Source: Acidobacteriota bacterium
GTDB taxonomy: Bacteria > Acidobacteriota > Terriglobia > Terriglobales > Acidobacteriaceae
Reading direction: 5' to 3'
Assembly: GCA_031296105.1 (NCBI GenBank)
Contig: JARLGJ010000057.1
Coordinates: 1 to 64,000, forward strand
Length of the DNA: 64,000 nt
Shown here: positions 1-64,000 of the stretch, in pieces
Position numbering within the stretch: position 1 is the stretch's first letter
Layout: each line of letters begins with the position of its first letter
Notes under the pieces: generated by a model
Databases searched by the model: none
The model's input: only the letters and a program-made list of their open reading frames with translations
Told to the model about the DNA's origin: nothing
Program-made: the position numbers and the translations under genes

Positions 1-1372
1 CAATCTTCTCCAGCACCACGGGCGAGATGGTTTCTTCAATCTCGCCATACTCCGCCGGAGCGCCCGTCTTTGCCGTCTGGAACAGGTGATTCAAACCCGG
101 CAGTTCATCGATCTCCGCGTGCTTGTTGCCCGCCTCGGCCAGGGCCTTGCGGATGGGCGGCAAGTTCTGCGCCGGAGGCACCTGCAAATCCAGCGAGCCG
201 TTCAGCGCCAGCACCGGCTTGGTCAATTTGCGCAGGGCCGTCGCCGGGTCGTAGCTGAGAAAATAGCGCATCCACGGCGAACTCAGGGCGCTCACCTGCG
301 CTTCAATCTGCACGGCTGGCACGCCGTTCATCAGCAGGCGCTGGCGCAGACGGTCCTCCAACGCGGCCGCATCGTTCGTCTTCCGCACCAACTCCAGCAG
401 CGAGCGTTCTTCCTCCGCGTTCTTTGCCACCGTCTCCGCGCTCATGCCGCTGGCCAAGGAAATCAAGCGGCTCTGCTCCACCAGAATGTCTTCGCCCGTC
501 ACGCCCGTGCCGGCCATCATCACCACAAAGGCCACGTCCGCGTCCTTGACGGCCACCATGGGAGCCACCACCGCGCCCTCGCTGTGTCCAATCAGCCCAA
601 TGCGATGCGCGTCCACCTCGGCACGCGTCTTCAAAAACGCCACGCCCGCGTCGACATCCGCGGCAAAGTCCTCCGTCGTTGCGGTCGCGTAGTTGCCCGT
701 GGACTTCGCCACGCCGCGCTTGTCGGCCCGCAGCACCACAATGCCGTGGCGCGCTAAAAAGTCGGCTAGCACCAGAAACGGACGATGCCCCAGCAGCATC
801 TCGTCGCGGTCGTGCGGCCCCGATCCGGCGATCAGCAGCACCGCGGGAAACGGTCCCTTGCCCTCGGGAACGGTCAGCGTGGCGGCCAGCGTGATGCCAG
901 CCGCTGCGTTCGCGTAACTCACCTGCTCTTCGCGATACGGATACGGCTTCACCGGATTCTGCGGGCGCTTGCGCTCCAGGGAGGCCGCGTTCTTTTCGCG
1001 CTGCAGCGCCACGGCAAATGGCGTGCCCCGCTGCGTAAACGTGCCCGCCATGGATTGCCGGTCCGCCGCGAGCTTGCCCTCGTAGGTGGCCTGAATGCGC
1101 CCAATGGTGATGCGCACGGTGTCACTCTCGCGCTGCACGGCGGTCACGGGAATCCACGCATCGCTCTGGTCGGGACTCTGCAACTGGCCGGTTGTGCCCT
1201 CGGCGGTGCTGGCAAACTTGAAAACCATGCGCAGCTTGATGGCCCCCGTGTCCAGCGTGCCCAGCCACAGGCCATCAATGTCTCCCGCGGCCGCCTGCGC
1301 CAACGCCAGCGGCGCGCACAGGGCCACAAACAACATCACGGCAAACAGCTTCACTCCCCCTCGGACTTTCAT
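1..1372 (-). CDS. Secreted alpha/beta-fold serine hydrolase (3' end outside window)
   Basis: The reading frame on the minus strand starts at an ATG preceded by an AGGAG ribosome site and runs off the window edge after about 457 codons. The first ~25 residues form a signal peptide (charged start, hydrophobic core, ALAQ end), so the product is exported. After an N-terminal beta-rich region of ~120 residues comes an alpha/beta hydrolase domain. It has the nucleophile elbow GHSEGA near residue 262, a likely acid in LNGSLD near 391 and a likely catalytic His in GLNHLF near 429. These fit the Ser-Asp-His triad of S9/dienelactone-hydrolase-like enzymes. Substrate is unknown; ester or peptide hydrolysis is inferred from the fold. 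Confidence 0.75.
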   Translation of the reverse strand, partial: MKVRGGVKLFAVMLFVALCAPLALAQAAAGDIDGLWLGTLDTGAIKLRMVFKFASTAEGTTGQLQSPDQSDAWIPVTAVQRESDTVRITIGRIQATYEGKLAADRQSMAGTFTQRGTPFAVALQREKNAASLERKRPQNPVKPYPYREEQVSYANAAAGITLAATLTVPEGKGPFPAVLLIAGSGPHDRDEMLLGHRPFLVLADFLARHGIVVLRADKRGVAKSTGNYATATTEDFAADVDAGVAFLKTRAEVDAHRIGLIGHSEGAVVAPMVAVKDADVAFVVMMAGTGVTGEDILVEQSRLISLASGMSAETVAKNAEEERSLLELVRKTNDAAALEDRLRQRLLMNGVPAVQIEAQVSALSSPWMRYFLSYDPATALRKLTKPVLALNGSLDLQVPPAQNLPPIRKALAEAGNKHAEIDELPGLNHLFQTAKTGAPAEYGEIEETISPVVLEKI

Positions 1373-1485
1373 TGCTCCTCCATGGCTGTACTCCTGCCAT
1401 ACTTCATGCCACTCCGCGGCAGCCGCACGGAATAACACATCACTAACACTCCGCCCGCGGCCACGGTCCATACTGCAAAGCAATG

Positions 1486-2562
1486 CTACTCCTGTGCGCT
1501 CTGCTGCAGAGCCGCAAGCGGCCGCAGAAAGCGCGTGGTAAGCCACGCCCGCAGCGGCGCGTCGTACACATAGGTCAGCGCCTGCGCCGATACAACGGCC
1601 GTCAGCAGTGCGGCCAGCGCGCCAAGGCTGGTGCGGCCGCCGAACCAACGGAGGTGAAAGGAAAAAGCACGCAGAATGGGTAGGTGCAGCAGGTAGAAGG
1701 GATAGGAAATGGTTCCCAGCCAGGCAAACACGCGGTTCAATCCTTGAGACTGCACTTTTACCGCAGTCCCCATCGCAACGATTAATGGCACCGCCGCCAG
1801 AACGCAAACCACGCTGTACCACGGACTGCCGCGCAGCGAGGTGGTCAGCAGCATATACGCGAGCAATGCCGCGGGAACCAACCAATTGCCCGTCTCGCCC
1901 AACGGATGCTGCCGCGTCAGGCGGAAGATCACGACTCCCGCAAGGAAGGGATACGAAACGCGCAGGAATCCCAGAAGAAACTCGCCGTAGCTCGTAAAGC
2001 CGATGGCGCTGACGCCATCCTGCTGCAGGATGGCCCCGCTTAGCGCCACGCCCAGCACAACCAGCGCCGCCACGGCCGCCCGCAGAGAGAGCTTCTTCGC
2101 CACCTTGCCATACACAGCATTAATGAACAGCTCAAAGAACAGAGACCAAACGGGATTGTTCACCGGATAGGCTTCCAAGTGGTAAGGCAGCCCTGCCGGC
2201 AAAAGAAACAATGCGGTAACCACAAAGAGCGCAAGCTGCCATGAGGAAATGTGCTGCTGGACCTGCTCCTGCAGCGACAAGGGAAACACCGCACCTAGCA
2301 GAATGGAGAGGGCAATCATCGGATACAGACGGATGAGCCGCATCGCCACAAAGCGCCGCGCCAACATCCCTCCGCGCAGCTTCTCCTCGTAAGCGTGGGC
2401 AATCACAAAGCCGCTTAGGCAGAAGAAAAAGTCCACGGCGAGCACGCCATGCTCCGGGCGGTATCCGAGCAGGTAGATGTGTCCGGCATGTAGCAGACCC
2501 ACGCCGAGCGCGGCAACTCCGCGCAGCGCGTCCAAAAAAAGGTAACGGTGCTGGCTTGGCAT
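1486..2562 (-). CDS. Membrane acyltransferase, acyltransferase-3 (OafA/YrhL-like) family
   Basis: The 358-residue protein opens with RYLFLDALRGVAALGVGLLH, the first membrane helix of the acyltransferase-3 family, including the conserved Arg and a His expected at the active site. About ten hydrophobic helices follow. Enzymes of this family move acetyl or other acyl groups onto surface polysaccharides, lipids or peptidoglycan from the cytoplasmic membrane. The ATG at MPSQHRY was chosen because the longer open frame runs backwards through the tRNA-Ser gene. A weak GGCGG-like site lies upstream. A second member of the family lies at 50.1 kb, also beside a tRNA gene. Acceptor unknown. Confidence 0.8.
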   Translation of the reverse strand: MPSQHRYLFLDALRGVAALGVGLLHAGHIYLLGYRPEHGVLAVDFFFCLSGFVIAHAYEEKLRGGMLARRFVAMRLIRLYPMIALSILLGAVFPLSLQEQVQQHISSWQLALFVVTALFLLPAGLPYHLEAYPVNNPVWSLFFELFINAVYGKVAKKLSLRAAVAALVVLGVALSGAILQQDGVSAIGFTSYGEFLLGFLRVSYPFLAGVVIFRLTRQHPLGETGNWLVPAALLAYMLLTTSLRGSPWYSVVCVLAAVPLIVAMGTAVKVQSQGLNRVFAWLGTISYPFYLLHLPILRAFSFHLRWFGGRTSLGALAALLTAVVSAQALTYVYDAPLRAWLTTRFLRPLAALQQSAQE

Positions 2563-2700
2563 CGGTCTTAACTTTACCGCCCATTCAAGCCTCTGCCACC
2601 GCGCCCGCATCCTTTTGGTACCCAATGGACCATTGGCCAACCTGCACCAATGAAAAACGGCGCCCGCTTGGGGACGCCGTTTCCTGATTTCTATGATTGC

Positions 2701-2790
2701 TGGCGGAGAGGGAGGGATTTGAACCCCCGGTACCCTTGCGAGTACGTCTGATTTCGAGTCAGGTGCATTCAGCCACTCTGCCACCTCTCC
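2701..2790 (-). tRNA. tRNA-Ser (anticodon CGA)
   Basis: A 90-nt class II tRNA with a 7-bp acceptor stem (GGAGAGG / CCTCTCC), a long variable arm, T-loop GGTTCAAATCC, and an encoded CCA end. The anticodon loop CTCGAAA gives anticodon CGA, reading UCG codons. It stands between the acyltransferase gene and a small hypothetical gene. Confidence 0.95.
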
Positions 2791-2994
2791 GCGGTGCAGA
2801 ACGAACATTGTTTGCAATCCCAATGTAGCAAAATCCACGGCTTCCCGCCACCCGAGGCTGTGGAAGTCCACTTCGCGGTGGCGCCCTTTGTCCGTTCCCT
2901 GGCGGCAAGAAGAATGCCGCTGCTTAAAGGAATCTCATCCTCCGCCCGTCCCGCGGCACGCCGCGTGCACCTCTGTCCCCAAGGGGGAGAACTC

Positions 2995-3297
2995 ATGCAC
3001 ATGCATGGCACGCAACTGGACCCCAACGCCGCCACGCTCTACGGTGTGCTGGTGGCGCAAAAAGCTGCCGCCTCGCGCCGCGCGGCCGAAGTGCGGGACA
3101 AGCTCATGTCCAGCACCGGAGAGGTGGAGGACGAACTCGACAGTGGGAGCGTCTCGGCCGCCGATATCGAGTCCAACCCTCCGCCGCAGGATAAGCGACG
3201 GCGCCGTTTCCGGAAGCGCGCCCCGGACTCCGAAGCCACGCCCGCCAATCCCGTCCAGCCTCCGGAGGAAGAGAATCCGGTGTCTATCTGGGGTTAA
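2995..3297 (+). CDS. Small charged hypothetical protein
   Basis: A 100-residue protein whose ATG follows a good GGGGGAG ribosome site. The N-terminal half (LDPNAATLYGVLVAQKAAA onward) looks helical. The C-terminal half is polar with a basic cluster (DKRRRRFRKRAP) and ends in EENPVSIWG. No signal peptide or membrane segment. I do not recognise a family. The clear ribosome site and the ATG placement suggest a real gene; the basic patch could bind nucleic acid, but that is speculation. Confidence 0.55.
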   Translation: MHMHGTQLDPNAATLYGVLVAQKAAASRRAAEVRDKLMSSTGEVEDELDSGSVSAADIESNPPPQDKRRRRFRKRAPDSEATPANPVQPPEEENPVSIWG

Positions 3298-3318
3298 AAA
3301 GGCCGCCCGCGGGCGGCC
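3296..3318 (-). terminator. Rho-independent terminator of nuoI
   Basis: A perfect GC palindrome (GGCCGCCC/GGGCGGCC) is followed, read on the minus strand, by five T. It lies just beyond the nuoI stop, between two convergent genes. Confidence 0.7.
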
Positions 3319-3342
3319 CATTGCGAAGTGTGCCAACGACTC

Positions 3343-3858
3343 TTACGCCTGTGCCTTGGCCTTTTCCGGCTCGCTGGCGTTGAACATGGCGTTGGCTCCC
3401 TGGTGCGCCGGAGCGATGGCCAGCAACTGCTCCTTGCGATAGACCAGGTTCGTCGCGTTGTATGAAGCCAGCTCAAAACCGTGGCCGTGCGTAATGGCGT
3501 CCGTCGGGCAGGCCTCCACGCAATAGCCGCAGAAGATGCAGCGGTTGTAGTCGATGTTATAGACCTTGGCGTAGCGCTCGGCGCTGGAGATGCGCACCTC
3601 CGCCGTGTTGTCCGCGGCCTCAATGTAAATGCAGTTGGAGGGGCAGGCCGCCGCGCACAGAAAGCAGGCCACGCACTTCTCCAGCCCCTGCTCGTCGCGC
3701 TGCAACACGTGCATGCCGCGGAAGCGCTCCTGGAAGACGGCGCCCTTCATCGGCCCTTTGCCGTCAGGATAGTTTTCAACGGTCGTGGGCTGGAACATCT
3801 CCATGAAGGTGATGCTCATGCCCTTGGCAATCGCGGCAATGTTCTGGATCAGTTGCAT
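3343..3858 (-). CDS. nuoI: NADH-quinone oxidoreductase subunit I (two 4Fe-4S ferredoxin-like)
   Basis: A 171-residue protein with two CxxCxxCxxxCP motifs: CVACFLCAAACP (Cys 62, 65, 68, 72) and CIFCGYCVEACP (Cys 107, 110, 113, 117). Their spacing and the flanking SSAERY..YNIDYNRC and PTDAITHG match NuoI/TYKY of respiratory complex I. That subunit carries clusters N6a and N6b, passing electrons toward quinone. The ATG at MQLIQNI was chosen because the sequence before it is intergenic repeat-like. No other nuo gene lies nearby: nth is upstream and a hypothetical gene converges on it. It is a solitary copy, perhaps an extra paralogue or part of a dispersed complex I. Confidence 0.85.
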   Translation of the reverse strand: MQLIQNIAAIAKGMSITFMEMFQPTTVENYPDGKGPMKGAVFQERFRGMHVLQRDEQGLEKCVACFLCAAACPSNCIYIEAADNTAEVRISSAERYAKVYNIDYNRCIFCGYCVEACPTDAITHGHGFELASYNATNLVYRKEQLLAIAPAHQGANAMFNASEPEKAKAQA

Positions 3859-4025
3859 GTGCCCCCACAAGGAACGCAACAGTATAACCGCTGGCGGGCG
3901 TTCGTTCCACTCCACAAAAAACACTGCAAAACATAGTGTGTCATCCTGAGGGCAACGAAGGATCCCAGCAAGGTGGGTAGCGCGGAGGAAGCGCCAGGTC
4001 ACCTGCCGAAATACTTCGGTAAAGC

Positions 4026-4748
4026 CTACTTCACCGCCTTCGCCCCTTTATGCACGTCCACCGTGCTCCACGTCTTGTCCTCGGCGTGGCACAAGGTTTC
4101 CAGCGGACACTCGGCGCACTTCGGGCTGCGCGCCGGGCACAGCGAGCGCCCGTGATAAATAATTCGGTGCGAGAAGTCGATCCACTCCTTCTGCGGCACC
4201 ACCTTCATCAAGTCCTGTTCAATCTGCTTGGGATCGTCGGAGCGCGTCAGTTCCAGCCGCCGCGAGATGCGGTGCACATGGGTATCCACCACCACGCCGT
4301 CGGCGATCTTGAACCACGAGCCCAGAACGACGTTGGCCGTCTTGCGCGCCACGCCGGGCAGCGTCAGCAGCTCGCTCATCGTGCGCGGAACTTCTCCCTT
4401 AAAATCCTGGGTCACCTTGCGCGCGGCGCCGATAATGCTCTTGGCCTTGTTGTGAAAAAAGCCCGTGCTCTTGATGACCGGCTCAATGTCCAACGGCTCC
4501 AATTTGGCCAGCACCGCCGGCGTGGGATAGAGCCGGAACAGCTCGGGCGTCACCATGTTCACTCGCACGTCGGTGCACTGGGCGCTGAGGATCGTCGCCA
4601 CCAGCAGTTCCCAGGCGCTCTTGTGGTCGAGCGCGCAGTGCACCTCGGGATACTGCTTGCGCAGCCCGCTCAGCAGGGCCTTCACCCGCGCCGCAGCGAG
4701 AGGATCGTACTGGGTGTGTTTGGCAGGAGATTTCTTTGTGGTTGCCAT
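4026..4748 (-). CDS. nth: Endonuclease III (DNA glycosylase/AP lyase)
   Basis: A 240-residue base-excision repair enzyme that removes oxidised pyrimidines and nicks the abasic site. The helix-hairpin-helix LPGVARKTANV carries the catalytic Lys (residue 136). The catalytic Asp is residue 155 in VDTHVHR. The C-terminal 4Fe-4S ligands Cys 204, 211, 214 and 220 have the expected C-x6-C-x2-C-x5-C spacing. The ATG at MATTKKS gives a normal length; the extra upstream codons fall in a repeat shared with other intergenic sites. It diverges from hemQ across about 160 bp. Confidence 0.95.
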   Translation of the reverse strand: MATTKKSPAKHTQYDPLAAARVKALLSGLRKQYPEVHCALDHKSAWELLVATILSAQCTDVRVNMVTPELFRLYPTPAVLAKLEPLDIEPVIKSTGFFHNKAKSIIGAARKVTQDFKGEVPRTMSELLTLPGVARKTANVVLGSWFKIADGVVVDTHVHRISRRLELTRSDDPKQIEQDLMKVVPQKEWIDFSHRIIYHGRSLCPARSPKCAECPLETLCHAEDKTWSTVDVHKGAKAVK

Positions 4749-4772
4749 GGCGGAATGGTAGCAGAGATCAAG

Positions 4773-4870
4773 GTTGCGCATGTTACACAGGTTGCACAAG
4801 TTGCGAAAAGCAAAACCTTCAGGGTTTGAACCTGCGCAACTTGTGTAACTTTCGCAACATGCGCAACTTT
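4773..4870. repeat. Inverted array of short GTTRCRCAA-type repeats
   Basis: Left arm units such as GTTGCGCATGTTACACAG and GTTGCACAAGTTGCG recur in inverted order on the right as CTGCGCAACTTGTGTAAC and CGCAACATGCGCAAC. The same words recur at 35856-35890 and, shortened, near 40872-40888. The array fills the divergent nth-hemQ spacer, so promoters may be embedded in it. Confidence 0.65.
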
Positions 4871-4911
4871 CTCCGATCTTTTCCGCGCTGGGAATCATCT
4901 AACCAACCGTC

Positions 4912-5817
4912 ATGACAGCCACGAACCCCACTCTTGCCTCTGCCGTTGAAATCCCTGCCGTGCCTCTTACCCTGGAGGGCGCGGCGGTTTTGCATCAGTT
5001 TTTCCGCTTCCGCTGGACGCAGTGGCGCGCCCTCCTTGAAGGTGACCGCGCGCGCATCCTCGGCGAAGCGCAATCCGCGCTGGCCGCCATGGAGAAAGAT
5101 GGCTCGGCGCTGTTCAGCGTGCTTGGGCACAAGGGAGACCTGCTCTTCATTCACTTCCGCCCGGACTTTGCCGCCCTCAACCAGGCGCAGCTCGCGCTCG
5201 CGCAGCTTGAGCTTTTCGGCTACCTCGAACCCACCAACAGCTACGTCTCGGTGGTCGAACTGGGCCTGTACGAGTCCACCATCAAGCTCTACCGCGAGCT
5301 GGCCGAAAAAGGCCTCGCGGCACATTCGCCGGAGTGGAATGCCGCCATTGACGAGGCGCTCGAGCGCCAGAAGACGGCCATGCATCCGCGCCTCTTCCCG
5401 GAAATTCCCGAGGCGCGTTACGTCTGCTTTTATCCCATGGACCGCAAGCGCGGCGAAGACAAGAACTGGTACACCTTGCCCATCGAGGAGCGCGCTCGCC
5501 AGATGGACTTGCACGGCAAAATCGGACGCCGCTACGCCGGAAAGGTGCAGCAGGTCATCTCCGGCTCCATTGGCCTGGACGATTCGGAGTGGGGCGTCGA
5601 TCTCTTTGGCGATGACCTGGTCACCTTCAAAAAGCTCATCTATGAGATGCGCTTCGACGAGGTCAGCGGCGTCTTCTCCAACTTTGGAGCCTTTTACACC
5701 GGTTTGCGCTGCACGTCTGCGGAGTTGCCCAACCTTTTGGCGGGACGCACTCCGGCCGCGCCCCTTAAAACGCGCCCTGTGCCCACGGGACGCCCAGGCC
5801 ATCCTGGCCGCCCGTAA
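4912..5817 (+). CDS. hemQ: Coproheme decarboxylase (HemQ/ChdC)
   Basis: A 301-residue chlorite-dismutase-family protein. It carries the HemQ pattern CFYPMDRKR with the catalytic Tyr at residue 174, and MDLHGKIGRRYAG with the proximal heme His at 201. The 27-residue Tyr-His spacing equals that of characterised HemQ enzymes (Tyr145/His172 in Geobacillus). SGSIGLDDSEWGVDLF follows, as in the family. HemQ uses peroxide to decarboxylate Fe-coproporphyrin III to heme b in the coproporphyrin-dependent route. The first ~20 and last ~25 residues (proline/arginine-rich) are extensions. A hairpin at 5852-5876 separates it from the next gene. Confidence 0.92.
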   Translation: MTATNPTLASAVEIPAVPLTLEGAAVLHQFFRFRWTQWRALLEGDRARILGEAQSALAAMEKDGSALFSVLGHKGDLLFIHFRPDFAALNQAQLALAQLELFGYLEPTNSYVSVVELGLYESTIKLYRELAEKGLAAHSPEWNAAIDEALERQKTAMHPRLFPEIPEARYVCFYPMDRKRGEDKNWYTLPIEERARQMDLHGKIGRRYAGKVQQVISGSIGLDDSEWGVDLFGDDLVTFKKLIYEMRFDEVSGVFSNFGAFYTGLRCTSAELPNLLAGRTPAAPLKTRPVPTGRPGHPGRP

Positions 5818-5897
5818 CCGGCGCACCGTTACGCTCTGTTGCCCTTCCTCGCTCCCGCCGGTTGACCCGGTGGGAGCCGGGAATTTAGGCTAACGGT

Positions 5898-6128
5898 ATG
5901 GCCGTCAAGGCAGTTCAACTCGGACAGGTGTGGCGGGAAGAAGCCAGCGGGCAAAGCTTCCTGATCACCAAGGTGTACAACGAAGTCTTTTCGCAATATG
6001 CCATGCTGCGCCCAGCCGATGCCTCCGCAGCCTCGGCCGAGACCCGCCGCGTCAAGATCAGCAAGACGCCCGAAGGCCTCTCCTTACCCGGTTACGTCTT
6101 TACGCAAGACCCGCAGATGGAGTTTTAA
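5898..6128 (+). CDS. Small conserved-looking hypothetical protein
   Basis: A 76-residue soluble protein (VQLGQVWREEASGQSFLI, VKISKTPEGLSLPGYVF) with alternating beta-like segments and no signal peptide or cysteines. It lies between hemQ and a DedA gene on the same strand, ending 6 bp before the DedA start, so probably co-transcribed with it. The pattern resembles small SH3-like barrels, but I cannot assign a family. Confidence 0.55.
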   Translation: MAVKAVQLGQVWREEASGQSFLITKVYNEVFSQYAMLRPADASAASAETRRVKISKTPEGLSLPGYVFTQDPQMEF

Positions 6129-6134
6129 GCTCTC

Positions 6135-6803
6135 ATGGTGGAACACATTCTTTTTGCCCTGGCCGGCTTCATCAAGTCGGTGATCTCCTCCCTGGGCTAT
6201 CCCGGCATTGCCCTGCTCATGGGCATTGAGTCTGCCTGCATTCCGCTGCCTTCGGAAATCATCATGCCCTTCGCGGGCTTTCTGGTGTACGACGGACGCT
6301 TCAGCTCGCTGGCCCTGGTGGCCACTTTGGGTGCCATCGGCTGCAATCTCGGATCGGTGCTGGCCTACGAGGTCGGCGCCTTCGGCGGGCGTCCTTTGAT
6401 TGAAAAATACGGCCGCTACATCCTGATGAAGCAGCACGACGTGGAGATGGCCGACAAGTTTTTCCAGCACTTCGGCTCCATCACGGTATTCGTGGGACGC
6501 CTGCTGCCGGTCATACGCACCTTCATCGCGCTGCCGGCGGGCATTGCGCGCATGAACCGCGTCAAGTTCCACCTGTACACTTTCATCGGCTCCTGGCCGT
6601 GGTGCTACGTGCTGGCCTATGTGGGGCAGCAGCTCGGTGCCCGCTGGGAGAGCGATCCGCGCCTCAAGCACATCCTGCATCGCTTTGACGCCGCCATCGT
6701 CGTGGTACTGCTGCTGGCAATCTTCTGGTTCGTGCGCTCGCACTGGCGCAACCGCGTAAAGGCCGCCGCCGAAGCCCAAGCCGCCGAGAGCGTTGCCGAC
6801 TAG
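6135..6803 (+). CDS. DedA-family membrane protein
   Basis: A 222-residue protein with five or six hydrophobic segments. It shows DedA/VTT signatures: GIESACIPLPSEIIMPFAGF near residues 31-50, the glycine-rich G.NLGS.LAYEVGAFGG, and the basic FVGRLLPVIRTFIALPAGIARM near 120-141. DedA proteins act in the inner membrane. Related members flip undecaprenyl phosphate or phosphatidylethanolamine and affect envelope homeostasis. The exact lipid here is not determinable. Confidence 0.88.
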   Translation: MVEHILFALAGFIKSVISSLGYPGIALLMGIESACIPLPSEIIMPFAGFLVYDGRFSSLALVATLGAIGCNLGSVLAYEVGAFGGRPLIEKYGRYILMKQHDVEMADKFFQHFGSITVFVGRLLPVIRTFIALPAGIARMNRVKFHLYTFIGSWPWCYVLAYVGQQLGARWESDPRLKHILHRFDAAIVVVLLLAIFWFVRSHWRNRVKAAAEAQAAESVAD

Positions 6804-6824
6804 CGCGCTTCCCTTTGCTTGTGC

Positions 6825-6859
6825 CCCATGTTCGGCCCGCGCAGCGGTCCTAACATGGG
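6825..6859. terminator. Strong hairpin between convergent genes
   Basis: CCCATGTT...AACATGGG with an inner CCGC/GCGG stem sits between the DedA and ugd stop codons. No T-tract on either side, so it is a terminator-like hairpin rather than a classical terminator. Confidence 0.4.
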
Positions 6860-6877
6860 AATGAAACAGCTTCCAAT

Positions 6878-8311
6878 CTACTTCCCTACCGGAACCGCTG
6901 CGCGCTCCGGGCGTGGCTCCTCAAACGGACGGCCCACGCTGTAATAGTGGAAGCCCGCCTCCAGCATCTTGCGCCGCGAAAACAGGTTGCGCCCATCCAC
7001 TAACACCGGATAGCGCATCTGCGCCCGCAGCCGCGCCAGGTCCAGTTTGGCGAACTGCGGCCACTCGGTCACCACCAGCAGCGCGTGCGCATCAGCGGCG
7101 GCGGCAAATTCGTCCGCCGCGTACACCAGGTTCTTGTTTTCACCCAGCGCCGCGCGCGCCTTGTCCATCGCCGCCGGATCGTACACCGCCACGCGGCAGC
7201 CTTCGGCCAGCAACGACCGCACCACGTGCAGCGCCGGAGACTCGCGCACATCGTCGGTGCCGCCTTTGAAGGCCAGTCCCAGCACGCCCACCTGCTTGCC
7301 CTTCAGCGTCCACAGGGCGTTGCGCAGCTTCTTCATGAAGTTCGACTGCTGCTCGGCGTTGATGCGCTCCACCGTCTCCAGCAGCTCAAAGTTGTAGCCT
7401 ACGCTCTCGGCAATCTTGTAGAACGCGCGCACGTCCTTGGGAAAGCACGAGCCGCCATAGCCCAGGCCGGCGTGCAGAAAGCGTCCGCCGATGCGCGAAT
7501 CCAGCCCAATGCCGCGCGCCACCTCGGAGACGTCCGAACCCACCAGCTCGCAAACGTTGGCCACCGCGTTGATGAACGAGATTTTCATCGCCAGGAAGGC
7601 GTTCGACGCGTGCTTGATCAACTCCGCGGATTGCGGACTCGTCTCCAGGTAGGTCACGCCCTGGCTCATATCCACCGGCCCGGCAACGTGCTCCGCCCGC
7701 CGGTAATAGCTGCCATCGATCATCGGCTGGTAGATGGCGCGTGCCAGCTTGCGCGCGCGCTCCGAGTCGGCTCCGATCACGATGCGGTCGGGATAGAGAA
7801 AATCCTGAATGGCCGTACCTTCGCGCAGGAATTCCGGATTCGAGATTACGTCGAAGTTCTCTTCGCGCGCGCCGTTCAGGCGCATCGTGCGGCTGATCCA
7901 CTGGTTGGTGAGCACCGGCACCGTGCTCTTTTCCACCACCATCTTGTAGTCTTTCAGCTCCGCCGCAATCTCGCGCACCGAGGCCTCAACGTAGGACAGG
8001 TCCGCCTCGCCCGTGGGCGATTGCGGCGTGCCCACGGCGATGAAGATTGCCTGCGCGTTGCGCACCGCCGCGTGCAGATCTCCGGTGAAGCTCAAATTCC
8101 TGCCACGGTGCCGTGCCAGCAGTTCGGGCAATCCCTCTTCGTAGATGGGAACCGAGCCGCTCTGCAGGGCGGCCACGCGCTTCAAATCGATATCGACGCA
8201 GACCACGTTGTGGCCCAGTTCGGCAAAGCACACGGCCGCGATCAAGCCCACATAGCCCGATCCAACCACTGCAATTTGAATGCTAGATTCCTCTGAGGAG
8301 TGCAGGTTCAC
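6878..8311 (-). CDS. ugd: UDP-glucose 6-dehydrogenase
   Basis: A 477-residue enzyme that oxidises UDP-glucose twice to UDP-glucuronate with NAD, supplying surface polysaccharide synthesis. The Rossmann motif VVGSGYVG lies near residues 15-22. Catalytic Cys 289 sits in GYGGSCFPKD, with FLREG near 161 and the C-terminal UDP-binding domain after 310. A GTG start was chosen: AAGGAAGGA stands at the right distance, whereas the open frame upstream has no credible start. A stretch near residues 200-230 is longer than in many relatives. It diverges from the gmd cassette; a TATACT at 8431-8436 on the minus strand is a possible -10 box. Confidence 0.93.
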   Translation of the reverse strand: MNLHSSEESSIQIAVVGSGYVGLIAAVCFAELGHNVVCVDIDLKRVAALQSGSVPIYEEGLPELLARHRGRNLSFTGDLHAAVRNAQAIFIAVGTPQSPTGEADLSYVEASVREIAAELKDYKMVVEKSTVPVLTNQWISRTMRLNGAREENFDVISNPEFLREGTAIQDFLYPDRIVIGADSERARKLARAIYQPMIDGSYYRRAEHVAGPVDMSQGVTYLETSPQSAELIKHASNAFLAMKISFINAVANVCELVGSDVSEVARGIGLDSRIGGRFLHAGLGYGGSCFPKDVRAFYKIAESVGYNFELLETVERINAEQQSNFMKKLRNALWTLKGKQVGVLGLAFKGGTDDVRESPALHVVRSLLAEGCRVAVYDPAAMDKARAALGENKNLVYAADEFAAAADAHALLVVTEWPQFAKLDLARLRAQMRYPVLVDGRNLFSRRKMLEAGFHYYSVGRPFEEPRPERAAVPVGK

Positions 8312-8646
8312 TAGGATTCCTTCCTTATGTACCTTATGGCCCCGGACCCGCGGCACTGACGCGGTCCAGATGTGCATCGAAGCCTTATCGGCAGCGTCGA
8401 TAAACACCGTTTTACGGCCCAATTGAGTCGAGTATAACAGGTAGCCCGTGGGCCAAGGTTTCCACGCCGTGAAAGAAACTGTTATCCTCAATGGCAACGT
8501 TTCCGCCGGTGGTTTCTCGAAGTTTCGCGGGCAATGCCCCCAACTGCGGGCCATTTTCCCCTCCGCCATCTGCCGGAACGCGGGCTCCTCGCGTAGTGCT
8601 TGCGCAGCCCCGGGCATTCCACCTCTTTTTTTGCGAGTAAGGATTG

Positions 8647-9729
8647 ATGAAGAAAGCTCTGATTACGGGTATTACCGGACAGGATGGTTCTTATCTTGCC
8701 GATTTGCTGTTGAAGAAGGGCTACCAGGTGCATGGCATCAAGCGCCGCAGCTCGCTGTTCAACACCGACCGCATCGATCATCTCTACCAGGATCCGCACG
8801 AGAAGGACCGCCGCTTCTTTTTGCATTACGGCGATATGACCGACACCAGCAGCCTCGTCCGCGTAATCCAAGCCGTGCAGCCCGATGAGATCTACAACCT
8901 CGCCGCGCAGAGTCACGTCGCCGTCAGCTTCGAGGAGCCGGAGTACACGGCCAATGCCGACGGCATCGGCACCCTGCGCATTCTGGAAGCCGTACGTATC
9001 CTCGGCCTCGAGGGCAAGACGCGCTTCTACCAGGCTTCCACCTCAGAACTCTTCGGCAAGGTGCAGGAGATTCCGCAGAAGGAAACCACTCCCTTCTATC
9101 CGCGCTCGCCCTATGGCGTGGCCAAGCTCTACGCCTACTGGATCACCGTGAACTACCGCGAAGCCTACGGCCTGTACGCCTGCAACGGCATCCTCTTCAA
9201 TCACGAGTCTCCGGTGCGCGGCGAAACCTTCGTCACCCGCAAGATCACCCGCGGCCTCTCGCGCATCAAGGCCGGGCTGCAGGAGCAGCTCTTCATGGGC
9301 AACCTCGATTCCCAGCGCGACTGGGGACACGCCCGCGACTACGCCGAGATGCAGTGGCTCATGTTGCAGCAGGACCACGCCGAGGATTTCGTCATCGCCA
9401 CCGGCGAGCAGCGCAGCGTGCGCAACTTCATCAGCATCGCCGCCGCCAAGCTCGACATCCGTTTGCACTGGGAAGGCACGGGCGTGGAGGAAAAAGGCTT
9501 CGACGAGCAGGGCCGCTGCCTGGTCGCCGTCGATCCCCATTACTTCCGCCCCGCCGAAGTAGAGACCCTTCTCGGCGACGCCACCAAGGCCCAGACGAAG
9601 CTCGGCTGGACGCCCAAGACAACCTTCGATCAGCTTGTCACCGAGATGATCACCAGCGACTACGAGCTGGCCAAGCGTGATGCCATGGTCAAGGCCCGCG
9701 GGTACAAGATTCTCAACCATCATGAGTAA
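8647..9729 (+). CDS. gmd: GDP-mannose 4,6-dehydratase
   Basis: A 360-residue short-chain-dehydrogenase-family enzyme that makes GDP-4-keto-6-deoxymannose, the first step to GDP-L-fucose. NADP motif GITGQDG at residues 8-14. The catalytic set Thr132, Glu134, Tyr156 and Lys160 (STSELFG, YGVAK) has the same numbering as the E. coli enzyme. The family sequence [18 protein letters not shown] is present. The ATG follows TAAGGA. Its last 8 bases overlap the start of fcl, so the two are translationally coupled. Confidence 0.95.
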
Positions 9730-10708
9730 CTTCATTCCCCAGGACGCAAAGATCTTTGTTGCCGGTCATCGCGGCCTCGCCGGAGGGGCCATCACGCGCC
9801 GCTTGCAGGCCCAGGGCTACCAGAACCTTCTGCTGCGCACGCGGCAGCAGGTGGACCTGCTCGACCGCGAGGCCGTGCGCGCGTTCTTCGCCGCGGAAAA
9901 ACCCGAGTACGTTTTTCTCGCCGCGGCCAAGGTCGGCGGCATCCTCGCCAACCGCGACTTCCCCGCTGAATTCATCGCGCAAAACCTGCGCATCCAGAGC
10001 AACGTCATCGAAGCCGCGCGCGACTTCGGAGTCAAGCGTCTGCTCTTCCTCGGCTCAAGCTGCATCTATCCCAAGCTGGCGCCACAGCCCATTACTGAAG
10101 AGCAATTGCTGGCCGGTCCCCTGGAGTTCACCAACCGCTCCTATGCCGTCGCCAAAATCGCCGGCATCGAAATGTGCTGGGCCTTCAACCGCCAGTACGG
10201 CACCAGCTTTCTAGCCGCCATGCCCACCAATCTCTACGGCCCCGGAGACAGCTACGACCTGCACAACTCACACGTGCTGCCGGCGCTCATTCGCAAAGTC
10301 GATCAGGCCAGGCGTGACGGCGCCTCAAAACTCGTGGTGTGGGGCACCGGCACGCCCTTGCGCGAATTCCTTTACAGCGAAGACATGGCCGACGCCTGCA
10401 TCTACCTGCTGAATCTTCCCGAAGAAGAGTTCCGCAAGCTCACCGCCGAAGCCGAGCGCGCGCCGCTGGTCAACGTCGGCAGCGGCACCGATCTCTCTAT
10501 CGGCGAGCTGGCGCGAACCGTCTGCAACGTGCTCGACTTTTCCGGCACGCTGGAGTTCGACACCTCCAAGCCCGACGGCACGCCGCGCAAGTTGATGGAC
10601 AGCTCCAGGCTTTTCAGTTTCGGATGGCGGCCGCGTGTCTCTCTTGAAGAAGGCATCCGCCTGGCCTACGAAGATTTCCGCACCCGCCGGGAGGCTGGTG
10701 CAATCTAA
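9722..10708 (+). CDS. fcl: GDP-L-fucose synthase
   Basis: A 328-residue epimerase/reductase that converts the Gmd product to GDP-L-fucose. The NADP motif is GHRGLAG at residues 15-21. GSSCIYP holds the catalytic Ser near 112, and SYAVAK gives Tyr141/Lys145. The motif PTNLYGPGD follows, and [12 protein letters not shown] lies in the C-terminal half. The start overlaps the gmd end (ATGAGTAA), and the stop abuts the next ATG without a gap, so gmd-fcl-cpsB form one operon. Confidence 0.94.
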
Positions 10709-11422
10709 ATGAGCATGATCGATGTTCATTGCCATCTGCTCCCCGGAGTGGATGACGGCTCCAAGGATTGGGAGACGACGCTGGAAATGTGCCAGATGGC
10801 GCGGGCCGACGGCGTCTCTCACATCGTCTGCTCGCCGCACGCCAACTACCAGTACCCTTACAACCGCGAGTCGCACCAGCAACTGATCGAGGAGCTGCGC
10901 CGCCGCGTGCCGGACATGGAGTTCTCTCTCGGCTGCGACTTCCATCTCTCCTACGAGAACGTGGACGACGCCATCGCCCATCCCGAGCGCTACGTCATCG
11001 GCCGCACCAACTACCTGCTCATCGAGCTCTCCGACTTCTCGCTCTTCAACGTCGGCAACACCATCTTCGAGTTGCAACGCGCCGGCATGAGGCCCATCCT
11101 CACCCACCCCGAGCGCTACCCGCACCTGCAGCGCCGCCCCGAAGCCGTCGGCGAATTTTTCCGGCAGGGATGCCTGGTGCAGATCACCGCCAACTCACTC
11201 ACCGGCTCCTGGGGACGCACCGCGCAAAAGGTCGCCGTGACATTACTGAAGAATAGCTGGGTGCAGATGATCGCCAGCGATGCGCACAGTTCCACGCGCC
11301 GCGTCCCCATTCTCTCCGAAGCCCGACAGGCCGCCGCCGCCATCGTCGGCGAAGAGGCCGCCACGCGCCTCGTCGAAACCAATCCCGCCGCCGTGATCAA
11401 CAACGAAGCCGTGATGCTCTAA
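10709..11422 (+). CDS. CpsB/YwqE-type PHP-domain tyrosine phosphatase
   Basis: A 237-residue metal-dependent phosphatase of the PHP superfamily that, in characterised systems, dephosphorylates the tyrosine kinase controlling capsule or exopolysaccharide export. Metal ligands are visible in DVHCHLLPGVDDG (residues 5-17), SPHAN, LTHPERY and SDAHSS. No tyrosine kinase gene is present here. Its place directly after fcl points to regulation of a fucose-containing polysaccharide. The TAA stop lies inside the target-site duplication of the mobile element that follows. Confidence 0.88.
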   Translation: MSMIDVHCHLLPGVDDGSKDWETTLEMCQMARADGVSHIVCSPHANYQYPYNRESHQQLIEELRRRVPDMEFSLGCDFHLSYENVDDAIAHPERYVIGRTNYLLIELSDFSLFNVGNTIFELQRAGMRPILTHPERYPHLQRRPEAVGEFFRQGCLVQITANSLTGSWGRTAQKVAVTLLKNSWVQMIASDAHSSTRRVPILSEARQAAAAIVGEEAATRLVETNPAAVINNEAVML

Positions 11423-11689
11423 GGAAGCTCTGAATAAGTCAGCCTTGCGAGCTATTCTACGGGAGTTAAACCGGTCACCAATAGAATTTGATAGGAAAAT
11501 GTTTTGTCAGGGCACGGATTTATCCGTGCCGTAGAAGCCGCATAAACACAGGGGCTTCAGCCCCTGAGGGAACGCTGTTTTATTCTTGACGGGCCTTTCC
11601 CCAGCGGCTAAAGCCGCAACATATGCTTGCCGCATTAGCGGCATGGCTGAAGCCGTGCCCTGACAGATTTCGATTTGATCAGAGCCTCC
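11423..11689. mobile_element. MITE-like element A1 (267 bp, IS5-type ends)
   Basis: Terminal inverted repeats GGAAGCTCTGAATAAG (left) and GGAGGCTCTGATCAAA (right, read inward), flanked by CTAA at 11419-11422 and 11690-11693, a 4-bp duplication of the YTAR type. The interior holds palindromes (CAGGGGCTTCAGCCCCTG, GCGGCTAAAGCCGC, GGCATGGCTGAAGCCGTGCC) and no coding frame. The same element lies inverted at 41689-41957, with more than 60 bp identical in the middle. Confidence 0.75.
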
Positions 11690-11695
11690 CTAAGG

Positions 11696-12003
11696 TGTGT
11701 TCTCCTGCACAGAGGATGATAGTTACGCATCTGATTGATTAAGTTATGGACAATATGCAGAACTTTTGCTGTGTAGAGATTGTGCAGGAATGACTGGCGC
11801 GATTTCCTTCTGCTGCGGCGCGACGGCTTGCTCCGGCTCATCGCTGGCGTGTGGGCGCTTTCGTAGTTCGCGGTAGAGGTACGGAGCGATCCGTATCCCT
11901 ACCGCGCCATAGCGTCAACCCCATGCGAGCCGAAGACGCGCAATGCCCGCCATGAATGCACGCACGAGCGCGTGGAGGCCTACTCATCGGCACCGGCGTT
12001 CCT
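11696..12003. other. Gene-free spacer
   Basis: About 300 bp between element A1 and the convergent ABC ATPase gene. The short open frames here have no start signals or recognisable product. I see no hairpin with a T-tract. Confidence 0.5.
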
Positions 12004-12804
12004 CTAACGGCTCTCCCGCGCGGTGCTTCCATTGCGTGCGCGCGAGGCATAGGGCAGCACCGGCACTAACGTCTCATGGGAGTGACCGCTGTGCTCAAAG
12101 GAAAGCAGCTTGATATCGACGCCGTAGAGCGCGTGCAGATTGTCTTCGCTGAGCACTTCGCTGGCAGCCCCGGCAGCGTACTTTGTGCCGCCCAGCATCA
12201 GCAGCGCATCGTCGGCCACAGCCAGCGCATGATGCGGATGATGCGTGGTAAAGAGCACCGTCAGACCGTCCTGATGCGAGAGGCGTGTGATCCAGTCGAG
12301 GACGACAATCTGATTCTTCAAATCCAGAGCCGAGGTTGGCTCGTCGAGGATCAGTATGTCGGCCTCGGAGACCAGGGCGCGGGCAAAGATCACCAACTGC
12401 CGCTCGCCGCCGGAGAGCTCATGAAACGGATGGCCGGCAAAGTGCGCGATGCCAAAGCGTTCAAGCGCGGCCATTGCCGCCTCTTCATCCTCTGCCGAGG
12501 GTTGCGAGAACAACCCAACCTGGCGGGCGCGGCCCATCAACACCATGTCCATCACCGAGTAGTCGAAAGTGACCTGGAAGAGTTGCGGCACAAACGCCAT
12601 GCGTCCATCGATGGCCACCGTGCCAGCGGCGGGCTTCAACGCGCCCAGAAGAATCTTCAGCAGCGTAGTCTTGCCACAGCCGTTCGGTCCCAACAAGGCA
12701 AAGACTTCACCTCGCTTCACCTGCGTGTTGTAGTCGCGAAACAGCCAGCGATCTGACTTGTAGGCATGGCCTAGATTACTAATTTGAAGAGCAATATTAT
12801 TCAC
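12004..12804 (-). CDS. ABC transporter ATPase for metal-chelate uptake (FecE/FepC type)
   Basis: A 266-residue ATPase. Walker A GPNGCGKT (39-46), Q-loop Gln 74, signature LSGGERQ (130-136), Walker B ILILDEP (150-156) and H-loop His 188 are all present. It powers import of an iron-siderophore, heme or cobalamin-like chelate through the FecCD permeases upstream. The GTG start overlaps the permease stop (GTGAATAA), implying coupling. It is the only intact ATPase for two permeases; a relic of a second copy lies at 13979-14062. Confidence 0.9.
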   Translation of the reverse strand: MNNIALQISNLGHAYKSDRWLFRDYNTQVKRGEVFALLGPNGCGKTTLLKILLGALKPAAGTVAIDGRMAFVPQLFQVTFDYSVMDMVLMGRARQVGLFSQPSAEDEEAAMAALERFGIAHFAGHPFHELSGGERQLVIFARALVSEADILILDEPTSALDLKNQIVVLDWITRLSHQDGLTVLFTTHHPHHALAVADDALLMLGGTKYAAGAASEVLSEDNLHALYGVDIKLLSFEHSGHSHETLVPVLPYASRARNGSTARESR

Positions 12805-13891
12805 GTCTCCAACCCTTTCCCTGCGTCTTCCAAAGTAGGAAACAGACAAGAGGAGTCCCTAACAGAGAGGTCAATGCGCCAACCGGAATTTCCGCGCGCA
12901 CGATTGATCGGGTCAAATCGTCTAGCCCCAAAATGAACAGTGCGCCCAACAATGCCGCGGTAGGCAGCAAACGGCGATGATCGGGTCCGACCAACATCCG
13001 CGCACAATGCGGCACCACCAGGCCAACCCAGCCGACCAATCCGCTGACGGCCACCTGCGCCGCTACCACAAGCGAGGCCATGCCGATGATTATCCAGCGC
13101 AGCACGCCCACGTTGATGCCCAGCGATTTGGCATCAAGATCGCCAAGTGAAAGCAGATTCAAGCGCCAGCGCAGAGTCATCAGCACCGCGCCTACGCCAA
13201 GCGTGGGAATCGCACTGATCAGCACCTTGTTCCAATCGGCGCCGACGAAGGAACCCAGCAGCCAGGCAACGATGGCGAAGATGTTCGACTCCGGCGCGAG
13301 AAACTCAAGCAGGCCCAACAGCGCCACAAAAAAGGCGCCGATAAAAACACCGGCCAGAATTAGAATCATGCTATTGTTGCCGCCATTCGCCAGCCGGGCC
13401 AGAACCATCGTACAGGCCATGGCCAGCAACCCTCCGCAGAAGGCAAAGAACAGAATGCCCACCGGCGGGCAGCCCAGCACCAGGCCAACCACGCCGCCAA
13501 ATGCCGCACCCGAACTGACGCCGATAATATCCGGCCCGACCAGCGGATTGCGAAACAGGCCCTGCAGGGCCGTGCCCGCCATGCCCAGCCCCATACCGGA
13601 CAGCGTGGCAAGCAGCACGCGTGGTATGCGAACAATGGTCACTACCGTCAGTTCCTTCAGATTCCACGGTGGATTGACCGGCGTGAAAAATGGGCACGCC
13701 AAGTGCATCAGGATGCGTGCGCCCTGTGCAAACGACATGGGGTAAGCGCCAATGCAAAGTGAGGCCAGCATGGCGATGAGCACACCCATCCCCAGAAACA
13801 CTGGAACCGCCCATCTGTATTTGCGGGGAAACAGCCCGCCGGGCGCCTGCGCCGTCACCCGCGATTGACTGGCCCGCTCATTTTCTTTCAT
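12797..13891 (-). CDS. FecCD-family ABC permease, copy 1
   Basis: A 364-residue inner-membrane permease with about ten helices and FecCD signatures: RIPRVLLATLSGMGLGMAG, NPLVGPDIIGVSSGAAFG, and GWVGLVVPHCARMLVGPDHR near the ATPase contact loop. It is closely similar throughout to the permease at 14055-15146; both end in GKGWxRE and both overlap an ATPase start in the same way, indicating a tandem duplication. Its ATG lies inside the tail of the binding-protein relic upstream. Confidence 0.9.
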   Translation of the reverse strand: MKENERASQSRVTAQAPGGLFPRKYRWAVPVFLGMGVLIAMLASLCIGAYPMSFAQGARILMHLACPFFTPVNPPWNLKELTVVTIVRIPRVLLATLSGMGLGMAGTALQGLFRNPLVGPDIIGVSSGAAFGGVVGLVLGCPPVGILFFAFCGGLLAMACTMVLARLANGGNNSMILILAGVFIGAFFVALLGLLEFLAPESNIFAIVAWLLGSFVGADWNKVLISAIPTLGVGAVLMTLRWRLNLLSLGDLDAKSLGINVGVLRWIIIGMASLVVAAQVAVSGLVGWVGLVVPHCARMLVGPDHRRLLPTAALLGALFILGLDDLTRSIVRAEIPVGALTSLLGTPLVCFLLWKTQGKGWRRE

Positions 13892-13978
13892 CGTGATTCC
13901 CTCTGTTCATAATTTGCCTGATCGCCTGATGAAATCGCTCAAAGTGGAGCGAGGTCCTGTTCTCTTCAAAATGAAAGC
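13878..13978 (-). pseudogene. Relic of a fourth binding-protein gene (C-terminal ~30 codons)
   Basis: Read on the minus strand, the frame gives FHFEENRTSLHFERFHQAI and then a tail ending at a TGA that overlaps the permease ATG. The core EENRTS..FERF matches the C-terminal signature of the three intact binding proteins of this locus (DENRNSAGYWRF, DENAGSVGYERF, DANRESKGFDRF). Everything before this point is lost. It is joined directly to the ATPase relic, so one deletion probably removed both gene bodies. Confidence 0.6.
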
Positions 13979-14062
13979 GTAGCCGCGGAAAAGCCAATGC
14001 TCGGGCCGTTACGCATGACCCAGATCCTGAATATTTACCGCCACCGTCTTTGCGTTACTCAC
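13979..14062 (-). pseudogene. Relic of a second ABC ATPase gene (N-terminal ~28 codons, in-frame stop)
   Basis: A GTG overlapping the permease stop (GTGAGTAA) opens VSNAKTVAVNIQDLGHA. A TAA comes next, then in the same frame RPEHWLFRGY. This lines up with the intact ATPase start VNNIALQISNLGHAYKSDRWLFRDY: the TAA replaces its Tyr codon. Similarity ends after the Tyr of WLFRGY. The relic keeps only the beginning of the gene and is dead. It shows that each permease once had its own ATPase. Confidence 0.65.
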
Positions 14063-15146
14063 GGCCCCACCCCTTTCCTTGAGACTTCCACAACAGGAAG
14101 CAAACCACCGGCGTTCCCACAAGAGCAGTAAAGACGCCCACCGGCACCTCGGCATGTACCAGCGCTCGCGCAATGTCATCGAGAATCAGGACAAACAAAG
14201 CGCCCAGCAGTGCTCCCGTGGGCAGTAATCGGCGATGATCGGGGCCCACGAACATACGGGCAATGTGCGGCACCACCAGTCCAACCCAGGCCACCACTCC
14301 GCTCACCGCCACCTGCGACGCCACAATCAGCGAGACCAGCGCGATAACCAGCCAGCGCAGGCCCCTCACGTTCACGCCAAGCGTTTTGGCATCCAGATCG
14401 CCCAGCGAGAGTAAGTTAATGCGCCAGCGCAGGCACATCAGTATGGAGGTCGCGATCAAAGTTGGAATCGCGATCATGGCAATCTTCTTCGCGTCCGCAC
14501 CTACAAAGGTTCCCAGCAGCCAGTAGATCATCGTGGGCAGCTTCGAGTCCGGCGAGACAAACTTCACGAATTCGATCAGCGACAGAAAGAATGCGCCGAC
14601 AAACACCCCCGAGAGGATCAGGATCATGCTGTCGGATCCGGCATGTGACAGTTTGGCCAGACCGAAAGTCAGCATCATCGCCAGCATGCCGCCGCAGAAG
14701 GCCGCGCCGATGATGCCCACCGGCGAAAAGTCCCACAACATGGCCATGATGCCGCCGAAGGCCGCGCCGGAACTGACGCCGACAATGTTCGGATCGACGA
14801 GAGGATTGCGCAGCAACCCCTGCAACGCCGTGCCTGAGACGCCCAGTCCAAGACCGGCGATCGTTGCCAGCAGCACACGCGGCAACCGCACCACCTGGAC
14901 GACCGTCTGCTCTTTCACGCTCCACGGTGGATTGGCCGGCAGCGGAAACGGCCACGCCAGGTGAGCCACAATGCGTGCTGCTTGCAGGAACGGCATTGGA
15001 TACGAGCCGATGCAAAGCGAGGCCAGCATGGCCAGCAGCACGCCCACGCTTAGTAACATGGGAAGCGCCCAGCCGTGGCGGCGCGAAAACGCAGCTTCGC
15101 GCACCGTTGGCAATACGCTCTTAACGGCCAAAGTTATTTCTGCCAT
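14055..15146 (-). CDS. FecCD-family ABC permease, copy 2
   Basis: A 363-residue paralogue of the permease at 12797-13891, with the same motifs (RLPRVLLATIAGLGLGVSG, NPLVDPNIVGVSSGAAFG, VPHIARMFVGPDHR) and about ten membrane helices. The ATG at MAEITLA was chosen because AAGGG lies 7 bases upstream; a longer frame upstream lacks a better site. With its own ATPase gene destroyed, it either shares the single remaining ATPase, forms a heterodimer with copy 1, or is inactive. Confidence 0.88.
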   Translation of the reverse strand: MAEITLAVKSVLPTVREAAFSRRHGWALPMLLSVGVLLAMLASLCIGSYPMPFLQAARIVAHLAWPFPLPANPPWSVKEQTVVQVVRLPRVLLATIAGLGLGVSGTALQGLLRNPLVDPNIVGVSSGAAFGGIMAMLWDFSPVGIIGAAFCGGMLAMMLTFGLAKLSHAGSDSMILILSGVFVGAFFLSLIEFVKFVSPDSKLPTMIYWLLGTFVGADAKKIAMIAIPTLIATSILMCLRWRINLLSLGDLDAKTLGVNVRGLRWLVIALVSLIVASQVAVSGVVAWVGLVVPHIARMFVGPDHRRLLPTGALLGALFVLILDDIARALVHAEVPVGVFTALVGTPVVCFLLWKSQGKGWGRE

Positions 15147-15278
15147 TTTGAGACCCTTGATTGGTACATAGTGGATATGCACACGTAAAGCGTTCGCACC
15201 TGGTGGATGCAGCGCTTGCGTCGAGTTGATCGTTGACACGCCGGTTGCCGGCGGCCTTCATCCGGAGCGCGGCCTTCC

Positions 15279-16481
15279 TCATTGCAGGCTCTTTTCGTTA
15301 CGCGCAGCCGCGCCGCTGCGCGTGAATCTCTCGTAACCAACGGAACCTGCGTTTTCGTCGATGCGCAATTGTTTGTCAATCTCTTCATCCGTCAGGCTTG
15401 TATTGAAGTCGTTGCGAAAATGGTCGCGTAAAATCTGGCGAAGCCGCGGCTGCAAAAGTTCCGGATGCAATAACTCGGCAAGCCAGCGCGTTCGCATAGG
15501 AATAAACATCAGCCCGCCCGGGCTCCAATCCTGGACGCCGGCCATCCGGTACACACGCTTCTGCTGAACAGCCTGCAACCCCTGCCAACGCGGATCGTGC
15601 ATAAACTCTTGCGGGCTTTCCCATGGACGCGGCCCAGTGGCAATGCCCGCCAAAACAATTGTTTCAGGATCGATTGCCAGAATTCGCTCCGCGTCATAGC
15701 TCATCGCCTGATGTCCGCTGGCCGCATTGGCCACGCCTGCGCGCGGGTAATAGAGATTGCTCCAGTCGGTGTCGTCGCCAACGACCCCAATCTGACGCCG
15801 GTTCAGTCGCGAAGCCGACATCAGCAGCACCTTCGGCAGAAGGGTCAGGTTCCCGGGATGCAGTTCCTGCTTGAGTTCGTTCACGTCGCGCCAGTATTCC
15901 GCGATATGCGCGTCGCCCAGCGCCGGATTGCCGATCAATGCCGCGTTCACGCGGGCTGTCGAAAGCCCTGCCTTCTCTCCGCCCTTTGCGTGTCCCCAGT
16001 TGGAAAGCGTGGGCAGACCCATGCGGCGCATCAGCGGAATCGGGGTATAGTCTCCGGCCACGCCAAGGTAAACGCCGGGATTGTAGGCCATCATGGCTTC
16101 GATCTCGATATACCCGTCATGCGCGAACCTGAATACCCTGGGATCCCACAGACTTTCCTTGTTGAGCAACTGTGGATAGGCCAGTCTCAGGGCGTTGCCG
16201 GAGAACCATTTCCGTTGATCGGCGGTTCCGGCATAGACCAGCAGATCTGGCGCGTGCGTATCTTCCAGATACCAGTTTGGAAACAGAAATCCATACGTCA
16301 AACAGATGCCGCGAAAAGGCTCCTCGATCACCACGGACTGCCCGTCATCGCCCGTCACCGTGCGGCCATGCGCCGGCGGCGCCTGGTGTGGCAGCGCCCG
16401 CAGCAGCCCCAGCGACATGAGCGCAATCAGCGCAAGCGGCGCAACCCAATACAACTCCAGCCATTTTCTGGAGCGCTTCAT
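15279..16481 (-). CDS. Membrane-anchored metal-chelate binding protein, copy C
   Basis: A 400-residue periplasmic-binding-protein type (Fe-siderophore/cobalamin class, two alpha/beta lobes). An N-terminal hydrophobic segment (LYWVAPLALIALMSLGLLR) has no lipobox or clear cleavage site, so the protein is probably anchored. GRTVTGDDGQSVVIEEPFRG begins the first lobe. DAERILAIDPETIVLAG and DPRWQGLQAVQQKRVYRM belong to the second. The last ~50 residues form a tail (EIDKQLRIDENAGSVGYERF) shared by all copies here. Its start overlaps the previous gene by 4 bases (ATGA). Ligand unknown. Confidence 0.82.
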   Translation of the reverse strand: MKRSRKWLELYWVAPLALIALMSLGLLRALPHQAPPAHGRTVTGDDGQSVVIEEPFRGICLTYGFLFPNWYLEDTHAPDLLVYAGTADQRKWFSGNALRLAYPQLLNKESLWDPRVFRFAHDGYIEIEAMMAYNPGVYLGVAGDYTPIPLMRRMGLPTLSNWGHAKGGEKAGLSTARVNAALIGNPALGDAHIAEYWRDVNELKQELHPGNLTLLPKVLLMSASRLNRRQIGVVGDDTDWSNLYYPRAGVANAASGHQAMSYDAERILAIDPETIVLAGIATGPRPWESPQEFMHDPRWQGLQAVQQKRVYRMAGVQDWSPGGLMFIPMRTRWLAELLHPELLQPRLRQILRDHFRNDFNTSLTDEEIDKQLRIDENAGSVGYERFTRSGAAARNEKSLQ

Positions 16482-17680
16482 TCCCCGCTCCTCTCTTGCA
16501 TGGCGGCCTTATACTCATCGGTGAATCGCCAATAGCCTGCCGAATTTCTGTTTTCATCCAACTTGAGAAATTTGTCGATCTGCTCTTCGCTGAGTTTGTA
16601 CCCATACTCCGCGAGTAAACGGTCATACAGCATCTGACGAACCCTTGGCTGCAGCCGGTCGGGATGCGTGATCTCGTCGATCCAGCGCACGACAACCGGG
16701 GTTACAACCAGCGCGGAGCCCCAGTTGGAGAAGCCGGGCAGACGATAGACACGCTTTTGCCGCACGGCCTTCAGCCCCGCCCAGCGCGGATCTTGCATCA
16801 CTTGTTCAGGACTGTCTCCGCCCTGCAGCAGAATGATGTCCGGATCCATGGCGAGAATCCGTTCGACATCATCGCGTCCGCCCTTCCAGCCCACGGTCGC
16901 GTCCGTCATGCCCTGGGATGGAAAAGCAATTTGGTCATGATAGATAGCGGGACGCGTCATGCCGCCTCTGTATCCTCTCGTGGCGTCAACTCTGAAGCTT
17001 GCCATCAGCGCCGTTCGCGGGCGGACGCCAAGGGTCGATGGCCGCATTTCGTCCCAATACTCGCGCTCTAATTCCGCCCGCGCCTCGTAGTAGCGGGCGA
17101 TGATCACTTCGCCCCGCTCGGGCGTCCCGATCAGACGATTCTCCACACGCACGGCATCGATGCACACATCTGCAAAGATCTTTTTGGGCTCCCAGTAGGA
17201 AAGCACGGGCAGCCCCACACTGCGCAGCAGCGGAAGGGATGTAAAGCGGCTGCCGGTCGTCAAATAAGCGCCTGGCGCGTAGGCCAATGCGCTCTCGATA
17301 TCAACATCTGATCCATGTGAGCGCTTGAAGGCGGTGCTGCCCCAAAGACCTTGTTTTCGCTCCACCTCGGGGTAGATCCAGTACATCAGTCCCTTGGTAA
17401 ACTCCTTGCGGTTCGCGGCGGTGCCTGCATACATCAGTGACTCCGGTGCGCGTGTGCTATCCAGGTACCAGCCGGTCAGATAAAAATACCCGCCCAGCAG
17501 CGCCGTGCCACGATACGGCCACTCGATCTCGACTGGCGCGCCGGCGGCATCCACAACGGTGCGGCCATGCGCTGGCGGATTCAAGTGCGGCATTGGCCGC
17601 AACAAGCCCAGCGCCAGCAGCGCAATGCCCACGATGGGAGCAAGCCAGTAGAGTTCGCGCGTGCGATCCAGGCGGGTCAC
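16478..17680 (-). CDS. Membrane-anchored metal-chelate binding protein, copy B
   Basis: A 400-residue paralogue of its two neighbours with the same plan: N-terminal anchor LYWLAPIVGIALLALGLLR, opening GRTVVDAAGAPVEIEWPYRG, second-lobe DVERILAMDPDIILLQGG and DPRWAGLKAVRQKRVYRL, and tail EQIDKFLKLDENRNSAGYWRF. It overlaps both neighbours by 4 bases, so the three are translated as a unit. Sequence divergence among the copies is substantial, so they may bind different ligands or work as a set; this is inference. Confidence 0.82.
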   Translation of the reverse strand: MTRLDRTRELYWLAPIVGIALLALGLLRPMPHLNPPAHGRTVVDAAGAPVEIEWPYRGTALLGGYFYLTGWYLDSTRAPESLMYAGTAANRKEFTKGLMYWIYPEVERKQGLWGSTAFKRSHGSDVDIESALAYAPGAYLTTGSRFTSLPLLRSVGLPVLSYWEPKKIFADVCIDAVRVENRLIGTPERGEVIIARYYEARAELEREYWDEMRPSTLGVRPRTALMASFRVDATRGYRGGMTRPAIYHDQIAFPSQGMTDATVGWKGGRDDVERILAMDPDIILLQGGDSPEQVMQDPRWAGLKAVRQKRVYRLPGFSNWGSALVVTPVVVRWIDEITHPDRLQPRVRQMLYDRLLAEYGYKLSEEQIDKFLKLDENRNSAGYWRFTDEYKAAMQERSGE

Positions 17681-18855
17681 TTCGTTGTCCCCTCCGGCGC
17701 AGCCGGTTGGCCTTCGCGCATGAAGCGGTCAAAGCCCTTTGACTCCCGGTTTGCGTCGATGTGCAGCAAGTAATCAATCTGGTCTTCGCGCAGAGGATAA
17801 TCAAACTCGCTCTGAAAGCGCTCGCGCAGTAGCTGGCGAACCCTGGGCAGCAGCCGCTCCGGATGGGCAATCTCCGCTATCTGACGCACAAAGACCGGCG
17901 TGGTAATGGGGCCGCGCGACATGGTGCCCAAGGCGGAGTAAACGCGCTTTTCCGCAACCGCCCTCAGTCCCTGCCAGCGCGGATCGTGCAGAAACTCCTC
18001 GGGCGTCTCAACGGTGACGAAGATTATCCCGGGGTCAACCGCCAAAATGCGCTCCGCATCCCATCCAGCGGAGTGGTCATGCCCCACGAGAGCATTCACC
18101 ACGCCGGCACGGGGAAAGTAGGCCTCATCGTAAATACTACGTGTGCCGATGGGATGCAGAAATCGTCCGTCGGCTCTCTTGCTGCTGAGCACCAGAACAC
18201 GGGGCCGGTGGGCAAGTGTTGCCGGCTGCAATTCCTTGTCCAGGTCCGCAAAGCTCTTTCGATAGCGTGCGATGAGTGACTCGCCGCGCTCGGGATACCC
18301 CGCCACCGCCGCAGAGGTCCGCGCCGCCATGAAATAGATTTCGTCGCCCTTGTGCGGCTTCCACATATACACCACCGGAAGCCCGAAGCGGCGCAGCATG
18401 GGCAACGGCGTGCCTGCCCCGCAGCAGCCCACATACGCACCGGCGTTCTGCGCCAGTTGCGACTCAATTTCAATATTTTCGCCATGCGCCTGGCGAAACG
18501 ACGGAACGCTCCAAATCCAATTGTTCTTCAAGACGTCTGGATAAACCCAGCTCACAACGCTTTTGGAAAACCTTGTTCGCTCCTGTGAATCGCCGCCCTC
18601 CAGCAGTGTCTCTGGAGCAAGCGTATTCTCCAGGTACCAGTCGGCTCCTCCGTCTGGCAGCACGGTTCCACGAAAAGGAATGGCAAGCCGGACCGGAGTG
18701 CCGAAGGCATCCGGCACGGTGCGGCTGGGACCGGCAAGGGGCGGAATAAGCGGCAAGGGACGAAGCAAGCCAGCCGCCATGAGCACGATGCATAGCAAGG
18801 GGACGAACCAGAGCGCTTCACGCGCCGGCGCTTTGCTAAACACAGTGCGCACCAT
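17677..18855 (-). CDS. Membrane-anchored metal-chelate binding protein, copy A
   Basis: A 392-residue first member of the tandem trio, directly downstream of the TonB receptor gene. Anchor segment ALWFVPLLCIVLMAAGLLRP, opening SRTVPDAFGTPVRLAIPFRG, second-lobe DAERILAVDPGIIFVTVET and DPRWQGLRAVAEKRVYSAL, tail EDQIDYLLHIDANRESKGFDRF. The ATG at MVRTVFS fits the anchor position of the other copies; a weak GGGA precedes it. CGYP-like changes and an extra CC pair (near residue 155) distinguish it from copies B and C. Confidence 0.82.
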   Translation of the reverse strand: MVRTVFSKAPAREALWFVPLLCIVLMAAGLLRPLPLIPPLAGPSRTVPDAFGTPVRLAIPFRGTVLPDGGADWYLENTLAPETLLEGGDSQERTRFSKSVVSWVYPDVLKNNWIWSVPSFRQAHGENIEIESQLAQNAGAYVGCCGAGTPLPMLRRFGLPVVYMWKPHKGDEIYFMAARTSAAVAGYPERGESLIARYRKSFADLDKELQPATLAHRPRVLVLSSKRADGRFLHPIGTRSIYDEAYFPRAGVVNALVGHDHSAGWDAERILAVDPGIIFVTVETPEEFLHDPRWQGLRAVAEKRVYSALGTMSRGPITTPVFVRQIAEIAHPERLLPRVRQLLRERFQSEFDYPLREDQIDYLLHIDANRESKGFDRFMREGQPAAPEGTTK

Positions 18856-18978
18856 GGCCGATTCCCACGCTTTCTGAGGAAGCAAATGTGATCGCCGCGG
18901 AGGAGACCAATGTGTAGCAATCTCCTCCGCGGCTATGTTGCGCGCGGTCTCTGATGAGACCGCGGTTGGTTGGCGCAC

Positions 18979-21900
18979 TTAGAACATCAATTTCACGGCG
19001 ACTTGCATGGAACGCGGACCGCCCTGCTGATATATTGGCGAGCCCATTGCTGGAACGATGGTGTTCGCCGTCTCCGTCGCCAAGCCCCAGGTCGCAATCG
19101 TGCTCGCCGTGGATGCTGGTCTCCAGATACAGGCCGACTGGTTCTGAGCGGAGCACTCGTTGTTGAAGTTCGGGTGATTGATGAAGTTGAATGCCTCGAA
19201 ACGGAATTGGAGACGCATTCCATTGTCCAGCGCGAACTGCTTGTGCACTGCAATGTCCGGCTGAATCAATCCAAAGCCGCGTATGGAATTCCTGCCCGAG
19301 TTGCCATTGACAGCCGCGGTGCCGGCTGCATTCATGGCTTCGCTGAATGCGTTGTAGTTCAACTGCTTTCCGCCGGGGCATCCGGAACCGCATTGGCCGC
19401 CCTTCAGGAACAGAGGCACTCCCGCGACACGGTTTGGAAATAAGCTATAGGTGTTTCCGACGGAATCGACAGGAGCCGGATACACACCCAGGTAGACGTT
19501 CAGCGGTAGTGCCGAACGTGCGGAAATGCGCGCGTCGAAGGCCCAGTTATCAAGCAGGTTGGACAGAACTGCGTTCGAGTGCTTGCCGGGAATCATATAA
19601 GTCCCGGCGCCTTCGAAGTGGCTTCGAACATCCAGATCCGAGTTTGCATAGGGCAGCTTGGTCTGATATTCCCCCTGTCCGGCGTAGATCTGATTGACGC
19701 TTGCGTTGTCGACGGCGTGCGACCACGTATAGTTCACAAGTACCGACAGACCTTGCGACAAGCGCCGTTTATACGTGGTTTGCAGACCGTTATACATGGC
19801 CCGCCCGCCATTTTTATAAATCTGGATCCCCGTTGACGCTCCGAAGTTGGTATTGCCGTAGTACTTATTCGGAGTCGTTACAAAGGGAATGATGTTGCGC
19901 TGGTTGACTGCGCCTACATAGCTGACGGTCAACGATTGCTTCGCGCCGTACGACTGCTCGACCGACACATTCCACTGCAGCGATAGCGGATCCTTCAAGT
20001 GCGGATCGAAGGTCGTCAGCGTGGAGGTGATTTGCTTGGAAGAGCTGGCCGGATACGGATTCACTACATTGGGAATGCAGTCGGTGGTGTTGGGAGACAC
20101 ACAGAAGTTCACCTCCTGCAACGTCAGCGGGAATTGCTTTCCCGTGTAGTACAGCATATTGGTCAGACCGATATTGGTCGTCGCCGTCATCATGTTTGGA
20201 TTGTCGTTATACAGTCCGCCGCCCGCGCGTAGAACCGTCGAGTTCGCGCCCTCGTGAAGTATGTAAGCCGCGCCCAGGCGGGGTGCCAGTGCGGTCCACT
20301 GCGTGTGCCATAACGGCGTGCCTCGCGGCGCCAGCGTCATGGTCGCCAGGTTGCCGATCTGGTCGATGGTCCACGGATAGTAGTTGGCCATGTGCATCGC
20401 CGGATTGATATCCCAGCGCAGTCCCAGGGACAGGCTCAGGCGTGGCGTCACCTTCCACTCGTCTTGCACGTACAGGCTGGTATTGGTGAATTGTGGTTTC
20501 ACATAGCTGTAATTGTTGCGGCGCGCATAGAAAGTGCCAAGCGTGCTGCTCATGAAGTGCGCTTCCGTGTCGAAGCCGCCATACATGCCCAATTGTGTCT
20601 GGCTCTGCCAGGTGGACGAATGCCGCCAGTCAACGCCGAACTTGAGGATGTGCTTGTGAACGGTCCAGATGGTGCTGTCCACGATGTTTACCTGGCGCTG
20701 AGCGTTCGAGGAGGGGTAGTTGTAGTTGCCCCAACTACCTGGCGACCACGAGGTATACACGCTGACACTGGTATTGCCCGGCACATACCCCGGAATCACC
20801 GAGGCGTAATCGGTCGGCACCGCGCCGTCATACGTCGTGCCCTGGTAGCGCTGCTGCCAGTTAACCTGCCAGCCGGCCACGCGCAGATCGTTGGTGATTG
20901 AATGCGCGATGCTGGTGGTCACCCCCAGCAGCGCCATGTTGGTGCGGTTTACCGGCGTGATCCACTCGGTCGGAGGCGTGGTGCAGTTGGAGCAGTATCC
21001 CTCGGCCGAAGATGGCGCGCGCATGTAACGCGCAAAGAGCTTCACCCGGTTGTTCACCGTGTGATCGATGCGCAGATTGGCGGTATTTAGGTTGCTCCAT
21101 GTCGGGTAAGCGACAACTTCGGTCGCTACGCCGTTGTGCCCAAGTGCCATATCCTGCGCGATGGTGATCGTCGGATCGGCATCTGTACACCCGTAGGTGG
21201 TATCGGCAATGGTCGTGGCAGCCGTCACCTTCTTGCAGTTCGGAACGGGCATGTCGAGGATAAAGGGCATCAGATTTTTCGGCCCGAAGGTGCGCATCGA
21301 CATGTCGGGAATGTAGATTGTCTGGGCTGGCTGCGGCTGTTCCAGCTTGATCGACTCATAGTTAAAAAAGAAAAATGTCTTGTCCTTGCCGTTGTACAAA
21401 CCGGGAATGATGACCGGGCCGCTGAATGTGCCGCCGAAATCGTTCTGGTGCGAATTCTGCCGCGCAATCTTGTAGTAGTTGTTGAACCAGTTGTTCGAGT
21501 CCATCGCCGCATTGCGCAGATAATCGTAAGCGGATCCGTGCCAGGCATTGGTGCCCGATCGCGAAACAATCGAAAACTGGCCGCCGGACTGGCGTCCATA
21601 CTCTGCCGTGGCCGATGAAGTGATGGCTTGAAACTCCTGCATCGCGTCAATCGACAACATGGACTGCGTTGTGCCTAGCGCAGAGAAGTTGCCCCCGCTG
21701 GCCGCATAGCCGCCATTCGATGCGCTGGCGCCGGTGGAGGAGCCGCCCATCAGGGAACTGGCGCCGACGTTCGCCGATACTCCGTCGATGGTAAAACTAT
21801 TCGAGTCGGTGCGCTGGCCATTGACTGAGAACTGAATGCCTCCCGGCATCAGGGTTACGCCCGGGGCCAAGCTCAACAGCGACTGGAAGGTGCGCCCATT

Positions 21901-22338
21901 GAGCGGCAGATCCTCGACAAACTGTTGATCCACAATCGTGCTCACGGTAGGATTGCTGACATTCACTGCCTGCAAATCGCCGGTCACGGTCACTTCCTGC
22001 TTCTCACTGCCAATGATCAGTTGAACATTGAAAACCAGCCCTTGACCGACATTGAGCATGAGCGGCTCGCTGACCGCGGTAGAGAAGCCCGGCGCTTCTA
22101 CCGTAACCTTGTAGTTTCCTGGCTTTAAATACGGAACGGCATAAAACCCTTCCTGGTTGGTTCTGGAGTCACTCGCGACGTCCGTGGCTTGGTTGACAAC
22201 GCGAACGCTCGCGCCTGCGACCATGGTTTTATGGGGATCGGTAACTCTCCCCGAGATTTGCGCGGTTTGGGCGTAGGCTGTAACTGCGATCATAAGCAAT
22301 GCGAATACGCCAAGTATTCGCAAGCTGGGTCGTTTCAT
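18979..22338 (-). CDS. TonB-dependent outer-membrane receptor, Oar-like, with carboxypeptidase-regulatory-like domain
   Basis: A 1119-residue outer-membrane transporter. Signal peptide ends near TAYAQ. Residues ~25-110 form the carboxypeptidase-regulatory-like domain (ISGRVTDPHKTMVAGASV... YAVPYLKPGNYKVTVEAPGF). The plug follows (VEDLPLNGRTFQSLLSLAPGV, SVNGQRTDSNSFTIDGV). The beta-barrel closes with a terminal Phe (QVAVKLMF). The ATG at MKRPSLR has AAGGA 9 bases upstream. It heads the minus-strand locus with the binding proteins, permeases and ATPase, so it probably brings the same chelate across the outer membrane. Barrels of this Oar class are numerous in Acidobacteria and often have unknown substrates. 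Confidence 0.9.
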   Translation of the reverse strand: MKRPSLRILGVFALLMIAVTAYAQTAQISGRVTDPHKTMVAGASVRVVNQATDVASDSRTNQEGFYAVPYLKPGNYKVTVEAPGFSTAVSEPLMLNVGQGLVFNVQLIIGSEKQEVTVTGDLQAVNVSNPTVSTIVDQQFVEDLPLNGRTFQSLLSLAPGVTLMPGGIQFSVNGQRTDSNSFTIDGVSANVGASSLMGGSSTGASASNGGYAASGGNFSALGTTQSMLSIDAMQEFQAITSSATAEYGRQSGGQFSIVSRSGTNAWHGSAYDYLRNAAMDSNNWFNNYYKIARQNSHQNDFGGTFSGPVIIPGLYNGKDKTFFFFNYESIKLEQPQPAQTIYIPDMSMRTFGPKNLMPFILDMPVPNCKKVTAATTIADTTYGCTDADPTITIAQDMALGHNGVATEVVAYPTWSNLNTANLRIDHTVNNRVKLFARYMRAPSSAEGYCSNCTTPPTEWITPVNRTNMALLGVTTSIAHSITNDLRVAGWQVNWQQRYQGTTYDGAVPTDYASVIPGYVPGNTSVSVYTSWSPGSWGNYNYPSSNAQRQVNIVDSTIWTVHKHILKFGVDWRHSSTWQSQTQLGMYGGFDTEAHFMSSTLGTFYARRNNYSYVKPQFTNTSLYVQDEWKVTPRLSLSLGLRWDINPAMHMANYYPWTIDQIGNLATMTLAPRGTPLWHTQWTALAPRLGAAYILHEGANSTVLRAGGGLYNDNPNMMTATTNIGLTNMLYYTGKQFPLTLQEVNFCVSPNTTDCIPNVVNPYPASSSKQITSTLTTFDPHLKDPLSLQWNVSVEQSYGAKQSLTVSYVGAVNQRNIIPFVTTPNKYYGNTNFGASTGIQIYKNGGRAMYNGLQTTYKRRLSQGLSVLVNYTWSHAVDNASVNQIYAGQGEYQTKLPYANSDLDVRSHFEGAGTYMIPGKHSNAVLSNLLDNWAFDARISARSALPLNVYLGVYPAPVDSVGNTYSLFPNRVAGVPLFLKGGQCGSGCPGGKQLNYNAFSEAMNAAGTAAVNGNSGRNSIRGFGLIQPDIAVHKQFALDNGMRLQFRFEAFNFINHPNFNNECSAQNQSACIWRPASTASTIATWGLATETANTIVPAMGSPIYQQGGPRSMQVAVKLMF

Positions 22339-22910
22339 ATACAAGCCATCCTTACTGGAATTTGTGTGCACCTGGGTATGGAATTGCCATATTTACGTTT
22401 GCGACAAGGAAACATGTCTCCCCCTTGGGCGAGACAAAATCGTGTACTGCAAAGAACGATTCACCGGGATATCCGGCGCTTTTCGAGCTTTATAAAGTCC
22501 AGGCGCGCGGCGCACAGTTTTCACCGGAAGCATGAATGTCATCCGTACCAGTCACTGCAATGTTTACGAGACGATGAACAACCATACTGCCCCCATTACT
22601 GAGGTGTCAACGTAAAAAGTCATCCTGAGTAATAAAGTCACACAAACGCGACTCCGGCCGCCGCCGGATAACCCGCGCGCCGTTGCGCGCCAATTCTCGG
22701 GGTTTTCGTCGCAGACTCTGGCCCAACTAACCCTGTGAACTCTCATCAAGTCGGAATCTGTCAGGGCAGGCTTCAGCCGTGCCGTAGGGGAGGCGGGTGC
22801 CCAGAGCCTGCCCAGAGTTGAGCGAAGGGTTCGCGAGCGCAGCGAGTTAACCTGGGAAACTCTCACACCATCTCAGGCGAAGGTTCTGACCCTCGTCGCT
22901 ACTCTTCCCC
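22339..22910. promoter_or_regulatory. Upstream region of the TonB-receptor operon, with repeat fragments
   Basis: About 570 bp without a gene. The half next to the receptor should hold its promoter. A perfect 10-bp palindrome CTTTATAAAG lies at 22488-22497, and a GTCTC/GAGAC hairpin lies nearer the start. I see no Fur box or cobalamin riboswitch core. The distal half (about 22757-22860) contains fragments of the dispersed palindromic repeats, including an inverted copy of the sequence at 58816-58876. Confidence 0.45.
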
Positions 22911-22945
22911 CAATAAAAATAGGGCAAGCCACGTGGGCTTGCCCT
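22911..22945 (-). terminator. Rho-independent terminator of tkt
   Basis: Stem AGGGCAAGCC/GGCTTGCCCT, followed on the minus strand by ATTTTTATT, 25 bases past the transketolase stop. Confidence 0.75.
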
Positions 22946-22969
22946 GGAGTGCTTCTCTTCTCGCAAAGA

Positions 22970-25024
22970 TTACTTCACTACGGCTTCGGCCTTGATGGCA
23001 TCCAGCGTCTTGTTCCGCGCGCAGATCAACTCCGCGGCCTTGTGCGCAATGTGTTCGGCCGACACGCCGAACTCCTTCACCAGCTCCCACGGCGCGCCCG
23101 AATCGCCAAAGCGGTCCTCCACGCCAATGTAACCGGCCAGCACCGGATGCCGCAGCAACTCTGGATCTTCCATCACAATTCCGGCCACGCGCCAGCCCAG
23201 GGCGCCCACCTGATGTTCTTCGGCGGTCACAATCGCCCCCGTTTCGCGCGCCGCCCGCAGCACGGCGTCGCGGTCCATCGGCTTCATAGTGTGCATGTTC
23301 ACCACGCGCGTCTCGTAGCCGTATTCCTTCTTCAAAATCCATGCCGCGCGCATCGCCTCCGGCACCATCGGCCCGCAGGCGATGATCGACAGGTCCTCGT
23401 GCTCGTCGTGATACTCGTGGGCCAGAATCGTCTCGAAGGCCTCCACGAAGTTCTCATGCTCGCCGCGGAAGCGGATCACGTTGGCCTTGCCGAAAACGAA
23501 CGGCGTCGCCGCCGTCGATACCACCGGCGTGGCCTCGCGGGCAAAGCGCACGTACTTCGGTCCCACGTGCTGCAGCAGCATCGCGCGCGTGGCCTTCGCC
23601 GATTCCACAATGTCGGCCGGAACCACCACGCTCATGTTGGGCAGCCCGCACATGGCAAACAAATCTTCCAGCGCCTGGTGCGTCGCTCCATCCGGACCCA
23701 CGCTCACCCCTCCGTGCGCTCCGGCGATGAACACATTCAAATTGCTGTAGCAGATGCTCACCCGCACCTGGTCCAGGTTGCGCGCCGCGGCAAATGTGGC
23801 GTAGGTGCCCAGCACCGGCAGCTTGCCTTCTTTTGCCAGCCCCGCGGCCACCGCCGTCGCCGACTGCTCGGCAATGCCCATACTCAGCCAGCGCCCCTTG
23901 CGCTCCGGATGCGATGCGTAGAAGTCGCTAATGGTGATCGACCCCGAGATGTCCAGCCCCAGACACACCACGCGCTCGTCGCTGCCTTCTTCGTTCAGCG
24001 CCTTGCCAAAGCCTTTGCGCGTCGGCTCCATCTTCACCTTCATCGTGGGTGCGTTGTTCCACCAGTAATTCCGGCTGAACTGAGGCATCTTCGCCGCCAG
24101 CTTGTGCTCCACCTGACGCTGATAGCTGGCCGCATACTCGCTCAACGCGCCTACGTCCACGCGGTCTGACACCTTCAATTCTTCCAGGGCCTTCATCAGC
24201 TCATCCAGGTTCGGACTCTTGCCGTGCCAGCCGGCCACGTTCTCCATAAAGCTCACGCCCTTGCCCTTCACCGTGTTGGCAATCACCACCTTCGGGCATT
24301 GATTGCGCTGGGTCTTCATGCGCCGCAAGGTATCCACAATCTGCTGCATGTCGTGGCCGTCAATCTCCATCACTTCCCAGCCAAAGGCGCGGTATTTTTC
24401 GGCAATCGGCTCAATGCCCATCACGTCGCAGACCTTGCCGTCGATCTGCAATCCGTTCTTGTCCAGGATGGCCACCAGATTGTCCAGCTTGTAGTGCGCG
24501 GCCTCCATCGCCGCCTCCCAGATCTGCCCCTCCTGCTGCTCGCCGTCGCCCATGATGCAGAACACCGTGTACGGCTGCTGGTCCAGCCGCGCCGCCAGCG
24601 CGTTGCCCACGGCCACGCTCAAGCCCTGCCCCAAAGAACCGCTGGAGATCTCCACTCCCGGCAGCTTCAACCAGTGCGGATGCCCCTGAAACGGCGACGA
24701 CAGTTTGCGCAGCAGCGACAGGTCGTGCTTCGGGCAAAAGCCCGCAAACGCCAGCCCCGTGTACAGCGCCGGAGCCTTATGCCCCGCCGACCAGATGATG
24801 CGGTCGCGTCCCGCCCAACGTGGATGCTTCGGGTCGTGCTCGGCCACGTCCAGGTACAGCGCGGCCACAATGTCCATAATGGACAAGGTGCCGCCCGCGT
24901 GACCCGAGCCGGCGCAATACAGCGCCGCCAGGTTGTAGCCGCGCATCTGCGCTGCCTGCTGTTTGAGTTCTTCAATGGAAAAGCTGCGGACTGGCTGTTT
25001 CGACGTGGAATCGACGATCGGCAT
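22970..25024 (-). CDS. tkt: Transketolase
   Basis: A 684-residue thiamine-diphosphate enzyme of the pentose phosphate pathway that moves two-carbon ketol units. The N-terminal ThDP domain shows AGSGHAGGTLSIMDIV, SSGSLGQGLSVAVG, and the Mg/ThDP motif GDGEQQEGQIWEAAMEAAHYKLDNL. The central pyrimidine-binding domain has GLDISGSITI, and GIAEQ carries the activating Glu. The C-terminal domain follows. The ATG at MPIVDST gives a sensible N terminus; upstream codons are low-complexity. It is followed by a terminator, so a single-gene unit. Confidence 0.93.
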   Translation of the reverse strand: MPIVDSTSKQPVRSFSIEELKQQAAQMRGYNLAALYCAGSGHAGGTLSIMDIVAALYLDVAEHDPKHPRWAGRDRIIWSAGHKAPALYTGLAFAGFCPKHDLSLLRKLSSPFQGHPHWLKLPGVEISSGSLGQGLSVAVGNALAARLDQQPYTVFCIMGDGEQQEGQIWEAAMEAAHYKLDNLVAILDKNGLQIDGKVCDVMGIEPIAEKYRAFGWEVMEIDGHDMQQIVDTLRRMKTQRNQCPKVVIANTVKGKGVSFMENVAGWHGKSPNLDELMKALEELKVSDRVDVGALSEYAASYQRQVEHKLAAKMPQFSRNYWWNNAPTMKVKMEPTRKGFGKALNEEGSDERVVCLGLDISGSITISDFYASHPERKGRWLSMGIAEQSATAVAAGLAKEGKLPVLGTYATFAAARNLDQVRVSICYSNLNVFIAGAHGGVSVGPDGATHQALEDLFAMCGLPNMSVVVPADIVESAKATRAMLLQHVGPKYVRFAREATPVVSTAATPFVFGKANVIRFRGEHENFVEAFETILAHEYHDEHEDLSIIACGPMVPEAMRAAWILKKEYGYETRVVNMHTMKPMDRDAVLRAARETGAIVTAEEHQVGALGWRVAGIVMEDPELLRHPVLAGYIGVEDRFGDSGAPWELVKEFGVSAEHIAHKAAELICARNKTLDAIKAEAVVK

Positions 25025-25159
25025 GGACGGCCTCGCTCGTCCGGTGGGGACGTGCGGGCGCACGCCTGCCCCATCCGGAACGCGTAACTGTATGTTGCCC
25101 GCCCACGCCAGCGCTGTGAGCAGGGTCACTCACGTGCTGTGACCGCTGCCCCTTTTTTC

Positions 25160-27541
25160 CTACCTGGGATACAGCCGCTGATACACCTGCGCGTTGCGCA
25201 TGATGGCCTGCACGTACTCACGCGTTTCCGTAAACGGAATCGACTCCACAAACTCCGGCACGTCGCGGTAGCTTCCATTCTGCATCCACTCGGACACGCG
25301 ATTGGCGCCCGCGTTGTAGGCTGCCAGCGCGTACTCCACCTGCCCGTTTTCGCCGTCCACCACGGTGCGGAAGAAGTGCGTGCCCAGGCGCAGATTGGTC
25401 GCCGGATCGAACAGAGACTGCGTGTTGAACTTCTTGATGCGCGCCGCCTTCGCCTCGCTGCGTCCCACCGTGGGCAGCAGTTGCATCAGACCCATGGCGT
25501 TCGCCCGCGACAGCGCCATGGGGTCGAACTCGCTCTCCTGGCGGATCAGCGATGCCACCAGGTACGGGTCCAACCCATTGGCCGCGGCCTGCTGCTTCAA
25601 CTCAGCCCAGTACGGACGCGGAAACAAGATCTCCCAGTACGCCATCGGCAGGGCCGATACGTCCATGGCGTAGTAGCCCGGGACCGCCTTCTTCAAAAAA
25701 CGCATGGCGCGGTGATGGTCGCCGCTCTGCTGATAAATCTGCGCAATCTGCAAGGTGCTCCAGCGCGCGCCCTGCCCGCCCCTTTCGGCCTCCAGCTCGC
25801 GCACCGCGAACTCATTCATCCCGGCGTTCACCAGCAACTTTGCCTTCTCGCTGCGCAGTTGATTCTCCGGCGCCGAGGTCTGCAACGCCTCCGGCCCAAT
25901 CGAGCCGACATCGGGAATCTTCGCCAGAATCGCATCGCGCACCGGCTCCGTGGCGCCGCCCAGGGCCTTCAAACGCTCGTGGGCCATCATGCCGTAGTAG
26001 TAGTTGCGGAAGCGCGAGTCCAGCTTGCCGTACCACATGCGCGCCGTGTGCAGGTCGCGTTCGTCTTCCGCAATGCGCGCCCGCCAGTACACCGCCGCCG
26101 GAACCTCCGTCCGCGCCGGATACCACGCCACCTGTTCCTCGAAGTCGTGCTTCGCCTGCTCGCGATGCCCCTGGCGGTAATCCATCCACGCGGCCTTCCA
26201 GTGCGCGTAGCTCGCCTGGTCGCCCGCCGGATCGCGCTGCTGCGCCTCGCGGAACAAGGCAATCGCGCGATCGTAGTTCTTCAGCAGCAACTCCATGTTG
26301 GCCGCCGAAATAAACGCCTTCTGCGTCCACTCGCCCTGCGGAGCCGCTCGCCGCAAAGCGTCCAGATTGCTCAGCACCGCGCTCTCGTCGTTGTCGCTGC
26401 GCGCGAACTCCACCAGCAGGTAGTAGCGCTGCGCGTTGGCCTCGCCCGTGGCCTGCGCCTGTTGCAACAAGCGCCGCGCCTCCGTGGGATTCGACTTGCG
26501 CAGGGTCGCCGCCAGCGCCACCTGCACGTTGCCAATCTCGTTCAGCGGCGCGCGCTCTTCCAACTCGCGATACACCTTCACCGCGTCCGCCGGACGTCCG
26601 CCTTTGGCCAGTAAATCCGCGCGGATCTTCTCGTCCTGGTAGCGTCCTTCCAGCGCCAGGCTTGCCGACGACAGCGCCACCGCCGCGTCCTCTGCCTGCT
26701 CGCTGACCGGCATGGTGAAGTACACGTGACGCAGAATCTCGCCGCCCTTCACCGTATTCTGCGCGTGCAGATACGCCTTGCCCAGCGCCAGCTCCACCGA
26801 GGCCCTCTGCGGCGCGCGATGCGCCTCAAGGTAGTTCACCGCGTCCTGCGCGTGCCCGGTGGCGTCCAGCGCGCCGCCGTACAAGGGCACCACGTCGTTC
26901 AGCAGCACGCTCTCCGGCGCCTCGTCCTCAAAATGGCGCAGCAGTTCCACCACCTTGGCGTTGTCCTTCTGCCCGGCGAAGCACTGCGCTTCCAGGTACA
27001 GCACGTAGTCCATCAACTCGCCCGCGCGCGGACGTGCCTTTTCCAGCGCCGCCAGCGCCGCCGCGTATTGCTCGTCCTGCAAGCGCGCGTAGCCAACGGA
27101 GAGCCACGCCAGGGCGCCCGCGTCCGTTCCCGCGTGCCGCCGGGCGTAGTCTTCCACGCCGCCGTAAGCGGCCGGCGTGCGCCGCTGCGCCAACTGCAAC
27201 GCCATCGGACGCAGCTCCGACGACGCCGTGAACGTGCGCTGCATCTGTTTGAATTTCAGAGGGGAAACCTTGCGTCCCGGCTTGGCCACGGCGCGTTGCG
27301 CAGTGGCTTTGGCCGCATGTTTCTTGGCCGTGGGCTTTGCCGTGCTTTTAGCCGCGGGCCTACCCGCCGCGGCTTTGCTCCGGGCCGGAGCTATCTTTTT
27401 GGCTAACTTTTTGGCCGGGGATTTCGCGGCCGCCGTGGCCTTGCCGTGCTTCGACGGCGCTTTGTCGGCGTCCTTTTGCGGGACAGCAAACGAGAACAAG
27501 CTAACGAGAACGAGCAGACTTACCAGGATTCGGTTGCGCAT
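25160..27541 (-). CDS. Soluble-type lytic murein transglycosylase (Slt70-like) with Lys/Ala-rich linker
   Basis: A 793-residue periplasmic enzyme that cleaves peptidoglycan glycan strands to 1,6-anhydro products. A signal peptide (ILVSLLVLVSLFSFAVP) is followed by a very basic Lys/Ala/Pro-rich segment to ~residue 95 resembling histone H1 tails. A long TPR-like helical superhelix (~105-600) comes next. The C-terminal lysozyme-like SLT domain has SLIRQESEFDP (catalytic Glu near residue 668), NAMGLMQLLPTVG and ALAAYNAG. The basic linker could hold the enzyme to anionic wall polymers. The same low-complexity style occurs at the end of the CCA-transferase-like gene at 30.5 kb. Confidence 0.88.
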   Translation of the reverse strand: MRNRILVSLLVLVSLFSFAVPQKDADKAPSKHGKATAAAKSPAKKLAKKIAPARSKAAAGRPAAKSTAKPTAKKHAAKATAQRAVAKPGRKVSPLKFKQMQRTFTASSELRPMALQLAQRRTPAAYGGVEDYARRHAGTDAGALAWLSVGYARLQDEQYAAALAALEKARPRAGELMDYVLYLEAQCFAGQKDNAKVVELLRHFEDEAPESVLLNDVVPLYGGALDATGHAQDAVNYLEAHRAPQRASVELALGKAYLHAQNTVKGGEILRHVYFTMPVSEQAEDAAVALSSASLALEGRYQDEKIRADLLAKGGRPADAVKVYRELEERAPLNEIGNVQVALAATLRKSNPTEARRLLQQAQATGEANAQRYYLLVEFARSDNDESAVLSNLDALRRAAPQGEWTQKAFISAANMELLLKNYDRAIALFREAQQRDPAGDQASYAHWKAAWMDYRQGHREQAKHDFEEQVAWYPARTEVPAAVYWRARIAEDERDLHTARMWYGKLDSRFRNYYYGMMAHERLKALGGATEPVRDAILAKIPDVGSIGPEALQTSAPENQLRSEKAKLLVNAGMNEFAVRELEAERGGQGARWSTLQIAQIYQQSGDHHRAMRFLKKAVPGYYAMDVSALPMAYWEILFPRPYWAELKQQAAANGLDPYLVASLIRQESEFDPMALSRANAMGLMQLLPTVGRSEAKAARIKKFNTQSLFDPATNLRLGTHFFRTVVDGENGQVEYALAAYNAGANRVSEWMQNGSYRDVPEFVESIPFTETREYVQAIMRNAQVYQRLYPR

Positions 27542-27556
27542 GAGACTACTTGCAGT

Positions 27557-29266
27557 TTACCCCGGAAAGCCCGCTCCCATCAGCTCCCGCCTGTTATCCG
27601 CAAGGATACGCAGCAGCTCCTGCGAGAAGTAATCCACGTCGCAAACGCCCTGCCCATAGCGCTTTGTGTACGCCGCGCGGCTTTTTTCAATGTCTTCGCG
27701 CAGACGCGCATACAGGTCGCCCCGCGCCCGTCCCTCGCTCACTTTGCTCTGGTTGTACAGCTTGATCTCTTCCACCAGCAGCTTGGCAAAGCGCCGTGCT
27801 TTTTCATGCGCCAAATCCACCGGAGGCGTGCCAAACGGTTGCCCCGCCGGCGAAGGTGCGGGAGCCGCGGGGGGATACTGCGGAGCACCGTAAGTCGATC
27901 CATGCGCGCTGCCATACGGCGCGGCCGGTGCCGGTGGCGTGGCCGAAAATCCGCTTCCCGGATATCCCGAGGGATACCCATACGCCGCGCCAGGATGCAT
28001 TGGCGCCGCCGGAGTGTGAGCTGCCGGGGCCGGCATATGCGGCGCGGACGCCCCGGGGTACGACGGCGGCTCCGCCGCAGGCGGTACATGGGCCGCGGGC
28101 GCGCCGTACACCGCCGGAGGTACGTAAGCCTGCGCAACGTGGGCCGGAGGAACATACGCCGGTGGAGTCACCGGCACCGGACGCCGCCACTCCTCGGCCG
28201 CCGCCACCGCGGGATGCACGTAAGGTTCCGGCACGGGAGACTCAGGCAGTGGCTCAATGGGAATTTCCGTCACCGGAAACTCCTCCGGTGCGGGCTCGGC
28301 AACCGGCTCGGGAGCATATGCCGCAGGCTCGGCCGGGGCTTCCACCGTAATCTCCTGCGGCTCAGGCTCGGGAGTCTCCGTTACCTCAATCTCTTCAACC
28401 TTCGCCGCGTGCACCGAGAAATTCGGATACACCGAGACCGAAGCCTGCGGCTCGGGCGCGGACTCTTCCATCGCCGCCGTCTCCACCATGGTTTCTGAGA
28501 CATGGGCGTCTGAGACCGGGGCTTCTGAGACCTTGTTTTCCGCTGCTGGAACTTCCACTACAGAAGCCGCTTCCGCTGCGTACTCTTCCACGTGACCATG
28601 CGCGGGCGGCTCAACCGGCGCTGCCGGTGCTTGCGCTTCCTTCGCCGCCGTTTCATGCTCCGCGGCTTCGCCCGAGGTCGCCCGGTAATACTGCAATTCC
28701 AGGGTCAGCCGCGCCGTCTGCGCCAGCACTTCCAGCGCGGGCAGTTCGTCGCCCATCGGCAAAAGGGCCAGCAGCATCGCCGCCGGACGGTCGCGCAGCA
28801 GCACCGGAACCAGCGCCACGCGGCTTTTGCCATACAGGTTCAGGCGCGTCACCAGCGCCGGATCCAGCTCCGAGACCGGTGCTTCCGTAGCCGAGCAGGT
28901 GGTAATGACGTGCGCCGCAATCCCGCGTGAACAATCCAGAATTGCCCGCTTAAAGATTGCCGTCGAGGTGAGTCCGCGGCAATTCCAGCCGCTGGCGATC
29001 GTGCCGCGCAGCACCAGCAGTCCGCAGGCGGGAGCGACCTTGGCCGCTGCGTCCAGCAAGGCCTCCAGAATGTCGCTCTGCGTGCTGGCCCCGGAGATCG
29101 CTCCCACGCCTTCGCGCAGCGCCACGGCGTAGTCGCGGCCGGGCTGCGTGGGCTGGAATTCGACCGCAAGGCGTTTCTTGTACTCCCCGGCCAAATCCAG
29201 GGCAGCGGCCTTCACTGCCTCTTCGAATGCGTGGGTAAGCTCGTCGATGTGTTCGTCGTTGGTCAT
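27557..29266 (-). CDS. Proline/alanine-rich protein with GAF-like N-terminal domain
   Basis: A 569-residue cytoplasmic-looking protein in three parts. Residues 1-190 look like a GAF-type fold (GASTQSDILEALLDAAAKV, GKSRVALVPVLLRDRPAAMLLALLPMGD). Residues ~200-480 are acidic, then Pro/Ala/Tyr-rich low-complexity sequence (VPPAAYVPPA-like). A helical C-terminal domain follows (HEKARRFAKLLVEEIKLYNQ ... YGQGVCDVDYFSQELLRIL). No catalytic motif is seen. The layout, sensor-like head plus flexible linker plus helical tail, suggests signalling or a scaffold. Function unknown. It ends 15 bp before the transglycosylase ATG and may be co-transcribed. Confidence 0.6.
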   Translation of the reverse strand: MTNDEHIDELTHAFEEAVKAAALDLAGEYKKRLAVEFQPTQPGRDYAVALREGVGAISGASTQSDILEALLDAAAKVAPACGLLVLRGTIASGWNCRGLTSTAIFKRAILDCSRGIAAHVITTCSATEAPVSELDPALVTRLNLYGKSRVALVPVLLRDRPAAMLLALLPMGDELPALEVLAQTARLTLELQYYRATSGEAAEHETAAKEAQAPAAPVEPPAHGHVEEYAAEAASVVEVPAAENKVSEAPVSDAHVSETMVETAAMEESAPEPQASVSVYPNFSVHAAKVEEIEVTETPEPEPQEITVEAPAEPAAYAPEPVAEPAPEEFPVTEIPIEPLPESPVPEPYVHPAVAAAEEWRRPVPVTPPAYVPPAHVAQAYVPPAVYGAPAAHVPPAAEPPSYPGASAPHMPAPAAHTPAAPMHPGAAYGYPSGYPGSGFSATPPAPAAPYGSAHGSTYGAPQYPPAAPAPSPAGQPFGTPPVDLAHEKARRFAKLLVEEIKLYNQSKVSEGRARGDLYARLREDIEKSRAAYTKRYGQGVCDVDYFSQELLRILADNRRELMGAGFPG

Positions 29267-29396
29267 AAGAGACGCCTAAGCACGGAAGGTGCCTTCGCAG
29301 TGCGAATTACAGGGATTATGGGTGGTGCCCTCCGGCCCTGTCAACGCACGCGACGCACCTTAGTCACGTACCATGGTCACGAAGATGCCACCCTCT

Positions 29397-29426
29397 TTGT
29401 CATCTGGCCCTCGGAGCCGATACAAT
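29397..29426 (+). promoter_or_regulatory. Candidate sigma-70 promoter of the ECF sigma gene
   Basis: TTGTCA, 18-base spacer, TACAAT, 44 bases before the sigma-factor ATG. This is a housekeeping-like promoter; no second copy of an ECF-type motif was recognised. Confidence 0.45.
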
Positions 29427-29470
29427 GCCAAAAGTAAGTTGCAGTGCGACTTTTTTGAATCAGCAGGCGC

Positions 29471-30097
29471 ATGGATACCATCGAACAAAACGTAGCTGAG
29501 CCGCCTAGCGAAGAAATGTTGCTGGTGGGAGCGGCCCGTACGGGCGATATCGCAGCATTCGAGTCGCTGGTACGCCGTTACGACCGCAACGTCTTTCGCA
29601 TTGCGCAGCACATTACGCAAAACCGCGAGGACGCCGAGGATGTGGTGCAGGACGCCTTTCTGAAGGCGTACCAGAACCTCGGGCAGTTCCAGGGGCAGTC
29701 TAAGTTTTATACCTGGCTGGTCCGCATCGCGGTGAACGAAGCGTTGATGCGTCTGCGGCGCCGCCGTCCGGAGCGCATGATTTCTCTGGACGAAGACGTG
29801 AAAACGGAAGAGGATTCCATGCCCCGCGAAGTCGCGGACTGGTCTCCGAATCCAGAGCAGCAGTATTCGCAGGCGGAGCTGAAGGAGATCCTGGGCAAGA
29901 CCATCCAGGGACTTCCACCGAGCTTCCGCACGGTCTTCGTGCTGCGTGACGTGGAAGGACTCTCGACCGAGGAAACGGCGTCCGCGCTTGAACTGAGCGT
30001 GCCGGCCGTCAAGTCGAGACTGTTGCGGGCTCGTTTGCAGTTGCGCGAGCGCCTCAACAAGTATTTCAAACGACGCGATGGAGACAGCCGATCGTGA
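29471..30097 (+). CDS. ECF-type RNA polymerase sigma factor (RpoE-like)
   Basis: A 208-residue sigma factor with region 2 (FESLVRRYDRNVFRIAQHI.. DAEDVVQDAFLKAYQ.. FYTWLVRIAVNEALMRLRRR, ~30-100) and region 4 (LPPSFRTVFVLRDVEGLSTE.. VPAVKSRLLRARLQLRERL, ~145-195). No region 1 or 3, so group 4. It overlaps the next gene, a zinc-type anti-sigma factor, by 4 bases. This is the usual arrangement for an envelope or redox stress switch. The trigger is not apparent. Confidence 0.92.
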   Translation: MDTIEQNVAEPPSEEMLLVGAARTGDIAAFESLVRRYDRNVFRIAQHITQNREDAEDVVQDAFLKAYQNLGQFQGQSKFYTWLVRIAVNEALMRLRRRRPERMISLDEDVKTEEDSMPREVADWSPNPEQQYSQAELKEILGKTIQGLPPSFRTVFVLRDVEGLSTEETASALELSVPAVKSRLLRARLQLRERLNKYFKRRDGDSRS

Positions 30098-30375
30098 AGT
30101 GCTCGGACTTCTTAAAAGAGTTATCCGACTACCTGGATAACAATATGGACGCCACCACCAAGGCAGAGCTCGAAGAACATCTGCAATGGTGCCACAATTG
30201 TTATGTGGTCTGTAACACCACCAAGAGCACCATCGAGATCTATCGCGGCTCCGAACTCTACGAGCTTCCCGACGAACTCCGCGGCCGCCTCCAGAAAGCC
30301 ATCGTCTCCAAGTGCGAGTGCCACAAGCGCGAGACCCAAAGCCCTGAAACGCCCGATCCCAAGCCGGAAAAATAA
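30094..30375 (+). CDS. Zinc-finger (zf-HC2) anti-sigma factor
   Basis: A 93-residue soluble protein starting at a GTG that overlaps the sigma stop. The core MKCSDFLKELSDYLD...HLQWCHNC contains the His-x3-Cys-x2-Cys zinc motif (HLQWCHNC) of ZAS-domain anti-sigma factors, with a Cys near the start. No membrane helix follows, unlike many anti-sigmas, so it is cytoplasmic and could respond to redox state through CECH near the end. It presumably sequesters the adjacent sigma factor. Confidence 0.85.
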   Translation: MKCSDFLKELSDYLDNNMDATTKAELEEHLQWCHNCYVVCNTTKSTIEIYRGSELYELPDELRGRLQKAIVSKCECHKRETQSPETPDPKPEK

Positions 30376-30416
30376 CCGTCTGCGCCCTGCCCTAAGGCGG
30401 CTCAATTCAGATGCAT

Positions 30417-30446
30417 GAAAAAAGGCCCACGCGAGTGGGCCTTCTT
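30417..30446. terminator. Bidirectional terminator
   Basis: Stem AAGGCCCAC/GTGGGCCTT with loop GCGA, between the convergent anti-sigma and CCA-transferase genes. Six T follow on the minus strand and TTCTT on the plus strand. Confidence 0.8.
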
Positions 30447-30470
30447 GTGAACTCCTGCTGACTCCGGAAG

Positions 30471-32246
30471 TTACTTCTTCTTCCCTTTGCCCTTCGCCTT
30501 TTTGCCATGCTTCTCGTTCTTCTTCTCCGGCTTCGGCGCGGTTTTTTTTGCCGCTGGCTTGGCTGCGGCTTTCTTCGCGGGCTTCACCGGTTTGGCTGCA
30601 ACCTTGGCCTTCGGCTTGGCAGCCACGGCCTTTGCCGCCGGCTTCTTGCTCGCGGGCTTTTTAGGTTCAGGCTTCTTCGTCTCAGGCTTCTTAGGTTCGG
30701 GCTTTTTGACTTCCGCCTTCTTCGCCACGGGCTTGGCTTCGGCCTTATGAACCTCTGCCTTATGAACCTCAGCCTTCTTCAAGGCGGGCTTTATCTCCGC
30801 CGGCTTCGCCTTGGCCGCGGCTTTCTTCACCGCGTGCTTGGCCGCCGGAGCTTCCTTCGCCACCTCAACCTCCACGGTGCTGGCAGCCACGGCTTCCTTC
30901 GCCGGAGCCGCTGCCTTGGCGGCCTTTTTGGCACCGCGTCCGCGACGCACGGGGGTCGGCGGCGGAGGTGGTGGCGGTGGTTCATACGGAGCCAGGAATT
31001 TCGCGATCTCGCCGTCGTTGCGCAGCTTGCCGTCCAGCAGCAAGGTAAACGCCTCCTGGCAGATCTGCGGATACTCCGGCAGTTGCGGCGTAATGCGCAA
31101 CTCCGTCATCTGCGCGTAAGGAATCTTTTCCTGCAACTGGCGCCATTTGCCGAAGAAGTTCTTGATCTTCTCGTCCACCGTCTTGTTGCGTCCGGTGACG
31201 TCCAAATACAACAGCGCCTCGGGCTTGGCCTCGCTCAATATCTTCCAGGCCACCGAGGTCTGTGCCGCCTCTTTGCTCAACAGCTTCTTCGAAAGATCTT
31301 TGGCGTCGTTCTCCAGACGCTTCCAGGCGGCCACGAATTCGCGGTGCGGAATCTGCTTCTGAATCGCCGACACCTCGGCCTCGCCCAGCTTGTGGGTCAG
31401 GAAGTGCATCACGGACGGCGCCGCGTCCACCGTAATGTTGAAGCCCGCCATCAGTTCGCGCGTCTTCAGCACCAGCGACAGCTCTTCGGACTCCACCTTG
31501 GCCGCCGTCCACTTCGCGCACAACACCTTCAGCCAGCCCGCAGCCTCCAGGGCCTTCATCACCGGAATCGGATTCTCTTCCAGCGCCACCTGCTCGATCT
31601 CGTACCCGATGGCCTTGTGGTTCAGGAACTGGATGTACTCGCCCTCCACCGCCGACTGGTAGCGCGCCTTGGTGCGCTCCTCCAGCTCCCAGCCAAAGCG
31701 CGCCGCAAAGCGCGTGGCGCGGATCAGCCGCGACGGGTCTTCCAAGAAGGCGTAGCTGTGCAGCACGCGGAGCTGTTTGCTCTCAATGTCCGCCGTGCCG
31801 TTGAAAGGGTCCAGCAAAAGGCCGCGCGAGCCTTCGCTCAGCGACAGCGCCATGGCGTTGCAGGTAAAGTCCCTGCGGCGCAGATCCTCGTTGATCGTGG
31901 ACGGCGTCACCGCCGGCGGTTTGCCCGGCTTGTCGAAGACCTCTGCCCGCGCCATGCTGATCTCGGCCCGAACCCCGCCGATCACCGCGTGGATGACCGA
32001 GAAGTTTTGGTCCACCAGATCGACCACCCCGCCCAGGCGCTCCAACTCCGCCTGCAGCTTCACCGGATTGCCCTGAATGGTGAAGTCCAGGTCGCGAATC
32101 GGGAAACCGGTCAGGATGTCGCGCGTAGCTCCGCCCGTCAGGTACACGTTCATGCCATGTACCCGCGCCAGATTCTGCACCGTGTTGACCACCCGCATCT
32201 GCTCAGGCGACAACCGGGTTTCCATCGTATAGATATAGTCAGCCAT
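30471..32246 (-). CDS. CCA-adding/poly(A) polymerase-type nucleotidyltransferase with histone-H1-like tail
   Basis: A 591-residue protein. Residues 1-~420 are a class II tRNA nucleotidyltransferase/PAP: GGATRDILTGFPIRDLDFTI with the catalytic DxD, RRDFTCNAMA, and EDPSRLIRATRFAARFGW. Such enzymes add or repair the 3' CCA of tRNA, or add A tails. After a polyproline stretch (~residue 425) comes a ~160-residue Lys/Ala/Pro tail (repeats of KKAEVHKAEVHKAE, KKPEPKKPETKK type) typical of histone H1-like nucleic-acid binders. The tail is not part of the normal enzyme and may increase RNA affinity. Whether it adds CCA or A cannot be told from sequence alone. Confidence 0.85.
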   Translation of the reverse strand: MADYIYTMETRLSPEQMRVVNTVQNLARVHGMNVYLTGGATRDILTGFPIRDLDFTIQGNPVKLQAELERLGGVVDLVDQNFSVIHAVIGGVRAEISMARAEVFDKPGKPPAVTPSTINEDLRRRDFTCNAMALSLSEGSRGLLLDPFNGTADIESKQLRVLHSYAFLEDPSRLIRATRFAARFGWELEERTKARYQSAVEGEYIQFLNHKAIGYEIEQVALEENPIPVMKALEAAGWLKVLCAKWTAAKVESEELSLVLKTRELMAGFNITVDAAPSVMHFLTHKLGEAEVSAIQKQIPHREFVAAWKRLENDAKDLSKKLLSKEAAQTSVAWKILSEAKPEALLYLDVTGRNKTVDEKIKNFFGKWRQLQEKIPYAQMTELRITPQLPEYPQICQEAFTLLLDGKLRNDGEIAKFLAPYEPPPPPPPPTPVRRGRGAKKAAKAAAPAKEAVAASTVEVEVAKEAPAAKHAVKKAAAKAKPAEIKPALKKAEVHKAEVHKAEAKPVAKKAEVKKPEPKKPETKKPEPKKPASKKPAAKAVAAKPKAKVAAKPVKPAKKAAAKPAAKKTAPKPEKKNEKHGKKAKGKGKKK

Positions 32247-32609
32247 GTTGATTTGGGCTATGGAATCAATGAATTACCGGCAATAGTGAACGCTCCGGTT
32301 GATGCGATTCCGCGCCCCTCTCGGTGCTGCCGTAATAACTCGTTTGCCAGTAGCCACTTACAGTCGTTTGTAACTTCTTCGCTACAAGTTCCAGACAATA
32401 ACACAGTCCGGCCGCCCTTGGCTACACGGAAAGGTTCTGGTGTATCAATAGCTTGCCCAACTTTGCCTGGGGTTACCCTGTTGGCAACCCGCAAGGATTT
32501 TCCTGCCTCCCGTTCCGCACGGGGTGCGACAATCAGTCAACGCTGCTGCTTGTGGTACCGTCCAAACCACCGCAGCGAATAGACGTCTCTGGAACGGCCG
32601 GAATCTCTT
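32247..32609. other. Gene-free divergent spacer
   Basis: 363 bp between the CCA-transferase-like gene and the plus-strand DUF-like gene. It must hold both promoters, but no convincing -35/-10 pair, riboswitch or repeat was recognised. Confidence 0.4.
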
Positions 32610-33098
32610 ATGGCTTCGACCCACAAGAAAGTGATCGTCCGCAAGATGGACCGCGACAGCGTCAACGGCTACGTCGTCGCCGAAGACTTTCTCGCCAATG
32701 GCAAGGTCGAGCTGCTCAACACCGCTGGCAACGTCCTCCACATCGACCTGGCCGAAGTCAAAGGCATCTACTACGTCCGCGAGTTCGCCGACTTCAACTC
32801 CTTGCAACGCAAGACGTTTACCACCCGTCCCCGGGTGGAGGGCCTGTGGCTGCGGCTGCGCTTCCGCGATGGCGAAATCCTGGAAGGCCTGATGCCCAAC
32901 GACCTCACCCAGGTCCGTCCCGAGGGCTATTTCCTCAATCCGCCGGACACGCGCGGCAACATTCAGCGCATCTTTGCCCCGCGTGCCGCGGTTGCCGAGC
33001 TAACGGTGCTGGCCGTCATCGGCGCTGCCTCCAAGCGCCGCCGCGCGCCGGGTCCGCAGGATGCGCCCCTGCTCTTCTCGGAAATTCCCGCCGAATAG
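32610..33098 (+). CDS. Conserved hypothetical protein (DUF6982-like)
   Basis: A 162-residue soluble protein: HKKVIVRKMDRDSVNGYV, then ANGKVELLNTAGNVLHIDLAEVKGIYYVREF, and GLWLRLRFRDGEILEGLMPNDL. Two similar beta-rich halves repeat a V.....G.V..L....N.........VKGIYFVR-like pattern. I connect it with the DUF6982 type from memory only. Similar domains occur near PilZ/signalling proteins, but function is unknown. It lies 70 bp before lpxD on the same strand. Confidence 0.6.
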   Translation: MASTHKKVIVRKMDRDSVNGYVVAEDFLANGKVELLNTAGNVLHIDLAEVKGIYYVREFADFNSLQRKTFTTRPRVEGLWLRLRFRDGEILEGLMPNDLTQVRPEGYFLNPPDTRGNIQRIFAPRAAVAELTVLAVIGAASKRRRAPGPQDAPLLFSEIPAE

Positions 33099-33168
33099 CG
33101 CTGCCATCGTTCGCCGGGGAATCTTCCACTGGCCCCGAACGCCCACCTGCTATACGCTTGTTTTCGAC

Positions 33169-34185
33169 ATGAAACTTCAGGAACTTGCCCGGCTCTTGGG
33201 CGCTACCGCAGAGAACGCTCCGCTTGACGCGGAGATCACCGGCGTCGCTGGCATTGAAGAAGCCACGTCCCAGCAGGTGACATTCCTCACCAACGCCAAG
33301 TATGCCGCCAAGGCGAAAAACACCCAGGCAGCGGCCATTCTGGTGTCGCCGGATTTCCAGGCCGAAGGGCTGCGTCTGCTGCGCCACAAGAATCCCTACC
33401 TGGCGTTTGCCCGCGCGCTGGAGTGTTTCTACCAGCCGCCACAGTATGCGCCGGGCATTCATCCCACGGCCGTCATCGATCCCTCGGCCAAGGTTGGCCC
33501 CGGCGCGCACATCGGCCCCTATGCGGTGATCGACGCGGGCGTGGAGATTGGCCGCGACGCGGTGATTCTGGCGCACGTAGTGATCTATCGCGGCGTGAAA
33601 ATCGGCGAGCGCTTCTTTGCTCACGCGCACTCGACGGTGCGCGAGTTCTGCATCCTGGGCGACGACGTGATCCTGCAGAACGGCGTGGTCATTGGCGCCG
33701 ACGGCTTCGGCTTTGCCCGTGACGGCGCCCGCGGCTGGCACAAGATTGTGCAGTCGGGCATCACCCGCCTGGGCAATCGCGTGGAGGTGCAGGCCAACGC
33801 CTGCGTGGACCGCGCCAGCCTGGGTGAAACCGCCGTGGGCGAGGACACGAAGATCGACAACCTGACGCAGATTGGCCACGGCTCGACGGTCGGCGAGCAC
33901 ACCATGCTCTGCTCGCAGGTCGGGCTCGCCGGATCAACCCACGTGGGCAACAATGTGATCCTGGCCGGAAAGGTCGGCGTCGCCGGGCACCTCAAGATCG
34001 GCGACGGCGCCGTGGCCACCGCGCTGACCGGCATTCCCGGCGACGTGGCGGCCGGCGCGACCGTCAGCGGCTACCCGGCAATCGACAATCGTCAGTGGCT
34101 GCGCGCCGTGGCCGTCTTCCACAAACTGCCGGAGATGGCCCGCGAGCTGCGCCGCCTGATGCGCTCCGTGCCGCCGCCGGAATAG
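33169..34185 (+). CDS. lpxD: UDP-3-O-acylglucosamine N-acyltransferase
   Basis: A 338-residue enzyme that adds the second acyl chain in lipid A synthesis; its presence shows an LPS-type outer membrane. The N-terminal uridine-binding domain (VTFLTNAKY, residues ~35-45) is followed by a left-handed beta helix of hexapeptide repeats (HPTAVIDPSAKVGPGAHIGP...). GADGFGFA and the catalytic His in NLTQIGHGSTVGE come next, then a helical C terminus. No lpxA, lpxB or fabZ is adjacent, unlike the common cluster. Confidence 0.95.
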   Translation: MKLQELARLLGATAENAPLDAEITGVAGIEEATSQQVTFLTNAKYAAKAKNTQAAAILVSPDFQAEGLRLLRHKNPYLAFARALECFYQPPQYAPGIHPTAVIDPSAKVGPGAHIGPYAVIDAGVEIGRDAVILAHVVIYRGVKIGERFFAHAHSTVREFCILGDDVILQNGVVIGADGFGFARDGARGWHKIVQSGITRLGNRVEVQANACVDRASLGETAVGEDTKIDNLTQIGHGSTVGEHTMLCSQVGLAGSTHVGNNVILAGKVGVAGHLKIGDGAVATALTGIPGDVAAGATVSGYPAIDNRQWLRAVAVFHKLPEMARELRRLMRSVPPPE

Positions 34186-34249
34186 CGATTCGGAAAGCAG
34201 CCGCTGGGCGAACCGGCGGCCGCTTTTGCGCATCCTAACAAGGGTGAGG

Positions 34250-35047
34250 ATGGACGACACTCGCGAATTCGAGTTGCTGCCCGGGGCTTCTCCCACAGGC
34301 CCGAAGCCCATACGCGTCCTGCTGCTCGACGACCTGGAGGAGAACCTTCTGCTGCGCGCCACCATCCTGCGGCAAAAGGGATACGCCGTCGTCTCCTCGC
34401 CTTCCATCGAAGATGCCGAAGCCCGCCTCGGCGACATTGACATTGCCGTGCTCGACTATCACCTGGGCGCGGGCAAGTTTGGCACCGACGTCGCTCGCAC
34501 CCTGCGCATGAAGCGCCCCGAGGTGCCCATCATCATTCTCTCCGCCACCCTGGAGCGCAAATTTGGCGGCATCGCCGACATGCATCTGCTGAAGGGCGGC
34601 AGCTCGGTGGAGGACTTGGTGCAGGCCCTGCGCCGCTTTGAGGGCAAGCAGCGCGGACAGCCCGTGGTGGTGGATGCCCGCGACTTTTACTACGAGCGCA
34701 TCGTCATGGCCATGGGCGACGACCTGGTCATCGAGATTCTGGACCGCGACGGCAACTGGCAGTACGTCAACGACTACTTTGCCGCGCTCGGTGAGAAGAA
34801 GCGCTCCTGGTATGCGGGACGCAACATCTTCCAGGACTTTCCCGGGATGCGCGGCGAGTGGGTGGATATCCTGCGCACCGTGTGCGACACGCGCGAAACC
34901 TACATCGATCGGCGCAATCACCGCGCCATGATCCACCTGCCGCAGGAGTCTCTGCGCTGGCAGTGGAACCTGCTAGTCTTCCCCATCAAGCTGCATGACG
35001 GACGCGACGGCGCCATCCTCAGCGCGCGGCTCATCGAACGCAAATGA
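34250..35047 (+). CDS. Response-regulator receiver with PAS-like output domain
   Basis: A 265-residue protein. Residues ~20-130 form a receiver: acidic pair in VLLLDDLEENLLLR, phospho-acceptor Asp in IAVLDYHLGAGKFG, Ser in IIILSAT, Lys in LLKGGS. The C-terminal half is PAS-like (DLVIEILDRDGNWQYVNDYFAALGEKKRSWYAGRN). No DNA-binding, kinase or cyclase domain. ATG was chosen because AAGGGTGAGG precedes it directly. It may act as a single-domain-type adaptor; no partner kinase is near. Confidence 0.78.
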   Translation: MDDTREFELLPGASPTGPKPIRVLLLDDLEENLLLRATILRQKGYAVVSSPSIEDAEARLGDIDIAVLDYHLGAGKFGTDVARTLRMKRPEVPIIILSATLERKFGGIADMHLLKGGSSVEDLVQALRRFEGKQRGQPVVVDARDFYYERIVMAMGDDLVIEILDRDGNWQYVNDYFAALGEKKRSWYAGRNIFQDFPGMRGEWVDILRTVCDTRETYIDRRNHRAMIHLPQESLRWQWNLLVFPIKLHDGRDGAILSARLIERK

Positions 35048-35097
35048 CCGCGCGGTAGAAGACCCGTGAGTAGAAGGCCATGGAGTAGAATGGCGGC

Positions 35098-35445
35098 ATG
35101 AAACTCGCGCTGCCCATTGCTCTCGCCGCCGCTTCCCTGCTCACCGCCTGCAACTACACCAAGCCGGTGATGTATCTGGACGTAACCAACCAGTCGCAGG
35201 GCGTGATGCGCAACATCGAGCTGACGCACCCCACCGGCACCGTAGGCATTCCGCAACTGCGCCCCGGCGACGGCCACCAGCACATGACGCCGATCGGCGC
35301 GCCCTGCAAGTTCCAACTGAAGTTTGAAGACGAAGACGGCCGCCTTCACCAGAAGGACTTCGACCTCGGCGAAAAATGCCCGGTGGAGTTGTCGTTCGAC
35401 GTGACAAATGGAATGCAGGTGAATGCCAGGGTGGTGAAGAGGTAA
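35098..35445 (+). CDS. Small putative lipoprotein
   Basis: A 115-residue protein with a lipoprotein signal (MKLALPIALAAASLLTAC; lipobox LTAC, Cys 18). The mature part is beta-rich (VMYLDVTNQSQGVMRNIELTH, CKFQLKFEDEDGRLHQKDFDL) with two further cysteines. Likely outer-membrane or periplasmic. No recognised family. Confidence 0.65.
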   Translation: MKLALPIALAAASLLTACNYTKPVMYLDVTNQSQGVMRNIELTHPTGTVGIPQLRPGDGHQHMTPIGAPCKFQLKFEDEDGRLHQKDFDLGEKCPVELSFDVTNGMQVNARVVKR

Positions 35446-35512
35446 AGGCAGGTGGCGAAAATCTTGAGGCCTGAAGGTTTCGGAGGTTTCAAAAACAAAA
35501 ACTTTGCAGTAC

Positions 35513-35751
35513 CCCATTCAAGCCATCCTTTGGCTTGAGTGGGAAGACCGAAAAAACCTTGTCAAGCCCCCAAAACCCGAAGTTTCTCCGCATCTCCTAC
35601 AGGAGAAAGGAGAAATAAACCTGCCTCGGGGTGAGGGGATACCCCCTTCCAATTTGCTATTCTGGATATATAGGGGCAAGAAATCCGCGAAGGGCTTTGC
35701 CGTACGGAACCTCTTGTTTTCCCACTCAAGCCAAAAGAGGGCTTGAATGGG
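35513..35751. repeat. 240-bp element bounded by 33-bp inverted repeats
   Basis: The left arm CCCATTCAAGCC...GGCTTGAGTGGGAA and the right arm TTCCCACTCAAGCC...GGCTTGAATGGGG are near-perfect inverted copies, and each arm is itself a palindrome (CATTCAAGCC/GGCTTGAGTG). The interior has no credible gene. It looks like a paired repetitive palindrome or a small mobile element. Confidence 0.65.
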
Positions 35752-35788
35752 GCACCGGGTAATCACTGGGACTGGGCATTCTCGAGAT

Positions 35789-35890
35789 CCCAGGTTAGCC
35801 GTGCCTTCGGCGCGTCGAACCTGGGGCACAATGCACCGGGTTGGGTTTTGATTTTCGTAACTTGTGTAACCTGCGCAACCTGTGTAACTT
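35789..35890. repeat. Copies of the CCCAGGTT palindrome and GTTACACAA-type repeat
   Basis: CCCAGGTTAGC...GAACCTGGGGCAC (repeat family B) is followed by CGTAACTTGTGTAACCTGCG and CAACCTGTGTAACT words that also occur at 4773-4870. Together they fill the spacer beyond plsC. Confidence 0.65.
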
Positions 35891-35895
35891 CAGCT

Positions 35896-36603
35896 TCACT
35901 CCCGATACCTATCCGGCAACTTACTGTTGATGGCCTTGCGCACGGCGAGCAGCAGCTCATCGCGCGAGGCGAACTGGCGCGGGTCGAGCGGCGGGTGAAA
36001 GTGGATTTCCAGAGGGACTTTGCGCAGGCGCAGGCCGCCCTTGGGCCAGGCGTCGTGCGTGCCCACAATGGTGATGGGCACCACGGGAACCGAGGCTTCC
36101 ATGGCCAGGTGAAATGGGCCTTTTTTGAAGGGCAGCAGGCGTCCGTCGCGCGAGCGCGTGCCTTCGGGAAACACCATCATGCCCAGGCCGGATTGCAGCG
36201 TGCGCACGGCCTGCCGCACGCTATCGATGGCCGCCGAACGGTTCTTGCGGTTGACGGCGATGAACTCGCCGGCCCGCATGGCGCGTCCGAAGAGCGGAAT
36301 GCGGAAGAGTTCCTGCTTGGCCATGATGGAGACGCGGCGCGGCAACTCGGGAGTAATCAGCGGCGGGTCCAGGTTCGACGTGTGATTGGCCATGAAGAGA
36401 TAGGCCTTCGCGGGATCAAGCTGCTCGCGGCCGAAGACCGTAACACGCAATCCGGCCAGGCGGCATCCGGTGCGCGCCGCCCATAGCGAGAGGCCGTACA
36501 GAGCGTCCACGCGCCCGGTGATGTAGAGCGCGGGAAAGCCTCCCACGGCCGCGACCAGGGCCATGGTGACCCAACAGAAAACGCAGAACAGCAGTCGTAT
36601 CAC
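35896..36603 (-). CDS. plsC: 1-acyl-sn-glycerol-3-phosphate acyltransferase
   Basis: A 235-residue membrane-associated acyltransferase that makes phosphatidic acid. It has the catalytic NHxxxxD (NHTSNLD, ~73-79), glycerol-phosphate-binding FPEGTRS (~145-151), and an N-terminal hydrophobic anchor. It is the last gene of the ldcA-mpl-M61-plsC operon and overlaps the M61 gene by 4 bases (ATGA). Confidence 0.9.
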   Translation of the reverse strand: MIRLLFCVFCWVTMALVAAVGGFPALYITGRVDALYGLSLWAARTGCRLAGLRVTVFGREQLDPAKAYLFMANHTSNLDPPLITPELPRRVSIMAKQELFRIPLFGRAMRAGEFIAVNRKNRSAAIDSVRQAVRTLQSGLGMMVFPEGTRSRDGRLLPFKKGPFHLAMEASVPVVPITIVGTHDAWPKGGLRLRKVPLEIHFHPPLDPRQFASRDELLLAVRKAINSKLPDRYRE

Positions 36604-38471
36604 TCGGCTTCGGAATCTCCACGCAGAAAGGCGCGGCGGTGTTGCATTTGCGCGGGCGTTACACCGGCCACGTCTTCCAACTGATATTCGTCGATTTTAT
36701 GCGCCAGCACCGCAAGGTCAAGCTCGCGCGTGGCGCCCGCGGGGTTGGCAATTTTCAAATGCAAAGGAGTGTGTGGATCATGATGACGCAGCGCCTGTTG
36801 GAAGTTGCGCGCCGGCTTGCCGTCGGCTTCCAGAATCTGATCGCCCGCGTGCAGGCCTGCCTGTGCGGCGGGCGAGCCATCGTCCACGCGCACGATGGCC
36901 ACGCCACGGCCCATGGGACGCGCGACGGTAAAGCCAGGATAGGACTGCTCGGTGGCACGCACCGCGAGATGCAGCCCGACATAGGAGAAGAATTTGTCGT
37001 AAGGAATTTCGTCGGTGCCGGAGACGTAGCGTGTGAAGAAATCACGGAAATCGTTGCCGGTGAGTTCTTGCAGCTTCACGCGCACGCCCTCGGAGTCGTC
37101 GAAGAAGACGCCGGCCTTGGCATCGCGATTCATGCTCAGGAAGAGGTCGCGCAGCGAACGGTGGCCGTTGGTGAGGCGGCGCATTTCCAGGTCGATGAGA
37201 AAGCCGAGAACTTCTCCCTTGGTGTAGTAGGAAATGCTGCGCTCGGGGCGGCGATAGGCGGCGTAGCCGTCGAACCACGTCTCCAGGCTCGACTGCTCGG
37301 CCGACTGCGTGCGATGCGCGGGGCGCGACTGCAACATGCCAATGGTCTGCGCGAGTTGCGCCAAGGCTTGCCGCTCGTCGTTGATGCCCGCGCGCGATTG
37401 CAGAATGTCGGCCACCGTGCTGGTGACGCCTTCACTGAACCACAGGGCTGTCGAATCCTGCTCGCGCGTGTAGTCCACCGGCTCCAAGGAGCGCGGACGG
37501 ATGCGCTTGACGTTCCAGGAGTGGAAGAACTCGTGGGCGCTGATGCCCGATGCGTTGGCCACATTCTGCTGCATCACGGCGAGCGGAATGTCGATGGTCG
37601 TGGCGCAGGCGTGCTCCATGCCGCCGCGGCCGGAGCCGTGCGCAACGAGGAATAGGAACGTGTAGTCGGCGCAGGGATGGTCGTGCATCCAGTCGTTGCC
37701 CGCGGCGGTGATGCGCCGCAGCATGGCGCCGAGCGTGGCGAGATCAACCTCCGGGGAATCCACGGCGAGGTGATAGGTGGTGTGGTCCTGCACAAAGCTG
37801 GTCTCGTAGAGCTTTCCCAGCATGGCGGGCGCATCCACCAGGCGATCGTAACTGGGCGCAGTGGCCACCGCCGAGGCGGGCGCGGCAAGCTCCTCCGCCG
37901 TGCGCGCGCCAAAGACGCCGCCATCGCGCAGAGAGACCGCGGCGGGCACATCCAAAAGGCGCACGGAGACCGGCGCCGAACGCTCGTCGGGACGATAGAC
38001 GAGCACCTCGGCCCAGTTGAAGAACGAAAACTCGGGGCTGGCGCTGGCACCGAAGGGACCAGGGTCGTCGAGATGAATGTCGTAGCTGAAGGTGAGGCAA
38101 GGATTGTCGCCGGTGGATTGAAACTGCCAGGCGGACTTGTTGACCTTGCGGGCGCGGGCTTCGAGTGCGTCGCAGCCATCGCAGATCCACATCGGCACGC
38201 CCTCGTAGGCCTCGAAGCGGTCGACGTTCACGGCAAAATCGCGCACCTGGTAGAGCGCGTTCCACACCGGAAGCTGCAACTCGCCGACGGGCTGGCGGGT
38301 GACGGCATCGACGTGCACCATGTGCTCGGCCGCGTGCTTGAGGCTGACGCCGTAGGCCACGCCCCGCGCGGGACACCAGTAGTCGGGCGGCTGAGTTTGC
38401 GCAAACACCGTCGCCGATGCAGCGACAAGCAGAGCAAGCGTCAATCGTTGAACCACGAGGCGAAGTTTCAC
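36600..38471 (-). CDS. M61-family (glycyl aminopeptidase-like) metallopeptidase with PDZ domain
   Basis: A 623-residue exported protease. Signal peptide to ~25 (LLVAASATVFAQ). The N-terminal beta domain is followed by the catalytic gluzincin domain: GGMEHAC, the zinc motif HEFFH in SAHEFFHSWNVKRIRP, and the third ligand Glu in WFSEGVT. A C-terminal PDZ domain follows (VRVDDGSPAAQAGLHAGDQIL). Known M61 members cleave N-terminal Gly or Ala. It is translationally coupled to mpl and plsC by 4-base overlaps, suggesting an envelope role. Confidence 0.88.
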   Translation of the reverse strand: MKLRLVVQRLTLALLVAASATVFAQTQPPDYWCPARGVAYGVSLKHAAEHMVHVDAVTRQPVGELQLPVWNALYQVRDFAVNVDRFEAYEGVPMWICDGCDALEARARKVNKSAWQFQSTGDNPCLTFSYDIHLDDPGPFGASASPEFSFFNWAEVLVYRPDERSAPVSVRLLDVPAAVSLRDGGVFGARTAEELAAPASAVATAPSYDRLVDAPAMLGKLYETSFVQDHTTYHLAVDSPEVDLATLGAMLRRITAAGNDWMHDHPCADYTFLFLVAHGSGRGGMEHACATTIDIPLAVMQQNVANASGISAHEFFHSWNVKRIRPRSLEPVDYTREQDSTALWFSEGVTSTVADILQSRAGINDERQALAQLAQTIGMLQSRPAHRTQSAEQSSLETWFDGYAAYRRPERSISYYTKGEVLGFLIDLEMRRLTNGHRSLRDLFLSMNRDAKAGVFFDDSEGVRVKLQELTGNDFRDFFTRYVSGTDEIPYDKFFSYVGLHLAVRATEQSYPGFTVARPMGRGVAIVRVDDGSPAAQAGLHAGDQILEADGKPARNFQQALRHHDPHTPLHLKIANPAGATRELDLAVLAHKIDEYQLEDVAGVTPAQMQHRRAFLRGDSEAE

Positions 38472-39874
38472 GGAAGGGCCTCCAGCGCGGCGGGAAGTTT
38501 TTCGTAGATGCCGCCAAAGCCTCCGTTGGAGAGGATGGCGACCACGTCTCCGGCGCGCAGTTGCGGCACAATTGCCGAGACGATGGCGGCGGCGTCCTTG
38601 TGCTCTTCGGCCGCAATGCCGCGCGCATTCAACTCGGCAAGGACGCGGCTCACGTCAAGGCGTTCGTCCTCGCGCAGGGCGTCGGTGGTTTTAAAGAAGA
38701 CGCTGGCCAGCACCACGCGGTTGGCTTTGGCAAGGGCCTCCACCAGTTCACCGTGAAAGACGTTGCGGCGCATGGTGTTGGAGCGCGGCTCGAAGACGGC
38801 CCACAGGCGGCGACCCGCGTAGCGCGCACGCAGAGCGGTGAGGGTGGCGGCAATGGCCGTGGGATGATGCGCGAAGTCGTCGATGATGGTGACGCCCTTG
38901 ACCTCGGCGCGAACCTCGAGGCGGCGCTTGACGGACTTGAAGCCGGACAGCGCCGCGGCAATCTCCCGCGGCGTGATGCCATAGGAAAAGGCGAGGGCGG
39001 CAGCGGCCGTGGCGTTGAGCACGTTGTACTCGCCGGCCAGCGGGAAGGCAAAGTCGGCGAAGTGTTTGCCTTCGCGCAGCACGGTCCAGAGGGTGCGCGT
39101 GGACTCGTATTGCACGTTGACGATGCGCCAGAAGGAATCTTCGCGGAAGCCGTAGCGCTCCACGGGACAGAAGGCCTTGGCGACGCACTCGGTGACGTTC
39201 TCGTGTCCGTCCCAGGCGATGACGCGGCCGCGGCGCGGCACCAGATTCACCAGGCGCTTGAAGGCGAACTTGACGGCCTCGAGGTCACGGTAGATGTCGG
39301 CGTGGTCGAACTCGACGGCCGTGAGAATCACAGCGTCGGGAAAGTAGTGCAGGAACTTCGGGCCTTTGTCGAAGAAGGCGGTGTCGTACTCGTCGCCTTC
39401 AATGACGAACTCGGGGCCGTCGCTGACCGCGAAGCTGGAGCCGAAGTTTTCGGCGATGCCGCCGATGAGAAACGACGGACGGCGTCCGGCGGCGGCAAAG
39501 ATCCAGGAGGTCATGCTGGTGGTGGTGGTTTTGCCGTGCGTGCCGGCGATGACCAGCGAGTGCTTTCCGGTAAGGAATTCCTTATGGGTCAGCTCCGGCA
39601 TGGAGGTCATCGGGAGGCGATGATCCAGCACGTACTCCAGCTCGGGATTGCCGCGCGAGATGGCGTTGCCGACCACGACGAGATCGGGCGCGGGTTCGAG
39701 GTTGTGCTCCGCGAAGGGCTGCATCACCTGTACGCCCAACGAGGCGAGAAAGGTGGACATGGGCGGATAGGCGGCGGCATCCGAGCCGCGCACCTCCCAG
39801 CCGCGAGCTTTCAACATTCCGGCCAACGATGCCATGGCCGTACCGCAGATACCAATCAGATGTACCGACTTCAT
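38468..39874 (-). CDS. mpl: UDP-MurNAc:L-Ala-D-Glu-mDAP ligase (murein recycling)
   Basis: A 468-residue Mur-ligase-family enzyme. It has a Rossmann-like start (HLIGICGTAMASLAGMLK), an ATP loop GTHGKTTTTS at 111-120, VEFDHADIY, AGEYNVLNATAAAA, DDFAHHPTAIAATL and a C-terminal domain. IDDFAHHP, the short first domain and the GICGTAM start are characteristic of Mpl rather than MurC. It reattaches recovered tripeptide to UDP-MurNAc. It sits directly after ldcA, whose product trims tetrapeptide to tripeptide, so the pair forms a coherent recycling step. Confidence 0.92.
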   Translation of the reverse strand: MKSVHLIGICGTAMASLAGMLKARGWEVRGSDAAAYPPMSTFLASLGVQVMQPFAEHNLEPAPDLVVVGNAISRGNPELEYVLDHRLPMTSMPELTHKEFLTGKHSLVIAGTHGKTTTTSMTSWIFAAAGRRPSFLIGGIAENFGSSFAVSDGPEFVIEGDEYDTAFFDKGPKFLHYFPDAVILTAVEFDHADIYRDLEAVKFAFKRLVNLVPRRGRVIAWDGHENVTECVAKAFCPVERYGFREDSFWRIVNVQYESTRTLWTVLREGKHFADFAFPLAGEYNVLNATAAAALAFSYGITPREIAAALSGFKSVKRRLEVRAEVKGVTIIDDFAHHPTAIAATLTALRARYAGRRLWAVFEPRSNTMRRNVFHGELVEALAKANRVVLASVFFKTTDALREDERLDVSRVLAELNARGIAAEEHKDAAAIVSAIVPQLRAGDVVAILSNGGFGGIYEKLPAALEALP

Positions 39875-40827
39875 TCCACTTCCCTGAGGTTGCGCATGAC
39901 GGTGGCGGCCTCGGTGACCAGGCTGACCTCGCGCGGGGTGCTGATGAGACGCGCGGGCACGCCGAAGGGCAGCGTGACGTTGCCGCGCGCGACGTGTCCC
40001 GAGGGGAATCCGAAGACAACCGGCAGGCCGAGCGGAGCGAGAATGCGCAGGATCACCGCTTCCAAAGGCTCCTCGCGGCCCTGCGGCTGGCAGTTCAGCA
40101 TTTCGCCGAAGATGACGCCGCGCACACCGGCGAGTTTGCCCGCCTGCAAGAGCTGCATCAACATGCGGTCGATGCGGTAGGGACGCTCGTTGACGTCTTC
40201 GAGAAACAGGATCTTGCCCGAGGTTTCAATCTCCCAGGGCGTGCCCAAAGAGGCCACCACAAGGGAGAGACAGCCGCCGGTGATGGTGCCGCTGGCCTCG
40301 CCTTCCACCAGAGAACGCACGCCGCTGGCGGGCGCGTAGGCAAAGCCGAGGGGCTGTCCGCTGAGCGCGGCGAAGAGCGAGATGAGATCGGCGCGGCCGT
40401 TGTGAAAATCGGTGGCCAGCATGGGACCGTGAAAGCAGACGATGCCGGCGCGGTCGAGGGCGATGAGCAGCGCGGTGATGTCGCTGTAGCCGAGGAAGGG
40501 CTTGGCCTTCTCGCGCAGGCGGGCGAAGTCGAGGAGCGGCAGCAGATAGTTGCAGCCGTATCCGCCGCGGGCGCTGATGATGGCGTCCACGTCTTCGCGC
40601 TCCCACAGGCTGCGCAGGGTGTTGGCGCGCGCCTCGGGAGTGCCGGCGAAATCGCCGTCGGGCGTGGTTACGGTGTTCTCGATCTTCCAGCCGGTGAGCG
40701 CGGCCAGGGCGGCACAGCCCTGGAGAAAGTCCATGGGATCGGCGGTGCTCGCCAGGCTGACGACGCCGAGACGGCCCCCGCGCGGCAGGGCGTGCGGACG
40801 CACGCCATTCTGTAGGGGTTGTTCCAT
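39871..40827 (-). CDS. ldcA: LD-carboxypeptidase (S66)
   Basis: A 318-residue cytoplasmic serine peptidase that removes the terminal D-Ala from recycled murein tetrapeptides. Nucleophile Ser 115 is in FLGYSDITALL. The catalytic Glu lies in FLEDVNERPYRIDRML and the His in FGFPSGHV. ARGGYG precedes the nucleophile as in the family. First gene of a four-gene operon in which every junction overlaps by 4 bases. Confidence 0.93.
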   Translation of the reverse strand: MEQPLQNGVRPHALPRGGRLGVVSLASTADPMDFLQGCAALAALTGWKIENTVTTPDGDFAGTPEARANTLRSLWEREDVDAIISARGGYGCNYLLPLLDFARLREKAKPFLGYSDITALLIALDRAGIVCFHGPMLATDFHNGRADLISLFAALSGQPLGFAYAPASGVRSLVEGEASGTITGGCLSLVVASLGTPWEIETSGKILFLEDVNERPYRIDRMLMQLLQAGKLAGVRGVIFGEMLNCQPQGREEPLEAVILRILAPLGLPVVFGFPSGHVARGNVTLPFGVPARLISTPREVSLVTEAATVMRNLREVE

Positions 40828-41162
40828 GGATAGATGGTAAACGAAAAGCGCCCCGGTCTGCGTTAATCATTGAGGTTACGCAGGTTACCCGCCAAAAGTG
40901 TCCGGGGTGCGCTGCCGCCGTGGGCGAGGAATCCGCGCGGCTTCTGGAGTGGGTGCTCCCGACGGTTCCAAAACGGGAGGCGCCGGTGACCGAAGTGCGA
41001 GCAAGGGGGTGCACAAATAACGGGCGCGGGCAGAGAATCTCCGGTGGCGAATTGCCCGGATTGCGCAGTGGCAAGCCGCCATCATCGTGCGCCTCTTTCA
41101 AGAGAGGCTGCTCTCTGCTTCCGAGGAAGAGGCCAGGTGCGCCGATCAGGAAGGAGAGTTTT
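40828..41162. promoter_or_regulatory. Divergent spacer between ldcA and the cytochrome c gene
   Basis: 335 bp without a gene; it should hold both promoters. A short GTTACGCAGGTTACC word of the dispersed repeat lies near 40872. The cytochrome ribosome site AGGAAGGAG is clear at the end. Confidence 0.45.
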
Positions 41163-41579
41163 ATGAAATGGCGCAATGCTCTGATTATCGTCGCAGTGAT
41201 TCTCCTCATGGTACCCGTGGTGTTTTCGCAAAACTCCAGCGTCAAACAGGTTCCCATTAAAAATGTTCCCGCTGCCGACGGGCAGCAGATGTATGCGGCG
41301 TATTGCGCGAGCTGCCATGGCGCGGATGGACGCGGCGGCCCGGCAGCGCTGTCGTTGCGGCGCGCGCCGGCGGACCTGACGCAACTGTCGCGGCAAAACC
41401 AGGGACGATATCCGTCTCTGCGGGTGCAGCAGACGATTCTGGCGAGCACGCATAGCTCGGAGATGCCGCAGTGGCGCGGATTGTTCTACTCTCTGTGCCC
41501 GGGCAATCGCATGGCCGAGGCCGAGACCATGGCGCGCGGCGTGAACCTGGCGCGTTACGTGGAGACTTTGCAGCGGTAA
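41163..41579 (+). CDS. Small secreted class I cytochrome c
   Basis: A 138-residue protein with a signal peptide (NALIIVAVILLMVPVVFSQ) and a single heme c site CASCH in MYAAYCASCHGADGRGGPAA. A plausible distal Met lies in HSSEMPQWRG. About 110 mature residues, as in periplasmic electron carriers. Strong ribosome site AGGAAGGAG 5 bases before the ATG. No oxidase or dehydrogenase gene is adjacent, so its partner is unknown. A terminator follows. Confidence 0.88.
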   Translation: MKWRNALIIVAVILLMVPVVFSQNSSVKQVPIKNVPAADGQQMYAAYCASCHGADGRGGPAALSLRRAPADLTQLSRQNQGRYPSLRVQQTILASTHSSEMPQWRGLFYSLCPGNRMAEAETMARGVNLARYVETLQR

Positions 41580-41612
41580 AACAGATCCGGCGAACGTACC
41601 GGTGAGGAGGAA

Positions 41613-41665
41613 ACTGCCCCACGCCACGGAAGTCCGGTGGCGATGGGGCAGTTATTTGTTTTACA
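41613..41665 (+). terminator. Rho-independent terminator of the cytochrome c gene
   Basis: Stem ACTGCCCCACGCCAC/GTGGCGATGGGGCAGT with one bulge, followed by TATTTGTTTT. Confidence 0.75.
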
Positions 41666-41688
41666 GAAATGAGAAAATCCCAGGTTAA

Positions 41689-41957
41689 GAAATGTCTGAA
41701 TAAATTGGAATTTGTCAGGGTATGGCTTCAGCCATACCGCTAAGTTGGAAACTATTATGTCGCGGCTTTAGCCGCTGGGGGTGGAGGTCTGTCTAGGATA
41801 AAACAGCTTTCCCTCAGGGGCTGAAGCCCCTGTGTTTATGCGGCTTCTACGGCACGGATAAATCCGTGCCCTGACAAAACACTTCCCATCAAAATCTACT
41901 GGTGACCGGTTAAACTCCCGCAGAATAGCTCGCTAGACTGCCTTATTCGGAGCTTCC
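41689..41957. mobile_element. MITE-like element A2 (269 bp), inverted copy of A1
   Basis: Ends GAAATGTCTGAATAAA and (read inward from the right) GGAAGCTCCGAATAAG, flanked by TTAA (41685-41688) and CTAA (41958-41961), a diverged YTAR-type duplication. It is inserted inside a CCCAGGTT repeat, whose halves lie at 41679-41688 and 41958 onward. The middle is identical to A1 over more than 60 bp in reverse orientation. Confidence 0.75.
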
Positions 41958-42021
41958 CTAACTCGCGCTGCTCGCGAACCCTGCGCTCAGCCCAGGTTAG
42001 CTTCGCGAACCTGGGGCACAA
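41958..42021. repeat. CCCAGGTT palindromic repeat (family B)
   Basis: CTCGCGCTGCTCGCGAACC then CCCAGGTTAGCTTCGCGAACCTGGGGCAC, just downstream of folE. Also found at 22798-22857 (inverted), 35789, 52073 and 58816. Confidence 0.7.
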
Positions 42022-42037
42022 ACAGTTCCTTCGCCCC

Positions 42038-42655
42038 TTACACGCCGGTGGGCGACTTCTGGCGCACCAGGGAGAGGAACTCGTTGCGCGTGGATTGCTG
42101 GCGGAAGGCGCCGAGCATGGCCGAGGTGACGGCCGCCGAGTGCTGCTTCTCCACGCCGCGCATCATCATGCAAAGGTGGCGCGCCTCCACGACCACGCCC
42201 ACACCCTGCGGCTTGATGATCTCCTGAATGGCTTCGGCCAGTTCGGTGGTCAGGCGCTCCTGCACTTGCAGGCGGCGGGCAAAGACCTCCACCAGGCGCG
42301 GCAGCTTGCTGAGGCCGATGACCTTGCCGTTGGGTATGTAGGCGATGTGCACCTTGCCGAAGAACGGCAGCATGTGATGCTCGCACATGCTGAACATCTC
42401 GATGTCCTTGACGATCACCATCTCGTCGTAATCGACGGTGAAGAGAGCGCCGTTGACTACCTCAGCGGGCTTGAGGTTGTAGCCGCTGGTGAGGTAGGCG
42501 AAGGACTTGACCACGCGGGCGGGCGTGTCGAGCAGGCCTTCGCGCGAAGGGTCTTCGCCGAGGCGCGCGAGGGTCTCGCGGATGAGCTGTTCAAAGCTGG
42601 CGCTCTCCAGAGTGGGGGCGGATTCGGTGTGATTCTGCAAAGATGTGGCTTTCAT
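42038..42655 (-). CDS. folE: GTP cyclohydrolase I
   Basis: A 205-residue enzyme that converts GTP to 7,8-dihydroneopterin triphosphate, the entry to folate, biopterin and queuosine synthesis. Zinc ligands Cys 91, His 94 (MCEHHMLP) and Cys 162 ([10 protein letters not shown]) have the same spacing as E. coli FolE (110, 113, 181). STRNEF near the end is also typical. Its ATG overlaps the stop of the upstream PTPS gene by 4 bases. Confidence 0.95.
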
Positions 42656-43107
42656 GGCTGCTCTTCTCCCGGACGGCCGCCAAGCGGCGGCGCGGTGTGC
42701 GCGGCGGGATGGAATTCAAAGGAATTGTTGGCCGTCTCCTCAATGCGCACTCCTTCCAGATGAGCCGGAAGGCCGGCGCGATGCAGGCGGCGGGCAATTT
42801 CCAGAGTGAGATTTTCAGTGGTGGGAACCGCCGCGGAAAACACGGGCAGCAGGTTCAGGTTCGTGTGATCGAAGGGGTCGAGCACCAGGCGGCGCACCGC
42901 GGCGTCCAGTTCGCCGAGGTCGCAGACCATGCCGGTGACAGGGTCCAAGGGGCCGCTGACGGTGACCTCCAGAAAATAATTATGCCCGTGCCCGTGCGGG
43001 TTGTTGCACTTGCCATAGACGGCGCGGTTTTGCGCGTCGCTGAGCGCCAGCTGATGCAGGCGGTGCGAGGCGCTGAAGAGATAGCGGCGGGTGAGATGAA
43101 CTTTCAC
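42652..43107 (-). CDS. 6-pyruvoyl-tetrahydropterin synthase/QueD family, copy 1
   Basis: A 151-residue protein. Zinc ligands are His 15 (SASH) and the HGH pair in [13 protein letters not shown] (His 40 and 42); Cys 34 is the catalytic Cys. [13 protein letters not shown] supplies the conserved Glu. The Cys region satisfies both the eukaryotic PTPS pattern (C-x5-HGH) and the QueD pattern (C-x3-HGH), because residue 38 is His. So it could make pyruvoyl-tetrahydropterin or carboxy-tetrahydropterin. The GTG start has GGAG upstream. One base separates it from copy 2. Confidence 0.85.
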
Positions 43108-43108
43108 G

Positions 43109-43516
43109 CTATTCTCCGTAGTAATCCACAAAGAGATCGGGCATTTCGTACAAGCGCACGCGGTGCAGGCGGGCCGGAGCCAGATGCGGCTGCAGGCGCT
43201 GCCAGATGGCCACAGAGAGATTCTCCGTGGTGGGCACCTTGGCGGCAAACTCGGCGACCTCGTGGTTCAGGTGGCGATGGTCGAAATCGTCGAGCACGCT
43301 GCGCTGCAAAATGTCCTTGAGGTGCTTGAGGTCGATGACAAAGCCGGTGACCGCGTCCACTTCGCCGCAGACGGTGACCTCGAGCGTGTAGTTGTGCCCG
43401 TGTCCGTTGCGGTTGGCGCACTTACCGAAGCGCCGCTGGTTCTCCGCGTCACTCCACTGGGGAACGTGATAGAAGTGCGCGGCGGAAAATTCAGCGCGGC
43501 GGGTTAGGTAGATCAT
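43109..43516 (-). CDS. 6-pyruvoyl-tetrahydropterin synthase family, copy 2
   Basis: A 135-residue paralogue and first gene of the pterin operon. Zinc ligands His 14 (SAAH), His 39 and His 41, catalytic Cys 33 in GKCANRNGHGHNY, and PTTENLSVAIW. This is the eukaryotic-type PTPS pattern (C-x5-HGH) without the QueD-type His. DAVTGFVIDLKHLK matches the family. Together with copy 1 and FolE it suggests a dedicated pterin product such as tetrahydrobiopterin; no sepiapterin reductase or queuosine partner (queC/E) is in the window. Confidence 0.87.
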   Translation of the reverse strand: MIYLTRRAEFSAAHFYHVPQWSDAENQRRFGKCANRNGHGHNYTLEVTVCGEVDAVTGFVIDLKHLKDILQRSVLDDFDHRHLNHEVAEFAAKVPTTENLSVAIWQRLQPHLAPARLHRVRLYEMPDLFVDYYGE

Positions 43517-43534
43517 GGCGGCTCCAGACTACTT

Positions 43535-43667
43535 CGAAGCTGTTTCATAACCTGATGCAGGGCGCTGCAACACGTTCCCTCAGGGGCTAAAGCCAGCGAT
43601 TTTCCTGCTCCGAGGCGGCACGGCTGAAGCCGTGCCCTTTCAAAACCGGGTTATGAAATAGCGCCTA
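43535..43667. mobile_element. MITE-like element C1 (about 130 bp)
   Basis: Inverted ends GAAGCTGTTTCATAACC (left) and GGCGCTATTTCATAACC (right, read inward). The interior carries CCTCAGGGGCTAAAGCC and GGCACGGCTGAAGCCGTGCC. I could not define a target duplication. Resembles element C2 at 57.9 kb in plan. Confidence 0.6.
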
Positions 43668-43680
43668 AGAAAAAGACTGC

Positions 43681-44829
43681 TTAAGAATTGGATGCAGCAC
43701 CGGAGGAATTGGCTCCATGATTGCCCTCGGCGTCCGTTGCATACACACGGCCGCGCCACTCGACGGTTCCCTGCTCGTGCGCCGCGGCCGACTGCCGCAG
43801 CAATCCGGCGAACCAAGGCAGTCCGAAGAGGGAGAGCACGCTGACGAGGAACGGAAAGTGAGCGCGCGAGACGCGCAGATAAAACAACGCGAAGTTGGAG
43901 GCCGTGTACAGCCACAGCATGGCCAGGGCAAAGCCCATCAGAAAGTCGATGCTGCCCACGCCGCGCACGACGGCCAGCGCCGTCCAGAAGAGCGAGAACA
44001 GCAGAGAGCCAATGAGGCGGAGGAACTCCACGATGCGCTTTTGCGCCAGCGGGCGGGTGGCGGGAAAGAGCAGCGCCAGGTTCTTGGTCCATCCGGCGCG
44101 GAGAGCTTCCCAGGTGCTGTACATGCGGGTGCGGACCCGTCCGCGGCCGAGGCGGAAGTAAATGCGGCGGCCGGCGGATTTGTAGCGGCGCGCCAGGGCA
44201 ACGTCCTCCAGCAACTCTCCGGAGACCGCGGCAAAGCCGCCGAGCTTGCGATGGGCGGCGGCGCGGACGAGGATGTATTGTCCGTTGGCGGCGGCGTCGG
44301 GCATGGCGGGGTCGGAGACGCGGCGCGGGCTGTACTGGAAGGCCAACTCGCCGAAGATCAAAGGCATGAGCAGTTGCTGACGGATGCCGGTGAGAAGCTG
44401 CTCGGGCGAATACGAGAGCAGGTCCGCATTGTGAGCGCCGGCTTCGGCAACGGCCGCGGCAAGGGAATCTTCCAGGTGCTCGGTGTCGGCGTCGGTGAAA
44501 AGAATCCACTGCCCCTGCGCGGCTTTTTCTCCGGCGACGAGGGCGTTGACCTTGCCGCTCCAGCCCTCGGGCAGGGGCGGCGCGTCGAGCACATGCACAT
44601 CGAGCAGATCGGCGTTGGCGCCAATGAACGGGCACTGGCGCACGCGGGTGAAGCTCTCGGCAATTTGACGGGTGCGGTCGGTGCTGCCATCGTCCACTAC
44701 AAGAATCTCAAAGGGGATGCCGCGCTGCACCACCAGGGAGCGCAGGCAGCGCTCCAGATTGGCCTCCTCATTGCGCGCGGGAATGACGACGGAAATCTTG
44801 GGAACGGCAGACGGTACGGAAGTGGCCAT
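43681..44829 (-). CDS. Family 2 glycosyltransferase with C-terminal membrane helices (HpnB-like)
   Basis: A 382-residue protein. The GT-A domain starts KISVVIPARNEEANLERCL, with VVDDGSTD near 45-52, the metal-binding FTDADTEH near 111-118 and GELLEDVALARRYKSAG as the acceptor loop. Two or three C-terminal helices follow (~260-350). The overall shape resembles hopanoid-associated HpnB, but no hopanoid genes are near. ATG at MATSVPS chosen from the domain start. It diverges from the TlpA-like gene across 49 bp. Confidence 0.8.
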   Translation of the reverse strand: MATSVPSAVPKISVVIPARNEEANLERCLRSLVVQRGIPFEILVVDDGSTDRTRQIAESFTRVRQCPFIGANADLLDVHVLDAPPLPEGWSGKVNALVAGEKAAQGQWILFTDADTEHLEDSLAAAVAEAGAHNADLLSYSPEQLLTGIRQQLLMPLIFGELAFQYSPRRVSDPAMPDAAANGQYILVRAAAHRKLGGFAAVSGELLEDVALARRYKSAGRRIYFRLGRGRVRTRMYSTWEALRAGWTKNLALLFPATRPLAQKRIVEFLRLIGSLLFSLFWTALAVVRGVGSIDFLMGFALAMLWLYTASNFALFYLRVSRAHFPFLVSVLSLFGLPWFAGLLRQSAAAHEQGTVEWRGRVYATDAEGNHGANSSGAASNS

Positions 44830-44878
44830 GAGAACTCGATTCCAGAGATGGTTCCGGTTTATTATAAGGGACGTGAGA

Positions 44879-45367
44879 ATGCGCTTACGAATTACGAATT
44901 GCATCATGCTGCTGTTGCTGCTGGCTTTTGTTGGCTGCCGCAGCTCGGAGCCCGCCAGGATTGGCACCACCGCGCCGGACTTTACGGTGAGCGACGGCAC
45001 CAAGAACATTGAATTGGCGCAACTGCGCGGACGCCCGGTGCTGCTGGTCTTTTGGGCCACCTGGTGCCCGCCCTGCGTGCAGGAAACTCCGGCGCTGGTG
45101 GCGCTGAAGCAGCAGATGGGCGACAAGCTGGTGATCTTCGCCGTAAGCATGGACGAGGACGCGGACGCCTACCAGAGTTTTGCCAGCAAACGCATGCCGG
45201 GCATCCTGACGGCGCGCGACGCCGAGCATAAATCGAGTTCGATGTACGGCACGTTTGCGTATCCTGAATCGTTCCTGATCGGCAAGGACGGCAAGATCGT
45301 GCGTAAGTTCATCGGTGCCGAAGAATGGACCTCGCCGGAGATGCTGGACTACTTCCAGAAGCTATAA
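44879..45367 (+). CDS. TlpA/ResA-like thioredoxin-fold lipoprotein
   Basis: A 162-residue periplasmic thiol-disulfide protein. Lipoprotein signal with lipobox FVGC (Cys 20). The thioredoxin fold has the active site WCPPC in VFWATWCPPCVQETPAL, cis-Pro YPESFLIG. Such proteins reduce apocytochrome c or other periplasmic disulfides. The ATG has AAGGGA 7 bases upstream. Confidence 0.9.
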   Translation: MRLRITNCIMLLLLLAFVGCRSSEPARIGTTAPDFTVSDGTKNIELAQLRGRPVLLVFWATWCPPCVQETPALVALKQQMGDKLVIFAVSMDEDADAYQSFASKRMPGILTARDAEHKSSSMYGTFAYPESFLIGKDGKIVRKFIGAEEWTSPEMLDYFQKL

Positions 45368-45552
45368 ACGGGAATCTTGAATAACGAATAAAGGGCGCGG
45401 CTGCGAGCTGCGTCTTTTGCTTTGCGTGAAGCCTTCGGCCGAAGTGACCCTGAAACGGTCGCGTATGTTTGTAATGGGTAGGGGGTCTTCACGGCCGAGT
45501 TGTGCGCGATGCGCATAACACGTTGTTCAGGATGACGCCGCAAAAGCGCGAA

Positions 45553-46506
45553 TTAATTTTCCTTCGCTTTCTCCGCCGCGAGTTTTACCTGCTCAATCTT
45601 GTAGCCCTTGCTCTGCAACAGGGAGAGGATGCCCTCCTTGCCCACCAGGTGCAGGGCGCCGACCACCATAAAGCAGTGGTCGCTGGAGGCCAGGCACTCT
45701 TCGATGTGCGCGGCCATGTGGGGGTTGCGCTCCTCGTTGAGGCGGCGCATCTGCTGGCGCTCGCCGGGCGTGGAATCCTTCATCAGTTCGGCGACCAGCT
45801 CGTCCAGCTTGACGGCTTCGCCGTGGCCCCAGGCGTCCACCATGCGAGTGGTGATTTCCTTTTGCCGGTCGATGTGCGCGAAGAGGTGGGAGAGCGTGGT
45901 GTCCGCGTCGTCCGTGGTGGACGCGGCGATCAGGCGCATCTGCTCGCCGGCGGTCTCCAGTTGATCCACGCGGTGCGGCCCAGGGGTTTGCAGGTAATGC
46001 AGGTCGATGCCGTACTTGGCATCAAAGCCGGACTTATTCAAAACATTCTGCGTGACCAGCAGAGAGATGAGCCACGGCTTCAGATGCTGCACGCTGTCAT
46101 AGGGCAGTCCGGAATCGACGCAGAACTTCTTGACCCTCTCGACAGTGGCCGGCTTCAAGTGCCGCGGAAGATCGTCGCCCGCGGGATAGGTGCCGAGTTC
46201 GAAGGTGAGCTTTTGCAGCTTCTCCATGTCCACCTGCGTCATGTCCACCTCCACCACTAGCACATCGCTGTCGTTGAAGGCGCGATCCATCTCCATGGGC
46301 AAGGGATAGAAGGACGACTGCGCCACATGCAAAGACCCCAGCAGATACGCCGAGTTCTTCGGCGAAGAGATCTTCCAGAGAAAAATGGGCGAGCCGGGTT
46401 GATAGAGCGCCGGTTGCGCGGAACACAGCGCAGCCGAGAACAGAAGAAGAGCGAGCGCAAGAAAACGCGCGGCAACCGTAGCAGTGCGGCGAGCGAGGCG
46501 TGGCAT
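45553..46506 (-). CDS. TraB/GumN family protein
   Basis: A 317-residue exported protein. Signal peptide (FLALALLLFSAALCSAQ). TraB/GumN signatures: AYLLGSLHVA (GxxH, ~residue 50) and FMVVGALHLVGKEG near the end, with VVEVDM between. Members of the family are putative metalloproteases of the EreA/Tiki-like fold; activity here is inferred. It lies 66 bp downstream of the P-type ATPase on the same strand. Confidence 0.85.
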   Translation of the reverse strand: MPRLARRTATVAARFLALALLLFSAALCSAQPALYQPGSPIFLWKISSPKNSAYLLGSLHVAQSSFYPLPMEMDRAFNDSDVLVVEVDMTQVDMEKLQKLTFELGTYPAGDDLPRHLKPATVERVKKFCVDSGLPYDSVQHLKPWLISLLVTQNVLNKSGFDAKYGIDLHYLQTPGPHRVDQLETAGEQMRLIAASTTDDADTTLSHLFAHIDRQKEITTRMVDAWGHGEAVKLDELVAELMKDSTPGERQQMRRLNEERNPHMAAHIEECLASSDHCFMVVGALHLVGKEGILSLLQSKGYKIEQVKLAAEKAKEN

Positions 46507-46572
46507 AAGTGGATAGAAGTCTAACACCGGGCGGCCGAGACCGCCCGGGTTCCGCACTGGCGGGAAGACCGC

Positions 46573-49239
<2,667 letters not shown>

Positions 49240-49343
49240 AGGGGTTCCCTTTCCGCGCTCCGCAAGGCCGTCTGGCGGGCGCAACTGCTGCTATAGTAAA
49301 TCCAAGAATGCCGGAATGTGTTACGCCGGCCCATGAGGATGAG

Positions 49344-49556
49344 ATGACCTGCGTCGAAATTAGCTACAACTATGGCGTGGCTCCCGATGAGAGTGTGATG
49401 CGCGGCTTGGACAATGTCCGCGAAGTGTACGGAATCCGCCACCTGCACCTGAACGAGACCTCGCGCGCGGTGAACGTGGAGTACGATGCTACGCGCCTGT
49501 CGCCGGCCGTGGTGGCCAACCTGCTGCGCCGCAGCGGACTGGACCTGAAGTCGTAA
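49344..49556 (+). CDS. Small HMA-like protein without metal-binding cysteines
   Basis: A 70-residue protein with the beta-alpha-beta-beta-alpha-beta pattern of heavy-metal-associated domains (CVEISYNYGVAPDESVMRGL, VREVYGIRHLHLN, AVNVEYDATRLSPAVVANLL). It lacks the CxxC that binds metal. ATG has GAGG 6 bases upstream; an in-frame ATG 36 bases earlier is less likely. It diverges from the copper pump, which lacks an HMA domain, so it may assist or sense; this is inference. Confidence 0.6.
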   Translation: MTCVEISYNYGVAPDESVMRGLDNVREVYGIRHLHLNETSRAVNVEYDATRLSPAVVANLLRRSGLDLKS

Positions 49557-49640
49557 CCGCAACGTTCGAGAATTCCCCGCCGCTTATCCCTGCAACACGG
49601 GACGCGGCTTTCACTACAAGTAAGTTCGCTGCAAATCAGA

Positions 49641-49677
49641 AGGGACTCCGTTGGTTAGGCAACCAGCCGGAGTCCCT
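49641..49677. terminator. Strong hairpin after the HMA-like gene
   Basis: AGGGACTCCG/CGGAGTCCCT with an inner TTGGTT/AACCAG stem. T-tract is short (TTCC), so terminator-like. Confidence 0.5.
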
Positions 49678-49896
49678 TCCTGCGCCACTTCGTCTTGTCC
49701 TATCTATATGCAACCCCCGTGCCAAACGCGCGCGGCTGGAAAATCAACGTGTTACAGATGCCGTGGGTAAAAAGGGGTGGGAAAGAATTGCACGACCGGG
49801 CAAGAAGTGCACGGTTGCGGGCCGCAAGGCGACGGGGGTGAACGGCGCGGCGCGCGCTGTTCATGCGGCCGCGCCAACTCTATCCACAGGCTAGAG
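49678..49896. other. Gene-free spacer before tRNA-Arg
   Basis: About 220 bp, GC-rich, with no gene, repeat copy or conserved signal that I can recognise. Confidence 0.4.
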
Positions 49897-49927
49897 TTGC
49901 AGGAGGGGGCGAGGATTGTGTTATATT
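49897..49927 (+). promoter_or_regulatory. Candidate promoter of tRNA-Arg
   Basis: TTGCAG, 18-base spacer, TTATATT; about 60 bases before the mature tRNA 5' end. Confidence 0.45.
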
Positions 49928-49985
49928 GATTTTGGTCGTTGGCCGTGAGGCGGCGGCTGGTAGCAGGCAGTAAAGTTCAAGGTAA

Positions 49986-50062
49986 GCGCCCGTAGCTCAG
50001 CTGGATAGAGCGACTGACTACGAATCAGTAGGTCGGGAGTTCGAATCTCTCCGGGCGCACCA
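49986..50062 (+). tRNA. tRNA-Arg (anticodon ACG)
   Basis: A 77-nt tRNA with acceptor GCGCCCG/CGGGCGC, D-loop AGCTCAGCTGGATAGAGC, anticodon loop CTACGAA (ACG, reading CGN after A34 deamination), T-loop GTTCGAATC, and encoded CCA. Confidence 0.96.
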
Positions 50063-50083
50063 CCTAAAATTTTGTTTGTTTGG

Positions 50084-50105
50084 AAAAGCGGCGCTTGCCG
50101 CTTTT
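50084..50105 (+). terminator. Terminator of tRNA-Arg
   Basis: AAAAGCGGC-GCTT-GCCGCTTTT hairpin, 22 bases after the tRNA; the T-tract is part of the stem. Confidence 0.65.
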
Positions 50106-50145
50106 GCTGTTTCAGTAGAATTCCCCTTGGGGTTGGACACTGCAA

Positions 50146-51204
50146 ATGAAACAGCACCAATACGTTCTCCTGGATGGCTTGCGCGGCATGGCGGCGCTTT
50201 TTATTCTTTTTCGCCACGTGCCATTCGCTCACATCCCTGCCTCCCGCAGCTATCTAGCTGTTGATCTCTTCTTTATTCTCAGCGGATTTGTCATCGCGTT
50301 TGCGTACGACGAGAAGGTCCGTAACGGATCACTCAGTCCACGGAAGTTCCTACTGGTGCGCTGGATACGCCTCTATCCTGTGTATTTTCTGTCAGTTATA
50401 CTGGGCACGATTTTGATTTTCGGTATGGCGGCCGCGCATCACCAGCTCAATGTGTACACCTCTCTGCTGTTGGGTGCCGCGGCTATCACTTCACTTTTGT
50501 ACCTTCCCTTCCCGCTGCCCGGATCGCCCTCTTTATTCCCGCTCAACGGTCCCTACTGGTCACTGTTTTATGAGCTGGTCATGAATATGCTGTACGCACG
50601 CTTCCGCTCCTGGCTTACCAATCGGACACTGGCTACGATGGTTGCTCTCTCAGGCATCTTGCTAGCTATCACCAGCGTCACCGCCAACGGATTGGACGTT
50701 GGATCGTCTTGGAGCATTCTCGACTTTGCCAGTGGAATATTGCGTTCATGTTTTGGAATCTCAACTGGATTGCTGCTCTACCGGATCAAGAACCGTCCGG
50801 AAATATTGCCCGCGTGGTTCAGTCACATTTCCCCTTGGGCCGGTTTCCCCTTAACCGCTGCCATCCTGTTGTCGCCGCCAACCATGCACTACAACGGTGC
50901 AATCGATGCGGCATGCGCCTGCCTTGTCTTTCCGTTTTGTGTGCTCGCCGGATCAAACCTGGCAGACACCCGTGCCAAGCCTCTGATGTTATTGCTGGGA
51001 TCGGCGAGTTACCCGGTCTATGTGCTGCATTATCCCCTGTCGATGGCCGTCGTGCATTGGTGCCACGCGGCCGACCGCTACGCTCCATATTCCGCAATTC
51101 TTTTTGCCATCGTTCTCGTCTTTGCGTCGCAGCAGTTGGAGAAGTATTACGACATCCCCATCCGGCGTTGGGCTAGCCAGCGCTTGCTCGGCAGCACGCG
51201 CTAG
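50146..51204 (+). CDS. Membrane acyltransferase, acyltransferase-3 family, copy 2
   Basis: A 352-residue paralogue of the protein at 1.5 kb. It opens with QYVLLDGLRGMAALFILFRH and continues with YLAVDLFFILSGFVIAFAY, RLYPVYFLSVILG, NGPYWSLFYELVMN and about ten membrane helices. It probably O-acylates a surface sugar. It starts about 80 bp after tRNA-Arg, and its codon use looks less GC-biased than the neighbours, which would fit acquisition at a tRNA site; no integrase is present here. Confidence 0.82.
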   Translation: MKQHQYVLLDGLRGMAALFILFRHVPFAHIPASRSYLAVDLFFILSGFVIAFAYDEKVRNGSLSPRKFLLVRWIRLYPVYFLSVILGTILIFGMAAAHHQLNVYTSLLLGAAAITSLLYLPFPLPGSPSLFPLNGPYWSLFYELVMNMLYARFRSWLTNRTLATMVALSGILLAITSVTANGLDVGSSWSILDFASGILRSCFGISTGLLLYRIKNRPEILPAWFSHISPWAGFPLTAAILLSPPTMHYNGAIDAACACLVFPFCVLAGSNLADTRAKPLMLLLGSASYPVYVLHYPLSMAVVHWCHAADRYAPYSAILFAIVLVFASQQLEKYYDIPIRRWASQRLLGSTR

Positions 51205-51300
51205 CACAACAGTTCCATGAAGAGGGAACGCTGCCTCCCTCCTCCAGTGGCGACGTCCAGCACCTCACGCCGCGTGCTTTACACTATTGCCATGCTTTCG

Positions 51301-51912
51301 ATGCGAGTGTTGATTGCCACCAGCAACCAGGGAAAGCTGCGCGACTTTCGCGGCGCGGCCCATATGTATGGAATCGCCGTGGAGGGGCTGACGGATTTTG
51401 CCTCCCTGCCCGAGGCGGTTGAGGACGGCGCGACGTTTGAAGAAAACGCGCGCAAAAAGAGCGAGCATTACAGCCGCTTTGCCGCTGGCGAGTTGGTGCT
51501 GGCCGACGATTCCGGCTTGGCGGTGGACGCGCTCGCGGGCGCGCCCGGAGTGTATTCGGCGCGCTACGCGGAGATGAACGGCGAAGACGTTTCCGCGGGA
51601 CGCGACGCGGCCAACAATGCGCGCCTGCTGCTGGAGCTGCAAGCGGTGGAGGACGCGAGGCGCACGGGGCGCTTCGTCTGCGTCATCAGCGCCGCGCGCG
51701 ATGGACGCGAGGTGGCTAGCTTTCGCGGAGAAGCCGCCGGAGTGGTGCTGCACTCGGCCCAGGGCAACGGAGGCTTCGGCTACGACCCGTTGTTCTACTT
51801 CCCTTCCTTGAAGAAAACGTTCGCCGAACTGACCGCCGAAGAGAAGGCCGCAGTAAGCCATCGCGGCGCGGCGCTGAGAAAATTTCTCGACTGGGCGCGG
51901 AACCCAGGTTAG
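51301..51912 (+). CDS. rdgB: dITP/XTP pyrophosphatase (HAM1/RdgB)
   Basis: A 203-residue house-cleaning enzyme that hydrolyses non-canonical purine triphosphates. MRVLIATSNQGKLRDF holds the nucleotide-binding TSN..K. FEENARKKSEHY, the catalytic Asp region VLADDSGLAVDAL, GAPGVYSARY, GNGGFGYDPLFY and AAVSHRGAALR all follow. ATG at MRVLIA taken from the family start. The last codons (RNPG) and the TAG stop are supplied by the CCCAGGTTAG repeat that the mobile element A3 interrupts, so the C terminus has been rewritten by repeat DNA. Confidence 0.92.
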   Translation: MRVLIATSNQGKLRDFRGAAHMYGIAVEGLTDFASLPEAVEDGATFEENARKKSEHYSRFAAGELVLADDSGLAVDALAGAPGVYSARYAEMNGEDVSAGRDAANNARLLLELQAVEDARRTGRFVCVISAARDGREVASFRGEAAGVVLHSAQGNGGFGYDPLFYFPSLKKTFAELTAEEKAAVSHRGAALRKFLDWARNPG

Positions 51913-52032
51913 GAAATCTCTGAATAAGCCCATCAGTAGATTTCCTCAGGGGCTAAAGCCCTTGAATTCTCGCGGCTTTTACGGCACGGCTGAAGCCGTG
52001 CCCTGACAGATCCCGACCTGATCAGAGTCTCC
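51913..52032. mobile_element. MITE-like element A3 (120 bp)
   Basis: Ends GAAATCTCTGAATAAG and (inward from right) GGAGACTCTGATCAGG with exact TTAG duplications at 51909-51912 and 52033-52036. It is inserted into a CCCAGGTTAG|CTGCGCG..ACCTGGG repeat. The interior contains the GGCACGGCTGAAGCCGTGCC palindrome. A shortened relative of A1/A2. Confidence 0.75.
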
Positions 52033-52104
52033 TTAGCTGCGCGGACCTGGGACACACCCTTTCCATTCACCTCCCAGGTTAGCTGCGCGAACCTGGGGCA
52101 CACG
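52033..52104. repeat. CCCAGGTT palindromic repeats (family B), two copies
   Basis: The right half of the copy split by A3, then a complete copy CCCAGGTTAGCTGCGCG..AACCTGGGGCAC, immediately downstream of the thioesterase gene. Confidence 0.7.
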
Positions 52105-52124
52105 CTTTCCACTCACATCCGCGC

Positions 52125-52643
52125 CTATTCGCCGCTCCACTCGTGCTGGCCCTGGCGGCTCTCTTTAAGCTGGCGGCGGCGCTCGGCCTCCAGCTCGCGG
52201 GCGAACATCTTTTCGGGATCGATGGTGTAGAAGGTGCCGCTGGAGCGCGCCAGCACCTGTCCCTCGCGGGTGCGAATTTCGCCGCGGTTGTAGAGTGCGC
52301 GTCCCCGGACGCGAAGCACGCGGCCTTCGGCAACGAGGGGCTTGTGCAGGGGCACGGGACGCAGGTATTCAATGCTCAATTTGCGGGTGACGGCCACGCG
52401 GTCGCGCAGTTTGTTGGCCTTGCCCATGGCCTCGTCCAGAATGGTGGCGATGATGCCACCGTGCAGGTGGCCGGGCGGCCCGGTGTAAATGTCGTCGAGG
52501 TTGAACTCGCAGACGTAGGCGTCCTTTGCCTGGTTGAGGAAGAATTCGAGGTGCAGTCCGCGGGGATTGTCCGTGCCGCAGCCAAAGCAATTCTGGCGCT
52601 GCAGCGCGGACTTGAAGTCATCGACATGAGGTTGATGGGACAT
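52125..52643 (-). CDS. PaaI-like hotdog-fold thioesterase
   Basis: A 172-residue acyl-CoA-thioesterase-like protein. QNCFGCGTDNPRGLHLEF begins the domain. GPPGHLHGGIIATILDEAMGKA is the PaaI-type active region, with the HGG motif and the catalytic Asp on the following helix. SIEYLRPVPLHKPL follows. The extra N-terminal CFGCG pair is common in a thioesterase subgroup. Substrate unknown. Confidence 0.85.
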   Translation of the reverse strand: MSHQPHVDDFKSALQRQNCFGCGTDNPRGLHLEFFLNQAKDAYVCEFNLDDIYTGPPGHLHGGIIATILDEAMGKANKLRDRVAVTRKLSIEYLRPVPLHKPLVAEGRVLRVRGRALYNRGEIRTREGQVLARSSGTFYTIDPEKMFARELEAERRRQLKESRQGQHEWSGE

Positions 52644-52787
52644 GAGTTGCCAAACCCTCCAAATGGACTCCGCGTTCCCGATTCAGCCAGACGCAGGCAT
52701 TTCCTCCCGCAGCGCTTCCGCGGCTAGCGGTAAAAGAGAAAATTTTTTGTGCCTGACCTCACCTTGTCCTGCATCCTAACAGACAGG

Positions 52788-53543
52788 ATGGCAGGCATAC
52801 TTTCACACTCGGACCGGCAGATGCTGCCGGGCGGCGGATACCGCGGCCCGGAACCTCCGGCAGCGCCCGGCGGCGGAGGTGGCGGCGGAGGACGCGGCGA
52901 CGGCGACGGCGTGCCCTCGTACCACGACCGCTTGCAGCGTTACCGGCTGGGCATCAAACTGACGGCGGTTTCCATCGTCGTCCTGTTCCTCTCATTTACC
53001 AGCTTGTTTCTGGCGCGGAGAGATCCGGGACGCGTCGATCCGGTGACGGGCGTCTATCAGCCCGGCTGGATACATCTCCAACTCCCGGTGAAGATGCTGC
53101 TGCTGAACACGCTGGTGCTGGGCTTGAGTTGCCTGCTGCTGGAAGCGGCACGGCGCGCCTCGCGTCTGGAGTGCATTCTGGTGCCGCTGACGCGCATTCC
53201 CGGCGTGAAGGCCATCCGCGAGAAATCTCTTTGGTGGACGGCCGGGGCATGGCTGCTGGGGATGACGTTTCTTGCCGGACAGTATCTTATCTGGCATCAC
53301 ATGCGAATTACGGGCACACTGCCCACCAGCGGCCCGGCCAGCATGTTCTTCTACCTGCTGAACGGCACTCACGCGCTGCATCTTACGGCGGGGCTGGCGG
53401 TGATGCTGTACGCGTGCACGGCGCAGGGGCTTCGCGCCTCTCTGGAGCGGCGCACGCTGACCCTGGACGTGACCGCCTGGTACTGGCACTTCATCAGCGC
53501 CGTCTGGTTGTACGTGCTGCTGGTGATGAACCTGATGGCCTGA
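52788..53543 (+). CDS. Heme-copper oxidase subunit III-like protein (solitary)
   Basis: A 251-residue protein with five hydrophobic helices after a Gly/Pro-rich N terminus ([20 protein letters not shown]-like, residues ~12-35). The helices include [57 protein letters not shown] and [20 protein letters not shown], the pattern of cytochrome c or quinol oxidase subunit III. No subunit I or II gene is near. Start uncertain: the ATG directly follows AGG; a GTG 39 bases earlier is possible. Confidence 0.78.
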
Positions 53544-53648
53544 AGCGCACGCGTGCCGCGCACCCGCCTGGCACGATATAATCGGAGATTCGGATGTCCC
53601 AAAGGCGGTGCGATGTAGCGTGCCGCGGTTGGGAAAGGCCGGTTTTCC

Positions 53649-56567
53649 ATGATGCCCAGGGATGCAATCGTCGTGCGCGGAGCGCGCGTACACAATCTGA
53701 AGAACATCGACTTCGAGATTCCGCACAACCGCCTGACGGTGGTGACCGGAGTCTCCGGAAGCGGCAAGTCATCGCTGGCCTTCGACACCATTTATGCCGA
53801 AGGGCAGCGCCGCTATGTGGAGTCGATCTCGGCTTACGCGCGGCAGTTTCTGGAGCGCATCGAGAAGCCGGACGCCGACTCGATTGACGGCATCGCGCCG
53901 GCGGTGGCCATACGGCAGAAGAACCAGACGCGCAATCCGCGCTCGACGGTGGCCACGGCCACCGAGATTTACGACTACCTGCGGCTGCTCTATGCGCGCG
54001 TGGGGCGGACGTATTGCTCCAACTGCGGACGCGAGGTAACGCGCGACACGGTGGACGAAGTCGCGGAAAAGATTCTTGCCCTGGGCGATGGGACGCGAGT
54101 GCAGGCGCTCTTCCCTTTGCAGATGCTTGAGGCCGTTGCACCCGAGGTGGCCGCGGCTCCGGTGAAGAAGACGCGCGCGAAAAAGAAAGCCGCCGTGCCG
54201 GAAAAGGATGCCGCGCTCAAGGAAAGGCTCTTCGAACTGCGCAAGCGCGGCTTCAACCGCCTGTGGCAGGAGGGCACGATCTTTGAGTTCTCCACGCCGG
54301 AGTCTCTGCTGGAGATCGACTTTGCGCGCCCGGTGTATTTGCTGCTCGACCGCATTGTGGTGGACGCCGAATCGCGCGCGCGCATTGTGGACGCCATTGA
54401 GAGCGGCTATCGCGAGGCGGGAGAAGTCGTCTTCCAGACCGCGCCGCGCGAGGGCCAGCCGCAGACCTTGCGCTTTGCCCAGCGCTTTGAGTGCAAGCAC
54501 TGCAACCTGAAATTTGAAACTCCCGAGCCGAGGCTGTTCAGCTTCAACAATCCCTACGGCGCGTGCCCGCGCTGCCAGGGGTTTGGCAACACCATCGACT
54601 TCGACATGAACCTGGTGATTCCCGACAAGTCGAAGACCCTGTCCGAGGGCGCCATTGAACCATGGACCAAGCCGAAGGCCAAGCCCTTTGCCACCGAGAT
54701 GCGCAAGGCGGCGCGCGGCGCGGGCGTTCCACTGGACGTTCCGTGGGCCGAGTTGAGCGAGGAGCAGCAGCAGTTCATCCTGAACGGCGACGGCGACTGG
54801 GAAGGCGTGCGCGGCTTCTTCGAGTTCCTGGAGACGAAGAAGTACAAGTTGCACGTGCGCGTGCTGCTGAGCCGCTATCGCGGATACAGCCTGTGCGGAC
54901 TTTGCGGCGGGGCGCGACTGCGCGCGGAAGCGCGGCTGGTGAAGATCGCCGGGCGCGACATTACGCAACTCTGCCGCATGACGGTGCGGCAGGCGGTGGA
55001 CTTTTTCGCCACGCTGCAACTGAGCAAGGAAGAGACAGGCATCGCCAGCCGCCTGTTGCTGGAGATTCGCAACCGCCTGCGCTTCCTCGACGAGGTGGGA
55101 CTCGAGTACCTGACGCTGGACCGGCTCTCTTCGACCTTGAGCGGCGGCGAGGCACAGCGCATTCAACTGGCAACGTCACTGGGCTCGGGACTGGTGGGCG
55201 CGCTGTACGTGCTGGACGAGCCTTCGATTGGACTGCACTCGCGCGACACGCAGCGGCTGGTGCGCATTCTGCACGGCCTGCGCGAACTGGGCAACACCAT
55301 CCTGGTCGTGGAGCATGATCCAGAGGTGATGGAAGAGGCCGACGAAATTCTCGACCTCGGCCCTGGCGCGGGCGAGCAGGGCGGAAAGCTGGTGGCGCAC
55401 GGCACATACGAGGAGATACGCAACAACGCGAAATCGTTGACCGGACGCTATCTGCGCGGCGACTTGCAGATTGCCGTTCCCACGCAGCGCCGCGAAGCGA
55501 CGAAGCGCGTGCTGAAGCTGCGCCAGGCGCGCGGACACAACCTGAAGGACATTGACGTAACGATTCCGCTGGGAATGCTGGTGGCCATCACCGGCGTCTC
55601 CGGCTCCGGCAAGAGCACGCTGGTGCATGACGTGCTGTATCAGAAGCTGGCCGAAGCCAAAAAGCAAGTGGCCGAGCAGACGGGCGAAGGCAGCGTGCGC
55701 GGACTGGACGGCGAGCAGTGGATCGACGAAGTGCAACTGGTAGATCAATCGCCCATCGGACGCACGCCACGCTCGAATCCCGTGACTTACATCAAGGCCT
55801 TCGATCCCATTCGCGAGCTGTTTGCCGCGCTGCCGGAGGCGGTACGCCACGGCCACACGGCGGGACATTTTTCGTTCAACATTCCCGGCGGACGCTGCGA
55901 GACCTGCGCCGGCGATGGCACGGTGACCGTGGAGATGCAATTCCTGGCCGACGTGGAACTGGTCTGCGAAGAGTGCCACGGCGCGCGCTTTAAACCGGAA
56001 ATTCTCGCGGTGCGCTATCACGGCAAGAACATTCACGACGTACTGAACATGACGGTGAAGGAGGCGCTGGGCTTTTTTACCGGCGTGCCCAAGCTGCTGG
56101 ACAAGCTGCGCGTGCTGGATGAAGTTGGACTGGGCTACCTGCGGCTGGGGCAGTCGGCCACGACCTTGAGCGGCGGCGAGGCGCAGCGCATGAAGCTGGC
56201 GGCGCACCTGCAACCGCAGGGCCGCGAGATGACGCGGCGCACGCCGGATGGAACGGCCATCAAGCGCCGCACGCAGATGCTGTACATCTTTGACGAACCC
56301 ACGACGGGCCTGCACTTTGACGACGTGAGCAAACTGCTGGCAGCCTTTAAGAAACTCATCGACGCGGGCGGCTCCATTGTGGTGATCGAGCACAACCTTG
56401 ACGTCATCAAGGTTGCGGACTGGGTGATAGACCTGGGCCCCGAGGGCGGCGACGGAGGCGGCGAAGTGGTGGTGACGGGAACGCCGGAAGATGTTGCGGC
56501 CTGCGAAGGCAGCTACACCGGACACTGGCTGCGGCGGGTGCTGCCCGAGCCAGTGGAGGCCGAGTGA
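53649..56567 (+). CDS. uvrA: Excinuclease ABC subunit A
   Basis: A 972-residue damage-recognition ATPase of nucleotide excision repair. Two ABC modules: Walker A GVSGSGKS at 34-41 and again near 647, signatures LSGGEAQR near 497 and 840, Walker B YVLDEPS and YIFDEPT. Zinc-binding CxxC pairs: [17 protein letters not shown] and [17 protein letters not shown]. The insertion around residues 175-190 is Lys/Ala-rich ([10 protein letters not shown]). Length and order are normal. The stop overlaps the next ATG by one base (TGATG). Confidence 0.96.
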
Positions 56568-57895
56568 TGCGCGGAGCCACTTGTTTTGCGATGGCCCTGA
56601 TGCTGACCGCGGCAGTGCCGTCTTCCTTGATGGCACAGAAGGCGGCTGCGAAGAGCGCGGCACACGCGAATCCCTCGGCCGAGCGCGCGCAGCAACTGGC
56701 GCAGGCGGAAGCGGCAATGGACCACGCGCAATGGCCGCAGGCCGAGGAGATTCTGCGCAAGCTGGTGGCGGCCAACGGCAAAGACACGCAGGCGTGGTTC
56801 GACCTGGGCTACACCATGCACGCGCAGGGCAACTACGAGGAGGCCATCAAGGCGTATCGCAGCGCGGTGGCGGCGCAGCCCACGAGCTTTGAGTGCAACC
56901 TGAACCTTGGGTTGATGCTGGCGCACGAGCACCGCGCCGAGGCCGCGCAGGTGCTGGAGCGCACGACGCAGTTGAAGCCCTCCGCCGAGCAGCCGAAGAA
57001 AGCCCTGGCGCGCGCGTGGGCGGCGCTGGCCGAACTGCGCGACAAAGACGCGAAGGCCGCGCAGGAGGACTGGGACAAGGCCGCCGAGCTTGATCCTTCG
57101 CTGGAAAATCTACTCAGCCTGGCCGAGGCACAGGCGCGCGCGGACAACTCCGAAATGGCGGAGCAGACGGCGCGGCGCGCGGCAGCGATTGATCCTGCTG
57201 CGACAGACGCGCAAGTGGTGCTGGCGAATCTCTACATGCAGTCGAAGCGCCTGCCGGAGGCCGAAGCGGCGCTGCAAAAGGTGCTGGCCGCGCATCCCGA
57301 GGATGAAAACGCGCACCTGCAACTGGGACGCGTGCTGAGTTTGCAGGAAAAGTACGACGCCGCCGCCGCGGAGTTGCAAAAAGCCTTGGGGTTGAAGTCC
57401 GACGATTGGGATGCGGTGCGCGAGCTGGCTTTTGCCTGTGACCGCCTGAAGAAATGGCCCGAGGCGGAGCGCTACTATCGCGCGCTGGCCACGCACTTCC
57501 CCGGTGACGCCGGGGCGCACGACGGCCTGGGCGCGGCCTTGATGGCACAGCTCAAGTACGCCGGCGCGCGTGATGAGTTTTTGAGCGCGCTGAAGCTGAA
57601 GCCCGCGTGGGGCGAGGTCTGGGGACGACTGGCCATGGCGCTGGCGGGCAATCAACAGTACGACATGGCGATCAAGGCGCTGGGCGAGCGCGCCAAGTAC
57701 TTGCCGGAAACTCCCAGCACATACTTCCTGCGGGCGACTTATTTCGACCATCTGCGTATCTTCCCGGAGGCCGTGGAGAATTACAAGGCGTTCCTTGCCG
57801 TGAGTAAAGGGCAATTCCCCGACGAAGAGTGGAAGGCGCGGCACCGTTTGATTGCCATTGAGCCCGAGGCGCAACAGCAGAAAAAGAAGAAGTGA
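56567..57895 (+). CDS. Exported tetratricopeptide-repeat protein
   Basis: A 442-residue protein with a signal peptide (MALMLTAAVPSSLMAQ) and about nine or ten TPR units, for example AWFDLGYTMHAQGNYEEAIK, AHLQLGRVLSLQEKYDAAA and AHDGLGAALMAQLKYAGA. It ends in a Lys tail (QQQKKKK). TPRs mediate protein contacts, so it is probably a periplasmic scaffold. Translationally coupled to uvrA by TGATG, which may be only a positional link. Confidence 0.8.
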   Translation: MRGATCFAMALMLTAAVPSSLMAQKAAAKSAAHANPSAERAQQLAQAEAAMDHAQWPQAEEILRKLVAANGKDTQAWFDLGYTMHAQGNYEEAIKAYRSAVAAQPTSFECNLNLGLMLAHEHRAEAAQVLERTTQLKPSAEQPKKALARAWAALAELRDKDAKAAQEDWDKAAELDPSLENLLSLAEAQARADNSEMAEQTARRAAAIDPAATDAQVVLANLYMQSKRLPEAEAALQKVLAAHPEDENAHLQLGRVLSLQEKYDAAAAELQKALGLKSDDWDAVRELAFACDRLKKWPEAERYYRALATHFPGDAGAHDGLGAALMAQLKYAGARDEFLSALKLKPAWGEVWGRLAMALAGNQQYDMAIKALGERAKYLPETPSTYFLRATYFDHLRIFPEAVENYKAFLAVSKGQFPDEEWKARHRLIAIEPEAQQQKKKK

Positions 57896-57922
57896 GTGCG
57901 GGCTGCCCGCGCGGATCACTAG

Positions 57923-58051
57923 AGGTGGTTGCACAAATACCGTTGCGGCAGCAGAACACCTTCCCTCCGGGGCTGAAGCCCCAGGTATTTTGCATCTCTT
58001 GCGGCACGGCTGAAGCCGTGCCCATTCAAGACCTCGTTTATGCAACCAGTT
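57923..58051. mobile_element. MITE-like element C2 (129 bp)
   Basis: Ends AGGTGGTTGCACAAAT and (inward from right) AACTGGTTGCATAAAC, with exact CTAG duplications at 57919-57922 and 58052-58055 (YTAR type). The interior has CCTCCGGGGCTGAAGCCCC and GGCACGGCTGAAGCCGTGCC. Confidence 0.72.
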
Positions 58052-58112
58052 CTAGACGGCTGACGCCAGCCCGCGCTTCCGCGACGGTTGAAGGTGATAC
58101 TCTAAAAGTGCT

Positions 58113-58799
58113 TTGACGGAATCGCTGCTGCCCCTATTGGAAGAAACTTACCGCGAGCTGCGGCCGCGCGCGCCCATGCCGCTGTTCGACCTGCGCTTTT
58201 ATCCCTTTGCCAACATCAACAACACCATCCGCCTCAGCGAGGGACGGATGCGGATTCGCATCTCGGATCTTCTGGAGGGCGCGCCCGAGCCGGTATTGCG
58301 GGCCATTGTGCACATCCTGATGGCCAAGATTTACCGCAAGCCGATCAATCCCGCGGAGGCCCTGCGCTACAAGCGCCACGTGGGCTCGCAGACGATGATG
58401 GAGAAGGCGCAGCAGGTGCGGCAGCTACGCGGGCGCAAGCATCTGGAAGGTCCGCGCGGACGCTATTACGATCTCGACGAGGTCTTTGATACGCTGAACG
58501 TGCGCCACTTTCACGGCCTGCTGGGCCGCCCGCAGATGAGCTGGAGCGGCGAGAAAGCGCGGCGCCTGCTGGGTCACTACGATCCCGCGCACAACGCCAT
58601 CATCATTAGCCGCGTCTTTGACCAGGCCCGCGTGCCGCGCCTGGCAATGGAATACATCGTCTATCACGAAATGCTGCACCTCAAGCATCCGGTGAAGATG
58701 CGCGGCGGACGCCGCCTGGTGCACGGCCGTGAGTTCCGCGCGGACGAAAAGCTCTTCCCTTACCTGGAAGAGGCGAACGCGTTTTTGAAAACACTGTAG
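58113..58799 (+). CDS. SprT/M48-like zinc metallopeptidase
   Basis: A 228-residue cytoplasmic protein with the zinc motif HExxH in YIVYHEMLHLKHP (near residue 190) and a third potential His in HGREFRADEKLFP. The N-terminal half (RFYPFANINNTIRLSEGRMRIRISDLLEGAP) matches a family of SprT/YgjP-like putative peptidases. A TTG start is the only one available after an in-frame stop; AAGGTGA lies upstream. Substrate unknown. Confidence 0.72.
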   Translation: MTESLLPLLEETYRELRPRAPMPLFDLRFYPFANINNTIRLSEGRMRIRISDLLEGAPEPVLRAIVHILMAKIYRKPINPAEALRYKRHVGSQTMMEKAQQVRQLRGRKHLEGPRGRYYDLDEVFDTLNVRHFHGLLGRPQMSWSGEKARRLLGHYDPAHNAIIISRVFDQARVPRLAMEYIVYHEMLHLKHPVKMRGGRRLVHGREFRADEKLFPYLEEANAFLKTL

Positions 58800-58815
58800 A
58801 AGAAGTGAAGTAGAT

Positions 58816-58899
58816 CCCAGGTTAGCTCGCTACGCTCGCGAACCCTTCGCTCAGCTCAGGGCAGGCTCTGGGGCACAAACTCGCGAACCTGGGGCACAA
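58816..58899. repeat. CCCAGGTT palindromic repeat (family B, long form)
   Basis: CCCAGGTTAGCTCGCTACGC onward through GAACCCTTCGCTCAGCTCAG to CTCTGGGGCAC, then a short GAACCTGGGGCAC copy. The long form occurs inverted at 22798-22857. Confidence 0.7.
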
Positions 58900-58917
58900 G
58901 ACCTTGGGTAAACGCAG

Positions 58918-59400
58918 CTACATTTTGCGGCCGAGGTCGTCGTCGCTCAGGCCTTCGAGCCAGCGGCGAAGGTCGTCGCCGGTGATGCGTCCGCCGGTGC
59001 CGCCGGCGACGCGCGAACTCTGCAGGACATCCTCTTCCACAAAGATCGGGGCATCGGTGCGCATGGCCAGGGCGATGGCGTCCGAAGGACGAGCGTCGAT
59101 CATGATGGGCTGGCCATCGCGCTGGGCCCACACGGCGGCGTAGAAGGTGTCGTTATGCAGCGCGGTTACCACCACGCGCTCTACCGTTGCGCCCAGGCCG
59201 GTAATGGCGTTCTTCAAAAGATCGTGCGTCATGGGGCGCGGCGGCGAGACCTTCTCGATCTCCAGGGCGATGGCGTTGGCCTCGAAGACGCCGACCCAGA
59301 TGGGCAGCACCGCGTCGCTGTTCACATCCTTCAGCACGATGATGGGCATGTTGGTGGTGGGGTCCAGCATCAGCCCGCGAATGCGCATCTCGATTTCCAT
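58918..59400 (-). CDS. Bifunctional nuclease family protein (DUF151)
   Basis: A 160-residue protein. MEIEMRIRGLMLDPTTNMPIIVL, LPIWVGVFEANAIALEIE, RPMTHDLLKNAITGLGATVERVVVTAL and IDARPSDAIALAMRTDAPIFVEEDVL match the bifunctional nuclease domain. Plant members have RNase/DNase activity; the bacterial role is unclear. ATG has GGAGAG upstream. It lies 27 bp after miaB on the same strand and is probably co-transcribed. Confidence 0.88.
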   Translation of the reverse strand: MEIEMRIRGLMLDPTTNMPIIVLKDVNSDAVLPIWVGVFEANAIALEIEKVSPPRPMTHDLLKNAITGLGATVERVVVTALHNDTFYAAVWAQRDGQPIMIDARPSDAIALAMRTDAPIFVEEDVLQSSRVAGGTGGRITGDDLRRWLEGLSDDDLGRKM

Positions 59401-59427
59401 GGCACGCCTCTCTCCTGGCAACTTAGT

Positions 59428-60837
59428 CTAGCTTACAACGCAGGCAGTGGAAACGGGGCACATCTCGCCCACAAGACTGTTGGGATGCGCACGCGTGACG
59501 CGCACCGGCACATAACTGCCCACGGGCGGCTCGGGCGCGCCTTCGGGCAGGGTGAAGTTCAGCGGCTTGTTCTGCGAGGTGCGCCCGGGGAGCTGTCCCA
59601 AGGGACGGCGCGCGCCTTCCACCATTGTCTCCAGCACCTGGCCCACAAAGCGCTGGTAGCTGGCGCGCTGAATTTCCTTCTGGCGGTCGTTGAGCACCGC
59701 CAGGCGGCGCGTCTTCTCTTCCTCGGGGATGGCGTTTTCCATGGTGAGCGCCGGGGTGTTGGGGCGCGGCGAATACTTGAAGCTAAAGATGCCGTCGAAG
59801 CCAACTTCATCCATCAGCGAAAGAGTCTCTTCAAACTCCGCTTCGGTCTCGCCCGGGAAGCCCACGATGATGTCGGTGGTGATGGCGATGCTGCGGCGCG
59901 CGGACTTCATCCACGCGATACGCTCCAGGTACTGCTCGCGGGTGTATTCACGGTTCATGGCCGCCAGCACGCGCGATGAGCCACTCTGCACGGGAAGATG
60001 CACGTGGTCGCAGAGGGTGGGCACCTCGTCGATGGCCTGGACAATTTCGCGCGTGAAGTGGCGCGGGTGCGAGGTGGTAAAGCGCACGCGGCGGATGCCC
60101 GGGACGCGGCCGACCTCGGCTAGCAACGAGGCAAACGTATGCTTGCCCAAAGGGTCCTGATAGGAGTTCACGTTCTGCCCCAGCAGTTGAACCTCGGTGA
60201 GGCCGCTCTCCACAATCTTGCGCGCCTCTTCCAGCACGGACTCCGAGGTGCGGCTGCGCTCGCGTCCGCGGGTGTAGGGGACGACGCAGTAGGCGCAGAA
60301 TTTGTCGCAGCCTTCGATGATGGTAATGTAGCCACGGTGCGGATTGACGCGGGCGGTGAAGTCAGTCTCAAAGGTGTCTTCCGTCTGCCGGTCGTCGAGG
60401 CCGGTGGCACGCTGGCCGTGCGCGATCTGCACCAGCATCTCCGGCAGGCGGTTGTAGCTGGCCGAGCCGGCCACGAGCGAGACGTGCGGGGCGCGCTCAA
60501 AAATGCGTTCGCCTTCCTGCTGCGCCACGCAGCCAATGACGGCGAACTGCTTGCCCTGCTTCTGCAACCGCTTGAAGTCGGTAAGGCGATGGAAGACCTT
60601 CTGCTCGGCTTTGTCGCGGATGGAGCAGGTGTTGTAGAAGATGAGGTCGGCGTCCTCGACGCTCTGCACCTGGCGATAGCCCTGCGAGACGAGCGAACCC
60701 GCGACTTTTTCGGAGTCGTGGAAGTTCATTTGGCAGCCGAAAGTCTCGATAAAAAACGTCTTTTGCGTGTCGGAACTCAAACCGGAATCCTCTGCGGCGC
60801 GCTCCGAACCACCCGTCCGGCACGCCCTTTTCTGCAT
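59428..60837 (-). CDS. miaB: tRNA-2-methylthio-N6-isopentenyladenosine synthase
   Basis: A 469-residue radical-SAM methylthiotransferase that modifies A37 of tRNAs reading UNN codons. N-terminal cluster Cys 35 (TFGCQMN), 71 (NTCSIRDKAEQ) and 103 (IGCVAQQ). The radical-SAM triad CDKFCAYC is Cys 177, 181 and 184. A C-terminal TRAM domain follows. The sequence NTCSIRDKAEQKV is typical of MiaB rather than MtaB or RimO. The first ~25 residues are a nonconserved extension. Confidence 0.95.
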   Translation of the reverse strand: MQKRACRTGGSERAAEDSGLSSDTQKTFFIETFGCQMNFHDSEKVAGSLVSQGYRQVQSVEDADLIFYNTCSIRDKAEQKVFHRLTDFKRLQKQGKQFAVIGCVAQQEGERIFERAPHVSLVAGSASYNRLPEMLVQIAHGQRATGLDDRQTEDTFETDFTARVNPHRGYITIIEGCDKFCAYCVVPYTRGRERSRTSESVLEEARKIVESGLTEVQLLGQNVNSYQDPLGKHTFASLLAEVGRVPGIRRVRFTTSHPRHFTREIVQAIDEVPTLCDHVHLPVQSGSSRVLAAMNREYTREQYLERIAWMKSARRSIAITTDIIVGFPGETEAEFEETLSLMDEVGFDGIFSFKYSPRPNTPALTMENAIPEEEKTRRLAVLNDRQKEIQRASYQRFVGQVLETMVEGARRPLGQLPGRTSQNKPLNFTLPEGAPEPPVGSYVPVRVTRAHPNSLVGEMCPVSTACVVS

Positions 60838-60893
60838 TATCGCAGATCATGGGAAATATGGATGCCCGGAGGGTTTTACACACAGGCGACGGG

Positions 60894-60922
60894 TTGACGA
60901 AACGCCCACAACCCCTTAGGAT
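60894..60922 (+). promoter_or_regulatory. Promoter of tRNA-Gln
   Basis: TTGACG, 17-base spacer, TAGGAT, 35 bases before the tRNA 5' end. A good sigma-70 match. Confidence 0.65.
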
Positions 60923-60957
60923 AGAAATCGTTGTAGGACAATACAAACGCTGTTTGC

Positions 60958-61031
60958 TGCCCCCTCGTTCAATGGTAGGACATCTGCCTCTGGAGCAGGT
61001 TATCGGGGTTCGAATCCCTGGGGGGCAGCCA
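60958..61031 (+). tRNA. tRNA-Gln (anticodon CTG)
   Basis: A 74-nt tRNA with acceptor TGCCCCC/GGGGGCA, anticodon loop CTCTGGA (CTG, reading CAG), T-loop GTTCGAATC, and encoded CCA. An integrase relic begins about 200 bp downstream, so its 3' end is a likely attachment site. Confidence 0.95.
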
Positions 61032-61228
61032 ATCTAGTACTGCCCCGCACTTTTCCGATTTTCTCCGAACAATAAAATCAACTGAAATTCAACGAGTTAC
61101 GTAAAAATACCGTTTGCGGCGGATTGTTTGGCCTGCCCGCAGACACAAAAGTAGCGGGGTATAAACAGGGGTGTAATCCCTCTAAAAAGTGGGGTACGGA
61201 ACAAAACCCACTTGTGGGATCTGGGACG

Positions 61229-61849
61229 ATGCCTCTTTCAGATGCCGCAATCCGAGAGATCAAGCCACGTGAAAGAGCCTTCAAAGTCTAGGACCGGGAC
61301 GGACTGATTCTGTTGGTCAGCCCAGGCGGCTCCAATCTGTGGCGGTGGCGTTTTCATTGCGACCAGAAAGAGAAACTGATTGCGCTGGGCGAGTACCCGA
61401 TCGTGACTCTTGCCGAAGCGCCAGAGCGGCTCCTTGCCGCCCGCAAGGTACTGGCCGCCGGCGTTGATCCGATGGCCGAGCGCAAGGCGGAATTAGAGGC
61501 CAAGCAGGTGGAGCGTGCCCTTAGCCTGCTCACGGAAAACCGCAAGCTGGTATTCCCTGGAGCGCTTGACAAAGAGAAGCCGATGAGCAATAACACGATT
61601 CTGTTTGCGCTGTATCGTCTCGGCTACAAAGACCGCATGACAGGGCACGGTATCCGTGGCCTTGCGTCCACGATTCTGCACGAAAATGGTTTCGAGTATG
61701 AGCACGTGGAGTTACAATTCGCCCACCAGAAGCGCAATAAGGTGGCCGCGGCCTATCACCATGCGAAATATTTGAAGCAGCGAGCAAGCATGATGCAGTG
61801 ATGGGCCGATTATCTGGATGAGCAGCTTGCGAAAGGTAGCAACGCATGA
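61229..61849 (+). pseudogene. Decayed P4-type tyrosine recombinase (integrase)
   Basis: The frame opens MPLSDAAIREIKPRERAFKV, meets TAG at 61289, and continues DRDGLILLVSPGGSNLWRWR...LGEYPIVTLAEAPERLLAAR, the arm-binding domain (DUF4102) of P4/CP4-57 integrases. After VDPMAERKAELEAKQ it jumps to the end of the catalytic domain: MTGHGIRGLASTILHENGFE (HxxR), ELQFAHQKRNKVAAAYHHA (His and nucleophile Tyr), QRASMMQ. TGA follows where Trp is expected, then WADYLDEQ. About 200 central residues, with the first catalytic Arg, are missing. Two nonsense codons and a deletion make it dead. Confidence 0.82.
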
Positions 61850-62354
61850 ACGGCGCAACTACCGACCACCGCGCTTCGGTAACGACGAATCGCGTTAGTT
61901 CATCATGGGTCGTTGCTCGTAACAGAAAACGCTGCGCCCGCACCAGAATTGTGCTGCCACCTGAGGCTCAATAAGCGATTTGGCGTGTTGGCATCAGCCG
62001 AGAAACAGATAGCTGGCGAGCGCTGGAGAGAGAACCGCGCACCTGGGTTGTCCCCCTGAACTCTCTTCTTTGATATGGAAGCGGGGACAAGTTCTAGGGA
62101 ATGTGAACAATACTGGGTGCAGGCACGGTCCAATTCCGCGGAGCTGTTACATATATTGCTACCGGTCAATGGGTACTGGATGATTCGTCGAGCGGCAATC
62201 GGCGACCAAGTAGAATTTCGGCAGATTGAGTAGCACGTTCTGGTATCGTTCTGCGGCACACTAATCCCGGATCTCGGTCTGCCAGACAGTGATCGATGAT
62301 CGTCGATCACTGTCTGCAGCCGAGATCTCAGTGACTAGAGTGTAAGGAATCGCC
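61850..62354. other. Noncoding stretch of the integrated region, with a long hairpin
   Basis: No credible gene; short frames lack start signals. A large inverted repeat at 62270-62327 has outer arms GATCTCGG/CCGAGATC and inner arms AGACAGTGATCGA/TCGATCACTGTCT around TGATCG. Base composition is less GC-rich than the flanking chromosome, as expected for a decayed foreign insert. Confidence 0.5.
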
Positions 62355-62395
62355 CAAAAAGGTAGAGCGTGTCGAGGTACAAGACACGCTCTACC
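62355..62395 (-). terminator. Rho-independent terminator of the surface-protein gene
   Basis: Stem GGTAGAGCGTGTC/GACACGCTCTACC followed on the minus strand by TTTTT, 100 bases past the stop codon. Confidence 0.75.
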
Positions 62396-62495
62396 GGCAG
62401 GAGCGGGAAATCACATTGGTCAACTTCAGAGTCCTATCGTGGTTGCAAAGACTCTTTGCTGTGATTCACAGGCATGACCCTGTTTGGCTCTTCCC

Positions 62496-64000
62496 TTAAT
62501 TAGTCGCCGCCTCCGTATAGCTATACGTGTTCGATAAGCTGGGCGTGCCGTTCACCACCGAGTACAGCGTAACGTAAACGGTGCCGCCAGTCGTTGGTAG
62601 AGTCGCCGTGTAGCTGGTGCCGGTGAGAGGGCCGACGTTCACCAGATCATGCCCGCCCGCGGTGGTGCCAACCCACAGGTAGTAGCCCGAGACGTTGGTG
62701 CCCGCGGACCAGGTAAAGGTCGTCGAAGTTCCGGTCAACGTGCTGCCGTTCGCCGGACTCGTTATCGCCGCCGCCGTGCTGCTGTACTCCGTATAGCTGT
62801 ACGTGTTCGACAAGCTGGGCGTGCCGTTCACCACCGAATACAGCGTGGCGTAAACGGTGCCGCCAGTCGTCGGCAGAGTCGTCGTGTAGCTGGTGCCGGT
62901 GAGCGGGCCGACGTTCACCAGATCATGCCCGCCCGCGGTGGTGCCAAGCCACAAATAGTAGCCCGAGACGTTCGTGCCCGCAGACCAGGTAAAGGTCGTC
63001 GAAGTTCCGGTCAACGTGCTACCGCTCGCCGGACTCGTTATCGCCGCCGCCGTGCTGCTGTACTCCGTATAGCTGTACGTGTTCGACAAGCTGGGCGTGC
63101 CGTTCACCACCGAATACAGCGTAGCGTAAACGGTGCCGCCAGTCGTCGGCAGAGTCGCCGTGTAACTGGTGCCGGTGAGGGGGCCGATGTTCACCAGATC
63201 ATGCCCGCCCGCGGTAGTGCCAAGCCATAAATAGTAGCCTGAGACGTTCGTGCCCGCAGACCAGGTAAAGGTCGTCGATGCCCCGGTCAACGTGCTGCCG
63301 TTCGTCGGACTGGTCATCGCCGCCGCTGACACCGAGTATTCCGTGTAGCTGTACGTGTTCGACAAGCTGGGCGTGCCGTTCACCACCGAGTACAGCGTGG
63401 CGTAAACGGTGCCGCCAGTCGTCGGAAGTGTCGCCGTGTAGCTGGTGCCGGTGAGGGGACCAACGTTCACCAGATCATGCCCGCCCGCGGTGGTGCCAAG
63501 CCATAAATAGTAGCCCGAGACGTTGGTGCCCGCAGACCAGGTAAAGGTCGTCGATGCCCCGGTCAACGTGCTGCCGTTCGTCGGACTCGTTATGACGGCG
63601 GCGACCGGCAGGTTGATGACGTAGGCCGCACTGCTGACCGACGACGGCCAGTAGCCCGAAGCCACCGCAATGGCGCTGACCGTTTGGCTGGCGCTGACCG
63701 TGATCGGCCCGCTGTAAAGGGTCGAGCTGGTCGTCGGCGTGGAGCCGTCGGTGGTGTAGTAGATGGCGGAGCCGCTGGTGGTATCGCTCAACGTGACCGT
63801 CTGCGCGCTGGTGTAGGTGCCGGCCGCAACCGAGAAGGTGGGCGCGGCAGCCAAGGGTGTGTTGCCGGTGAGCGCGACCGATTGCGAGCCCAGACTGGTG
63901 ACAATTGCAAGCGTTCCGGTAACGGTGCCGCTCTGCGTTGGAGTGAAGCCGACGGTGATGGTGCAGGACTGGTTCGCCTTCACCGTGGCGGAGGAGCAGC
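62496..64000 (-). CDS. Large secreted/surface repeat protein (5' end outside window)
   Basis: At least 501 codons; the frame enters from beyond the window edge. Read N to C: end of an ASH/choice-of-anchor-like beta domain ([20 protein letters not shown]), a chitobiase C-terminal-like domain ([40 protein letters not shown]), then four 92-residue repeats. Each repeat reads [48 protein letters not shown]. Thr/Ser/Gly-rich with no cysteine in the repeats, as in extracellular adhesin-like or cell-wall proteins of Acidobacteria. The protein ends EAATN without an anchor. Confidence 0.82.
62509..63600. repeat. Four tandem 276-bp coding repeats
   Basis: Units start at about 62509, 62785, 63061 and 63337 (CTCCGTATAGCTGTACGTGT-type landmark) and differ at few positions. 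Each encodes one 92-residue module of the surface protein. The near identity at DNA level points to recent duplication or gene conversion, allowing copy-number change by recombination. Confidence 0.85.

Follow-up and report, generated by a model that had tools for sequence, protein, structure and literature searches.

In transporters of the FecCD/BtuCD class, it is normal for one ATPase to serve two permeases, and in the Fec and Fep systems the permease is a heterodimer. The nearest solved relative of the importer described here is HI1471/HI1470 of H. influenzae (MolB/MolC, PDB 2nq2), a type II importer of the FecCD/BtuCD class, which was the best PDB match for both permease (E 1.7e-71) and ATPase (E 4.9e-60); a binding protein of our operon matched HI_1472 weakly. 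The operon differs from MolBC in combining a pair of permeases with a single ATPase, three binding proteins whose N-termini are hydrophobic, and a TonB-type receptor. Sharing of an ATPase is experimentally known from S. aureus, where FhuC alone serves several FecCD-type permeases (Fhu, Hts, Sir, and Isd; PMC10147376). The arrangement proposed here is similar, except that the S. aureus permeases lie in separate operons, whereas our two permeases would share an ATPase within one operon.

Between these two permease genes lies a 185-base spacer. We argue, with a probability of roughly 0.88, that it is a pseudogene relic of a duplicated array, in which a deletion of ~1.8 kb fused two genes, and that the remaining ATPase most likely energizes both permeases. 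Like other deletion-fused gene relics in bacterial intergenic regions, it consists of a short head and tail of lost genes carrying nonsense and frameshift lesions, and it is unusual among them only in the clean survival of both outer gene boundaries.

Results

The window, i.e., the whole 64,000-nucleotide stretch of Acidobacteriota DNA that was analyzed, carries the cluster on its minus strand, in the order receptor, three binding proteins, permease 1, spacer, permease 2, and ATPase:

18979..22371, minus strand: TonB-dependent-receptor-like outer membrane protein at the head of the cluster (PF25183, E 1.8e-134; PF13620)
17677..18978, minus strand: binding protein 1, intact (PF01497, E 1e-7)
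16478..17680, minus strand: binding protein 2, intact (PF01497, E 3.9e-10)
15279..16481, minus strand: binding protein 3, intact (PF01497, E 6.2e-11)
14055..15143, minus strand: permease 1, FecCD family, intact, its stop overlapping the GTG of the relic (PF01032, E 7.6e-82)
12797..13891, minus strand: permease 2, FecCD family, intact (PF01032, E 4.5e-79)
12004..12804, minus strand: the one intact ATPase of the operon (Pfam ABC_tran; Walker A, signature, Walker B, and H-loop present)

Pfam scores were clear for all intact genes of the cluster, and the joint presence of a FecCD permease, an ABC ATPase, and a Peripla_BP_2 binding protein identifies a FecCD/BtuCD-class importer. Permease 1, permease 2, and the ATPase are all intact; in comparison with a sister operon on another contig of the same genome (C54), their dN is 0.14–0.26 against near-saturated dS, and by this sequence measure, the permease and ATPase genes are under purifying selection. 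Within the spacer and at its edges, we distinguished the following:

13979..14062, minus strand: head relic of an ATPase gene, 28 codons (GTG to FRGY), from alignment to the N-termini of four intact ATPases
14009..14011, minus strand: in-frame TAA inside the ATPase head, at the position of an invariant Tyr (sequence and alignment)
13970..13979, minus strand: approximate deletion junction; the head homology is last clear at FRGY, and the tail begins with FHFEEN in another frame
13888..13976, minus strand: tail relic of a binding-protein gene, ~29 codons, one base missing after ERF (13932), from frameshift-aware alignment
13899..13904, minus strand: AGAGGG inside the relic, probable ribosome-binding site of permease 2 (read from sequence, with a putative function)

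Reading the minus strand from 14062, the head runs GTG AGT AAC and onward as VSNAKTVAVNIQDLGHA, a stop codon, and RPEHWLFRGY; retranslation reproduced exactly the spacer translations given in the preliminary description. Its GTG lies in a GTGA overlap with the stop of permease 1 (GTGAGTAA), as do the other ATPase starts in these operons. The resemblance to the start of the intact ATPase that had been claimed was borne out: the two align without gaps at a score of 73 (BLOSUM62), while shuffled spacers reached no more than 54 (500 base shuffles) or 50 (400 dinucleotide shuffles). Against the three other intact ATPases, the head scored 63–64, one of these alignments containing a three-residue gap. 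Seven residues of this stretch are invariant among the four intact ATPases; the head keeps six of them, and in place of the seventh, a Tyr, the alignment shows the stop codon. The alignment can be extended by ILKR, which overlaps the tail and may not be homologous.

The 3′ part of the spacer had been matched to the C-termini of the binding proteins, and this claim holds once a frame change is admitted. The 13-residue motif FEENRTSLHFERF is weak by itself, scoring 30–32 against single paralogues. After it, however, one base is lost and the shifted frame reads SGDQANYEQRESR, giving a frame-corrected tail of FHFEENRTSLHFERF-(x)-SGDQANYEQRESR. In a frameshift-aware, end-anchored comparison, the best match was binding protein 2 of C54 (ending ENAGSVGAERFTRGYQATSEQGSSK), with an alignment that reaches its last residue at a score of 49, compared with a null mean of 9 and a maximum of 32 (0 of 1,500 dinucleotide shuffles reached 49). 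Summed over six binding proteins, the tail scored 223 against a null mean of 124 and a maximum of 186 (1,500 shuffles). A less focused test over the whole spacer gave a best single score reached by 1 of 400 shuffles and a sum reached by none of 400. Moreover, 14 residues follow RF in the frame-corrected relic, the same number as in each of the five intact binding proteins that the two sister operons encode, and the tail stop, TGA at 13890-13888, sits within an ATGA whose ATG starts permease 2. With both homologies exceeding their shuffles and an intact ATPase occupying the corresponding slot in C54, the proposal that ATPase head and binding-protein tail are joined in the spacer stands.

The two homologies abut within about 10 bases (~13979-13970), the exact junction base being one that only an intact relative could set. 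The reading frame of the spacer is disrupted three times, by the TAA at 14011-14009, by the frame change at the junction, and by the one-base loss after 13932. At 57 codons, the relic is short, and a ribosome re-entering at its GTG would stop after 17 codons; as read from its sequence, it has no usable reading frame and yields no useful product. Since AGAGGG stands seven bases before the ATG of permease 2, that gene can probably start by itself.

We then considered whether the array might have decayed through several separate deletions and point lesions instead of one deletion. Successive deletions would leave the same trace as a single one, and the relic carries at least two further lesions (the TAA and the one-base loss), which indicates that it has been drifting. 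Both outer edges are preserved, however, and homologies abutting this closely are most simply produced by one deletion, so that we regard stepwise decay as unlikely, though deserving of serious thought. Very improbable, in our view, is that the relic stems from one ATPase gene alone, shortened internally by a deletion and still ending in its own C-terminus, a fourth binding protein never having existed. The intact ATPase and the relic do both end in RESR, with an end-anchored score of 25 reached by 5 of 1,500 shuffles, but the tail DNA as a whole scored 80 against ATPase C-termini, where the null mean is 79, and 223 against binding proteins, where it is 124; the tail is therefore not the ATPase's own end, and we rejected this source for the 3′ part. 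The relic stop also sits on ATGA, as at the boundary between binding protein 2 and permease 1 in C54. We give little credence to a false deletion created by collapsing or misjoining paralogous operons: the assembly is a draft in 74 contigs and C54 does carry a paralogous operon, but the paralogue DNA is only 64–75% identical, no long words are shared at the junction, and the relic lies inside a 180-kb contig with independent nonsense and frameshift lesions. Equally hard to credit is a functional element (a small peptide or an RNA regulator) that merely resembles gene ends, for which we found no support beyond the spacer separating two co-oriented genes, whereas the spacer had no Rfam family match and no promoter-like or terminator-like site, and both its ends are accounted for by homology.

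The fusion of an ATPase head to a binding-protein tail gains further support from C54. Its operon comprises a TonB-type receptor, two binding proteins, permease 1, an ATPase, and permease 2, with the intact ATPase in exactly the slot that the relic occupies between the permeases. Across the permease 1/ATPase boundary, C54 and the window share the DNA GAAAGGGGTGGGGCCGTGAGTAAC, and the permease 1/relic junction (GGAAAGGGGTGGGGCCGTGAGTAAC, compared from GAAAGGGG on) recurs identically before the intact C54 ATPase. By position, permease identity was 67.4% for the two copies of permease 1 and 66.1% for those of permease 2, compared with 60.1–63.4% for other pairs, and the permease 2 copies group together in the tree (support 96/93). 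Since the permeases pair by position, the two-permease layout predates the split of the two operons. The tree gave no resolution on whether the window ATPase is the positional counterpart of the C54 ATPase. Recent gene conversion between these ATPases was not supported, since saturation at synonymous sites is about as high as it is in the permeases. C54 lacks both a binding protein between ATPase and permease 2 and a second ATPase, and the full ancestral array therefore rests on the relic itself. In the C54 operon (L009 6247-9219), no ATPase follows permease 2, and a hydrolase-TPR open frame begins right at the permease stop (GTGAATAAG).

An unbroken array (binding proteins-permease-ATPase-binding protein-permease-ATPase), whose occurrence in related genomes the preliminary description had proposed as a check, was found in none of ~1,950 genome scans with overlapping draws. 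These covered 4 genomes of the genus; draws of 300 and 398 from the family, 397 from the order, 399 from the class, and 396 from the phylum; and 60 relatives of G377, a genome from another family of the phylum. Also covered were a contig-database match list, giving matches without neighborhoods, and the ten best plasmid matches, three with their neighborhood inspected. The C54 paralogue keeps the ATPase slot intact, the complete array was not found in the sampled genomes, and the ancestral array accordingly stands as a reconstruction. Outside the genome itself, the family, order, and class draws yielded nothing at E 1e-70 to 1e-80 or better, and in the phylum draw only G377 gave such a match. 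The remaining three genomes of the genus contained at most a distant permease (38%). Single binding protein-permease-ATPase units occur on contig C60 of the same genome and in G377, and the closest relatives with a name are likewise single-unit systems, carried by plasmids of methanotrophs and rhizobia (51–54% and 45–49%). As a separate observation, the genome holds two sister copies of the importer (C16 and C54), and none as close was seen among the sampled genomes of the family, which suggests a gain through horizontal transfer or else widespread loss.

Discussion

We propose that a binding protein-permease-ATPase unit was duplicated in tandem, giving an ancestral operon with the order binding proteins, permease 1, ATPase a, a fourth binding protein, permease 2, and ATPase b. 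A deletion of roughly 1.8 kb would then have taken the greater part of both ATPase a and the fourth binding protein, leaving the first 28 codons of the former joined to the last ~29 codons of the latter. Joined in this way, the two fragments still keep, at their outer edges, the translational start that belonged to ATPase a and the stop/start overlap of the vanished binding-protein gene. The relic would in addition have acquired its nonsense codon and one-base loss, with permease 2 presumably relying for its start on the AGAGGG in front of it. The deletion probably removed about 1.8 kb, and we infer a single event, its size, and the order of the lesions from DNA in which both homologies, the lesions, the intact paralogue, and the intact neighbors are seen directly.

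On the simplest history, the unit was duplicated in tandem and the two sister operons then lost different parts. It is possible, although we hold the idea only tentatively, that the ATPases they lost stood at different places in one two-unit array, with C54 keeping the one between the permeases and the operon in the window the one after permease 2. If so, this would point to selection, repeated and independent of position, for a pair of permeases on a single ATPase, amounting to the evolution of a permease heterodimer from two homodimeric importers. The preliminary description spoke of system reduction in progress. Trimming of the array is supported, but since C54 has also settled on two permeases and one ATPase, a layout normal in this class, "in progress" is better softened to a repeated end state. 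The relic documents a duplicated importer unit cut back to this common layout with the lost genes still recognizable, and it is a clear, well-preserved, but fairly ordinary example of a well-known process, the trimming of a duplicated bacterial operon.

Since a pair of permeases on a single ATPase is a familiar arrangement, a shared ATPase or a permease heterodimer is likely and unremarkable. The remaining ATPase most likely energizes both permeases, either as a homodimer bearing a permease 1–permease 2 heterodimer, as in the Fec/Fep layout, or by supplying two permease homodimers. The cytoplasmic loop LRWRxNLLSLGDLDAKxLGxNV, which we take, by analogy with BtuC, to be the ATPase docking site, is nearly the same in both permeases and would fit a single ATPase docking on both. 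With the relic, one organism offers a way to test how homodimeric importers gave rise to a heterodimer or came to share an ATPase.

Kinship with MolBC, together with the gene neighbors of relatives, hints at molybdate, tungstate, or a related metallophore as the substrate. The C60 paralogue (L010) adjoins a moaA-like radical SAM gene; among the plasmid relatives (L059 and L061), that of Methylosinus lies beside modBC and a "nitrogenase component 1" gene, and that of Rhizobium beside a molybdate-binding protein gene.

Elsewhere in the cluster, no clear gene relic was seen in the region downstream of the ATPase or in the interval 15144-15278 (raw scores of 22–42 against full-length proteins). 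This interval is a 135-base gap separating binding protein 3 from permease 1; at the corresponding place in the sister operon, the genes overlap by 4 bases. The three tandem binding proteins (15279-18978) are only 42–45% identical to one another, and each has a hydrophobic N-terminal stretch resembling a membrane anchor or an uncleaved signal.
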